Below are positions 1 through 64,000 of a stretch of 64,000 nucleotides of DNA, one piece after another. Each line of letters begins with the position of its first letter. Within the stretch, counting starts at the first letter, position 1. A program made the position numbers and the translations under genes. The notes beneath the pieces were generated by a model. The model was not told the origin of the DNA. It searched no databases and saw only the letters and a program-made list of their open reading frames with translations. The stretch covers positions 27,867,001 through 27,931,000 of the forward strand of contig NC_068564.1 in the NCBI RefSeq assembly GCF_022201045.2, read 5' to 3'. The DNA is from Citrus sinensis. Its lineage: Eukaryota > Streptophyta > Magnoliopsida > Sapindales > Rutaceae.

Positions 1-487
1 GATTGTATTATATTATATTATATAGTACTATCTTTTATTTGGTATAGTGTCTGATAGGACTATGTTAAATTTAATTTAATGAAGCTAAAATAATTATTTA
101 AATAATATATTATTTTTTAAATCATATTACTATTTGTTAAATTTAATATTTAGATTTTAATATTATTGGAATTAAATAAATTGAATATTTTTTATGTTTA
201 TTATATTACATACTAGTTAAAACAATTATTGAATAAATATTAAATTTTAAAAAGTTAAAAAAGAATTATTGAATAAACTTTTGATATTAGTAACAAATTT
301 AAACTATGAAATATCTAATCATGTCTAAACCCATATGAAAATAGAGATTAATAGTCCTGTGAATGTTGGACTAAAATTTAGATTAATTTATTAATCTTGA
401 CAGTCAAACATAACTCTGGATTGGACTAATTTTTTATCCTTTAAATTAGTTTAATCCTACCTTTTATCCAACGTCCAAACATGGCCT
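1..487. repeat. AT-rich MITE-like repeat end (partial)
   Basis: AT-rich DNA with no credible gene. It ends in a sequence reading ccaacgtccaaacatggcc, which resembles the terminal inverted repeat of small plant DNA transposons. The other end would lie outside the window, so the family cannot be settled. Confidence 0.3.
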
Positions 488-1663
488 AATATCTTTTTTT
501 TTCTAGGATTAATTATGGATTTAGCTACTATTAGTCAGTAACATATCATAAATTTTTCCATAAACATACTTTAAACGAGAGATTTATTGAATTTGGAGTA
601 CGCGGAACTTGAAATCAATATAATTTGATCAAAATTAGCAAACGCAAAATTCATCCTACATTTGAATTTAAAATTCAATTGTTAAACAAACTGAACTGAA
701 AAGTTTGACCCTTCGGCCTTCCAACGCTAATGCATTACACAGAGAACCTTCCTGTGCAATAACATTTGGTACCTTTGACATAACCACTATCCCAAACCAT
801 CAACCAATCAACTGAAGCCACTTGTCATTCCCTCATTAGCTATTTAGCTCAGACCATCCAAATGGAAAAGCATCGCGCGGCTGATTTTGAAAGTCTGGGA
901 ACAAAAATTCAAACAGCTTATATAGTTTTGGGATACTAACATTTGAATATATAGTTTTTGATGTTATTACATAAAAGGATATAGTTTGTTATTATTTTCA
1001 TGAAGATCCTAAGCACTGTCGAATTTTTTTCATTTTCCTCTCTTTTTTAGCAAGTATTGTGATGGAAACTCCCTTTTCAACTTATCCCAGTAATGTTTGA
1101 ATATGCATATGGTACAATTATTAGTAATTTTACTCTATTAAAAAAATATAAATAATTTTACATCTTGTACAATTATAAGTCATTTTACTTTATAAAAAAA
1201 AAATCAACAGCTGAATCAATTAATATCAACAAAATTAAATAGTTTTATCAATAGATTTCACTAAATTCTATTAAGAAATCAATTATTTAAGTTTTTAAAA
1301 GTGTATCAGTCAAATAATTGATCTTAGTAAAAAGAAAAAATATTTTCAACAAAATTGATAATTTAATTTTTCAAAGTAATTTGAATTATGTCATTAGAAC
1401 TGAACATCTTAATTGAGTTTTTTTTTTATTATATAAATGTACCAGAAAACTTTAAAAAAACTATAAAATATTCTTAATAAAAATAAAATATATTTACTTC
1501 AGAGTTATAAACTATTTAGCTTCATTTAGCACTTGACTCAACTTTCTTAATCTAATTGACTTACACTCGATTTACTATTTAACTTGATCATGAAAGACAT
1601 GAAATGGAGTCCAGTATTTTTGACTTATTTGATGTGCGTTGGATCTATTGTTAGTAACTTTAC
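488..1663. other. AT-rich intergenic DNA, no gene seen
   Basis: No open frame of useful length and no recognisable element. It holds long A and T tracts only. Confidence 0.5.
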
Positions 1664-2448
1664 GGTGTGTTTGACATATTATATTGCATTATGCTGTATT
1701 ATATTATTTTAATACTGGTGTATTATATTATACTGTATTGCATTGGCAGTGTATTATAATAATATTGTATAATGTTTGGTGTTACACTGTACTGTATTAA
1801 TTTTTTTGTGATTAACTTAAATTATATATTTAGAAAATAATATTTGTTAGTACCTAGAAAAATACAAAATATAGAAGTATTAAATTTTAGAAATTTAACA
1901 TTATTTTTTAGTATAAATATTAAAAAATATTTTTTCCATAAAGATTGAATCTTATAGCCTGATAATCGACAACATAACATTTATTTTAAATTAATATTAT
2001 TTAAATTTATTCATCTATAAATATTTTTATTAGTTATATTAATTTTTTATATATTATTTTAGTACTTGTTAATCAATTTGATATATTAATTATTATATAA
2101 TTAAACAATACATTATTTAGTAATATTTTTAATATAATACAAATTAAATATGAATAATAAATTATTAATTTATATTAATAATTATGATGTAAAAATAAAA
2201 GAAAATAAATATTAATATTAAATTAAATTAAAAAGTTAAATTTTTATTATTAAAAAAAGCAAAAGAAAAAAAAAGGAAGCAGCAAAAGCAAAAGCAAAAA
2301 GCAAATGTAGCAGTTTGCCGCATTAGCTAAACCCGACTCATTAGCATACCCCTTAATCCATTGTAAAAAATTGCCAAACATGATATTGATATTAAACTAA
2401 CGTGAATAGTGTTTTAATACCCCCTTAATACTATAACCAAATATGCTC
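1664..2448. repeat. MITE-like repeat, copy A
   Basis: It begins ggtgtgtttgac and ends ccaaatatgctc, a degraded inverted-repeat pair like Tourist/PIF-Harbinger MITEs. The first 150 bp, rich in tattatatta, is shared with copy B just downstream, as is a late stretch of aaagcaaaagc repeats followed by gcattagctaaacccgac. There is no coding capacity, so any mobility would have depended on a transposase elsewhere. Confidence 0.5.
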
Positions 2449-2451
2449 TTA

Positions 2452-3171
2452 GGGTGCGTTTGGCACACTGTATTGTATTATATTATATTACATTATTTTA
2501 ATATTGGTGTATTATATTATATTATATTACATTAGTATTGTATTATAACAATACTATATAATGTTTGGTACTACATTGTATTGTAATAATTTTTTGTGAT
2601 TAATTTAAATTAAATATTATATTATGTTATGTTAATATTTATATTATATTAATATATTTAAATTGTATTAATATTTTTATGCTATTATTAATTTTAAATT
2701 AATATTATTTAAATTTAAATTTAAATATTTATTATTAGTTATAATAAATTATAATGTAAAAATAAAAATATAATATAATAATATTGAATGATAAATTACA
2801 TATTTATTAATTTATATTAATAATTATAATGTAAAAAAAGTATTATACAATATTATATTAAATTAAAAATTATATTCATTCATTATTATTAATATTATAA
2901 AGCAAAAGCAAAAGTCAAAAAGCAAAAACAAAAGTCAAGTGACTGTTGCAAAAGGTAAAGGGAGGGAAAAAAAAAACAAACAAGCGGCAGTTGCCACATT
3001 AACTTAAACCCGATTGTGAGTCGGGTTTAGCTAATACAGCAACTGCTGCATTAGCTTACTTCTTTAATGCAATACTATGTATGTTAGTTTTGATGTCAAT
3101 CATGAGTGTGCATTAATTTAATATAAAACAGTACTTTTATACCATCTTTTGCGGGCCACCAAATGCGCCCC
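2452..3171. repeat. MITE-like repeat, copy B
   Basis: It starts gggtgcgtttgg and ends ccaaatgcgccc, inverted termini that match at 10 of 12 positions. It sits head-to-tail with copy A, only 3 bp away, and shares the same first 150 bp and the same aaagcaaaagc and aaacccgac blocks. The trinucleotide TTA precedes it, as expected for PIF/Harbinger targets, but the right flank (CTA) is not a clean duplication. Confidence 0.55.
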
Positions 3172-3391
3172 TAAAGAATTGTGGCACATATAACTAAAAG
3201 CACAATTATGTATATGTGAGTAATTTTACTAAAATATAGGGATTCAAATGTTATTACCCAGTTTCCTTGATTCCCAATACTCATGAGAACACTTTAAAAC
3301 CAGAAAGAAGTTGGCCCATAAATAGTAGCAGCTCTAGCAAGCACACGAATAGCGAATTCCCCCATCACCACCCACCTTCCACAATTCAACC

Positions 3392-6288
3392 ATGGGAGAC
3401 GCCATAGAAGGTTTGTTAACGAACCGCCGCAAGAACTTATCTCGAAGCATATCGCATGCGCAGGACGAGTTACACAGCTTCCGATCGTATCTCAAATGGA
3501 TGTGCGTTGATCAATCGAATTGTTTTACAGCGTGTCTCTCGTGGTCCATGTTCGTTCTTTTCACCATCGTCGTGCCCGCCATATCGCATTTCGTTCTGGC
3601 GTGTGACACCTGCGACGGCACCCACAAGCGGCCTTACGACGGCGTCGTGCAGCTCTCCCTCAGCAGCGTCGCCGCTCTCTCGTTCATCTGCTTGTCTAGC
3701 TTTGTCAAGAAGTATGGCCTTCGAAGGTTCTTGTTCCTTGATAAGCTTTGTGATGAAAGCGAGATGGTCAGAAGCCGCTACATGGAACAACTCAATGTAC
3801 GTATTTATAAATTATAATTCACCTATGTTTCTTTGTAATCGTTTTTCCTTTTCTTTTTTTTTTTTAGGGTTTAAAATTTAGTTTTGATTCGATTATCTTG
3901 AGAGAATTAGAGAATGATCGTTGGTTTAGAATTATAATTTTACTCTACAAATAGTTTCATAATTTGGTCAACTCAGTTCTTCTCTTCAAGTGTCTGTGGA
4001 AACAACAGAGGATTTTTTAAGAAGCCAGGGGAATAACAGAGGAAGCTAAATTAGATTTTTTTTTTTTTTTGGGTGGCGTGGGGTGGGGGGAATGTGTATA
4101 GAGGAAGATCCTAATATTCCTAAGTTATGTCAATAATCGAGTTGGTGTTTGACTTTGATCAGCTGTAAAGAAAGCCGTTTATGAAAGAAAATAAAACTTT
4201 CGTTCGCAGAGTCTCCTAATTCTGGCTACATATAAGAGATAGTAGTAATAATCAATAATAAATGAATAGCTACACTGTACGAACGGTTCTGTAGCTGAAT
4301 CACCTGCCCAAAATTGTAATTACAAGATCTCGTAGAACTGTCCAGAATTAGTATGATTAACTTAGCTGATAGCATTTTAGGAATTCTTAGCTTTGAGTTA
4401 GACTTGAAGGATGTAAATTGAGAAATAAAGGACTAGAACAAAGTAAAGTATAGATTCTTGTTGCTGATGAATTGTTTAATGTGTTGCTGTCAAGCTGGCA
4501 ATGATATGCACTTTTAGGTTAATGGGTACTTTACTCAATATAAATTGGAAAAGTATAAGATCTATTTTTTCATTTTTATTTTTTTTGGCTGAACAAGTTT
4601 TTTATGAATGTAATTGTTAATGTGACTTCTTTTTTTTTTTTTTTTTGTAATTTATGTAGAGATCATTGAAGATCCTCAGTATTTTTGTCCTCCCATGCTT
4701 TTTAGTGGAGAGTGCATACAAGATATGGTGGTATGCATCTGGTGCTTCACAAATTCCCTTTTTGGGCAATGTTTACTTGAGTGACACCGTAGCCTGCATA
4801 ATGGAGTTGTGCTCATGGCTCTATCGGACCACTGTCATTTTCCTCGTGTGTGTTCTCTTCCGTCTGGTCTGCCACCTACAAATCCTAAGGCTCCTTGACT
4901 TTGCTCAGGTTTTTCAAACTGACTCTGATGTAGATTCTGTATTAGCTGAGCACCTGAGGATCAGGAAGCATTTGAGGATCATTAGCCATCGGTATCGTGC
5001 ATTCATATTATGGTTCTTGATCATGGTCACTGGAAGCCAGTTTGCCTCATTGCTTATGACAACAAAGCCTAGTGCTGTTGTAAATATTTATATAGCTGGG
5101 GAACTTGCGGTAAGCATTCTTCCCAGGTTTGTAACATAACTAAATATAGAACTCAAAATTGGTCTGTCATTCGCCAATGAAACCATCCATTAAACGGAAA
5201 CATTTGTGTTATGTCAAACTTAGTTGATAATTTTCCTTAAAACTCTCTAATGATCTTGAATAATTAACAGTCTTCTTACCTTCCTAATAATGTGAGTCCA
5301 TATTATGATGGTTCCGACAACATTATAATATTCTGCATATTGATAAACATTATGATTTCATTACATTATTGGCTGTCCAATTGATCCTTATTTTGAATTT
5401 TACAGAACTAGTAATAATCATGATGTGGAATAAAGAACCTGTTGATTTACTGGTCATTGTTTATTGTATTGACTAAAGGACAGAGGACACTGACAATGAT
5501 ATCATGCTTCACATGCAAGGAGCACTAACTTATGCTTGTATTTATCTTTTTTGCAGTTGTGCTCCATGACCCTTGTCGCTGGGCTCCTCATACTATTGAG
5601 AAGTGCAACAAAGATCACACACAAGGCACAGGCTGTTACATGTCTTGCTGCTAAGTGGCATGTGTGTGCAACAGTAGACTCATTTGATGTAAATGATGGT
5701 GAGACTCCTAGGATCCCTGATGCTGCTGGCCGAGCTTTTCCAATATGCCATGGGGAATCCGACTGTGATGATGCTGGTGATGAAGAAGATGACTTGGACA
5801 ACTCAAACCTTATCCCAGCATATGCATATAGCACCATTTCGTTCCAGAAGAGACAGGCTCTGGGTAAGCCAAATTCTCTAACAAATAATTGCTAAATAAA
5901 TATTCAGGGCATAATTCTCATTTCATGGTTTAAGTTGGCTGGAATAAAGTTTTGGGTATGTTTAGAAGTTGTATTACCATTTTATTCAAATTAGGAGTAG
6001 GGAAAATGATTAAAGTACCAGGGATCTGTTGCTTATCAGAATCTTGATAATGATAAGGTGGTGACTGGGTTAATACTATTGATTCATGCATACACCTTAT
6101 GTTTATTCATGGTTTGCACAGTTTGATGATTATTTTCTTTTGTAACGGCAGTGAACTATTTTGAAAACAACAGAGCTGGGATTACAGTATTCGGGTTCAC
6201 GTTAGACCGGAGCACACTTCACACCATTTTTGGTATTCAGTTATCTCTTGTACTATGGTTGCTTGGAAAGACAGTTGGTCTGTCTTGA
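3392..6288 (+). CDS. Gustatory receptor-like DUF3537 membrane protein
   Basis: Four exons (3392-3796, 4660-5109, 5557-5863, 6152-6288) join in frame to about 432 residues, the normal DUF3537 length. The start is the first ATG, in context accATGg. Hydrophobic blocks suggest seven passes: about residues 45-65, 85-105, 138-160, 175-205, 250-275, 275-300 and 405-430. A loop before the last pass is acidic (DDAGDEEDDLDNS). Family knowledge: plant DUF3537 proteins are called gustatory receptor-like and have been proposed as distant relatives of insect chemoreceptor channels; Arabidopsis At3g20300 is the likely orthologue. Ligand and transport activity are not known from sequence. The neighbour is EHD1, a pairing also found in Arabidopsis. 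The coding model is secure; function is open. Confidence 0.9.
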
Positions 6289-6660
6289 GGAGTATATATA
6301 TGCTTTTTTTTTCCTCTTTTTGTTGTGCCAAATTCATCATTCTTGTTTATATGAAGAAGAGAGGGCAAGGTGGGGGGTGTAAATTACAGTTTCAAAGCCA
6401 TTCAATTTTCCATTCTTTTTCCATTGTATGTTTTATCTCCTTTTCTCTTTGTAAGTCATCCTTTTTTTTTCCTTTTTTTTTGTGCATACGCACCGGGTTG
6501 CTGTATTTTTGTTATTATCGTCGTTATTTGTGTTGTTAATGTTGAGGGTGAAATTGTTGTTGCTTCAGTTTATTTTCTTATTGTTGAAGGAGAAATTGTT
6601 CTTGCTTCAGCTTTTCTGCTGCTGCTATTACTAATAGCCTACTTGTGGATTAGCTGTGAT
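6289..6660. other. 3' flank of the DUF3537 gene
   Basis: T-rich DNA directly after the stop codon, probably 3' UTR and terminator region. Open frames here are T-run artefacts with no protein-like composition. Confidence 0.5.
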
Positions 6661-6669
6661 TTAATACAA

Positions 6670-6791
6670 GGATCCGGCTAAGTTACGTTTAACGTAACTT
6701 ACGCCAGACACAACAACAGTAGCGGGTGCTACTACTGTATACTATTGCTATGTCTGGCGTAAGTTTAGTTAAACGTAACTTAGTCAGAGCC
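6670..6791. mobile_element. 122-bp foldback MITE, Mutator-like target duplication
   Basis: Near-perfect hairpin. Each arm carries ctaagttacgtttaac near its tip and acttacgccagaca further in, for about 45 bp per arm around a short loop. It is bounded by identical 9-bp direct repeats, ttaatacaa at 6661-6669 and 6792-6800, the target-site length made by Mutator transposases. It has no coding capacity. Intact arms and duplication suggest a fairly young insertion. Confidence 0.85.
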
Positions 6792-7114
6792 TTAATACAA
6801 ACAAATAAATGAAACTCCGGGTCTTCACTTTGAATGGCAAGAAATTACTATTAGCCTTCTGTTTTTTACTCTTTCACTTCAGTCATCATTGAATATGGAA
6901 AAAGATTGATTTGTGGTTTTGAGATCACTTGAAAAAGTGCAAAGCAGTCTGAATTTTTAGACTATAGGCAAGAAAACTGAGGGGACCCTTCACATGAAAG
7001 AGTGTGAAAAATAATCAAAAGTACTTTATTATGACTACTAGAAATCTTTTCAGGAAAACACCAAACCTGGACTACAAAGAGAAAACGTACTCGTTCATGG
7101 AAAAGACTCTGCTA

Positions 7115-7229
7115 TGCGTGTAGTCATTTTTTCTTTCAACTTCTTAAATGTGTATTTAGTACTCATCAACTTCTTAAATGCGTGTAGACATTTTTTCTTT
7201 CAACTTCTTAAATGTGTATTTAGTACTCG
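7115..7229. repeat. Direct tandem duplication, 64-bp period
   Basis: The block starting tgcgtgtag and containing ttctttcaacttcttaaatg occurs at 7115 and again at 7179, nearly identical. The second copy is cut short at tagtactcgtt. Confidence 0.8.
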
Positions 7230-8060
7230 TTATACCCACATGGGTGCTTTTAAGTATAGGCGAACAAGGCGGTCGCCTAAGGCCCCAAATTTTAAAAATG
7301 CTTCAGTTTTTTAGTATTAATAATAATTCTTTAATTAATAAAATCTTTTAAAAAAATTATATGTGTGGTAGAAAAGCCTATTAGACATATCTCTAATTAA
7401 TAATTAGCCTATAATTAATAATTTTTTTTTATTATATAAAAAGCTATAATTGGTTATCTTATTGTTAAAGAGATATAATTAATAATATTGTCTAACCATT
7501 AATTTATTCATTATTAGTTTTTCTAATAAAAATAAGTAAATTTTTTATCTTTTCAACTTCTTAAAAAAGCTCAATTATTCAACATTAGAATCTTTGACTT
7601 TGAGTATTCCTTTTAATTTCTACTAAAAATCTTATAATCTAGAAAATTATAGATGAAAAATTTCTTGTTCTCTTCTCTACAATGAAGATTATTACATGCA
7701 TTAGTTCATTCAAAAAAGAAAAAGAAAAAATTAGTTACTTGAAATACAAAGTCTATATCCATTATCTAACCATCAATTCATGATCTCAACTTTTTATATG
7801 CTGCCATTCTAAATATTCTATTTGAAAATAATATTGTTCTCATTTATTCGTTTGCTTCTTTTTGTATAATTTCTAATGGTAAATTTTAGATTTTGTTTTT
7901 TAAAATTTTTTAGAATCTTCTTGATTATTTGTTGAAATTCAAGAATAAAAACTGAAATGGATTTTCAGTTCTTTATTGTTTGATTGAGTATTGAAATTAC
8001 TAAATAAAAAGAGACTTCATAAAAAAAAAGAAAAAGTTCGCCTAAGGCCCCTAATATTGT
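7230..8060. repeat. AT-rich repeat framed by tcgcctaaggcccc
   Basis: The 14-mer tcgcctaaggcccc occurs near 7271 and again near 8038 in the same orientation, with AT-rich DNA between. This kind of motif is common at the edges of old plant transposable elements, but no target duplication or coding remnant could be found, so the family stays open. Confidence 0.35.
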
Positions 8061-8836
8061 AAACCCGACCATGATACCTAGTTTTAAGACTTCGATACAT
8101 TGAAAATTTTACTAGTTAAAATTTATTGCAATGTATTTAGCTTTATGTTGCAAGTTTCAATATTTAATTACATGTAACTAACATGAATTGGATGCCATAC
8201 TAACACGAGCTGTGTTCAGCTTTTAAAAAAATTTGAGTCGCGTTCACCTATCACAATTTTATATTATAGTTTAGAATTCAAGTATTAATAACATCTTTTA
8301 TATCTAAACATACATATTGCCGGCCGCAATGATTGAGCCATTTCCTCATACTTTAATTTTTTTTTCATAAGATCGTATATTTATTAATCACTTACTCATT
8401 TATATTAAAAAATATGACTCTAAACAATTCTTCAATAGGAAAAAAGAAGGGGGGGGGCGGGCGGGGGCGGGGAGGGCGGCGGCGGGTAAACAAACTTTGA
8501 TGATTCATCTAAGAAGAAAGAAAATGTACCGTGTTTGCTAATTGCCACCTCGCTTTTAATTCGGCGCAAAGCAAACTTATCCTGTTTTGGCGCGATCCTG
8601 TCTTTTGTATTGACGGTGAAAACGCATCGTTTTTATCACCGGCCCCAACGGTGTCGTATTCGTTAATCTCGGCTATTCCACTTTCGCGTTACGTCAGGCA
8701 CACAACAGAGCAAAAAGACAAATGAAAGTGTGCTGGTAACTGTTTTCTGGTTTTATAGCACAATCTCTAAACAATAAAAACAGAAACATATTGCAGGAAA
8801 AAAAAAAAATTGCTGCTTGATCTCGAGAAACAGCGA
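8061..8836. promoter_or_regulatory. Upstream region of EHD1 with a G-tract cluster
   Basis: Upstream flank and probable leader of EHD1. At about 8449-8486 lies a run of G blocks interrupted by C (gggggggcgggcgggggcgg and on), the only strongly GC-rich spot for kilobases and a candidate G-quadruplex. No TATA box could be assigned with confidence. Confidence 0.5.
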
Positions 8837-11800
8837 ATGGAAATCGGTACGGGCCCAATCGGTTCGTGCTCTAAAGATCACCAAAAGATCTACCTAGAAT
8901 GGTTCAATTATGCCGACTCAGGTACACCGTCATTCTTCTTCTTCTTCTCTTTTCCATTTTCGTTTTCGTTCAATTTTATGATATTTATGTATGTAACTTT
9001 TTTTTTTCCCCAAAAAGACGGTGATGGACGAATTACTGGTAATGATGCAACCAAGTTCTTTGCTTTGTCGAATTTATCTCGACAAGATCTCAAGCAGGTA
9101 TAATTTTTAGCAAAGCTCTTTTTATTTGTTTTATCGTTTATTTATCTGTGTTGTGGGTTTGTTTTACTTCTGTTTGAATCTTATGAGGGGCTGCTTTTGC
9201 GCCGGTGTATGTGGGACTTAAATATGGTGAGCAAATGTAGCCTTGAAAGCAGAGCAGCTTATAGTGTTTTGTGAATACCTACTTTTACTTTGCAGCTATT
9301 TGTCAAGTTCATGAGTGGGTGTATATTGCGAGAATCCATTTGCGAGAGAGTACTGCTGCTTAGTATCTAGTAGTTGGATTTAAAATTTAGAAACGGATGT
9401 ATCATACACAATCAGCAAGATGAAAATATCCTTATTTGATTGCGGATTGATTCTATTCTTAATCAGTGGGGTACTGGGGAGGGATTCTTTTTGTAAATTT
9501 CTTGAGTAGCATTGGTATGTACCCTTTATTTGTGGGATCTTCAATAATCTTCTTTGCCAAAAACTAAAAGCCACCCTTTTTGTTTATTACTTATCGACTT
9601 ATGTGGTTACCTCTTCATTTGGAGCTATTATTTAGAAATCTAGCTGCTAATTTACTATTTGGTTCTTATGATTTAATTAACAATGACTGTTTTTCATTTC
9701 TTTGGCTTTTTTCTTTTTCCCTTCAAAGGTTTGGGCAATTGCAGATGCCAAGCGACAGGGATATCTTGGTTACAGAGAGTTTATTGCTGCAATGCAGGTT
9801 ATAGTCACTAAATAGTTTTTTACTGTAATTTTTTTTTCATTTTTGTTTGAGTTAAAAACTGAACAGTTCCTAGTTTTGACGTGTAGCTGATTTCTCTAGT
9901 ACAAGATGGACACCAAGTAACACATGATCTTTGGAATAGCGATGGTAACTACTTGAGATAGTATTTTTTTCCCCTGCTTTTTTCTTCCCTGCATGGCAGA
10001 ATAATTTCAAGTTGATAAATTGTAGAGCACATCTATATGTGTTGTGTGTTTTTTCTTGTAGTGTCATTTGATCTAAACTAAAATATTTTCAAACGTTTCA
10101 GTTGACTTTCAAAATCTGAAGCCTCCTGCAATGGAAGGTCTGGATAAGTTACTTGCAGTAAGTATCCTATTCTCAACTTTTACTTGTCAGTTTAGTATAT
10201 GCCAACACTTGCTCTTTTATTCAATCTTTTCAGAATAAAAGGCATTCATCAAAGACCAGTGATCCTAATTTAAATGGTAAGATGTTCCTCATTACCCTAA
10301 TGATTGCCTTTGCTACCTTTTGTGCTCTGCAATATGTTTACTAATTGTCATGTCACAGGGAGTTTGCAGCCACAGCCTTCGCCATCAGCTAATTGGTTTT
10401 CTTCAAAATCATCAAAAAAGGTTTGAGGTTTAACTTCAAACTAATTCTTGTGCCTTTAATAGACAAAATGGAGGAACATCTTCTGTTTTTCACTTATGGT
10501 ACAGAACCAGTTTGTATTTCAAATTCTTTGCACGTGTGTGTGTTTCTTTATTAATATTAATTATCACCAGTAATACCTAAGATTGAGAGGTTTGCAAATA
10601 TTTACATTGAAGGTCATGCATGTGAAAGTTGATGTTTAATTGTATAAGCCAGTTTCTTTCCACGTATTTTTTCTTTGAGTGTGTTTGCAGTTCTCTCCTT
10701 ATACTATAATCATGTTATCTCTGGGAGTGCTGCTGCTAGAATTGCTTTATGAACTTTTTCCTGTGTATCTGCAGATATCTATGTCTTCTGTTACATCAAT
10801 AATTGATGGTTTGAAGAGATTGTACATTCAAAAGTTGAAGCCATTAGAAGTTACCTACCGTTTTAACGATTTTGTGTCCCCATTGTTGGTGAGTGAAATA
10901 GCCTTATCTGGGGATAGTTATGTCCACATACAGTATATTCCATTTCTTTTTACATTATGTTTCAGTTTTTATGGCATTTGCAAAAACTTTTATGTGGTAA
11001 CTCTTCAAACTTCATTCTAGGTTGATAAGACACAATAAATCTGTTTTATTTTCTAGTGCAGACAAATAGTGATTTTGATGCTAAACCAATGGTTATGTTG
11101 TTGGGTCAATACTCTACTGGGAAAACAACATTTATAAAACATCTGCTTAGAACTAGTTATCCAGGCAAGTTATCATTTCTCTCTCTCTCTCTCTTCTCTC
11201 CATACCCACTTTTGTTGGGGTGAAAAAGTTAATGGTTGATTTTATCCTATTTCTTCTTTCTATTCACAGGAGCTCATATTGGACCTGAGCCAACTACCGA
11301 TAGATTTGTTGTTGTTATGGTATGTGCAATCTGTGTTTTTGATATTTTACTTCTTGTTTTTATATTATATATTTTCGCTCTTTTTCATTTCAGTTTTAAA
11401 AGCTATAAAAGTTTATGCTTCTTTGTTAAGTCATATCAGTTATGCAAACAAACTATTCAAAATTTCACTCATTTTTTGGGTTATGCTCTTTGTTTATAAT
11501 CAGTGTGGGACTTTTTTTCTTCTTCATTTAAATATTCCTAACTATCTCTCTTTTCTTTATCACTATGAGTGTTACTGTAATGTTACCAATGCTAAAGTGG
11601 TATATCATATCTGATATGTCGAAAGAACTTGACAATAAGACACACGAGAACTATTTTCCTTGCTAGACGTGACATTGAGTGGTTGACTATATGTCGAGAT
11701 GTATGCTTAGCACCTACAATTGTGCTTTTAATACAGTCTGGAGTTGATGACAGAAGTATACCAGGGAACACTGTCGCTGTCCAAGCAGACATGCCATTCA

Positions 11801-13315
11801 GTGGTCTCACAACCTTTGGCACTGCATTTTTGTCGAAGTTTGAGTGTTCTCAAATGCCACATTCTGTGAGTAATCATCCTAGAAGTTAGAATTAAACTCT
11901 CTTTCTAGTCCTTTTATAACTCTTGAAGTATACTATTTTGTACTTGAAGCTGCTAGAGCACATAACACTTGTGGATACTCCTGGAGTTTTGTCAGGAGAG
12001 AAGCAACGGACACAGCGAGCCTATGATTTTACTGGTGTAACATCATGGTTTGCTGCAAAGTGTGACCTCATATTGCTTCTGTTTGATCCCCACAAACTTG
12101 ATATTAGTGATGAGTTCAAGCGTGTAATCACATCTTTACGCGGTCATGATGACAAGATTCGTGTGGTTTTGAACAAGGCAGATCAAGTTGACACTCAACA
12201 GGTAAGAGCATATTAAACCAAGTTGTTCCACATTTTTTCTGGTTTGGAACATACATGCTGTTGTACCATTGGATATACCTTTTTCATAGGGCAGCTCAGT
12301 CTGCTTACTTTCTTGTTCGCAGCTGATGAGGGTTTATGGAGCTTTGATGTGGTCACTTGGAAAAGTTCTTAATACTCCTGAAGTTGTTCGTGTATATATT
12401 GGGTAGGTTCTCGTCTTCACTTGCTAATGCCTGAATAATGATTTAGAATGTCATGGATTTGATGAAATACCAAGTACTTAGTGATGTGCTTAAGATCATG
12501 GTAGTTTTTAACTTTTTGATACCAGTTGTACCTTTAGTTGAGCATATATACATATGGTTTTTATTACACATCCAAGCAAGTTAGTATATATGCCCCTTCT
12601 TACACGCATTCGATGTTGTTTATTATGCAAAATTAATTTCTCTCATGCATTTGACAGCTCATTCAATGACAAACCTGCTAATGAATCAGCCTTTGGCCCT
12701 CTTGGTAAAGAACTATTTGAAAAAGAACAAGACGACCTTCTATCTGATCTGAAAGATATCCCCAAGAAGGCTTGTGATCGACGAGTGAGTTCATTGCATG
12801 CTATTTTCGGCAGCCTAGATTCATCTATTTAATGGTAATGGACCAAATTTGCAAATGGTTTCTGACCGAGATCTTATTTTATAGATAAATGAATTTGTGA
12901 AACGTGCCAGAGCAGCAAAGATTCATGCTTATATCATCAGTCATCTTAGAAAAGAGATGCCTGCTATGATGGGCAAAGCAAAGACTCAACAAAAACTCAT
13001 TGATAATTTAGCAGAGGAATTCGGAAAGGTTCAACTGTCTCTTTTTTCCAAGCATGTCAGGTCACATGATTGCCTTTTCCATCATGCTTAGATAGTTGAA
13101 ATATTGATTTTTTTTTTTTCCTTGAGTAGGTCCAGAAGGAATTCCATTTACCTCCCGGAGATTTCCCTAATGTCGAGCACTTCAAGGAGATATTGAGTGG
13201 TTACAGTTTCGATAAATTTGAGAAGCTGAAACCTAAGATGATACAGGTTGTTGATGATATGCTTGGTTATGACATTCCCGACCTCCTGAAGAATTTCAGA
13301 AATCCCTATGATTAG
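8837..13315 (+). CDS. EHD1: EH domain-containing ATPase, EHD1-type
   Basis: Many exons join to about 545 residues, as in Arabidopsis EHD1. The first ATG is 8837. Domain order: an N-terminal EH domain with an EF-hand loop (DGDGRITGNDATKF, about residues 30-45) and REFIAAMQ; a linker; then a dynamin-like domain with P-loop GQYSTGKT, switch motif GPEPTTDRF, DTPG and NKAD; and a helical C-terminal region ending KNFRNPYD. Plant EHDs have the EH domain at the N-terminus, unlike animal ones. Family knowledge: EHD proteins assemble on membranes and use ATP to tubulate or cut them in endocytic recycling. All nucleotide-binding motifs are intact. No break was seen. Confidence 0.95.
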
Positions 13316-14211
13316 GAGAGTGAGTGTGGCCATAGAAGATAAATGTATCAATTGTTAACAGAAAAAGTTTATCAGCATCCCGCCAGAAAATTTATTTGTT
13401 TCTAGATCGTTAGAGGTGAAAAACTCGTGTCTTTTATGCCCTTGTGCGACTCTTTGTATAATCCAGTTTTTAACTTTTAAGGAATCCTAAATGATTCTTT
13501 AATTTTGAAAAATTATTAACTCTACTAGATTATGCAAAGATGGTAACATTTATATTTGATTATTGTCCAAGAGAAATCAAAAGCATTGAAGGCAAGAGAT
13601 CGTTCAATTATTTGCAGGAAGCTTCAAGGAAAAAGCCCAGGAAGGAAATATGAAAATTGGATCTCTAAGATAAAAAGGAAATTTGTAATTTGAAAAATCA
13701 AAGATTTACGGTTAAATGCATTTTTGCATAATCTACTTTCCTAACTCCTATTAGGGACCTTAAGATAATTAAATTAATCAAAGTTAATATGCGGTTAATG
13801 TCTTGCCACTTTCTTAAATGAAATATGATATGGGACTGTTCATTATGCAAGGTTCTTCTGGCTGTCATTAGTCTAAAATCGTTATTGAATCAAGTCATTT
13901 TGGATGGGATTCTTTCTTTATTGAGGATTAAATGAGAACCCGAATTTTTATTCAATAAAAAAAAAAGAAGATATTTGTAGCATGTAATAAATAAATCAAT
14001 AATAGATCTTAGAGCATCAGTTTACGCACATGATAAAAAGGGCATGTTCCATTTTCACGTGTGATATGGACATATTTATCATATCTTACCATCTCAATAT
14101 ATATACATACTGCCAACATTTTGCCATACAACCAAACCCTACGTTAGCTTGCATTTGAATCAATCTTCTCTGTTAGCAAGAAAGTTAATAACCGTTAGAA
14201 ATCTTTTAGCC
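13316..14211. other. Intergenic: EHD1 3' flank and promoter of the DUF761 gene
   Basis: No gene. A tatatatacata stretch near 14097-14109 is a plausible TATA element about 100 bp before the next start codon. Confidence 0.5.
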
Positions 14212-14724
14212 ATGTCTCTTTATTACAACTCGGAGAATAAGCTTTCAAGCCCTAAGAGAGCATGGAAACGCTTGCTATCCACACTTCAATTACCTAAAGT
14301 ACTCAACCGTCGTGTTGCTCGAAGCAACACATTTCCTGGACGCCAAAACGTGTATAATAAATACCATCATTATCAGCATCAACAACAACAACAGATGATC
14401 ACTGGGAAGAGAGTTGATCATCAAGACATTGAAAGAAGTGTTGGAAGAAAAGTATTTGCACCAAATGATGGTCAATCTTCTAGTGATTATAAGGCCAATA
14501 ATTTGATGATAACGAGACGTGTTGCTGACGCGGAGAATGTAGTGGAGGAAGACGATGATGTGGTTGTTGGTTGTACGTCAATGGAGTCTGCGTTTGTGGC
14601 GCTGAGATTGCATGAAGTTGACGCAAAAGCTGAGGAGTTCATTCGGAGGAACAAGGAAGCTTGGAGACTTGAAAGGCAAAAATCCGTGGAAGAATTCTTT
14701 GCAATGTTGGCCCGCGGGTCATGA
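14212..14724 (+). CDS. DUF761 (cotton-fibre type) small protein
   Basis: Single exon, 170 residues from ATG 14212 (MSLYYNSENKL). The frame is open further upstream but has no earlier ATG. The N-terminal half is basic (KRAWKRLL, RRVARSNTF), followed by a Tyr/His/Gln run coded by CAA/CAG repeats and an acidic patch (EEDDDVVV). The C-terminus, VDAKAEEFIRRNKEAWRLER then KSVEEFFAML, is the DUF761 signature: a short amphipathic helix ending a plant-specific family of unknown biochemistry. It is intronless with a TATA-like element upstream. Real gene likely; role unknown. Confidence 0.8.
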   Translation: MSLYYNSENKLSSPKRAWKRLLSTLQLPKVLNRRVARSNTFPGRQNVYNKYHHYQHQQQQQMITGKRVDHQDIERSVGRKVFAPNDGQSSSDYKANNLMITRRVADAENVVEEDDDVVVGCTSMESAFVALRLHEVDAKAEEFIRRNKEAWRLERQKSVEEFFAMLARGS

Positions 14725-16326
14725 AGATATATTAATTACAATGCAACCATTGAGTTATGTTATTAATATATTCACTTTTTTTTTTGGGTTATTAAGGTGA
14801 ACTAATTTATTAAAGAAAATGTGATGATGAGAATGAAATTGATCATTTCACTTTTTTGTTATGTAATTATAGTCGCAGAAAACGATTATGTACTGATCAA
14901 ATCGGCGGCAGAACATAATGGAGATTGGAGACCATACTAAGCGGTGGCCTCTATAAAAAATTCAATTTTTTTTTTTTCAATATACATGATATGTCCTAAA
15001 TTATAATAGAAGTTTAAAAAAAATTATCTTTAGTAGAAATTACTAAATCATCGTGATATTTATATTAAACTAAGCGGTGGCCTCTATAACTTTAGTTTTT
15101 GCAATAAACACGTGGCCTAATCATTTATAATACCTAAATCTTACCTTTATTATAATTTGATTATAATCTGTCTATTTTTATAGAAAATAGCATGTAATAA
15201 TTCTCTTCTCTAACTCAATATCCAATTAAAAAAACTCACTATCTAACTCATGTCTACATATTTATTATTTCATTCTTTTACAATCTTAACTTTTTTTTTT
15301 AACATTATTCACTAGACCCCTATAATCAAAATTTTCAGCTTCCGCCCCTAGTAGATGATCTTAGACTTGTTTATTTAACACTTTATTAATTTGTTGTCTT
15401 ATTTTAATTTCAGCACATTTAAGTGACAAAATTTTGCATATTTTGAGCAATTATTTTGTGTTTTAATGTCCTTCGATAAATTTTAGGCATCTCTAATTAT
15501 ATACACAATTGTTATTGATGCGAGTTGCTATGTCAAATTTACTTGAGCTTTTGTTGATGTTCTTTCTCGATCTTTGCTTTATAATGATTTGAATTTCAAA
15601 AGACAATATTTTTTTTTTGTTAAAATTAAGGTCTCTCCAATTATTTTGCTGTCTTATTGTTGCCCCCCCAAAAAAAAAAAAAAAAAAAAAATTCGGATCT
15701 TACTGTCTTAAATATAATTCCTATCATTTGAGACAAGATCAAAATTCTTGAAATGCATGTACTCTATAGATTAGTTATTTATATAAAAAAGAAAAGAAAA
15801 AAAGAAAAAGTAATTATTTAAAGAAGAAAGATTATTACGTAATATTTTCCAAATTAAGATTAAGATTCCACTTAAATGAAAAGAGATATTTCGGTAAGAA
15901 TCAATAGCACCTTCAATTGTATAAAAATGGAATTCTAGTTATATCATTCATGGATCATACTGCGAAAAGACAAAGAAATTGACATATTTGCGCCATATAC
16001 CTCACTTTGTTTATAGTAAGAATCATCTCCGCCCAAGTGCCAAACCCATCATAAGATTTGAAAGCTTGGAAGACTACTTACTCTTTTAAGATACAGTATA
16101 TAGTTGTGAATTTCTTTTCCCCGACATAAATGTTATTATTATTATTATTAATTGTTTTTTTTTTTTTTTTGAAAAGTGAAAGAATACCCTTCCGTATCTG
16201 TGGAGGAAACTAGCCCAAACTGCTTTTACACTATCCAATTGGGCTTATCTTTATCGAAGTCACGGGCTAGTTAACATTTGAGTGGGGCTAATTAGCAGCT
16301 CTACTCTTTTGCGCTCCTTCATAAAA
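14725..16326. other. Intergenic repeat-bearing DNA
   Basis: No gene. The 21-bp sequence starting actaagcggtggcctctata occurs at 14936 and again at 15069, and a related cttccgcccctag lies near 15337-15349, hinting at a decayed transposon. Long A runs lie near 15668-15690 and (tta)n near 16132-16150. Confidence 0.4.
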
Positions 16327-16377
16327 ATGGCATCTTCGATTTCAGCTTCGAAGTCGAGCTCGCCATCTCCTGTGTAA
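16327..16377 (+). CDS. Upstream ORF in the SWIB gene leader
   Basis: ATG followed by 15 codons and TAA (MASSISASKSSSPSPV) lies in the probable first, non-coding exon, which seems to be spliced from gag|gtacc near 16390 to ttgcag near 16697. It could lower translation of the main frame. The transcript start is inferred, so it may not be transcribed. Confidence 0.4.
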   Translation: MASSISASKSSSPSPV

Positions 16378-16725
16378 CATCTCTTTCGAGGTACCAACTC
16401 AACCCATTCTCTTTCTTGTCTTTTACCTTTTTTTCTTAATTTTTAATTTTTAAAATGGGTCGTACACTCTTTGAAGTTAACTTTTGGTTATCTTTAGTTT
16501 GTAATATTCATATATGCGAATCAGTAATATTCATATATGCATATCAAATGTTCGATAAAATTCCCCTTCGACTCAGTGATATTACTGTGAGGCATGAGAA
16601 CTTAGTTAGTTTCGTTTACCTGGTGGTTTAAAGTGGAATAAGTAATAATTTTTATATCACACAGTGGCTTACCGTATATATTTGTTTGTGAGTTGCAGGA
16701 GGAAAGCAAATAGGAGAGTGTGATA

Positions 16726-17648
16726 ATGTTGCCACAGGGAGTGAAGAAAACCTTCATTGATAACCCGAAGAAGCTAGCCAATTTGATCGACCTTGTAAAT
16801 CTCCCTTCCACGCTTCGGGAGTTTGTGGGTCAGTCTCGGATCTCTCGTTTGGGCTGCTTCATGCGCGTCTGGTCTTACATCAAGACCAACAATCTCCAGG
16901 TTCTTAATCTTGCTTATTATTATTTTCCAGTTTCCAATTAAAAGTATATATGTTGGTGATTTTATGTGTGTCTTCAAACTTTAATAAATAATCCATGGTA
17001 ATCACGTGTCTGTCCTAAAGGTGATGCTTTGAGTGTCCTAATGGTGATGCTTATCTTATCAGATATTACATGCAACTATTTATACAAACGGAGCTGGCAT
17101 GGTATGGTTAGATGAGTATGAATGTGTTTTTTTTATTCTCGTTTATTCATTTTGACATTTTCAATTTTAATCTTCCAATAATTTTGTGCAACCTTAGTTT
17201 GTATATGTAACTTAGTTTGGTTGTGTTACTCATTATTGTATGAATGGGGCTCTTGTTTTAGCAATTGATTAGCTTAACCTGAAGGAGTTGGAATTTTGCA
17301 TATTGCGTTCGATTTTTAGTGCTATGATGCCGATATTCCATCATTTTATTTATTGTTTTAGCAATTAAATATCCTAACCTGAAGGAGTTGGAATTTTGCG
17401 TATTGCATTTGATTTTTAGTACTATGATGCTTATATACCATCATTTTCTTTCCTTCTTATTTTATAGCAATTTAGTTGAAAAATATTTATTACTAACTTT
17501 TATACTTTCATTGGATTAGGATCCCAATAACAAGAATGTGGTTAATTGTGACCAAAAGTTGAGGAGTATTTTGATGGGCAAGTCTCGGGTTGAGCTAGCT
17601 GAACTTCCTGCACTTATCAAATTACATTTTCCTAAAGATCCAAAATAG
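16726..17648 (+). CDS. SWIB/MDM2-domain protein
   Basis: Two coding exons (16726-16899 and 17520-17648) give 100 residues, almost all one SWIB domain: LPSTLREFVG, ISRLGCFMRVWSYIKTNNLQ, then the second exon with NNKNVVNCDQKLRSILMGK and a final LPALIKLHFPKDPK. Family knowledge: SWIB folds occur in chromatin-remodelling subunits and, in plants, as small stand-alone proteins found in nucleus or organelles. No clear transit peptide is seen. It probably corresponds to Arabidopsis At4g26810, next to the GDSL gene there as here. Nothing looks broken. Confidence 0.9.
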
Positions 17649-18381
17649 GCTGCAATTTGAGATAAGGTGTCTGTCTTTCTAAAATGCACCCATTTCGTTA
17701 TGTTGCATCTGTAAGATCAAGCATCTAGTTGTGTACGTAATAGATAAGAATTTGCACATATAAGTTTTGATTGTTTCATTGAAATTTTTGCTTCCTTTTG
17801 CACGTGTTTCTCCAATCATTATGATTTATGTTTTAAATTTAGTTCATAATGATAATTTTGTCGTGATCACACGTCCACATGATAGAGGGAGTTCATTAAG
17901 CAGATGTTTGAGTATTAATTTGTATCTGCTTTTCATGGAGATTCCTGAAGAATCACTTTTGTTATTTACTCACACCATTGTTGTTTAGATCAGATTTATC
18001 TTCTCAGCTACTTGTATAAAGAAATATATTTTTTTTATCGTTAAACGTTTTATGGGTCTGAACCATTCTGCATCTTGGATTTTGTGGAATTATCATCTGG
18101 AGCCTTTATCTTAATTAATTCAGCGATCATCTCATCAGATTCCATTTGTCATTCATATTTTTAAGAGAGCATATTCTAATAATTTTTTAGAGTCCATACT
18201 CAGAGAAATTAGAGACAATCTTCTTGAACGTTTATAAAATTTTCATTTTGGAGAATTTGTTTTGTATTTCTTCGGAAGAGAATTACATAGCAATAAGAAT
18301 GATAAAATATCAACAGATGCTATTGTGAATGATTAGGACTAGCACTACAACCATTAAATGCTGCATAATACTTTGTGATCT
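17649..18381. other. Convergent 3' flanks of the SWIB and GDSL genes
   Basis: No additional gene. The SWIB gene (+) and the GDSL gene (-) end towards each other here. Short open frames are not protein-like. Confidence 0.5.
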
Positions 18382-20356
18382 TCATAAAAACGTAGCTAGG
18401 GAAGTTCTAACCACATGATCTGCAATAATCCAATTCGTCTTCTCTGTTGGATGGAAGGAATCCCAAAATACATATTTGTTTGCATCTGAACATGTAAATG
18501 GGTTAATTTTAGAACACATGTAACCCATCTCGAAGAATCCGGTTCCACAACATGCTTTTGCTATGTCTTCGAATCCTGTGATTAGAAATTGCAATAAGAT
18601 ACTTTGAGTACACATGCAAATAGGTGCATGCTCATGCTCGTTCACACAATGCACAATTTTGAAGCTAAAAATACTTAACCTTGTTAGTCCGTATGATATA
18701 CTGCATTTTGCTAATTATATTTGCATGGTTTCATTCTCCTTTAAGTTATATCTCAACAAATAATGAAAAGTATTGAGGGACAGCTCTAAAGTTACATATT
18801 GGTGCTAATTTGAAGGAAAATAAAATGAAATCTAGGCCAAGCCAGAAACTAGATAGTACTACTTTATTCATATCAAATCATGAAAAGTAGATCCCTGGGT
18901 TTCTCTCTCTTATTTTTGGGTACTTTGGGGACCCAGTGGATCTGATACTTATGGAGGGTAGTCTCTCGTTCATCACTACTCTTTCCCTGTTGCAAGCGAG
19001 ATTCAATCGTTCATAACTGCCCTACTAGCTTCATGGAGTTTGTGCTATTTAACTACATATGAAAATACTGCAGAAAACTTACCAAATTTATTTGGGTTCT
19101 GAATGATATCTAAAAGAATATCATAGGGATTTGAAAACACTAGCCGGATGCCAGCAAGCTCCTTGTTCACCTTCATGATCATACCCTGCAACTTTTCATT
19201 AAATTTCTTAGCTACATCATTGTACTCCTGCACACAGTCACCTCCCGAGAAAATATTTGTCGCTCTTTCCAGTGGTAAACACCCCATTGGAGGAAGCCCA
19301 CTTAGGCATATATTTCGAGCTCCTAGCCGGTGAAGCTCTGTGATAAAATCTTTTGCAATTCCTGCAAGAAAATTCTGGTACTCCTCAATGTTGTACTCTG
19401 ATGGTCTACGTGGAAGTACATAGTAATTTTCCAGGAAATCATTAGTCCCTATGCTCACTAGGTACAGTGCTTCCCCAATGACCTTATTAGCTTTCTCATT
19501 GCCGAGAAACCCTCTGAGCTTCTCCTGGTATTCTTTATAGTACTCCATTTCCTTCCAAAGAGGGATTACAGACTGCAATCCAGGAGGCACAAATAAAATC
19601 ATCTTGTGATTAGAACATAGATAAGTTACTAATTCATTGGCTAATATATTCCCAAAAAGTCAAAATCTAAGCGATAGATGTTTTGTGAGATCTTCTAAAA
19701 TGTTAATGGGTAAGAGAATCAGAGTCAGTCGAATTTATTTACTGAAATACCCTAATCCTTTTTGGATAGACCCGCGTAGACTTAGAAATTTTGACAACTT
19801 AAAACTATCTGATAAAAATACTATTGATTTGATATATATATATATATATATATTATGAAAAGGCATGTCAGCATCAACCTGGAAAATGAGTAAACCTTAT
19901 TGAAAACTGATTGAAAACAAACTTTCTACGGACTGGGTGAGTTTTGTCTTTATCTAGTTTTACAGAGTCTGAAGCCATAACGGGACTTACCAGCACATCC
20001 GAAGTGGCGTTATCATAACCAGTTCCAGCTGAAGCAAAACAAACTCCCGTAGAAAAATCTGATATGTTATATGTGGGATCCAAATATGCAGGTATTGTTG
20101 GCTTGATGCGAAAAGCTTCAGAAATGAAGTCAGTCGGAATCCGACCATTGGAAAACCGACCAGTGGGCTTGCTATCGATAAAATCACGGCCATATGGCTG
20201 AAAGTTGCTCTTTAGGACTGTAGAGATCTCATTGTTATTCCCTGAATCAACAGAAGAGTCCCCAAACACAATGATTGCCGGAACTTTTGCATTTATTTTA
20301 AGGATTTGCACAAGGAGATGAGCTAAAAGAAACCAAAGCATGGCCTCGTAACCCAT
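18382..20356 (-). CDS. GDSL esterase/lipase
   Basis: Three exons (19991-20356, 19083-19572, 18382-18575 on the minus strand) join to 349 residues, the family norm. A hydrophobic N-terminus (AMLWFLLAHLLVQI) is a secretion signal. All four SGNH blocks are present: FGDSSVDSGNNN with the catalytic Ser (about residue 34), FSNGRIPTDF, IGTNDF, and DSFHPTEK with the catalytic Asp and His near the end. LPPMGCLPLE is also typical. Family knowledge: these extracellular enzymes hydrolyse esters in wax, cutin or cell walls; the substrate cannot be read from sequence. The likely counterpart is Arabidopsis At4g26790. Intron 1 carries a (ta)n microsatellite near 19831-19852. Confidence 0.92.
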
Positions 20357-21989
20357 ATCTAATGCTTTTGTCTATCTATCTGGTTTATATAATTACGAGT
20401 CTGGAGTGTTTGTTGGTCAAGTTGGTATGAATGACATTTTGTGCAGTGGTGAAGTAGGGAAGCAACAATAACTTTAAGGTGGATGAAGTTTGTTGAGACT
20501 TTTACTCGGCTTTTGCTTTATACAGGGGAGTTTCCAGGTCCTGTATTGAATTTTTTGATTTATTGGTTGCAGAGTCAAGACAGATTACGTGCTATTTCTG
20601 ATTAATGAAAACGATGGAATAAGAATCTTACTTGAAATAGAAGTGTTTCTCCATTTGTACTGTTGTAATAAAAAAATGTGAGAAAGACATGAGTAGCTTG
20701 GTAGCTTCTTTTTCCTAGCTGTTGTATTAATCGTTTGACAAAATTTCTTCTGAGTGAATGTCTTCAACCTTGTTAACTTGTCACAACAGCTAATGCCATT
20801 TTGACATCTTGCATGTTAATTTCAAGTTACATTTAATAGTAAAGTCGTGTGACACCAATTTACGGGTCAAGATCAACAACCCTAATTTTTCTTATACAAA
20901 TTGTTTGATGCAGTTTATGGACTGTGTTTGCGTTTTTGGTGAGCGTTATTTACTTATTTTCTGGGTTACAGCTTGAAGTTTTCAGGAGCATGGTTTTGTA
21001 ATTTGTATAGGCTTGACGTGAGGAAGAATTCATGCAGTTACAACAACAGGCTGGAACTAGAACTTCTCTTTCTTCTTTTTGTTGTCGTTTAGGACTGGCT
21101 TTACGCGCCTAAAGTTGGCTTGGATCGTGAAATTGATTCACGGCAGAAATGTGATCCACCGGTTCATGTGGTTTACGGCTGCGACTTTGGAGGATGATTT
21201 TTTTTTTTTTTTCGCATCAAATAGTGGCTTGTGCATTCGACTACGCCAAAGTGACAATAATTAAATAATTTTCCTATTGTTAGAATTTTAAAAATAGAAT
21301 TAAGAGTTATTTGATTATATCCTAAGTTTTTAAATGTTCTGAATTGCCATTTTTTAGAGCAAGTATTAATACACCGTGTATTTTTTTAAATAGGATTCGG
21401 ATCCACTAAATCCATGCATGGATTTTTAGAACATTCAGAATTTATTTTATCTTAATTTTAAACTCAGTCAAAATATTACTAACAAAGCAATCCAAATTTG
21501 AAGAATTAAAAAAAAAATTGTGGACTCAGCAATATTCAACCATGTACAACAATAATAAGATTATTTAAAAAAAAAAACAGAGAAAGGAAGAGAAACAACC
21601 CCCATGGCCCCATCAGTTAAAAGAAAAAAATTTTAGCCTCCCTGGTCCAGCTTTGATCACTAACAAATTTTCTCCACGTGGCATATGCAGCTCTGCTATT
21701 GGCTGTTAGCTTGATACGATTTTATGACTGTACTGCAGTCGCTGACGATGACATGACAGAACGACACAGTACCCGAAGCAGCGTTCTGATTCTTTCCGAA
21801 CTGTTGCGGTAGACGAGCAGCAGTGCTGTAAGGGCATTTGCGTCTTTTGACATGACACTAATGTTAGAATTTACAATTCCGCAAAATCTTTGTACAATTG
21901 TGTCATCTCATTGGCCCCATCATCACGGCGAAGGAACAAAAAGAAAAGAGAAGGAGAAGAAAGGAAAAAAAAAAAAAGAAATCGATCTG
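20357..21989. promoter_or_regulatory. Divergent promoter region between GDSL and pyruvate carrier genes
   Basis: The two genes point away from each other, so both promoters lie here. No further gene was found. The stretch 21,880-21,989 just before the carrier start is purine-rich (aaaagaaaag, gaaggagaag) and is probably leader sequence. Confidence 0.45.
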
Positions 21990-23916
21990 ATGGCAGCTAA
22001 CAAGCTCGTAGCTCTCTGGAACCACCCGGCTGGTCCTAAAACCAGTACGCTCTCTTATTTCTGTTCTTGTTTGTTTTCTTTTTTGAACTTTTTCCTTTTG
22101 TTTATAGATGGCTGCTTGGTCGTATCAAATAAATGAAATTTGTGAAAATTAGTTGGATTTAAAAAAAAAAATTGTGTTCTTTGATCAATCAATCCGAATT
22201 GGGCGACGGTTGTTGAAAATTCTTAAAAGAATTGTAAATTGACATCTGGGTGTACGAAATTGTATATGATGATTAGTGTTTAATCCTGAATTAGCCCCTA
22301 TTAATTGATGGAAGTAATTGATAATTAAGGAATCGTGGAGTGAAATTGAGTTGTGTGTTTACTTATTTTATTTACTCCTTAATGTAGTATATCTCAGAAG
22401 AGCTTATAATTTTGGCAGTTCATTTTTGGGCTCCAACATTCAAATGGGGCATCAGCATAGCAAACATTGCAGACTTTTCAAAGCCACCAGAAAAGATCTC
22501 CTATCCTCAGCAACTAGGTGTGCCTCATTAGAAATTTGAAGTTATTTGTTCCTGCATATATGGTATTTTAACGTCTTTCCAATACAGCTGTTACTGCTAC
22601 CGGAGTTATTTGGTCGCGCTACAGCATGGTGATTACTCCGGTATGTTTACTTTCTAGCATTAGAGAAAGATAAAAGAATTGCTTTTTGCTGTAGAGATAT
22701 TATGCCCTCTAAAAGTTGGAACTTTGCACACTGTTGTTGTGCTACATAATGGCATTGGTTGTCTCCTTTGTGTTTGTTTATCCATCATGCTAGCAGTTTA
22801 AAGTTTCTTGACTGATCAACTGTTGGCTAATTTTACACAAGCTTTTTTCATCTTTGTTTAGTTTATCTCCAATGTTATATTCCAGTTCTCCGTCTAAGTG
22901 TGGAATGATGATCCCATTGGGGAATCTAGATATAAAAATTCTTTCTATTATGTGCAAAGAAATCACTGGCATAGTGTGATTGTAGGATACTACATTTTGT
23001 TTAAGATATGTTTGGGAACAATTCTAATACTATATTACCTCCTGAGATTGTAGAAAAACTGGAACCTTTTTAGTGTCAACGTTGCAATGGCTGGGACGGG
23101 CTTGTATCAACTATCACGCAAAATCAAGTAAGTTGGACATCGAAATCTTGAATATCGTGTATGATTGTGGCAATAGTTTTGATGTTATTCTAATTGTATG
23201 TGAAGAATCTGTTTGGAGTCAAATTCTGCTTTCAAGGTATTTCTCATTTTGATGGTTTACAAGTCATTGTTCTGAAGGAAAGGAAAAGAAATTGAAACTG
23301 TTGTCAGATTTTTTGGCCAGTGAGAAAATATAAAGAGTAGACCTTCCAGTTTCTGAAACTAATTTAATCATATGCCGTGACTGAGGTAAAGTTTTTCATG
23401 TTCTTTTAAAGCCAAGAGAGCTTAACATTCCAATCATCTTTGTTTTGTTCTCATTAATTTTCAAGGGCTGGGAAGAGGCAGAAGTCGGAACCCTTGTCAA
23501 GGTTTTATCAGTTCTTATTATTATATTGTCCAAACACGTAATTGTCTCCTGTTAGGCCTAAGATACCATGATAAAATGAAACCATAGGTAGATGAAGTGG
23601 CCCTAATCTGGTTTGTTTTATTGATATTATCCTGAGCAAGCTCTCTATTGTTAATCCGATTCCTAGTCAACTTGTTCCGTTTGAGTTAGTCTTAAGGGCT
23701 ATGTTTGTTGCATCGCCTTTTTCCTGTGAATGATATTGTAACTTAATGTGATTGATCTATATTATGTTTCTTTTATAAATTTTCAGGCATGATCTCCATA
23801 TGATCTGAATGCTTTTATCTTTTAAGTCTTATGCCAATGATTTACTACTATAAATTTTCAGGCAAGATTACTTCTCCGAGAGCACCGAGATAGAGGCAGC
23901 TGCAGTGCAAGAATGA
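21990..23916 (+). CDS. Mitochondrial pyruvate carrier subunit, MPC2 class
   Basis: Five exons join to about 108 residues, the usual MPC length. Start MAANKLVALWNHPAGPKT, then IHFWAPTFKWGISIANIADF and PPEKISYPQQL, AVTATGVIWSRYSMVITP, NWNLFSVNVAMAGTGLYQ and a short polar tail ending EAAAVQE. The HFWAP, KWG, SYPQQ and WSRYS motifs are hallmarks of the MPC2 class. Family knowledge: a heterodimer with MPC1 moves pyruvate across the inner mitochondrial membrane. The last intron has two similar acceptors 75 bp apart (ending 23786 and 23861); only the second gives the conserved-length tail. Confidence 0.92.
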
Positions 23917-24639
23917 TGATGCAAATTTCCTAAAGCCTAAACTTGTACCATTTTTCCTTTTTTCTTTTTGCTATTGTGAAAAACTGAATGCATTTCAAAA
24001 ATGCTATCTTCGTTTGTTGTTGGATTGGTTGGTGCGAGTTGTCTAACGGTGCCAAATTGATTGTAATGAAAATGAAAATTAATATGATTACCTTAAATAT
24101 ATATGCTAAACATGTTTATGATCATGAGTTCTTTTGTCCTTTTTTTTTAAAGAGTACATGGACTGCATGTTAGGTGTTAAACCGCGTTATTGAACCTGAA
24201 AATTTCCATTCTAGGTTCAAAATTGATAGAGATTTCAGGTTTTCCTTTTTAGGCGGTCTTTTGTTTTTAGGATTTTTAGATGTCTGCTTATCGTTCTAAT
24301 TGCAGGTTTAAATTTCCCAGTCTGCTCTTTTTCTGGGCGAGATTTTTGTGATTAACAACCACTTTGCTTATGTTTATAGCTAGAGGAACAAACTATCGAT
24401 TTTGGTCAATTTAGCTTGAAAATTCCATAAATATTAATGCCAAATCAAATTCAGTTGTAAATGCTAACGGGTTGACCTTGTAGCATTTGTTGAAATATAG
24501 TCATTTAAAATTTATTTTAGGGTTATGAGAAGGCTCTTGAAGCATTGTTTTTCATCTATTCACAATTTATATACATATATGAATATTTTCAGCCTTTTTT
24601 TCTATTTTTTTTTTCCTTTATTTATGTAGGTAGAACCCT
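23917..24639. other. Intergenic, MPC 3' flank
   Basis: No gene or clear element. Ordinary AT-rich DNA. Confidence 0.5.
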
Positions 24640-25240
24640 AGGATCTACGATCTTATCAAAGTGGTACTAGAGGATCGATCCAGATACTGCATGGCTCCTA
24701 CAAAAATATCACAAAAAGCCAAATTTGACGCAATTAGAATTTAGAGGGAAGAATAAATGGAAGGCCTGAAGTAAAAATTGCTAAAGAGACGGCCGAAATA
24801 GAAGAAATTCTTACAGTCATAGCTTAAGCAGTTGCCAACTTGTCACCAGAGGGTACTGTAGAACTGCATGGACAAAAATTGCCTTAACAATAAATTATAA
24901 AAGTGCCTGCACAAAAATTGCTTGAACAAAGGAAAAAAAAGAAGAAAGAGTTACCTCAATCATAGATTGCCTAGGACAAGGCATAACTTTAGGGCAGGGG
25001 AATGTTAAAATCCAATAGAATTAGGATTGTAATTTTTTTTTTTAATTTAAATGAAGAATTCTATTACTATTAATTTGTTTTCTTGGAGGTTTTAATAGGT
25101 GTCTAGAATCCTATAAATAATTAATGATCTAAACTTTTGGGATTGAAACAATCAAATAAATTAGTCCTTTGACAAACTGGAATTGTTCTTTCTTGCTCGA
25201 CCGTGGTGAAAGGGATTCATAAGAAAATGGTCATGTTAAT
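24640..25240 (+). mobile_element. Possible LTR-retrotransposon fossil fragment
   Basis: The stretch near 24655 (ttatcaaagtggtac) resembles a tRNA primer-binding site region, and a purine tract near 24994-25003 is followed by tgttaaaatcc, the way a polypurine tract precedes a 3' LTR. Only a few hundred bases remain between, with no readable domains. It would be an old, broken remnant. Evidence is weak. Confidence 0.3.
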
Positions 25241-25587
25241 TTTATTGAGGGGCGGATCATCAGAAAAAGCTTCTCGACCCTTCCTTCCAAAACCTAACTT
25301 AACTACCTTCGGGACAAGACAATAATACCCCAAAATGAATAAATGATTCTTCAACAATCCACTTCACCGGTTCACAAGGGCAATTACGTCTATTCATAAA
25401 ATGCCCTAAAACCCCAACCTTTCCCCTGTAAGTCTCTTTTCTTTCTCGCCACGCACTTATTTTCCCTCTTATTTCCTCCCGTTCTGTTCCCCATCCCAAT
25501 AACAAAAAAATCCAATCTTTGCCCCTTAAACCCTAAATTTTCCTATTCCAAAATTAATCTTCCAGTTATTCTTTATCTTCCTCGGTG

Positions 25588-28110
25588 ATGATGGCCTCTA
25601 GGGTGTTGTCACGCGCCACTCGGTGCGTCGGCCGACGCGCGTTACTTCTTGTTCCTACTTCGGGGAAGCAACATTCACCTGCTCTCTCAAATCAGTTTCA
25701 TTCTCTTGTTTTTGAATCTCCCAATAAGGTAATAAAAGAAAGTTTCACTTTTCACTCGTAATTTTGAATTAGGGTTTTGCCAGGGTTTAAGGCTTTTTTT
25801 CTAAATTTGACTATTTTTCATTCAATTTGTGTGTGTGTGTTTTTTTTTTTTGGTTAATTGAATACGAGTTCCCATGTGCTTTCCGTTTATGTTATTAAAG
25901 TTGGGGACTTTTATCAAGATTCTCTATTTTAGAGATTAGACTAGTGTTTCTGATAAATCACAGAATTGCCTGAATTCTATAGTTTTTGGGATTAATTGGT
26001 CTATCTGTGTATGAATGAGAAGGTGCTTCGGGATTGATAAGCGTTGATTTTTATTATGTATGTAATCAGGGTTTTACTCGGTAGGATAACTGTTTTTCTT
26101 TTACGATTTATTGGGATTGATATGAATCAGCTGGATTTTTTTTCTCTCTTACATTTGATTCTTCTCCCCCCCCCCCCCCCGGAAAGCCTCCTGCTGTTAA
26201 GCGTCTTAAGTATGAATATGAGAACTTACAAAAACTGAATATGAGCAGACTTTTTTTTTTTCCATGCATTTGAATATTATCCATACTTGAATGCTTCTTT
26301 GATGTTTTCTTTTCTTCCTTTGTATGGCATATCTTCAAGTTTGACATGCAAAAGCTTGAGTTATATGATTGTTTTCTGTGCCAGTTGACACAGGTGTCTC
26401 TGTTTCATCAAACGACACTCAATTCATCTATATTTCAACGATTTGGATTTTCTTCGGCATCCCCTGAACCTAATGAAAAGGAACAAGGGAGTGCTCCAGA
26501 TAATAATGGTGCTGAGTCCCCCAAACCAAACAGAGATGCTAAGGATTCTGTAGATAATAATGGGGCTGAGGCCCCCAAACCAAATGGAGATGCTAAAGCT
26601 TCTGATGAAGGGATGGAAGCTACTGATCGAACAAAGGAATCAGGTTTTGATTCAAAACCCCAATCTACCGTGTCCCAATCTAATAAAAGGAGGAGAAGAG
26701 TTTCTAAACAAACTGCATTTTCTGATTCAGATTCAGAGAGTGAGATTGAACTTTCAAGGGATGATTTGGTGAAACTTCTGAAGGAAAGAGAAGAGCTTCT
26801 CATGGCAAAGAATGAAGAGATGAAGCAAATGCAAGATAAAGTTCTCCGTTCTTTTGCGGAAATGGAGAATGTCAAGGACAGGACAATACGTGAAGCAGAG
26901 AATTCAAAAAAATTTGCCATACAGGTTTCTTTGTTAGCATATTGCCTCCTTATAATAAAATTAACAAGACCTGTTGATATTTTTTGGTGTTTTATTTAGA
27001 ATTTTTACTCTGATGTTTGTTGTTTTTCAATTTTTTGCAGAATTTTGCGAAGGCCCTACTGGATGTTGCAGACAATTTGGGAAGAGCTTCTTCTGTTGTT
27101 AAAGAAAACTTCTTAAAGATAGATCCTTCTAATGACACTGCTGGAGCTGTGCCACTTCTGAAATCACTTCTGGAAGGTGTAGAAATGACTGAGAAGCAGC
27201 TGGGAGAGGTAAAATTTTATTATTGCTTTCCAAGTCATGTTTCCGCATCACTGCCTCCTGAGCACTTGTATGAACCGGGCTGTTATGGTTTGATGTTCAT
27301 CCATCTCTTTCTAGGACATCGTTGATTTTCTACATTTTATTCGATGAGAAGGGAGGAAACAAAATCAGCTTGCTTTTATTTTATGAATCTTCTCTGTTCT
27401 ATTTTATGCTTGTCAACCTTTTGCATCTCAGTGTGCTTGACATGCTGGATTTTGAGACATCAAGAGTAAATTGGAAGTTGAATTGGTTGCTAACTGTTTC
27501 CTGAACATTGTGCTTTTAGGTATTTAAAAAGTTTGGAGTTGAAAAATTTGATCCTATAAACGAACCATTTGATCCACACAGGCATAATGCAATGTTCCAA
27601 CTACCAGACAATTCCAAACCTCCAGGCACTGTGGCTCATGTTCTAAAGGTATAATTTAAATTGATCATTTTTTCCTCGATTAACTATATAAATATTGCAT
27701 TGATTGCTTATAATGTTGTTTGACATAGAAACCGTTTCACTCAAGGGAAGAAAGTATTATACACTTTAAAACATTGTTTTTATTTTTGTTAGAAATTGAA
27801 TTATACACTTGCTTAATTGATGTGGTTGAATGTGAATATTTAGACCAATCTTTGTGATTTGTGTGAAAGTGGGTATGATTTTGTTCAATTCTCATAGTCT
27901 GTTTGCTGGGCTAGGAATGCTTATGGTCAATATTTCATTTTAAAGTGTTGTCCAAGACTTATCAGGCCATGGGTTTGTGATACATACATATTCTGTTCTC
28001 CAATTTTGCAGTCGGGATACACACTCTATGAGCGAGTTATTAGGCCAGCTGAAGTTGGGGTTACTCAAGCAGTGGAAAATGATCGTGCTGAGAATAATGA
28101 TCAGGCATAA
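25588..28110 (+). CDS. MGE1: Mitochondrial GrpE co-chaperone
   Basis: Five exons give about 355 residues. The start is a double ATG (25588 and 25591). The first 47 residues are Arg/Ser-rich without acids until the end (SRVLSRATRCVGRRALLL), a mitochondrial presequence. A low-complexity section follows with an 18-residue tandem duplication, then an acidic Ser run and coiled coil (LVKLLKEREELLMAKNEEMK). The GrpE core follows: FAEMENVKDRTIREAE, NFAKALLDVADNLGRA, FDPHRHNAMFQ, and VLKSGYTLYERVIRPAEVGV. Family knowledge: nucleotide-exchange factor for mitochondrial Hsp70 in protein import and folding. Exon 2 has two usable acceptors 9 bp apart (after 26384 or 26393), adding or dropping LTQ. Likely Arabidopsis counterparts are At5g55200/At4g26780. 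Confidence 0.93.
26166..26180. repeat. Poly-C run of 15 in GrpE intron 1
   Basis: An uninterrupted run of 15 C inside an intron of AT-rich DNA. Similar runs lie near 29720-29730 (G), 30069-30083 (C) and 32048-32056 (C). Confidence 0.8.
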
Positions 28111-28829
28111 AGACAAAGCTCATGAAGTCCCCATATATAAATTTTGGCCTCATTTGTGATTTGTCGGTTGAGAAGAAAGAAGTACAATGGTTTTCTTGTT
28201 AGATTAACCTCAAGTGCAGCAGAGAACACTTTTTCCTCCCCCCTTTTCTTTGCACCATCTCTTATCAAATCTCTTGTCATTTAGACATAATAATGATGCT
28301 ACAAAGATTGTGTTGGTGCTTTCTCATTATTGTTAATTATTTCAAGCATAGAGATAGTTTTGAGTTTTATAAATGCCGTTAGGATCAGAGATCTGGTTTC
28401 ATTCCTCGCAATTGTCATTTTATACTGCTTTGTAAGTTTAGCATGTGACTTGATTTGTCTAATTTCATTATAAGTTCTGTGAGGATGATAAAAAAATGCA
28501 ATAGGCTAAACTGTAATGCGGAGAGAATGACCATACCCAAGGTACCTTGAAATTTTCTTCAAGATTTTTTGTCCAATGTTGGTAATGGGTTTCTAGAGCA
28601 TAACCAACAACTGCCCATATAGCATGCCCAAAAAAGGTGTCATATTGCACATGCTTCATAGTGCATATATATACAGACGGTAGACCAAGAACAAGATCAA
28701 ACGTTCGCTTATTTGCTACGAACCTATCTACATACTATATACCTAGATATTAAGTCTACATCTTAATTACAAACTAAAGCATAGCTTCCTGTTTAACAGT
28801 TAACAGTGCACAGTGATGATGTTATGGCA
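28111..28829. other. Convergent 3' flanks of GrpE and the unknown gene
   Basis: No gene seen between the two facing stop codons. Confidence 0.5.
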
Positions 28830-30660
28830 CTAAAACAAGTCATCAATAGCTGACTTAATCAGCTGATTGTCTTTTATGTGGCTGACAGAATCCTGGTCGT
28901 CACTCCGGCCTCCCAAGCACAGTCCCACCTCCCAATCACTCATGTTCAAATCCTGCAAAGCAAAGAGAATAATGTATTATTGCGACATGTAGTTCAAGCT
29001 CCATAAAGTACTTATATGCATATAGATGCTTCCCTTCGCCCCACTTAGAAGGGGAGGGATTTTACCATCATCAAAGTTCATCACAAGCTAAGGCAGATCC
29101 AAAGAAGCAACATAAGTTCCGTTAAATTTTAAAAATTTAAAAGAGAAGGGGGTGGCTTGGTGTTGGGGGGAGGCTTGGTGTCATGGTGGATTAGTAGCTG
29201 TAGCTGTTTTGGGCAGGTTCCAATTAATTCATTTGGAACGGGCACTGTGTAACTCAATATTTTCTTTTCAAGATAAGCATCTTCCATCATTCCCATTCTT
29301 GACAGGTTAAGCCAATGTAAAGGATGCAATTAATTAGAAGAAAATTCTAGCAAAACACAATATATGTTTTATAGAGTGGAATCATTTGGAAAAGAAAACA
29401 AAGAAAACACAAGGAAACTTTTGTTACCTGACTTTCTTTTGTTAAAGTTTTGTCTACCTTCACTTCATTGGTCTCAGAATTGGGATGCCCATTATGCATG
29501 TCAGTCTCAATTTCTCTAGCTTCATCCTCATCCTTCTCCAAACCAGCCTTCTTCTGTTCCTCTAGAACAGCAACCTGCACAATACGACAGTGATCAATCA
29601 ATGCTCAAGACAACAAACAAAATGGAAACATCCCAAAAATATAATGTCAATGAATTGGTACGAAATGATATCAACATGTTAAAATTCTTCCTACTTTCAT
29701 GATCCCTTACTTCGAGGAAGGGGGGGGGGGTCATTGACAAACACAACCCCAGCAGACCCACAATACTAATTTAGAACCTCCCACATGAGAACACTATCTC
29801 CTAGCCACTGAACCAAGGAGCGTCTCACATCATCACATCTTCCACACTTCTAACCTTTGCAAGAAACTTCTAAACCAGATTTATCAAATTAAGCTATGTA
29901 AAAAGATGTACTACATACAACTCAAGAAATGATATCATTGCACTGCAAACTTAAATCAACCATCCACCTTTGAGTAGAAGTTTTGAACACAAACCAGTTA
30001 TACTAGAGTACTAGTAAGCACTGGAAAGTGAAAATATACCGAAATTTAAAAATAATAAACAACACAAACCCCCCCCCCCCCCCTCAAAAAAAAACAAATA
30101 ATCCAACATCAAGCAGAACCCAGTATTTAGGTAAATAGATGAGTAAATTAATAATTAAAAAGAAAGACATAATTAAAAAATTAATAATCCAAAAAAATAA
30201 TTAAAAAGGAAAGAAAGCAAGCAAAAAAAATCAAACTAAAATTTCGAGAGTCATCTAGAAAAAAGCCAAGCAACCAACTTTCTCAGAAAATATTACCCCA
30301 AAAAAAAAAGGAAAAGAAAAATTTAAAAACCCTGCTTAAACCCCTAGATAAATTAATAAATTATCAACTTACTGGAGTGTAACGGAACCGTCGCTTCGGC
30401 GGCTCCTCCGTTGTGGCTCCGTTATTATCAGAGGAGTTCGAAGAGAGTGGGGTCCACTTACAAAGAAGCAGAGGAGCGCCGTTTATGCTGTTGCTGTTGT
30501 TGTTGTTATTATGGCCGTTGGATTGGCTAATTGTGGACGGGGATGATGACGACACGTGGACCCACCTCTTCTTCCATTTCCTCACCGGACCGTTGAACAC
30601 CGTCTGCGTCGGGCCGTACCGGGCCGAGGCCCGACCCATCCTGGACCCCACTCCTTCCAT
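28830..30660 (-). CDS. Conserved plant protein of unknown function
   Basis: Three exons on the minus strand, all with phase-0 introns, join to 185 residues. The first (30373-30660) reads MGRASARYGPTQTVFNGPVR then KWKKRWVHV, an Asn/Ser run, LLLCKWTPL and PPKRRFRYTP. The second is acidic and Lys-rich (EEQKKAGLEKDEDEAREIE), likely helical. The third is DLNMSDWEVGLCLGG and ends IKSAIDDLF. Only the two ends look constrained; the middle is low complexity. No signal peptide or membrane segment. It sits between GrpE and TIG, the place of Arabidopsis At5g55210, an uncharacterised gene, so it is probably its orthologue. No function is proposed. Confidence 0.8.
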
Positions 30661-31735
30661 CTCTCTTTTTTTTTTTTTTTATCTCTCTCCAAGTTCCGAA
30701 CTTTTTCCGATGGCCTGACCGGTGATATTGAAGAGAGTTTAGCACGTGTTGTCAGTGATGCTAGCTACTGCCCAGCTCAAGCTTTTGGCTGTTTCGCTCC
30801 TTATATAAAGCTGAATTCAATGAAGATCAGATGTTACGATGTCGTTTTGGCAAAGCAAAGTGGCCTAACCGTTTTTGTTAAGCGCCAAATGGTGGAGTTT
30901 GTCGGTTCATTGTACCCTTTGTCTCTTATTATTTCGTAGATAAAAAATTTTAAAAAAAAAATGTTTAATGTTTGGGAAATCAAGGTTAAAGTTGATGGTA
31001 TTTGTAAATATAGTTATTTAATTAATAAATTCGTGTAAAAAAAAAACATGTCAATATTAATTAATTAAATTATAATTAATTTAAAATGAAATATTACATT
31101 TATTAAAATAATTAATTCTATACTTTTAAAGTCTAACTAACTAATTCGACTTAGTTGTCAAGTCACAATCTTAATAATTAAATAAAATTGATCTTGATGT
31201 CTAAATTTAGATTATTTTATCACTATACTATTTTGTATGCCTTCCTACAAACTCTTTCATTCAATGAAGTTTAGCTTGTCATTTAATAATTTACATAATT
31301 TTGTATTAGTTAATATTCTAAGGGGCAAAAGCGATGCAGCGTTTGGGTGTTAAATAATTCAATTCTAAAATATTAAAAAAAATTGAATGTTATATAACTA
31401 AAGAAATTATTTGTTAGAGAAGTATTGCGTTACTCGATTGGAATAGAGATTGATTAAAAACTAATTAAAACACATCTCTAATATTATAAAATTTATTAAT
31501 TATTTTAACAATATAACAATTTACCCTTTCGTTGAAGAACGTAAAATTTGGAATAATCCACGTTGGGTGAAGGCGTGAAAGTAAGCACCAAGCACCTAAT
31601 TGGAAGAAAATGTAAATACGCAAAACGCAGCGTATTAACTGAAAAGATATTAAAGATACGAACACTATCTTCAACAACGATCTCTTAGAGAAGTCGAGCT
31701 CTTTTTTATCATCACACAATAAACCGGGAAAAAAA
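30661..31735. promoter_or_regulatory. Divergent promoter between the unknown gene and TIG
   Basis: The two genes start back-to-back, about 1.07 kb apart. The middle is very AT-rich, with no element recognised. The open frame across 30556-30939 runs antisense to the unknown gene's first exon and is not protein-like. Confidence 0.45.
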
Positions 31736-34700
31736 ATGGAGCTTTGCATCACCAACTCAACAAGAATCCTCAACTTGAACTCTCTCAACAGAACAGGGCT
31801 TCCTCTTTCTGTTTCTCTAAAGAACTCAACTGTTGAGTTCATGAACCAAAACTACTTCAATTCTCAGAAACTGTCATCATTTTCCCGCCAAATTCACTTA
31901 TATCTCCATCAACCTCAATTTCATCGAAGCCCAGTTCGTATCTTTGCTTCTTCATCCTCCTCGGTGGCTCTGGGACCCGAGAAGGATCGGCTTCCGGCTG
32001 ATATCGAGGTCACAGAGAGTCCAGAACCCAATTCGACAGTGAGTTCCCCCCCCCCCTTCTCTCTCTCTTTTTGTCCATTTTTGTTTATAGTTTCTTGTTA
32101 AATTTGCGACATTTTTCTTTTGTGTTTCTTTATATTGTCACCTTAATTTTGAGGTTTTATTTGTTTGTATTACTGGGTATTTTTCTGTTTCGCTTGGTTT
32201 AAATTCCATAGGTTGTTTCATTACTGCATTTTTTACTATCTTACAAGTTTTAATTCGTTTCATTTCACATATGAATATGTTTCTTTTGTTTTATCAATCG
32301 CCTTAAATTATGATCAACACTGAAGTTTTATCAGTTAAATGGCTTTTCGTTCACTTCATTCTCTGAATTTGTTGTAATAATATTGTTGCTAAATGTTACT
32401 GTGTCATATCACCGCCTAAATTGTGTTGTGTGTATGTATGTTTTCTTTAATTATATTATTATTTTCTATTAATTCTTCTTGACTATCTGTGTCTTGGTTG
32501 ATATTTAAGTCTGCTTTGTTATGTAGTTATGGGCTTCTTTTTTCTTTTCTATTCTTTTGGTAGTCTCATTGTGATTTGTATCTTTCTATGTTTCTATTTA
32601 TGCAGGTGAGGCTGAGTGTAGAAGTTCCAGAGGCGGTATGCAAGGATAGCTACAAAAGGGTCCTTAATGAGTTGATGAAGCAAGTCAAGGTGCTTGTCTC
32701 ATTTACATGTGAATTCCTGTTGAGATGTAATAGATGATTGTTAACTTGTGTAGGCAGGAGTTGAATTTTGGACATGTAACTAGTTTTGTCCGTGCAGATT
32801 CCTGGATTTCGTCCTGGGAAGATTCCAGAGAGTGTTCTTGTAGGTTTTGTTGGGGAGCAGAATGTTAAAAAGGCTACGGTTGAATCTATTCTGAAGAGGA
32901 CCCTTCCTCATGCCATGACTTCGGTATTTTATATCATAGTCTCTTCATTTCTTATTTTATCCGAAAACAATTCGAATTTCTTGTTGTGGAATTATATTGC
33001 TTAGGTGACTGGAAGGGCTTTGAGAGACTCCGTCCGCATTGTGACTAAGTTTTCTGAAATGGAGAAGAACTATTCTTCTCTCAACTCTCTCAGGTTCAAG
33101 CTTGCTTTTTCTTCTATCATCTTCATTGTACTGTATTGCAACTTTTACCTCTCAATTTTTTGTCATGGGCTTGTAATTTTAAGCCTATCGACGTTTCTCG
33201 ACTTACATGCAATAATATGGATTCTGCTTGCTGATTTGACTTGTGCTCCAGTTATGATGTGCTTGTCGATGTTGCGCCTGAAGTCAAATGGAATCCTGAA
33301 AATGGATACAAGAATTTGAAGATTGTTGTAGAAATAGATAATGACACAGCTGCTCAACAAGCTGCTGAAGAAGAATTAAGACGTCGCCATAAGTCCCTTG
33401 GATCACTGAAAATTGTCACTGACAGAGGACTACAGGTACCTGGTTGAAATCACTCTAGTTCTCCCTATTTAATGTCTTTTGTACGTGAGGCATTAATTGT
33501 ATGCTGTAATAACGAACAGCAGTTGTTTATGTAAAAGGATTGGTAGGAGTGTCAATTTTTAGCTATTTTAATTGTGATGGTTCATCATTTTTGTTAAATG
33601 GAACTTATGGGTTGTTTCTAACTTTCTATGAAATAAGAATGTTAGAGAACAGATGCTTGGATGCTTACAATTGTACATATTTGTAAGACTCCTCCAGACC
33701 TTATTTAATCAATCTATTTTAGTAAGAATATCAAGTCCGGCCTAACACTGAGGGGAAGCCAACTTAGATTTCATTTTTCCATTAGGGGCCCAACTCTTTC
33801 AATAGAATAAGAGTTCTATGCGGTCACCATTAAAAGGGAAAAATTGCAGAAATATTGCTTTATCTTTTCCTAAAGTAGAGGAAGATGTTCATGGCTTCCA
33901 CCTTTCAGTAGGTTTGAGAAACTGACTTTTGTTAGAACATCTTATTTGATGATTTATGTATTTGTTCCTTGTTAGATGTTATTGTACTCATCATATGTGT
34001 AGTAGATGTATTTTTCCTTTCACTTTCAGTTTAGATTTTGGTTTTTGCATTTTGTTGATAGGAATTGAGTTTATAGTTTTACAAGTCTTATTAGACAAAT
34101 TGAAATCGAGATGCGTTTAAAAACTTCTTTCTATTATCACAAGGTTTGTATGTTACAAGAACTTGACACTTTCACAGGTCGGTGACATTGCAATCGTTGA
34201 TATATCAGCAACAACAATAGATGAAGATGAATCAAATGTTCAAAATATTCCAGATGCAGAGACCAAAGGTTTGCCATTATCAGCCTGAATTATGTTGCCC
34301 GTATTTCATTTTTTCCATTATCCTCCCTGCTCATTGCATTTCCTACTATATGCTAAGAAAGTTAGATGAACTAGTCTCTAACTGAACTACTTCTAAGAAT
34401 TTGTTTTTCTTCTCTTTGAAAAGCTCCCTTGTATGCATGTCAGTTGTTCCCTTCTTCCGAAATGTGTTGATGGGCATATCTTTACCATTGGACCCAGTGT
34501 ACTATCAAGTGACTGCATCCTCATTTCCCTTTCTTTTGCAGGATTTCATTTTGATACAGAAGATGGGGACAAAGTTCTTCCAGGTTTTCTTGATTCTATA
34601 AGTGGAATTCAACGAGGTGAAACAAAGTCCTTTCGACTCGCATTCCCTGAATCCTGGAGACAAGAACATCTTCGTGGTGTTCAAGCTCAATTTACTGTGA

Positions 34701-36070
34701 GTTTCTTCCTGTTTTATAGAGTTTAGCACCATTGTTGATTAACAGGATTCTATAAAGCAAGATTAATGCGAATGGAAGGAATCATGTCTAGAATATGTCT
34801 AAGGACATTTTATTTTCTAATTTCCATTTTCTTTTCAGGTTGAATGCAGAGAACTGTTTTATAGAGATTTGCCGAAATTGGATGACTCCCTTGCTGGAAA
34901 GCTTCTTCCTGGATGCACTACCATAGAGCAGGTAAACATTGCATTAAAATCATAGGAACAGTTCTGGTTCGATGTATTCTTCCATTGATGATTTCTGCTG
35001 CACAAATCTGCAGGTCAAGGAAACATTATTGCAGAAGTGTCGAGAAGTGGAGCAAACTGCAAAAGACCAGGCGACTGATAATGCAATTCTAGACCAGCTT
35101 TACAAGGTTATTTGATGTAGTGAAGTTGCAACATTTAGATTGGATTGATTTCATGAGGTCTTTAATTGGTGCTTCCCTTGGATATTGGCTTTGTACAGCG
35201 AGTCAATGCCTGGGCTGCTGTTCATTTCTTATGGGAACATTATCGTCAAACAAAAGTATTGTTATTTATGTGCCAGCCATATATTATAACGTCTTTTACT
35301 TACTATATCGCAATCTTTGTTAATGTCAGATGGTGGAAATTGATATTCCTCAATCCTTGTTTGAGGAACAAGGAAGGCAGCTTTATGGGGCTCAACTTTT
35401 GCAGATGCAGGTCAGTACTGAGTGTTTTTGTTTCTATAGGTACCCTAACCCATTTGATGGCCTTGGATCCTCGAAAGATTAACCATTTTCCATGATTTGA
35501 TTTTGCAATATCTCTTTGCAAGAACTAGTTCTCATTCCAGCACTTTGTTACTACAGGCAGGTATGAAATTGAACGAACAGCAGTTGGCTGCTCTATCAAG
35601 CCCAAAAGCAGTAAAAGAGTTTCTGGAAAACCAGACGGAGAACATAACCAATGTGATAAAACAGAATCTAGCCGTCGGAGATATCTTTAAACGTGAAAAT
35701 TTGCAGGTACGTATGTGTCTCTTGCTAACTTCTGGAACGCCCTCAGGAACATCAACTCTTGAGATTCATTATAGAAGTAAATGTATTGAACATTGCTGCA
35801 GTTTTCGACTGAAGACTTAGTCAAAGAAGTTGAAAACTCCATTGCTGAATTAAAACAACAGAAACAAGAATATGATGAGGATCGCGTAAGAGAACAGGTT
35901 AGCACATTTTCTTACGTGGGGTTAATCTTTTGTGGCATAATGCAGAGTCAGAATTCATCTCACATTTCTTGCTTCTGGAACTTATTACATAGGTGATAGA
36001 CATACTCGAAGGAGCTAAAGTTCTCGAATGGTTGAGAGAACATGCAGAAATTCAGTACATAACCAGATGA
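31736..36070 (+). CDS. TIG: Trigger factor-like protein TIG, plastid
   Basis: About 13 exons join to roughly 550 residues. The first exon (ATG 31736) encodes a Ser/Asn-rich leader of about 70 residues up to SPVRIFASSSSS, a plastid transit peptide. The ribosome-binding domain follows (VRLSVEVPEAVCKDSYKRVL, IPGFRPGKIPESVL; the GFRPGK loop is the trigger-factor signature). The peptidyl-prolyl isomerase domain (VGDIAIVDIS, KVLPGFLDSISGIQRGETKS) and a long helical C-terminal domain (KETLLQKCREVEQTAKDQAT; LKQQKQEYDEDRVREQ; ILEGAKVLEWL) complete it. Family knowledge: ribosome-associated chaperone for nascent chains, here plastid-encoded ones. All domains are present. Arabidopsis counterpart At5g55220. 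Confidence 0.94.
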
Positions 36071-36850
36071 GAACATAACCAATAATATGAAAAGGAGCTA
36101 GAGTTGGCAGGAGCCGGATTAGAAATTGCATTGCAGATGCATTGGTGTCTCTGCAAAATTTTGTATTGTAGAGACTCGTTGTATAGCAATTGTTGTACAA
36201 GATAGTTATCGACAGAAGTGTTTTTGCTGTGTTGGGGTTTTAGAGAGGATGGTTCATGATCAGCCCAAAATTCAATTTTGGTCCATCTAATATGAATTAA
36301 CTTTCTTAATACTAGTTACCATGTGAGCGGACAGTTGAATTTAGTTTTCTTGTAAATTTTATCGATTGAACCAATTAACATCTATTTACAAAATCTGCAT
36401 TTCTTGTTACTAAGGAGATCATTAACTAAAAAGTGAAAAAACGAAGGTCGATTTGGTCATCACGTGTCTACAAATTCAAGATAATCAATCACATTAGGGT
36501 CTAAAACTCGCATGATAGGCATAGCTTTATGAATTACATATTTATATTGTATGGTGTGTAAACATAATAATAAATAACATGAAAGGACAAAATGCATGTG
36601 AAGTGCTTTTGGCTTGTTCAATGCACCAAACAAAATCCCATACATTCTCTGCCCAGGCCACATGAAGCAAGCCCTACAAAAGTGCTTCTATTGGTCAGTT
36701 GTGTGATGATTTTCGACAAACATCATCTCATCTCTCCTGCGAAAAGAAAACTATCCATGTTGGGTCAGTGTCTTTTCAAATTAGCGCAGTCTCAAAATTT
36801 TCATTTTGCATCACTTTGGTAAGTTTCATTTAATTAAATTAAAGCAAACC
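36071..36850. other. TIG 3' flank, intergenic
   Basis: Probable TIG 3' UTR in the first 200 bp, then no gene. Confidence 0.5.
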
Positions 36851-36858
36851 ACTAAATT

Positions 36859-37780
36859 AACAGTGGCGGATCTACAGTTGGGGTACGCCAGGCTGTAGCC
36901 TGATCAGGAAAAAATTATTTATACCCCTTATTTTTTTATTAAATTTATGTAATAATAGAGTTTTTATTTTATTTTCATAAATGTTCCTAACTCAATTACC
37001 CTTATATTTTTCATTAATTTTATGTCATAGTAAAGTTTTATTTTATTTTCAAATATGTCCTTAATTAATTATATTTTTTTAATTGAAATTAGTGACTTAT
37101 TTTATAAAATGATTAATTTATATATTTATTTAATAGGTTGAAAACATTAGAGGGCTAATGTTATTATTGTTTTAGTTTATTTTAAAAAAATTCTAATTGA
37201 AAAAAAAAAGTGTGTCAATCTAATATAAAGTGTCACTAGTATTAAAAATACCTACAAAAACAACATGCAATAGCAATTACCAACATTTTCATAAACTTTT
37301 TATGTGAATTTTGAGTTTTCATTTAGTAGTTACAGTAGCTAAGAGGACAAGTAAGAAAATAAAATTTGAGTATTTTGAGAAGTTTTTGGTAGAAGAATTA
37401 TCAGCATCTGATTTTTCAAAAGAGAGTTAGAGCGCCTACCAAAGAAACAACGACATTCATATATGTTTTTACTGGATGAGTTTCGTTTATTATTTAAACT
37501 TTTGACTAACAATATATTTATAATTTTAAAATATGAATAAATTTTAGTTGTTTAATTTATTTAAACTTGTTAATTAAGAACTTCACTTCAAACATTAAAG
37601 TTTTACTTGCGAGTTTTAATTGATTGTAATTACATATATTGATTTAATTTAGCATAAAATTCTTAATTGATTTATTAATCCTTCTACAATTATCTGTTAT
37701 TATAGGTTGCAATGTCGGATTTCATAATTAAAAAATAGTGTTTTAGCCCGAAGTAATATAAATTCTTAGACCTACCCCTG
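36859..37780. mobile_element. Degraded hAT-like non-autonomous element
   Basis: The left end reads cagtggcggatcta and the right end, on the other strand, caggggtaggtcta: 10 of 14 positions match. Flanks are actaaatt (36851-36858) and actaaata (37781-37788), a 7-of-8 match and the 8-bp target length of hAT transposases. The inside is AT-rich with no open frame. Old insertion. Confidence 0.6.
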
Positions 37781-37788
37781 ACTAAATA

Positions 37789-39250
37789 TTTTAATATGTG
37801 ATTTTTTTTAAGGAAAAAGAGTTATATTCACTTGTGCATTTTTATCTTGAAAAAAAAAAAGTCTCCTAAGAAAAGCTTCTCAAAAGATATTATGCTAATA
37901 TGTTGTGCGTATTTTTAATTTCATCATTCATATTTGTCAGAATACTTAATATGTAATGAATTTTTATTTGTAAGATTGCCACTTTCCCTATAATTTCTTT
38001 CGGCTTTCAACAATTTTTTATAATACCTTATTTACTCTATTAATGTAAAAATTTAATAAATAAATAGTAGTATGACTATTGTCACCCATCTAAATACCTC
38101 TTAAAACCCCTTTAATTATTTTACAATTTTAACCTTTATTAAAATTACATAATAGAACAATTTCTAATTAAACCTCCACTCAAAAGTCAAATATTTTAGA
38201 AATTAAAAAGGTTGCTTTTTCCTCTAATTTTTTGCTAAGGAATTTACCACTAATAACTACAATGAAGAGAATGAAAACCCATTATTTTTCCTTTTAAATG
38301 GAAGAGACCCCATTGTTGAAATGAGGTTTAATAATAAAAATTAGAGAATGGGGTTTACACAATAAATTTCAATTAAGGGTATTTTTGTTATTGACGGAGG
38401 TGTTAAAAGAATTATATAATTTTTTAAAATATTTTAATGGGGTTAATTAAGAGAATGGGTGTTAAGAGATATTTAGAGGGGTGCCAATAGTCCCACTCAT
38501 AAATAAAAGAAAAAGTGACTTGTTTATGGTTGAGATTATTGAAGAAGCTTTAATGTTAATGTCGTAGTAAGATATTGTGAAATTTGTAATGAATAAGTTG
38601 AACATTAGTAAATAGAAAAAAAAGAAAAAAAACAACAACAACAACAATCCCTCTTTTTACTTCGATGGACTTCTCATCTCACACAAAGTTAATGTAGCTA
38701 TAGAATAAAGCAAGAACTTAATTGTTATCATCAAAAGGTATTTCAATTGCAACCTTATTATATATTAGTTTCTTTTTGTATTTAGATACTGCCATGTTTT
38801 AGCTAAGGATACAATGTGGGACAATTGGGTCCAAGCCAAATTAAAAAAAAAAAAAAAAAGGAGAGAGAGAGAGTATAATATATATAGCAAAATCTTTACA
38901 TGAGATTCCAAATAATAATCAATGAATTATTATGAAATTTAGATGTTCAAAACCTAATTCGCGGTGAACTTTCTCTTGTCGAGTATTATGACTATGCATG
39001 CTCATGATATTATTTATGCATTGAGATAATGACTGCTTTGTTTCCTCTACGTGACACCTAGCATCAAGCAAGCAAAACAAAGCAATGGACCATGACTTTT
39101 TGCTTCCCAAATATGGCATCTCATTTTTCTTTGTGGGCACAAGCTCTTTAGCATTAGCATTCATGTGAACCCTCCTTTTCAATTGGGTCACTATTCCCAT
39201 GCCCTTCTTTTCTAAGCTTAACCTCAAAAATGCCCCTTTCTTTCCAATTT
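37789..39250. other. AT-rich intergenic DNA
   Basis: No gene. Poly-A stretch near 38842-38859 followed by gagagagagaga. Nothing else stands out. Confidence 0.5.
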
Positions 39251-39267
39251 AAACTTGTAAAGAGTAT

Positions 39268-39576
39268 ACCAATAAGCCTTTGGTCCAGTGGAAGAATCTT
39301 TGCATTTACAATGTTGAGTGCAAGGATTCAAACCTTCATAAAAATATTTACGGGGATTATTTACAATCTTCCCTCAATTATCAAATAATTGAGTAGAGCC
39401 AGTCTATCCCTCACAAAATGTGAATGGAGTGGACAGCCCTCGAATATTTGAGAGGGTTTGAAGAATTTAAGCAGCGCTTCAGAGGAGTACATGCCACGAA
39501 GAAAATCCCAATTGTAAAATCTGTTTGTAAATATTAATTGTATTACCCACAATCCTGTATAACAGTATTAAAAAAA
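39268..39576 (+). mobile_element. tRNA-derived SINE, full length
   Basis: Complete SINE of about 309 bp. It has a Pol III A box (tggtccagtgg, 39281-39291), a B box-like ggattcaaacc (39324-39334) at normal spacing, and a terminal A run. It is framed by a perfect 17-bp target duplication, aaacttgtaaagagtat, at 39251-39267 and 39577-39593. The 20-mer ccctcgaatatttgagaggg at 39437-39456 is shared with the second SINE. Confidence 0.88.
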
Positions 39577-39593
39577 AAACTTGTAAAGAGTAT

Positions 39594-40275
39594 GTTACCA
39601 ATCTCTAATAGTGGTAGCAAAGGCTATATCCTTGTCCTAGTGTAGAAGTGTTTTCAAATAAGTGCTTTTGATGGTATTCAAAATCGTTCAACCACCTCTA
39701 TTTTTTAATATATTAGATGATGAATCGAAAACTCAACATATTGTCTTATTATTGAGCATCGACCCTCATTGTCAAATTCTTATCCGACCATATGATCCAG
39801 GCGCAAAAAAAATATTCAACCAATCCTTCTTCAAATTGCATAAACTATCAAACCCGTTTAAAGATCTTTTTTTTTATATTTTATTTTATTGGGTCACAAG
39901 CACCATCTACGTACTTACTAATGTTTATAGAAGCATGTATAATTACGCATTTAAGGTATGTAATTAGTATTTCATCAATAATTATTACGTTTTATGTCCT
40001 AATTTGCTTATTTTTCTCTTAACGAATTAGAAATTCAGAAAGTATAAATGCATAAACCCATATCATTGTTGTGAGAAAAGCCAAATGGAGCTCAAGCAAT
40101 TCACCAACTCAAACTCAAATAAATACAACAGTCTTTGTGGCCTCATTAATTGTGATGACAGGTTAGAAATTTGATGTTCTCTTAACCAATCTGCCTTTTT
40201 GAACCCCCTTTAGTGCTTGGTTTGTTGATTGATCCAACGCCAATGCTGCTCCCATTAATCCTTTCTTTTTGTTTT
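39594..40275. other. Intergenic DNA between two SINEs
   Basis: No gene seen. An open frame near 39662-39967 has no recognisable domain and a composition like random AT-rich sequence. Confidence 0.45.
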
Positions 40276-40289
40276 CATTCATAAAAGTT

Positions 40290-40567
40290 TTTTTTTTTTT
40301 TGATGGCAAGAGACTATTGTTTAAATTATAACTTATATTACATGAAAGTATAACTGATATGTACAATCATATATATATATACTGAGACCTATTGACATCA
40401 ATGTTAATATGACACCGCTCAAATTTGTAACCCTCTCAAATATTCGAGGGACGTCAACTCCTAGCCTGAGAGAAAGATTACCTTCACTCAAGCTCTGGAG
40501 CTCTAAGAAAGGATATTTAAATTAAATCTCTACAATGCGTCTGCGGAGGCTCGAACCACTTTCCTCA
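40290..40567 (-). mobile_element. SINE, 5'-truncated, antisense
   Basis: Reverse-oriented SINE: the T run at its left is the poly-A tail. A B box (GGTTCGAGCC on the minus strand, 40548-40557) lies only 10 bp from the right edge, so the A box is missing and the copy is 5'-truncated. A perfect 14-bp target duplication, cattcataaaagtt, lies at 40276-40289 and 40568-40581. It has the same 20-mer core as the other SINE, at 40431-40450. A (ta)n stretch lies within. Confidence 0.85.
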
Positions 40568-40581
40568 CATTCATAAAAGTT

Positions 40582-41820
40582 AAATGCATATATTGATCAC
40601 TTTTTTTTTCTCTTTTAATCTTCTTTAGGTTAATTAATTAAATCTAAGTTAACCCATCGATTAGTTTAAGGAAAAAGTACATATTTCTATCCAATACAAG
40701 TTAGAGAAACTAATACTAAAACTCAAATAGATGGTGATACTTACACACTTCAAATTTAAAAACGCTGTATTTAACTCTTTACATTAACAATTTAAATTAT
40801 TTTGTAATGAAAAAGTCCACATTGTCCCTAATCAATTTAAGTTATTGTATCATGAAAAAGTCCATATTATCCCCAATAAATTTAAGTTATTTTACAAATT
40901 AAAACGAAATATCTTTTTGTGTGTGATATGATAATATTTTCTTTCATAAATTAAATTAATTTCCTTATATAGGTTTTCTTTTTTCCAATATAGAATTTTG
41001 GCATAACATAAGCTATTTGTGTATTTGATCTTCTTTTAAAGTTTTATTTCATGACAATATAATTTCATTTTATTCCATTTTCATCACATCATGAATTATA
41101 CAGTAATCTTATTTAAATAAGATAATATATATTTTCTCATGGATAATATATAAAATATGAAAAAATTACATAAATTAGTTAATTAACCCAACTTATTTAG
41201 ACAATATTGTCATAACACATACATAATATTTTATTTTCATGAATATTTTACATTTATAAAATAACTTGAATTGATTAGGGGCAGTGCGAACTTTTTAATT
41301 GTAAAATATAAGAGGTTAAGTATAGTTTTTTTTTTAATTTTAAGAAAACAAGTGTCATTGTCCATTTAAATTTAGGTGTAAGTGTTTCTAATTTATATTT
41401 GAAGGAAAATCAAAGATTTTCCCATTAATCTAATTGTCGGTTACTTTTTTCTCTTCTTTCTAGTTGCTGGTCTTTATTAAATACTTTCTTTTGTCATAAT
41501 TTTGTCACAATTTTATCATTTCGATATAATTTAGTAGAAGATTAAATTATTTAAAATTATAATAAATTGATAAACATTAACGACATTAAACTTTTTCCTA
41601 AAATTTATTGGTATCACACAATTGATAGTTTGATCGCCGGTCAAGACAACACTCAACACTCAACACTCAACAGCGCTAGGAGTCAACCAACCGGACAAAA
41701 ACGTCATTTCAACTTGACTGACAGTGTCAATTTCGTAGATAACCCTAAAATCACGGGCAAATAACTACAAGCGAAATCGTCTAAGACAGTCAGATAATTG
41801 TTGTAGTATAGAAAGGGCCC
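40582..41820. other. AT-rich intergenic DNA
   Basis: No gene. A short repeat of aacactc (about four units) lies near 41649-41671. Confidence 0.5.
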
Positions 41821-43189
41821 CACTGAACATGTCTCTCTCTGAATCCATTTCCATTTCTCTGTCCTCTCTTCGCTCACTCTCTCTCACATCTCTTTTACAC
41901 TACACACTTGAACCAAAGAGAAGGAAAAAAAAAAAAAGGAAAAAATAAATAACAATTAAATCTTTAGATCTGATACCATAGAGACTGAGTTTCCCTTCAG
42001 AAGCCTTCATTCAAGTTCTGATCTTTGTAAGCAGTTTCTTTCTTGTTCTTGTTTTGGTGCCAAATGTAGCTTTTTTTTTTTGGTTTTCTTAATTTCTTGA
42101 TTTTAACTGTTTCTGGGTTTTTGCTTTTCTTGTTTTGGGAGTTATTGAAAGAAAAAAAAGATCTGGGTTTTCTTCAAGTTGAGTGTTGTAGTACATTTTG
42201 TCCGAGAAGAAGGTTCTTTGATGACTTGAAGTTTTGTGGGGATTAGGATCAGTAAGTGTGTTCGGTGTTTGTGAAGTTGAGATCTTGTTTTTTGACGTTA
42301 TATTTGAAATGGTAGGTGACTTTAGGTTGTGTAACTGTAGTGGGTTTTAAGCGAAATGAAGTGCATGGCTTTGTTTGGTTGATTTAAGTGTGGGTAAAAG
42401 TTTGTGGCTTTGAGAAGAATGAGTAGTCTTATTATAGATGCCGGATTTTGATGGTTGATGAGTTTGGTGTATAATGAGTTACTGTGTCTATTTGGTGGAA
42501 TTTGGTTAGAGTGAAGCTAGCTTTACTTGGTTTCTGCTAGGCTATGGGTGGGACACAATTGTTTGAAAGTTGTGGATTTTTCTAAAAATAAATAAAGCCC
42601 CCGCTTGGTTGCTCAGACAATGTGGGATCAGGGAAGAAGTCGATACTTTAATTGATTCAAATCTATGTTCTTTTCCTCGTTTACATGATCTAAGATCACA
42701 CCAATTACTTAAATATTGGCAGGTTTTAACTGAAAAGTGGCTTTTAATTCATTGGCTAGGAACAGTGATTTGGTGAATAATGTCATACTTCATATTCACA
42801 ACAAGTTGTCTTTCATTTCATATTTTTGGGTTTTTAAAATGTAAATGCCAAGCAATTGAATGGATTTGAACATAGGGTTTTCATTTGGTATTATGGTTGT
42901 CCATCCAGTGGGAACTAATTCCTTGATCTTTGGTTATCCTGAATCCCATGCCATCTACTGAGTACTGACTAGTTGATTGTTTTCATTTGTGACTAATCTA
43001 ACAGTTGTATGTTTTACATTTCCACTGAACTAGTTTTACTTGCTGATCAATTAGGTATATAGTTTTGTTTGCTATTCCTTGCTTGTGTTGTTTATCTGCA
43101 CTGTTTTAGAAAAGTATCTTGCCAACTGGAAAGATGAAGTTTGCATTTGGTTACAGTTTGACGTGGGGTAGGCTGTAGTGGCTACGTGA
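41821..43189 (+). promoter_or_regulatory. MAP65 promoter, CT-rich leader and leader intron
   Basis: A CT-rich tract (41830-41895) typical of plant leader regions precedes a probable non-coding exon. A donor near 42026 (ttt|gtaagc) and acceptor near 43155 (tacag) would remove a leader intron of about 1.1 kb. Boundaries are inferred from splice signals only. Confidence 0.5.
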
Positions 43190-46100
43190 ATGGCGGTGAC
43201 AGATACTGAAAACCCTCTTCTTGGAGAAACCACTTGCAGTTCTTTACTGCACAAACTACAGGTAAGTTGTGTTCTTGTTCTTATTTTCTGTAGTTCTCAT
43301 AGTTCATGTTTGTGGCATAAAAGAATTGCCACTCAACTGATCCAATTTTTGCCATAGGAAATTTGGGATGAAGTTGGTGAAAATGATGAGGAAAGGGACA
43401 AGATGCTTCTTCAGATAGAGAAAGAATGTTTGGACGTGTACAAGAGGAAGGTGGAGCAGGCAGCTAAGTCAAGGGCACAGCTTCTTCAGGCCTTGTCAGA
43501 TGCCAAAATTGAACTTGCAAGTCTTCTATCAGCTCTTGGTGAAAAAAGCATTGCTGGACTTGGAATCGTGAGTAATTACTTAGTTTTGGTCTTATATTTC
43601 ACAGTCAAAATGTTTGAGAAGTGGAAGCATTTATGTTGTGAGATATAATCAACCGGGTTACTTACGGATTTCCTTGGTTTTGTTGCAGCCAGAGAAGACT
43701 TCAGGGACAATCAAGGAACAACTTGCGGCTATAGCACCAGCACTTGAACAGCTGTGGAAACAGAAAGAGGAGAGGGTGAAGGAGTTTTCGGATGTGCAGT
43801 CACAAATTCAAAAGATATGTGGAGAAATTGCTGGGAATTTGAGCCTTGGTGATCAGGCACCTTCAGTTGATGAGTCTGACCTAACCTTGAAGAAGTTGGA
43901 TGAATATCAAGCCCAACTCCAGGAACTTCAAAAGGAGAAGGTAAGCATTTCCTTTCTATAAATAATAAGGTACTTGATGACAATTTTTCTGGCATCTGAT
44001 GTCTCATATGCATGGAGGTGATTGATGCTAATTGCTACCTGAATTTGCAGAGTGATAGGTTGCACAAGGTCCTTGAATTTGTCAGCACTGTGCATGATCT
44101 CTGTGGGGTGCTTGGCATGGACTTCTTCAGTACTGTAACTGAAGTTCATCCAAGCTTAAATGACTCTACTGGTGTGCAATCCAAAAGCATTAGCAATGAT
44201 ACCCTTGCTAGGCTGGCTAAAACTGTGCTGGCACTTAAAGAAGATAAGAAGCAGAGGCTTCATAAGGTATATTTTAAAGCTTTATGGTTCATTCTGTTAA
44301 GAGTGCATCTAAATCTCACTTGCATGACACGTTGCAGCTGGCTCTGCTAGATACAAATATTTCCTAGTAGAAACAGAAAGTCACTGAAAATTCTGCCTTT
44401 AATCTTATTCCTACTAATGATGAGGAGCTGGGTGTCTGTGTTCTTTTTAGTTCTACATTTCAAGTTCGTTCACTATTACTTTTCGGTTCAGTGGCTATTT
44501 GTTTCCATCTCTTGGCATACAGCTTGTTGCATTTATATAATTTCTTCATGTTCTGTGCAAGTGACATTAAGTATTTGATACTCCCACAGCTTCAAGAATT
44601 AGCTACTCAGCTAATCGATTTGTGGAATCTGATGGATACTCCCTCAGAGGAACGGAGATTGTTTGACCATGTTACCTGCAACATATCAGCTTATGTAGAT
44701 GGAGTGACTGTCCCTGGCGCTCTTGCTCTGGATCTGATTGAGCAGGTATCAAATCAACAGTGTCCACAAAATCATGTTGCAATTAAACTTTTCCAGCTGT
44801 TTACTCGTTATCTTGTTATTTCGTTTTAGGCTGAAGTTGAAGTCGAAAGGCTTGATCAACTGAAAGCTAGCAGAATGAAGGAAATTGCTTTCAAAAGGCA
44901 AGGCGAACTTGAAGAGATATTTGCTCGTGCTCATATAGAGATAGATCCGGTGGCTGCTCGAGAAAAAATTATGACACTAATTGACTCTGGGAATGTTGAG
45001 CCTGCTGAATTATTAGCTGACATGGATAATCAGATAGCCAAAGCTAAAGAAGAAGCTCACAGCAGAAAAGAAATTTTGGACAAGGTTGAGAAATGGATGT
45101 CTGCCTGTGAAGAAGAGAGTTGGCTTGAAGACTACAATCGGGTACTTAGAATATCTCTCTTCCTTCCTCTTTCTTTCCCTGTGCTTCCATGCATACCTGT
45201 GCATGAAAGTGGATGTGTGGATCCATGGGCTTGTCTTTCCTGTTAAATATGTAGACCTCATTTACTTTTTCTTCTTTTTAATTATTTAGTCCATGGCTGA
45301 TTTTGGTTATGTCAACTTTCAACCTTACTGACGTTGGCTTGCTGAAACAGGATGAAAACAGGTACAATGCAAGCAGGGGTGCTCATTTAAATCTCAAGCG
45401 GGCAGAAAAAGCTAGGATTCTGGTCAACAAGATTCCAGGTATGCCTAGAATTCCAGAACAACCTTGTTATGACAATTGAGTTTAAGATAGGGGTAGTGTG
45501 TTTCAGAGGGAGTGGGAGTGAGTTTAGATTGTGAATGAATTTCTTGACCAGTGAAAGTCCGTTACTTATAGAATGTAAATGTAATGTTAATGGAAATCAT
45601 GTGGTGATGCAAGTGAATGTATGAATAGGTCTGACTTGTGTCCATGGTCCTAAGAACATCATGATGCTGCCACGTGTCCTCTTCTAGTTGTGTATATGCC
45701 AGTTGGTCAGTTAATTCTTTGTACTAAAAACTGTCCTTTTTTTTTTCATCCAGCTCTGGTTGAAACCTTGGTTGCCAAAACTCGGGCTTGGGAAGAGGAC
45801 CATGGCATATCATTCACTTATGATGGAGTCCCGCTCCTTGCAATGCTGGATGAATATGCCATGTTGAGGCAGGAAAGAGAAGAAGAAAAGCGGAGGATGA
45901 GGGTAAGTTTTATTGATTGATTGGATTAAATCATCTTTGGTTTTATTTTTTCGTCCAATCTGTCATTTTCAACAGCTACATTTTGTGGTTATTTCTTGTG
46001 CTAAATGTTGTGTTATAACTTTGGATTTCATAGGAATCAAAGAAGTTTCATGAGCAGCAAAGCTCAGAACAAGAATCCATTTTTGGTTCAAGGCCAAGCC

Positions 46101-46345
46101 CTGCACGACCAGCTGGTCCAAAGAAGGTCGTTGGTCCACGCACAAATGGTGGTGTTAATGGAACTCCAAGCAGACGACTATCACTAAATGCTCATCAAAA
46201 TGGCAGCAGGTCAACAACTAAAGAAGGGAAGAGGGAAAGCACTGGCAGCATCAGGCCAGCTGCTCCCGTCAACTACGTCGCCATATCGAAGGAGGATTCT
46301 GCATCCCATGTTTCAGTCTCCGACACAGTTCCAGCTTCACCGTGA
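43190..46345 (+). CDS. MAP65-1: Microtubule-associated protein MAP65-1 type
   Basis: Nine or so exons join to about 580 residues, matching MAP65-1. ATG 43190 starts [20 protein letters not shown]. The body is nearly all coiled coil ([35 protein letters not shown]). The conserved microtubule-binding part is [40 protein letters not shown]. The basic tail is Ser/Pro-rich ([27 protein letters not shown]), with likely mitotic kinase sites, and ends [18 protein letters not shown]. Family knowledge: homodimers cross-link antiparallel microtubules in the phragmoplast and cortex, and phosphorylation of the tail weakens binding. Arabidopsis counterparts are At5g55230 and its duplicate At4g26760. Confidence 0.94.
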
Positions 46346-46794
46346 CAATAAAGAGAGAGAGAGAGAGAGAGATAATTAGTAAATTTACACACCTGTGATA
46401 TTACTGTTGTTATTACTAGATCTGTTGTAGTAGGGATAGAGACCATGAAACACTCAAGAAGTGACTGGAGAGTAAACTGCTTTTCCTAGCTGTGTATGTT
46501 ATATGTTGTTATAAATTTGGCTTTTCTTATCAGTCTCTTGAATCATGCTTTTTATTTTGTCAAATCACTTGTGAGTTGTAATGGAAGTCCCTGTGGGCTT
46601 TGGGCTACAGCACCTGCCACTGGCAAATGTGAGTTGTAATGGAAGACCCTGTGGGCTGTGGGTTGCAGTAGGTGCCACTGGTAAAATGTTCATTAACAAA
46701 ATATTGGGTGCTTAGTGGTACCGCTTTAGTACGGAGGCAAGAGTATTTTATGTTGTTGCAACAAATCAGCTTTCAACATGACTTAATGCGATGC
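46346..46794. other. MAP65 3' flank with 58-bp tandem duplication
   Basis: A (ga)n run follows the stop codon. The block tgtgagttgtaatggaag... starts at 46570 and again at 46628, a period of 58 bp with a few differences. It lies probably in or just past the 3' UTR. Confidence 0.7.
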
Positions 46795-47110
46795 CTTCTT
46801 TTTGGGAAATTTACGAAAATAGCCATAAATATTTTATTATTTTCTCAACTAACCCTCTTAATTTTTTTCTATCAACATTAGCCAAACACAAGCTTTTCTC
46901 CCCAAATTACCCTTCTTTACAGACCAAAAGCAATAATCTTTCTCCCATATCGTCAAACCAAACGCAGCTTAATCATCAACCAACGTTGACGGCAAAAGAC
47001 AACAGTAAAGGTGAAATCCGATCATAATCTATCCGAATCCAACACTAATCGGCATCACTTAGTAGTATGAGTTATTTTCTGAACTTGCTTAACTGAGTCG
47101 TGGGTGAATC

Positions 47111-47201
47111 TGGCGACAGGCTGCCTGTCGCACCAAAAATTTCTGGCGACAGGCACCTGTCGCACCAAGCTTCGGGCGACAGGCAGGCTGTCGCACCAAG
47201 C
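47111..47201. repeat. Left subterminal palindromic repeats of the Mutator element
   Basis: Three units of about 30 bp, each of the form ggcgacaggc...cctgtcgcacca, so each is itself an imperfect palindrome. The same core, ggtgcgacag, recurs in inverted orientation near the other end of the element. Confidence 0.85.
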
Positions 47202-47255
47202 CTTAGAGATTCATTAAAACTGTATTAATTTGATCCGGATCCAATTAATTTTTTT

Positions 47256-49907
47256 TTGATAATTTCAGGCTTAATAGATTCAATTGTACTTGAATTGTGT
47301 TACGATGGTTGGTGGGAGACATTAGAGGATGGCCGTATGGAGTATGTGAATGGTAAAAATCGAGCTTTTTTGGTTGGGAAAAATTGTTTGTTTGATCAGT
47401 TATTGGCAAGAGTATACGAGGTGTTACAAATAAACCCTAATGAATATAATATTACAATGAAGACAACTTTGAGGTCTAGTAACACATTATATCGTATATG
47501 TGCACTGCCCATGGATATATTTGATGATGAAATGGTGAGGGTTGTGTTGCATATGGCATCCGACGTAGCCAATTTTGGATGCATTCCTATATTCGTGACC
47601 ACATCACCTCGAGTTTCGAGCGAAGGTATTGAGCCACATGTCGATACAGAAACTTCGTTTAGAGCAAATATGTTTGGCCCCGATAATGATAAAGAGGTGT
47701 TGCCAAGGACAATATTGCTGCAGCAATATTACTCTCCAATCCACGACAATTATGACAACATTGATGATAACGGCGTTACGTTAGAGGATGTTGGAGCAAC
47801 GGTATTTCCAATAACGACGTCGTTGGAGCAACGGTATTCTCCGTATCACAACAATGATTTTCGGGACAATGATGATTTTCATCATGAGACAAAGGGGGAT
47901 AATGTTTGTGCAGAATCTTCTAATAATACGAGGGGCACTCATTTCAATAATGATGGTGATAATGGAGGAGCCGGTCCTTCGAATGTTCCGTCGTTTCAGC
48001 ACGACGATGAGTGTGAAGACAATACTCCTGTGAATAACAGAGGCAATAGACCTAGTCCTTCTATGGTTCGATCGAGAAGGTGAATTGACCCCCTTACAAG
48101 TCTTGCTCCAACTTTGCCTTCGAACATGGTTGCTCCAAGCTTTGTTAGTAGTTGTGATTCAGATGATATCAGTGTGGGTAAGCTATTTGCTGAGAAGAAT
48201 GAGTTTATATTACAACTACGCAAGGTTGCCTTTAGAGATAAGTTTGATTTCAAGATTGTATGGTCTACTACGACACTTTTCGAGGCTCACTGTTGTTCAG
48301 AATCATGTAAATGGCGTATTCGAGCAACTAGATGTTCGAACGAGCTAAATGTTCCTTGGGTGGTAAAGAGAATTGACAATGTACACACTTGTCATAATGA
48401 GGTATTGGTTGATGGACGTCATCAAGTAAGGAGCCGGGTTGTCGGTCATATTATCGCAGAAAAATATATTCAAAACAAGAGGATTTATACTCCGAATGAC
48501 ATAAGAGCAGATATGCAATAGGAATACGGTGTTCAGTTAACATACCAGCAGGCATATCGGGCAAGAGAAGTTGGTCTTGAAATAGTTCGAGGCAACCCTG
48601 CAGAGTCATACAACTTGCTCCCTAAATACTCTCACGTACTAACTACAGCTAATGAGGGTACAGTCACTCACCTCGAGCAGGATGGAGATGGTAATTTCTT
48701 GTACTATTTTGTAGCACTCGGATCTTCCATCAAGGGTTTTATGCAGTACATTCGGCCTGTCATTGCTGTAGATGGTACTCATCTGAAGGGACTATATCGT
48801 GGAAGCATGTTCGTGGCAACATGTCTTGATGGTAACAATCAATTGTATCCGTTAGCGATTGGGATCATGGATTCAGAAAACAATGATGCTTGGGAATGGT
48901 TTATGATGAAGTTACACGGAGTGATTGGCGATAGACCTGAGTTGGTAATTATCTCTGATCGATGCACTGCCATAAGGAGAGCCGTTCTTAAAGTATTTCA
49001 CAATGCAAGTCATGGCGTTTGTTTTTACCACGTCAAAGGTAACATTAAGTCTCAGTTTAGAATGTCCAAAGCTCTTTGGGATCAATTTGAGCCTGCCTTT
49101 ATTAATGCAGCAAAAGCATATGGCCACGAGGAATTTAAGAGACAACTTGAAGGGTTGTGGATGATCTACCCGGGTGCGGCTGATTACCTAGAAAATAATG
49201 TCGGTACGTGTAATTGGGCAAGGTCTCAGTTTGAAGGTAGGAGGTACAGCATACTTACCACCAACATCGCGGAGAGTGTTAATTCTTTCATGCGGGAACC
49301 TCGAAAATTTCCTGTTACTCATCTTGTTGATCACTTTAGAAAAACAATGCAGCAATGGTTTTATGATAGAAAAATTGTGGCTGAATCAATGACTACTCGG
49401 CTAACAACATGGGCGGATGAAATAGTCACTGAGAGGAGAACTTTAGCTGAAAGAATGATAGTTCGGCCAGTGTCTCCGCATCGATTTCAAGTGGTAGGCG
49501 GTGGGCTTAAGGAAGGTTTGGTTGACTTGCAAAAGAGAACTTGCTCCTGCAGAGTGTTCCAGCTTGATCAGCTTGTGTGTGCTCATGCAATTGCGGCGTG
49601 TTTAACACACCGGGTGGATTTTATTAACCTTTGCTCGGACTTTTACACTACAGAATCGTTGGCGATGGCTTATGCACAACCAGTAGAGCCAGTCGGTGAT
49701 GTGGCTGATTGGGAAGTTCCAGATGAAGTTCAGGAGATGCAAGTATACCCACCAGTTGAGGCACCACCACCTGGCCGTCATAAAGAGCTCAGAATACCCT
49801 CGGCTGGCGAGGACGTTGACCGGCGGACTGTAAGATGCGGTCGGTGTCATGAACTAGGCCATAATCGTAAGAGATGTAAGAATCCCATTGCGTCGACTCG
49901 AAGTTAG
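47256..49907 (+). pseudogene. MuDR-type transposase, two in-frame stops
   Basis: One reading frame runs for about 880 codons, interrupted by TGA at 48081 and TAG at 48519. Order: an N-terminal PB1-like/MULE N-terminal region (about codons 1-115), an Asp/Asn-rich linker, the MuDR DNA-binding domain (48150-48500; EKNEFILQLRKVAFRDKFDF, then C, C, H and H ligands), the MULE transposase core starting at AVDGTHLKG (first catalytic Asp near 48771) with IISDR further on, a SWIM zinc finger (CSC...CAH, about 49542-49580) and a C-terminal CCHC knuckle (CGRCHELGHNRKRC). No ATG opens the frame before 47337; an acceptor-like site near 47269 suggests an upstream exon. With two stops this copy probably makes no full transposase. 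Confidence 0.88.
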
Positions 49908-50115
49908 TTGTATTTTGTGTGTTATGAGTTTGTTAAAACTATTATTGTTTTTGTGTTTCGTTGGTTAAAACTGTTACTGTTTTTTGTGTATTGTACACTT
50001 ATATTTCATAAAACTTTATTTAAAGTTTAAAATGTGAGGCATTAAAATTATATAAACTTAAGTGCGCGAAGTAAAAAAAAAATTCAAACTTCAACATTTA
50101 AATTACTACATAGGT
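49908..50115. other. Spacer between the two tail-to-tail transposon genes
   Basis: T- and A-rich DNA between the transposase stop and the Ulp1 stop, presumably holding both polyadenylation signals. Confidence 0.5.
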
Positions 50116-53100
50116 TTACAATATAATATCGTCATTAAATATATCAACCGCAATCTTCTTTCTAAAGTACTCGACATGACTAGCGTTAAACTCCAATCTA
50201 AGCCCGAACATTAAATACATCGTAACCATCAATACAAAAACACCGCAATCGCCAGTTCCGGGCTCTTGTTGTGGTGCGCTCTTAACTGCGATAACTTTCC
50301 ACGGGTCTTCACTCCGCAACTCCGGTCGGATATTGTAGAAGCCAACATATTCCAACCATCGAGGGAATATAACTTCAAGTGGCTTGAATTTCAACTTGTA
50401 CCTTTTGTCGTCGCGATTTGAGAGTAATGAGTCATAAATCCAGACTTTATTTTTCCGAAAGTCAACTCGTGCTAGTACCCAATGCGCGCCGTCCAAGTTA
50501 ACAGGGATGAGTAACTGCATATAACAATTGAAAAACATGTTCGTTATGTATGAAATTAAAATACAACAAAGAAATAGCAACAACTTGAATATTTTCATTA
50601 TATAGCATGTGAAATGTAATAAAACACATACCATATCGACATCCGTCATTGATTTAGACATTGTGTGCTGTCACCCACAAAGATAACTATTCAAGCGGTC
50701 GTCGAATACCATTGAATCGACTGCACAATTCCTGTTATTCCATAACTGATTCAAGAACACCTAATACATAGATAACCAAGAAATGCATAAATTAATAAAA
50801 CTTAAATTTTTATAATTTAATAAAATTTATAAGTTTTGTCGGCACGTTACTCAAAAAAATGTGTCAGTATGTGTGACACGTTGGAGTAAGGCATTTGGAT
50901 ACTGCCGTTGTTTCTCGCTAATCAAGCGGAGATACTCGTGAATATGCTGTAGAGAAACAGAAATATTACGAGTTTTTAAAAAAAAAAATTATACACAAAT
51001 CCACAACAGTATACACCACGAGGAAATTATAAATACCTCATCGCCTAGCCATCCCATCGAAGCTGTCCCCAAAATTATTTGAAAGAATGACAGCGGGTGC
51101 TGGACTCTCCGGCGGACTCTGCTATCACCAGTGAACCATCGATCAAACTCAGCAAACAGACTAGAGTCCTTCAATCCTCTCAGTGGATTTACATCCACAC
51201 TCGTACTCATGTCAATCGTATGCTCCATGATTTGGGGTCGAGGTAAAGCCCGGACGTTCTGTCCTCACCTGACCGGAGGAATCATGTAAGGACTGTTATA
51301 AACATACGACGGTATGTACGCGCGGCCGAACTTACTAACGCCCGGAGGCACCTATGTGAACACCTGCACGCTCTCCCCACTTACATCCCCGTAGAAACTA
51401 TACAATGACGTGGGCGTAGACAAATTTTCATTGCCCACGTCAGTATACACTCCAACGTCATCCGGGGACTATACATTCGCCAAAAAGAGCATATTAAATA
51501 ACTATCAAATTAAAAGTTAAACGAACATTATTATTAAATTTAAATTAGCTTACCGCATACGAGCGTGCAGTGGGAGAATCCTTATTTGGACGTTTAGAAA
51601 ATGTGTCGATGAAGCCAACAACGGTTTCTTTAAAATCTTTTAATTCTGACTTTATTTCATACACGTTACGATCAATTTTATCCAGCCGTCGTTGTACGTA
51701 ATCATTAAACTGCTTTGTCCTCGACTATTACAAAATAAAAAAATAAAACTTTAGAATAACAATAAAAAAAAATAATTTATAAAAAAAAATATCGTATATT
51801 ATTTCTAACCTCAGAATCCCGTGCGTCATCAGAGTTGTCTGTTTGATGCTGGTGGTCATCAACAACCACCTCATCCTCAAAGGTGTCATGCCCCACCTCA
51901 TCCTCAAAAATGTCATGACGCTGCTCTGGTATTGGGTTTGGTATGTCGTCATGATCGTCATGCTCGTCTGATTGCCTTGTAACCGACGGCATCGCGTTGA
52001 TTGAGGGTTGGTGCTGTATAAAGTATCATTTAAAATTAGTAAATGAAAAGTCAAAAATTTCGATTAACAAATTTTTAGTGCTTAGAGTATACCGACCTTA
52101 TGAACCCAGTCTGGAATGCTTGGCAAGTAATCATTCACAGAGAGCCAATAATTTCTGCTACTCTCCTTTGAATTTGGCTCAAGAGTTTGTAAAACGTCCC
52201 CCTTCCATAAATTCAATTTAAAATTTTAAGTAAGTATACATAACTTAAATTTAGTAAAGTTAAAAAAAAAAGTAATACATATTACTTACAAGACGAGACT
52301 CGTCGTTGAAGAACGAATAAACCTCCGCAAAGTTGATTCTCGAAGACGCCATGGGCTTCCATTGCAGAATGCGGGGAATCTTATTCTTCGTTTTGACGAC
52401 CCATGTTGATGGCAACCCTCCGATTGCTTCGTAAATCCAAGCCTACAACAACCAAAGTGAAAAATCAAATAAAACAACTATCAAATATTTAATACTATAA
52501 AACTTATTAATAAACAAAAAAAATAGCACCTGAACCCCACACGTAAAGCCGTAAAGATTGTATTTTTCAATATTATGATCTGGATTTTTCAACCGAGTCT
52601 TCTTAAATTTCTCGTCTTTCTCGAACAGTGCATTGTCAAGACTCTCGTAAATCATTTCCCACGACAATAGACCCCATGGACGCTTTCGGAAGTACTGTAT
52701 ATCATCAACTTGGTCAAGCCAATCGAAATTAATTTGACAGTGATTTTTTCTTGCATTTAGTACTCTGTCCGCAAAATAAAACAGCGCAATCTTTAGTGCG
52801 TCCATATCGTCAATTTCCTCGAATTTCAACTCCTTAAATACTACATCGAATTGCTTCACATTAATCTTACGATGCACACCACCAAAATACGTATTCCGTA
52901 GCCTCTGCTCTATTTCATCATTTTTTTTATTGGTATCAACACCAAATGAAAGTCCAGTAACCAAGCACCATTCGACAATTGACAAGCGAATCAAATGCTT
53001 ACCAATTTGAAACCATAACTGATCCTCACGGCTATCTTCTTCATGGGCCACTTGCCGCAGTAGAAGATTGTGCAAAATTACCCCACTAAATGGAAAACTT

Positions 53101-53288
53101 CGACATTCCAAGAAATGCCCAAATATATCCTTTTTGAACATACGCAACTGCAGGTTTGTTAATTTTTCCTCAATGGCTTTAACGACCGAAGATAACATAC
53201 ACATGCTCAAAACTCGACCAGGAAAGTGATCATCATAACGAAAATACATCTTGCCTACTTCAATATCCGGTGATTCTGATTTCGCCAT
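50116..53288 (-). CDS. Transposon-borne DUF1985 plus Ulp1 (C48) protease
   Basis: Multi-exon minus-strand gene. Exon 1 (52530-53288, 253 codons from MAKSESPDIEVGKMYFRYDD) and exon 2 (AWIYEAIGGLPSTWVVKTKN) form a DUF1985 domain. A central, variable part follows in several exons, including an acidic Asp/His-rich one (51777-51992) and RRLDKIDRNVYEIKSELKDF. The C-terminus (50116-50514) is a Ulp1 fold with the catalytic set visible: His in DGAHWVLARVD, Asp in WIYDS, Gln and Cys in QEPGTGDCGVF. Family knowledge: Ulp1 enzymes cleave SUMO or related modifiers; the transposon copies have no proven role. No stop breaks the exons I could place, but the middle exon joins are uncertain. Confidence 0.8.
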
Positions 53289-53369
53289 GTATCTGTAATA
53301 TTTATAAAATTATTACATTACATTTACAAAAAAAAAAAAATTAACTCGTTACAAAAAAAAAAATCTAAG

Positions 53370-53448
53370 TTTTGGTGCGACAGCGCCTGCTATCGCACCA
53401 GATTTGGTGCGACAGCGCCTGCTATCGCACCAGATTTGGTGCGACAGC
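53370..53448. repeat. Right subterminal palindromic repeats of the Mutator element
   Basis: Two and a half units of about 32 bp: ttggtgcgacagcgcctgc followed by tatcgcaccaga, then a partial unit ending gcgtgcc. It mirrors the array near the left end. Confidence 0.85.
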
Positions 53449-53520
53449 GTGCCGCGAATGGGCGCGCGCTGCTGCCCAGCGATGGGCGCGCGCGCGCGCC
53501 CTGCCCCCCTCCCTCCCCAC
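53449..53520. repeat. GC-rich CpG cluster with (GC)n run
   Basis: A strongly GC-rich patch inside the element with alternating gcgcgcgcgcgcgcc near 53485-53499, unlike the AT-rich DNA around it. Confidence 0.75.
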
Positions 53521-53940
53521 CCGCAAAATTAAGCACAATCACTCCAAAATCGAAAACAATACTCCCAAACACCACCAACCACCACAAACATCATCACCAC
53601 CACTATTAATCTCAAGCTATAACTATTATTATTCTAAAATCTCATTTTAAATTAATGAAAATAAGAAAAATGACTAACCTAGGTTTTGTTGAAGGTTGTA
53701 GATCGGATGCCGGTGAGAGATGGAGCTGCTGCCGACGAGGGATGATGTCGCCGCCGATGATGGGAGTTGGATCGGTTTGGGAGAGATGAGTGAAAGGGAG
53801 TGTTGGGGAAGAGATGAGGGAGGGGTATTTTGGTCTCAAATGTTGTTTTATGGCTAATGTTGATAGAAATATTTTTGGGGGGTTAAGATGAAAAAAAGGG
53901 AAATTTTTTTGGTTATTACTGTAAATTTCCCCTTCTTTTT

Positions 53941-54300
53941 CAAAAAAATAAAAAAATGTGAACAACATTACGTATATTAATGCATCTTAATACTCTTCAA
54001 AAAAAAAATGCATCTTAATATAAAAAAAAAAAAAGTAAAATAACTAAGATTCATTTATTTTTAATTTGGCAATCTATAAGATTCCGACTCCAAACGCCAC
54101 ATTACCTTTAGTCACCGTGGAAAAAAAAAATAATAATAATAAAAGAAATGCAACTTTCAAAATTCAAACCTTCGCATCCAAGCTTGGTCCTTCATAGATA
54201 CGACGGCGTTTCGATCATCTTCTTTCGCCGATAACAAACAACTGGACTCGACGCTCAAAAACTCTTCACACATCCAAGAAAAAGGCTCAAGCGAAGGGGC
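53941..54300 (+). promoter_or_regulatory. LIP5 upstream region, abutting the transposon
   Basis: Only 360 bp separate the transposon's right target duplication from the LIP5 start codon, so the element has inserted in or next to the LIP5 promoter. A duplicated atgcatcttaata lies near 53980-54020. Confidence 0.55.
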
Positions 54301-57300
54301 ATGGCGAGCGAAACCGAGCCAGCGAAGTTGCTGTTACCGTACCTACAACGAGCCGATGAATTACAAAAGCACGAGCCTCTCGTCGCTTACTATTGTGAGT
54401 TGTATCACAGTTTTTAAAACCCTAGGTTTTCGTTACAATTGGATTGGTCACTGGATATTGTGTTTTATTTTTACAACCGACGCCGTTTTATGAGCTTTTT
54501 CGCTTTGTTTATTAATCATTTAGGTCGATTATATGCGATGGAGAGAGGATTGAGGATTCCACAGGGCGAGCGGACCAAAACCACTAATTCTCTCCTTGTC
54601 TCTCTCATGAACCAGCTCGAGAAGGTCAATTTTTCGTATTTCTGATTAATTTCATATGCTGTTTGTGTAATCAAATTTATTTATTTTCTTATTCGAAGTT
54701 TATTTGTGATAAGATGGAGTTGATCATCTAGTTTTTGAATTTTGAGAGAAGTGAGTATGGATCATTGATGTGTTTAGTCAACCAGGTATGTTTGTTTTTT
54801 GAGAAAACGAGGGAGAGAAAACGGGTGTGGAAATTTTTATTCATTAAATGTAATGAAAAGTCACTTCTGATTGTGTGAAGCCGATGCAATGTTGGGTTGA
54901 GTTGTAGTAATGCTGCACTAGTACTGAGGCTCTGGATCATTATTGAGTTACCCGGTGCCGAATCTGTATGTGCAAAAACAATTGTTGGGATCCGCTTTGC
55001 AGCTTAAGCTATTTTTGAGTGTTTCTGCTGCCTGTAATGCCCTCACATTGTTTAGAAGATTTTAGTTTACAGTGACGATTTTTTTTTGGATAGATATGAA
55101 CTGTTTGCTTGGTTGTTATCTAATGTTTTTAAGAAATCGAATGGTTTATGTAGTTTTGAGCTGTGGAGCTTCCTTTTGGTTATTTCATTTCATTGACTTT
55201 TCTGAAAATGCTCACCTTGTGACTGTTATTCAGTTACATGTAAATTCGAGGCTGTAAACTTATAATATATTTATTCTCTTCCATATTTATGGTTCCTTTC
55301 GTCACTATGTATTTTTCCTAATTGGTGAGAATGATACCGGTCCTTTGCAGGATAAGAAGTCATTGAAGTTGGGGCCTGAAGACAGTTTGCATCTGGAGGG
55401 ATTTGCTTTGAATGTTTTTGCCAAGGCAGATAAGCAAGATCGTGCTGGACGAGCAGACTTGTATGACAAACTTCAATCTTTTTTTATATGGCTTTTTACT
55501 TTTTGACATTTGGTCCTTATGATGCCTCAATACTACCTGTAGCATTAACCTTGTTTGCATAAGCATCTGGATGTCTATATCTCTTATTTTGAGGCATTTG
55601 TGGAACCAAGTAACTCATATCCTGAAGTTCATTCTTTGCTTGTTTGTATGCACTTCATGCTTAGCTGGACCTACAAACTCAGGGATTAGTGGGAATTTGT
55701 TCGTGCTTTGTTGGTAACCAGAAGGATGTGTGTAATCTAGTGTGCATGTAAATGCAAGGTTAAAAATGGTTTAATTTGGAAGAGATTCAAGAGAACATGT
55801 CAAAATCAGAATGACAAATGATGTTAATATGAGTCATATGACTCAGGGCAGGTACTGGTCCTGTAATTCACTGGTGTTAAAGGCTATCTTTGGGCTCCAC
55901 CTATCATCGAGTGTCATTGGCAAACTCTAGTGTTGTATGTTGAGTGTCTTATTCATGTTATTTCTTGTGCTAGCTCTACTTTTTCTATATTGGTATTTCA
56001 TGAGAAGTTTGTTTATTTCTGTACTTGATTCAGGAATTAATGCATGATTGTTACAGGAATACTGCTAAAACATTTTATGCTGCGAGTATTTTCTTTGAGA
56101 TCCTAAACCAGTTTGGTGCACTTCAGCCCGATGTGAGTTTTATGGTCTTACTATTATCCTATCAAAGCTTCATCTTCTCAAATTTTTAGGTTTATGTTAC
56201 CTGAATTTAAATGATTTTTGCAACTTTACTTGACATTTACTCTGATATAATTGGCTCATTTATGCTTTTATGGAAATCTTTTTCAGCTTGAGGAGAAACA
56301 GAAATATGCAGCTTGGAAAGCTGCAGATATAAGGAAAGCCATGAAGGAAGGAAGGAAACCTGTCCCAGGCCCTCCTGGTGGGGGTGAAGATCTATCAATT
56401 CCACCAAGTACGCCTGGTGTTTCATATGTATGTTTCTGAACTGAACATATATATATTCTTGAGTTTGTTGAGTAAAACAATGCATATGCACATTATGCTT
56501 GCACCTTCTTTTTTGCCTTTTGGCTCCTTCCTAATGACAAAAACTGATTATGGTAAAGGAGGAGAACTCTGGATGAATAGGATGTAGTCGCACATATAAT
56601 AATTTTGGCTTCTTTGTACGTGAACATGATGATTAGGAAAAACATGCTGCTGTTCTCGGTGGGTCTTTAACTCTATCTACTTTTGCAGGACATTGGAACG
56701 AGTGAAACACCAATTAAGGGTCCTGGATCTGATTCTGATCCATCATCTCAGTTCCCTGATAGACTTGATCATTATTCTGCAAATGTTTCACCGCCATCTC
56801 AGTTCCCTGATAGACTTGATCATTATTCTGCAAATGTTTCACCGCCACCTCAGTTCCATGACAAAGTTTCCAACCAGCATTCATCCGATATTCCTCCACC
56901 ACCTCCTACCCATGATTTTCATCCAACTTCATTGAACAGATCAGATAGTTCTTCATACTCTCACCCTAGTTCAGGTTACCCTACTCATGATTTTCATCCA
57001 CCTCCCCCAGCTAACAGATCAGAGAATTCTACGTATTCTCAGCCATACCACCATCAATACTCTCAAGAACCCCAGCAACATTTGCCTCACAATTACCCAT
57101 CTCAAGAAAATCCCACATACAATTACCCCAACTTCCAGTCTTATCCAAGTTTTACTGAGAGCAGTATCCCATCCATCCCGTCTCATTATCCTTCTTACTA
57201 TCAAGGCTCTGACATTCCCTACTCTCCCCAATCGGCTGTTCCTGCTCCCACTGCAAGTTATCAGTTAACTTCTGAGTACTCTTCAAGCAGTAGAAATGGG

Positions 57301-57495
57301 ACTATCTCAGAACCTCCCCCGGCACAAAAATATCAATATGACAGCAATTATCAACCCCTGCCTGAGAAAATCTCTGAGGCACACAAGGCTGCGAGATTTG
57401 CAGTTGGAGCCTTGGCATTTGATGATGTATCAGTTGCTGTGGACTACTTAAAGAAATCACTTGAACTGCTGACAAATCCATCTGCCGGTCAATGA
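54301..57495 (+). CDS. LIP5: LIP5/VTA1-like regulator of the Vps4 ATPase
   Basis: Six or seven exons give about 435 residues. ATG 54301 starts MASETEPAKLLLPYLQRADE. N-terminal tandem MIT-like helices: LQKHEPLVAYYCRLYAMERG, LHLEGFALNVFAKADKQDRA, TAKTFYAASIFFEILNQFG, KYAAWKAADIRKAMKEGRKP. A long Pro/Ser/Tyr-rich linker follows with a 17-residue tandem duplication, and the C-terminal VSL-type Vta1 helix pair closes it (ISEAHKAARFAVGALAFDDV, AVDYLKKSLELL). Family knowledge: it binds Vps4/SKD1 and stimulates ESCRT-III disassembly in multivesicular body sorting; plant LIP5 also matters in stress and immunity. Arabidopsis counterpart At4g26750. Confidence 0.93.
56746..56847 (+). repeat. 51-bp tandem duplication in LIP5 coding exon
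   Basis: Two nearly identical 51-bp units encode SQFPDRLDHYSANVSPP twice. A third, decayed unit follows (PQFHDKVSNQHSSDIPP). It keeps the reading frame. Confidence 0.9.
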
Positions 57496-58905
57496 ATTGT
57501 GTTTTTCCTGGCTTGGTCTTTTCTGTTGATGTTTCATCCTTTGTTTCTGGCTATTAAATGGTTTGATCTGTAAAGTTCATCGGACGCTTGCAGAAACGAA
57601 GGTTTAGCCACCGATGTGAATGAAAGATCTTGATATTTTCCTTACAATTTGGATGTTCTGATTCTTTTGTTAGAAACTTGGTTTGTATTACAGGATTTTG
57701 AAACATGTATATATACAGGAATGTGTCTGCCTATAATCTCTCTGAACAAAACCTTGTTTCTATTTGGAAACCACTTATGTGCGACTGAGATACGATGGTT
57801 TTTAAGCAACGCTTTTTCCTTGCAATGATTTTTGAGGGACTCCGTTCATACACGGTTTCTACTTTCGTGTGTTTGTCTTTTGTTCATTAATTTCTCAATA
57901 GCAACTTTTGTAAGTGTTCATCAAAGGATATGCATGAAGCCAAAAAGTTGAAAATGTAATGGAAAGATAAGCAGGGAAAAAGCTGGTCTGCTGGCGTTGC
58001 CTTCAAAAGAAAGTGATTCAAGGGGAAATGAAGAAACGCAGGCTCACCAAAAACAGCAAAAAAATTCCCTTTATTATTGTTATTATTGTAGTAGAAAAAT
58101 GAGTGTCTTAAATAATTGTACAAGCTGAATAGCTGATGTAGTAAGATATGATTGGTTGATGGGAAATAAATCATTATAGTATTGTTTTTTGAGGTATCCG
58201 AGAATGATACATGAGGCTACAATGTAAGAAAGGAAAATGATATCGGAATAGAATGAATATTAATTGGAAATTGGCATGTTTGATATTCTATGTGATACTG
58301 GTAGGAAGATTCAGCTTCAATGTCTTGGAGAGGAGAAATTCGAGATTCCCCCTGATATACTCTAGTCTCTACAGAATCTCTGCCTGTAGAGACAGTAGGA
58401 TGATGCAACCGAGAGAATCATCGTTAATGTTTCTAATTTTATAACTGAATGTAATAGCTGTCAGCTGTAGCAAACAAGAGCAATTTCCTTAACACCAACT
58501 AAAACATGAAAGTTGATAATTATGATTTAACATCCTACAATAGTTAAAGTAAACCAAGGGCTTTGACATTTCAGGGGTTTTGTCTCATTTGCTCTGTATG
58601 GTATGGATTAACATTGTCGATTATACTAAATCTTGCCTTCATCACCAGCTATGCTAAGAGTTATCTGGTGGATAAGCCAAAGGGACTTTTGTCTTCCATG
58701 TTCAACATAATTTAAAGGTTGATTAGCTGACAGTCTAATCACTATTTCAGAGAATCAAAAACATTCGGATAATACAAATATTACTTCAGGATATGATGAT
58801 GATAACTATGCTCACTTTCAATGAAAATCCTGTCATCTTGGAGAGCCCGTCAAGATTTTTACCATATAAGGTCATTTTACACACAAGAAACTTCGGAAAG
58901 AAGGA
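57496..58905. other. LIP5 3' flank and upstream region of the next gene
   Basis: No further gene found. Short open frames on both strands near 58217-58444 overlap each other and look like chance. Confidence 0.45.
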
Positions 58906-59388
58906 ATGGGAGCAGGCTTCTCTAGTTCCGGGCGATCTTCAAGCCCCCAGAAGCTGCCTAAGAAATATCTAAGTGATCAAAATTCTGTCCTAGCATCGTC
59001 CATTATCAACTTCATGAAGCCTGGATGCTTATGGACAGATGAAGAGAACAAGCAGCATCAGCCGGTAAATGAGGCGAAGCTGCGTACTTTAGAGGAATGG
59101 CTCTTAGCTTCACCAAGCTTGAACAAGAATAGCAGCAGTGGGGGTGAATACTATGTGTTCAAAAACTTTTCTCCCAAGGTTCATTTTCATCGGTCTTTAT
59201 ACGCAGATAAAGCAGATTACACGTCTAACTCACTTGAAGGATTACTGAAACTTGATGAAGTTGAAAAAGAGGAGCTTAGAGCAAGCAGCCAAAGTGGCAA
59301 GACAAAGAAGAGGGTGAGGTTCAAATTACCTGAAGAGGCTGATATATTCATATTTTATTCACCAGCAGAAGATGAATTCTTAAAGTAA
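58906..59388 (+). CDS. Small plant protein with N-myristoylation-type start
   Basis: Single-exon frame of 160 residues, ATG 58906 in context ggaATGg. It begins MGAGFSSSGRSSSPQKLPKK: Gly at position 2 and Ser at 6-8 fit N-myristoylation, and the basic stretch would help membrane binding. The middle has SSIINFMKPGCLWTDEE and LRTLEEWLLASP; near the end KTKKRVRFKLPEEADIFIFY forms a basic-then-hydrophobic block often seen in short plant proteins of unknown role. No membrane span, no known catalytic motif. I do not recognise the family. The long protein-like frame supports a real gene. Confidence 0.7.
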   Translation: MGAGFSSSGRSSSPQKLPKKYLSDQNSVLASSIINFMKPGCLWTDEENKQHQPVNEAKLRTLEEWLLASPSLNKNSSSGGEYYVFKNFSPKVHFHRSLYADKADYTSNSLEGLLKLDEVEKEELRASSQSGKTKKRVRFKLPEEADIFIFYSPAEDEFLK

Positions 59389-59951
59389 CTTAGTATGCTC
59401 CGTAATCAACGTAATTTAAGCCCCTGTATATTTCAATCAAACCTCTTGGTACGATGAATCAAAGCCTATAACATTGAAATGAAAGTACCATCAAATTGTG
59501 CGGTCTCTTGTTCGAGTTAAATTCAATATATTTAATTTATAGTTCGTTTAATATCCACTTCAAGCAAAAACACGTAAAATAACCACTTGTTTCAGCTGCA
59601 ATTTGCTTTTGGGTTAAATGCTGCTTTTGGAAAGAAGCAAAATCTTTTTTTTTTTTTTTTTCATTTTGTAACTAAAATAACGACCATCATACCTTACCCT
59701 TCTCCTTCAAATTAAATAACTGAAAGTGAGGGATTACAAAATTTTAAAGTACCTAAAATCAGCGGCCTTAAAAAGTTACATGGGCTTGGATTCAAGAAAA
59801 CACAAAGTCTCAAGGTCCCACATGTATAAAGGTCACTACACACTTACATAATCATACATAAATGACACACAAAATACAGTCTTAATAAGGACATTAAAAA
59901 AAAAAAAGACTATTTCCATTTTATTTTTTTTCCTGTTGGATACCCTTTTTC
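59389..59951. other. Intergenic between two facing 3' ends
   Basis: No gene. T run near 59646-59661 and A run near 59897-59908. Confidence 0.5.
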
Positions 59952-61786
59952 TTAAGCAAAAGAAAGGGATGCAACTATATGGAAAAATTGTAGTTGCTCT
60001 ATTAACTCTTTAGCATAGCAACTGCCGCGGCGCTCCACCCGTTTAAACAACTCTTCACTCAGCTGATCACCAATGTGGGCATCCACAAGGACGCCAGCTA
60101 CACTCCGGCAGCTATTGGCGAGGGCTTGGCCCACCTCGGCTGCATCGTCCGGCTGTTTAACCACCAGAGGACTTCCTCCTTTGAAAACCTCTAGCTTGTT
60201 GATGACAAATGAACCATTAGCTTCAACCACCTCCTTGAATTCTTGTAAGCTTGATGCATAAACCGGTATGTTGAAAGAGTCACGTTTTTCACCAGTAATA
60301 AGGCCCTAAAACATTGATGCAATGTCGAAGTTAGTGCCTAGCCCAATTAAAAGAGCCTGAAGGCCCAAAATAGATAAAGGAATAAAGCTAACAAATCCAT
60401 GAATACCTAATCATAATCTATGGACCATTATTGATTATGGTTGTTGTTTAAGGGACATGGTAATACGTTAATGTACTCTAAAATTTAATTGTTTTGAGGA
60501 CAAATTTGGGCCCTCATAAATTTCAACGTTATCTGATCAACCTTGCTATGATATATGATGATGATTGTGTTGGGCAACATCCATCAACCTATTGATTTAC
60601 TACGGTGGTCAGTTAAATTAGCACACATCCACTTGACTTGGCAGTGTTTATCATACTGCCGACAAGAGGATTGACACATGGGCGGCTAGATTCTACTGCG
60701 GGGAGTGTATCGAACGGCTAGGATTGATCTGGGTTGATCATGATCACTGACGAGGACCGGCTAATGAGCCCAAGCACACCTAATCATAGCTACCCTTTAT
60801 GCATGGTGTATTATTATTGCATTTTGGTCTGCCAACAAAAATAAAATGCAAAACAAAGACCCAAGTCCAAAAAGAAGTTGCCCTAATCACCCACACAGAG
60901 GCTCATGAGATGAAAAGCTTAAAAATCGAAATGTGGTTGTGATGATGATGATGATTACCTCTTGGACAAGATCATTCCAAGCATCCTGAAAGTGGGTCCC
61001 AAAAAGAATCCCAGGCCCACCTTGGTCTGTGGGGTCCGCTGAAGTCCTGCCTAAGCAGACAAGAAACATGGACCCACATCTTTTCATCTCTTTTGATCTT
61101 GCTCCAAGAAATGCTGCCAAGTCCGTTTGGAATTGTTTCTTGTATGCATTTGCTGTGTGCTCATTTGCACCGTGTATGTACACTTTGCCTTTATTGTACG
61201 CCATTGATCTCTTATCAAGAGCACTCTCAGGCACCTGTTTCATGCAAAGTTATTCTTTAGTGTGTAGTACAACCTCAAATTGATTTTGTCACGGTAAAAG
61301 GCACTTTCCAAGGAATGCTTCTAAACATAGAACAATGATGTGGTGCGCCGGTTATTATACGTGACGGGTCACATGTCACTTGATTATTAATCGAGCTATT
61401 AAATATCAATTGATAATTAAGTGATATGTAATCTGTCACGTACATTACAGGCACAACAGCGTCTATCTAATTAAGTATCTCTAAAATTATTAGTTGAATT
61501 TAATTATTACTATTTATTATTTTGTCATTTTCTTACTGTAGAACAAAAGCAAAAAGTAATTTGAGTGATTTTGAAAAGAGAAACAGCTGCTTGTAAAATT
61601 CTGCCAATTGAGGACAATTTTGCTAAATGCTGCAACTTTTTGACCTTCTAAAAGCTGGCACAAATTCAGAGTTTGAGATCATTCATTTTGACTCTTAATT
61701 GATTTGAATACTAAAAAATTTCTTGTCTAATACAATTATAATTTACACCCGAAAAATCAGCCTAGGGAACGAACTACTACTACTGC

Positions 61787-61817
<31 letters not shown>

Positions 61818-62568
61818 TATTTTGTATATCAAACTTAGAACTTTGAATGTAACATATAATAATTATGAACCGTCACAAAAAGTCATGTAATGTACGTAGG
61901 TAACGCCAAAGTTATCAAGAAAAATAATTTAATGATCACCTGAGACAGCCAGTGCAAGGAGAATGCGGAGTGGAAAAAGTCGATTGATCTTGTCGGAAAA
62001 AGGCGCCTGTAAAATGAACCGGGGACTCCGGCGGCGAAATAAGACCGGTGAGTGTCGGAAGCCAGGCATTCTTCCATGCTGCTGCCTATGGGAGGCAGGA
62101 GTTGAAAGAGAGTGTTGAAGTCATTGCTGGGGAGGTCGGAGAAGAAAGCTGAGAACTCCGGTGGCTCGTACCCCGAGGCCTCGTAACGTTTGCTAATGTG
62201 TTTGATGATCACGTCCACGATGTACAGAGTGTTGTTGCCGCATGAACAGCCTAAATCTGCCAAGGCAAAGGGGATGGTTTCTGATGGTGGCTCCATTAAC
62301 TGAATATTGTCTAGGGTTTCTCTTAGTAGATGAAGCATGGATTGAGCATGTATTGCCTGCATGTCGAATATAATCAAGGACTTACGCATAATACACAAAT
62401 AACAAATTAAAAATGAGTGAAAATATAACTAGAAAGGAATTCAAAAGGAACCTGGGCTTGAGAGTTATTGGCATAGCTGGCTTCACCGTTGCCTCCTTTC
62501 ATGCTAAGTATCATCTCAAGCTTTCTGTCTGAAACAATAACATCATTTCCTTTGGGAGCCATTTTCAT
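59952..62568 (-). CDS. IAMT1: Indole-3-acetate O-methyltransferase (SABATH family)
   Basis: Four exons on the minus strand join to about 387 residues. Two in-frame ATGs open it (62568 and 62562; MKMAPKGND or MAPKGND). Motifs in order: MILSMKGGNGEASYANNSQA with substrate-binding residues, LADLGCSCGNNT for S-adenosylmethionine, FSAFFSDLPSNDFNTLFQLL, GVPGSFYRRLFP, FHSAFSLHWLSQVP with the substrate-contacting Trp, CLGRTSADPTDQGG, and a final LQFFHIVASLSFA. Similarity to Arabidopsis IAMT1 (At5g55250), as I recall it, is close throughout, so auxin methylation is a firm family call, though SABATH substrate choice depends on few residues. Product: methyl-IAA, an inactive, mobile auxin form. No break seen. 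An ATT/TTA microsatellite lies in an intron near 61789-61818. Confidence 0.93.
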
Positions 62569-62626
62569 TAAAGCTTTATATGTATGCTGTGTGTGTGTGT
62601 GTGTAACAAGAACTATAAGAATAAGT

Positions 62627-62743
62627 AAGTGCTTTTGCAGCTTCTTGCTCTGCGTGATGTGGTGATCGAATGTGAGAGGAAGTGCAATAAGTGCTTTTGC
62701 AGCTTCTTGCTCTGCGTGATGTGGTGAATGTGAGAGGAAGTGC
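62627..62743 (-). repeat. 62-bp tandem duplication just upstream of IAMT1
   Basis: The block aagtgcttttgcagcttctt... starts at 62627 and again at 62689; the second copy lacks 4 bp (atcg). It lies within 180 bp of the IAMT1 start, in its leader or core promoter. A (gt)n run sits at 62588-62604. Confidence 0.88.
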
Positions 62744-63142
62744 TTTTGGCGGTTGGTTTTCTGGACTGGAGGAGGCTAGGGAAAGTAGACTATATATAAT
62801 GAGAGGATATTTGATATAGGCTGTGTATTTTGGTGAGCGAACGAGAATTAAAAAGGATATATATATATTAAAAATAGAAAAGAAAGCCAAATATGGTAAA
62901 AATAAGTTCAAAATGTGCAGATATGGACCTCACATGCAGCAACAAATTAAGCAACAAAGTACCCAAAATTGACGCCGGATTTTCCATGTTTCCGATCTCT
63001 ATGTAACTTCACTGTTGTCGGAAATATTCCCCTGAATAAAATAGTAGATTGTGAAACATAAAAGACAGTTGAATTAATAATAACAATATATTCATTTATT
63101 ATTATTTTTATAACATTCTTGATGATATGCATATTACATGAG
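62744..63142. promoter_or_regulatory. IAMT1 promoter region
   Basis: AT-rich upstream DNA of the minus-strand IAMT1 gene. A tatatata stretch near 62858-62868 (read on either strand) could serve as a TATA element, though it is rather far from the start codon; a second tatatata lies near 62791-62797. Confidence 0.4.
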
Positions 63143-63475
63143 TAATGATAGATATCCTAAATGTATCATTCATTAAGTTAATATGGAAATTTTTTAAATA
63201 ACCTACTTAATTATGTTATTGTGTTGATCCTTATTCTATTTTTGAAGTATTTATAATGATAGATATCCTAAATGTATCATTCATTAAGTTAATATGGAAA
63301 TTTTTTAAATAACCTACTTAATTATGTTATTGTGTTGATCCTTATTCTATTTTTGAAGTATTTATAATGATAGATATCCTAAATGTATCATTCATTAAGT
63401 TAATATGGAAATTTTTTAAATAACCTACTTAATTATGTTATTGCGTGGATCCTTATTCTATTTTTGAAGTATTTA
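63143..63475. repeat. Three-copy tandem repeat, 111-bp period
   Basis: Units start taatgatagatatccta at 63143, 63254 and 63365. Copies 1 and 2 are practically identical; copy 3 differs by a few bases (gcgtgg for gtgttg). AT-rich, no coding capacity. Confidence 0.93.
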
Positions 63476-64000
63476 TAAAAAAAATTAAAAAGTAAATGAA
63501 ATTTACCAAGAAAGAGCGTGCAAAAGTTAACATCCGTGGCCCCAACATAACCTAAAACAAGCCAACAACAATTCTTGTTATACAATTGCATTATCATGTA
63601 GCTTCCAATTAGTAGAAAACAAAATTGCAAAACGGCGTTAACATACTAATTAAAAAAAAAAACAAAAAAATTAAATTTAAAAATAAAACTTAATTAAGAT
63701 GGTTGGAGACATTATTTTTAAGCACATGCATGCAAAAAGGTTTTTGGGCTCTAAAGCTATGATGTAATTTGCCTCTTATTGCATGCTGCTAGCTAGATTT
63801 AGTGAATATATTATAAACTAATTAAGAAAGAAATTATTGACTAATTATCTGCTTAACAATACATATAAATTATAAAGATCCTAATTAATAAGCCCGAAAA
63901 GCATAAGTTGACAATCACTATTTCTTAAAGCTATTACTAGTTAATAATTTCTAAAATTTAAAAATAAAACCTTAACATTGCTAAGTACATACATGCTAAA
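63476..64000. other. AT-rich DNA at the window end
   Basis: No gene or recognisable element. Confidence 0.5.

Follow-up and report, generated by a model that had tools for sequence, protein, structure and literature searches.

The window (the whole stretch of Citrus sinensis DNA analysed, 64,000 nucleotides long) contains a Mutator-like element with the features listed in Table 1. These comprise terminal inverted repeats, a MuDR-type transposase gene, a second gene of nine exons on the opposite strand, and a tandem array of palindromic units in each flank. The second gene encodes a DUF1985 domain and an Ulp1 (C48) protease domain, and is referred to here as VANC/Ulp1-type. Neither RNA families (at the gathering threshold) nor tRNAs were found within the window.

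Table 1. Features of the element and their positions in the window.
Feature	Position	Strand	Remarks
Whole element	46804-53931		bounded by the 9-bp duplication cttcttttt
Left target site duplication copy, cttcttttt	46795-46803		perfect match to right copy
Right target site duplication copy, cttcttttt	53932-53940		perfect match to left copy
Left terminal inverted repeat	46804-46891	+	degenerate, 77% identical to right repeat; contains the 19-mer at 46866-46884
Right terminal inverted repeat	53843-53931	-	19-mer of left repeat again at 53851-53869
Left tandem array, GGTGCGACAG / CTGTCGCACC units, period ~31 bp	47112-47201		candidate anti-silencing target
Right tandem array, 32 bp period	53371-53449		candidate anti-silencing target
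MuDR-type transposase gene, broken	47274-49907	+	DBD_Tnp_Mut, MULE, SWIM domains
Exon 1 of VANC/Ulp1-type gene, DUF1985 domain	52530-53288	-	homologous to VANC21 (PDB 9lnj, 9lnk)
Exon 2 of VANC/Ulp1-type gene	52290-52442	-	
Exon 3 of VANC/Ulp1-type gene	52097-52201	-	
Exon 4 of VANC/Ulp1-type gene, linker, tandem peptide repeats	51810-52013	-	repeat number differs among copies
Exon 5 of VANC/Ulp1-type gene	51554-51724	-	
Exon 6 of VANC/Ulp1-type gene	51037-51468	-	two in-frame stops in window copy
Exon 7 of VANC/Ulp1-type gene	50851-50946	-	in-frame stop is the last codon as modelled
Exon 8 of VANC/Ulp1-type gene	50632-50760	-	one in-frame stop in window copy
Exon 9 of VANC/Ulp1-type gene, main part of C48 protease domain	50116-50514	-	His, Asp, Gln, Cys present

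An earlier note on this DNA had given the same ends and a perfect 9-bp repeat, and our analysis recovered identical coordinates with cttcttttt on both sides. Two random local 9-mers agreed by chance in 12 of 200,000 draws. The 19-mer TTTCTATCAACATTAGCCA, which the note had placed exactly 62 bp from each tip, indeed starts at that distance at both ends. As inverted repeats the two ends are 77% identical over 90 aligned positions; the terminal repeats are thus present but degenerate, closer to the 'non-TIR' type of MULE than to long repeats of high identity. When an empty site was sought with the joined flanks of the window element, the only matches were at the window locus itself, one for each flank.

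The ends are common to many other copies in the genome. Searches with the 85-bp termini gave at least 40 matches per end; among the matches listed, 40 of 41 for the left end were 92-100% identical (the remaining one 77%), as were all 40 for the right end at 94-100%. An 18-mer core of the ends has 388 exact matches genome-wide (188 + 200), compared to none for the control. We identified 22 two-ended copies, in one of which (L005) the flank was too short for a duplication to be judged; in the other 21 the 9-bp duplication is perfect in 16, has one mismatch in three and is absent in two. Twenty full-length copies, ranked by transposase match, were aligned, excluding the single-ended L026. Some pairs of copies are 99.5-99.8% identical, which suggests that the family moved recently. 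The window element is a decayed full-length member of this large family.

The plus strand gave Pfam matches to DBD_Tnp_Mut (E 1.5e-8), MULE (1.7e-20), Transposase_mut (1.6e-10) and SWIM (1.5e-7), identifying a MULE-type DDE transposase of the MuDR branch. In the window copy this gene has in-frame stops at 48081-48083 and 48519-48521, and there is no ATG at the position where its relatives start. The three transposase pieces have no Pfam match to FAR1 up to E 0.1. CitMule from Citrus clementina is likewise a non-TIR-type MULE of about 7 kb with 9-bp duplications, but it is related to Jittery and carries a FAR1 DNA-binding domain, whereas the window element has DBD_Tnp_Mut and an Ulp1 gene on the opposite strand (PMC4334395). 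The word Ulp1 is absent from the text of the CitMule paper (PMC4334395). Domain content therefore rules out CitMule as the identity of the window element.

On the minus strand, Pfam identified DUF1985 and Peptidase_C48. Exon 9 matches SENP1 (E 3.6e-10), and its His, Asp, Gln and Cys, which the earlier note had reported as retained and which we take to be the catalytic residues, all align in register with those of SENP1. The note's reading of a Mutator-like element with an Ulp1-type protease is supported by the opposite-strand arrangement, the Pfam and SENP1 matches, the inverted ends and the duplications. Both of the genes that it described are present but broken: the protease gene, which it took to be apparently open, is interrupted by in-frame stops at four points, of which exon 6 has two and exons 7 and 8 one each. 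Because neither gene is intact, the window copy is not the good reference copy it was proposed to be, and should not be used as such in annotation. Intact relatives encode a protein of approximately 815-835 residues, with DUF1985 at the N-terminus and Ulp1 (C48) at the C-terminus; in the spliced protein of one of them, L023, DUF1985 is accompanied by a near complete C48 domain (profile positions 2-211 of 217, E 2.2e-29). Searched alone against the PDB, the DUF1985 exon matches VANC21 (E 1.4e-6), the sole further row up to E 10 being an unrelated chain at E 1.3, and a profile of 10 DUF1985 sequences retrieves VANC21 (E 6.2e-8) as its sole match up to E 10. On the strength of these sequence matches, we conclude that the exon is homologous to the Arabidopsis anti-silencing protein VANC21, which removes silencing marks from the transposon that encodes it. 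An AlphaFold2 model of the DUF1985 exon (10 rows) had a mean pLDDT of 39 and was unusable. Neither DUF1985 nor the tandem palindromic arrays appeared in the earlier note, whose reading did not extend to the likely function. The protease forms the C-terminal half of a VANC-type protein that starts with DUF1985, and the arrays are candidate targets.

The four stops in the window copy might indicate that the element carries Ulp1 only as a passenger gene, a host protease fragment captured as in Pack-MULEs and now decaying, and Ulp1 domains in several plant transposon groups have been described as transduplicated (PMC2528002, PMC13317346). We regard this as barely credible. All nine exons are open and in frame in 12 of the 20 aligned full-length copies, and in nine of the 20 both genes are open. 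Families A, B and C also share one order of the DUF1985 and C48 exons. Estimates of dN/dS, which are rough because most dS values approach or exceed 1, are 0.10-0.17 for C48 and 0.12-0.17 for DUF1985 between families (the latter from the two of three pairs that were computable), similar to the 0.14-0.16 of the transposase, and 0.23-0.29 for the whole VANC/Ulp1-type gene when four pairs of family A copies are compared with each other. These rough values indicate purifying selection on DUF1985 and C48.

The two arrays consist of palindromic units of 22-28 bp. The left array lies between the left end of the element and the start of the transposase gene, and the right array is upstream of the VANC/Ulp1-type gene, starting 83 bp from its start codon. 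Half-sites, counted with up to one mismatch, were found in each flank of all 20 full-length copies, and in none of these copies between the two start codons (two short elements were left out of this count). In full-length copies the palindromes are situated 322-751 bp inside the left tip and 469-1067 bp inside the right tip. Genome-wide there are 253 palindromes (control, 0) and 955 exact 13-mers (control, 2), and 42 of 46 mapped palindromes are no more than 1.5 kb from an element end, where about 0.5% would be expected by chance. Perfect palindromes are found in 8 of 18 short elements. Half-sites were also seen in at least two of the ten short elements without perfect palindromes. A literature search on the letters of the motif returned, among the matches listed, titles unrelated to transposons.

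The arrays vary between families, in classes (A, B and C) that are variants of one core. In 22 divergent left flanks, 13 contain only B-type sites, five C-type and three A-type, and one (L050) has no palindrome and was counted as a miss. Array type and DUF1985 clade agree in all 21 rows compared; this agreement does not tell which protein reads the motif, because the motif is carried by the same element as both DUF1985 and the transposase. Five of the 15 loci fetched for this comparison (L056, L059, L061, L063 and L066) had no DUF1985 exon match and were excluded, and four possible further families (L068, L069, L073 and L074) were dropped, no DUF1985 exon being found in the stretch. Motif and family do not separate cleanly, because GTGCGAC is common to classes A and C, and L029, the only class B element read over its whole length, mixes two variants: its left flank has 16 sites of GTGAGACAG, and its right flank 15 sites with GTGCGAC, two of them exact A-type. 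Among individual elements, L047 has one A-type site, L048 one A-type and one C-type, and L015 nine A-type and one C-type, while the class A copy L024 has no exact site on the left.

Arrays so close to the tips could be subterminal binding sites of the transposase, unrelated to the DUF1985-Ulp1 protein. The short elements keep them, and the core persists in A, in C and in the right flank of B, as a conserved transposase site might. We nevertheless judge this clearly unlikely. The tips, which the transposase has to recognise, remain alignable between families (75-81% over 88-146 bp), whereas the array units change. The number of sites differs greatly among near-identical copies: two that are 99.81% identical have 7 + 16 and 11 + 33 half-sites. 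Moreover, the arrays are upstream of the start of each gene, and VANC-type proteins are known users of such arrays (PMC5735166).

It is highly improbable that the arrays have no protein reader, being either passive tandem expansions or sources of leader RNA hairpins that feed small-RNA silencing. Hairpins could form from the leader palindromes, and the non-coding regions of VANDAL elements are targets of RNA-directed DNA methylation (PMC10398659). Passive expansion leaves unexplained the confinement to the two flanks, the agreement with DUF1985 clade and the presence of arrays in short elements. The hairpin and protein-reader readings are compatible, in that silencing and anti-silencing may both contest the arrays.

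The window element is probably a KAONASHI/VANDAL-type Mutator-like element whose intact relatives possess their own sequence-specific anti-silencing system. In such relatives the MuDR-type transposase would move the element by a cut-and-paste mechanism, generating the 9-bp target duplications. The DUF1985-Ulp1 protein would bind the tandem palindromes just upstream of both genes and there remove or block host silencing, with loss of methylation. Expression of both genes would follow, as would mobilisation in trans of short non-autonomous copies that share the arrays. The Ulp1 protease may act at the arrays on SUMO-conjugated host silencing factors.

The element adds a new member to an already known kind of transposon. 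KAONASHI of Arabidopsis (KI-MULE or KIU) and the Ulp1-bearing MULEs of melon, rice and grapevine are described as Mutator-like and present in many copies, with Ulp1 (C48) in reverse orientation to the transposase, as here, and with terminal repeats that are degenerate or missing, those of the window element being degenerate (PMC2528002, PMC13317346). The window family differs in belonging to another host assembly, and in that candidate target arrays are read here in several co-resident families. VANDAL21 and VANDAL6 of Arabidopsis likewise have a DUF1985 protein, with variable regions often containing tandem peptide motifs, and non-coding tandem DNA motifs that differ between related families (PMC5735166). 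The motifs that VANC21 binds and on which VANC6 acts are short, at 8-9 bp (YAGTATTAY; AGTTGTCC/AC), and apparently non-palindromic, and a figure legend lists DUF1985 and DUF287 for the VANC proteins in that comparison (PMC5735166). The window element has DUF1985 and Ulp1. Sasaki et al. (2022, EMBO J) reportedly described eudicot VANC systems that gained and lost DUF1985, DUF287 and Ulp1. In the summary given by PMC13317346, Vandals that carry KIU recognise motifs of other Vandals with KIU.

A wider reading is possible, though on balance doubtful: the genome may hold several anti-silencing systems that share an origin and work in parallel, each with a DUF1985-Ulp1 protein and its own variant of the palindromic array, readable by a protein dimer, and Ulp1 may be an active SUMO protease that DNA sequence guides to silenced chromatin. 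Between A and B the motif core loses its CpG, so that recognition may be coupled to methylation. If the proposed anti-silencing system is real, the genome would offer a natural series of related families that differ in their arrays and have proteins to match. It would permit testing how the DNA specificity of VANC-type proteins shifts and what is contributed by the conserved Ulp1 domain, a contribution that a 2026 review calls unknown (PMC13317346).

The spacing of sites fits a 10.5-bp period best for classes A and C and a 13.5-bp period best for B. Sasaki and co-workers reportedly found in 2022 that specificity depends on the sequence of the motifs, on their density and on their helical periodicity. 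In family D, the array units are 20-22 bp long.

The element is a single piece with the bounds given in the earlier note (table below). A 19-mer is repeated in both ends, starting 62 bp from the tip each time, and the 9-bp duplication cttcttttt flanks the copy on either side; random pairs of 9-mers from the neighbourhood agreed by chance in 12 of 200,000 draws. The host genome (299.7 Mb, 11 contigs) was searched with the 85-bp termini, as had been proposed, and each end returned at least 40 candidates, while an 18-mer inside the 19-mer occurred 388 times against 0 in the control. Among two-ended copies (n = 22; locus L005, whose flank was too short, was left out of this count), 16 of the 21 testable have a perfect 9-bp duplication, three have one mismatch and two have none.

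Features at and around the element (window positions)
Feature	Position	Length
Transposon, one piece	46804-53931	7128 bp
Left tandem array	47112-47201	
Right tandem array	53371-53449	
Transposase stops	48081-48083, 48519-48521	
Methionine start of relatives	47274	
DUF3537 match	4660-5136	
GDSL lipase match	19048-20371	
58-bp tandem repeat	46570-46685	
Vta1-domain reading frame	56671-57492	
51-bp tandem repeat	56744-56861	
SAM-dependent carboxyl methyltransferase match	61886-62428	
111-bp tandem repeat	63143-63478	

The plus strand carries a MuDR-type transposase, which in the window copy is broken by two stops and lacks the start methionine of its relatives. The minus-strand gene, modelled by comparing copies, has nine exons, each of a length divisible by three; in the window copy all eight introns are GT..AG, and there are four in-frame stops. 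This copy had been put forward as a good reference with an open protease gene; both descriptions are wrong for it, because both genes contain stops and other copies are intact. In 20 aligned full-length copies (the window and 19 of 20 fetched loci, L026 being left out as it lacks one end), the transposase frame, counted from its methionine, is 877 residues or longer in 16, the minus-strand gene is open in 12 and both genes are open in 9, although these are not whole-family fractions since the loci were the best 20 of 91 other transposase matches (92 of 1031 candidates scored).

The first exon of the minus-strand gene contains DUF1985 (E 3.5e-19) and the last a C48 core, the Ulp1-type protease domain (E 4.2e-22), which is nearly complete in one relative whose gene is intact. 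In a comparison with solved structures, the DUF1985 exon matched VANC21 (PDB 9lnj, 9lnk), with E 1.4e-6 as a single sequence, where the next row was unrelated (E 1.3), and E 6.2e-8 as a profile, where it was the sole match up to E 10. Exon 9 matched SENP1, and the His, Asp, Gln and Cys that the earlier note read as retained are all aligned, presumably as the catalytic residues. By these matches, the "protease gene" encodes a protein of VANC type that also has a Ulp1 domain. This combination is named KIU in part of a review (PMC13317346). Exon 4, which gave no usable match between families, contains tandem peptide repeats of varying number, like VANC proteins as described in parts of PMC5735166. 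In L030, a divergent reverse-strand locus, the exon 4 linker has DEHAPSDHDD-type tandem peptide repeats, as against EQRHDTF repeats in the window family.

Between families A (that of the window copy), B and C, with one copy each, dN/dS was 0.14–0.16 for the transposase, 0.10–0.17 for C48 and 0.12–0.17 for DUF1985 (two pairs, the remaining one of the three not being computable), values made rough by a high dS between families. Within A, the ratio for the second gene as a whole was 0.23–0.29 (four pairs). Rough as they are, these ratios point to selection for both the DUF1985 and C48 domains.

In all 20 full-length copies, both flanks hold GGTGCGACAG sites (up to one mismatch), placed upstream of each gene's start codon, and the stretch from one start codon to the other has none; the exact site was present in 28 of 28 loci examined for it. 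Genome-wide there are 253 palindromes (control 0) and 955 exact 13-mers (control 2). The matches listed gave 50 distinct palindromes, of which four fell outside the region covered by the listed ends and were dropped; 42 of the 46 mapped lie within 1.5 kb of an element end, compared with about 0.5% by chance, the end set including five ends added by hand from the 85-bp searches. Among the ends listed, at least 29 pairs form elements, 11 of full length and 18 of 0.5–3.5 kb, with perfect palindromes in 7 of the long (9 in total) and 8 of the short (26 in total). Two full-length loci, L018 and L019 (C5:825977-835877 and C8:13308986-13318886), are 99.81% identical at aligned positions and differ in site number (7 left and 16 right versus 11 and 33), so the arrays change faster than the rest of the element; the pair suggests recent movement with rapid array growth.

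We think it likely that this Mutator-like element has its own sequence-specific anti-silencing system, in which the DUF1985-Ulp1 protein acts at the element's arrays. The protein would bind these arrays, which stand upstream of each gene, and lift silencing, short array-bearing elements would benefit in trans, and the protease might, at a guess, strip SUMO from silencing factors. Array binding and methylation loss are inferred from the Arabidopsis anti-silencing proteins VANC21 and VANC6, as presented in parts of PMC5735166 and PMC10398659.

Arrays were also read in other families. Among the matches listed, 34 transposase matches had at most 87% identity, and the left flank was read in 22 (20 fetched, plus L029 and L030): 13 have B-type sites only (GTGAGACAGG, 6–19 each), five have C-type sites (TTGTGCGAC, 5–10 each; one also with a single A-type site), three have A-type palindromes (one also with a single C-type site), and in one no palindromic site was found. 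The class B palindrome occurs 58 + 67 times genome-wide (control 0). The core GTGCGAC is common to A and C, whose surrounding bases differ. In the single class C element whose right side was read too, left and right arrays are of one type. In the reverse-strand L029, the only class B element so read, GTGAGACAG is confined to the left (16 sites), and the right flank holds a long GC-rich array with 15 GTGCGAC sites, two of them exact A-type; class B thus combines two variants, and motif does not cleanly tell the families apart. The main rival explanation is that the transposase binds the arrays instead. Retention of this core in families A and C and on the right side of B speaks for it; against it, the element tips are still alignable between families (75–81%) while the array units change.

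A tree of 21 DUF1985 exons has four clades (support 95/93 for A, 100/99 or 100/100 for B, C and D), and clade agrees with array type in 21 of 21 rows, 5 of the 15 loci fetched for the tree having been left out as no exon was found. Class D (L070, L071, L072), a more distant DUF1985 family, has a 20–22 bp GC-rich tandem unit upstream of DUF1985, seen in three of seven fetched loci, those where the exon was found. Of periods from 8 to 14 bp, site distances fit 10.5 bp best in A and C and 13.5 bp best in B, so helical spacing does not hold for all the families. That these are co-resident parallel anti-silencing systems, each protein with its own array variant, possibly with methylation-coupled recognition, and with Ulp1 a live SUMO protease, seems to us rather unlikely as a whole.

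Ulp1-bearing Mutator-like elements are already known from Arabidopsis, melon, rice and grapevine (in the part of PMC2528002 consulted), and VANC systems from Arabidopsis and, according to part of the review PMC13317346, eudicots; the element is a further member of this kind. Least expected were the length of its palindromic units and the presence of variants side by side in one genome, features that we do not claim to be unreported.

The element sits in a gene-bearing region, with matches around it to ordinary plant gene families (DUF3537, GDSL lipase, SAM-dependent carboxyl methyltransferase). A 58-bp unit stands twice in tandem some 110 bp to the left of the insertion, and a 111-bp unit has three tandem copies with 99% matches. 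A reading frame with a Vta1 C-terminal domain contains a near-perfect tandem repeat of 17 codons.
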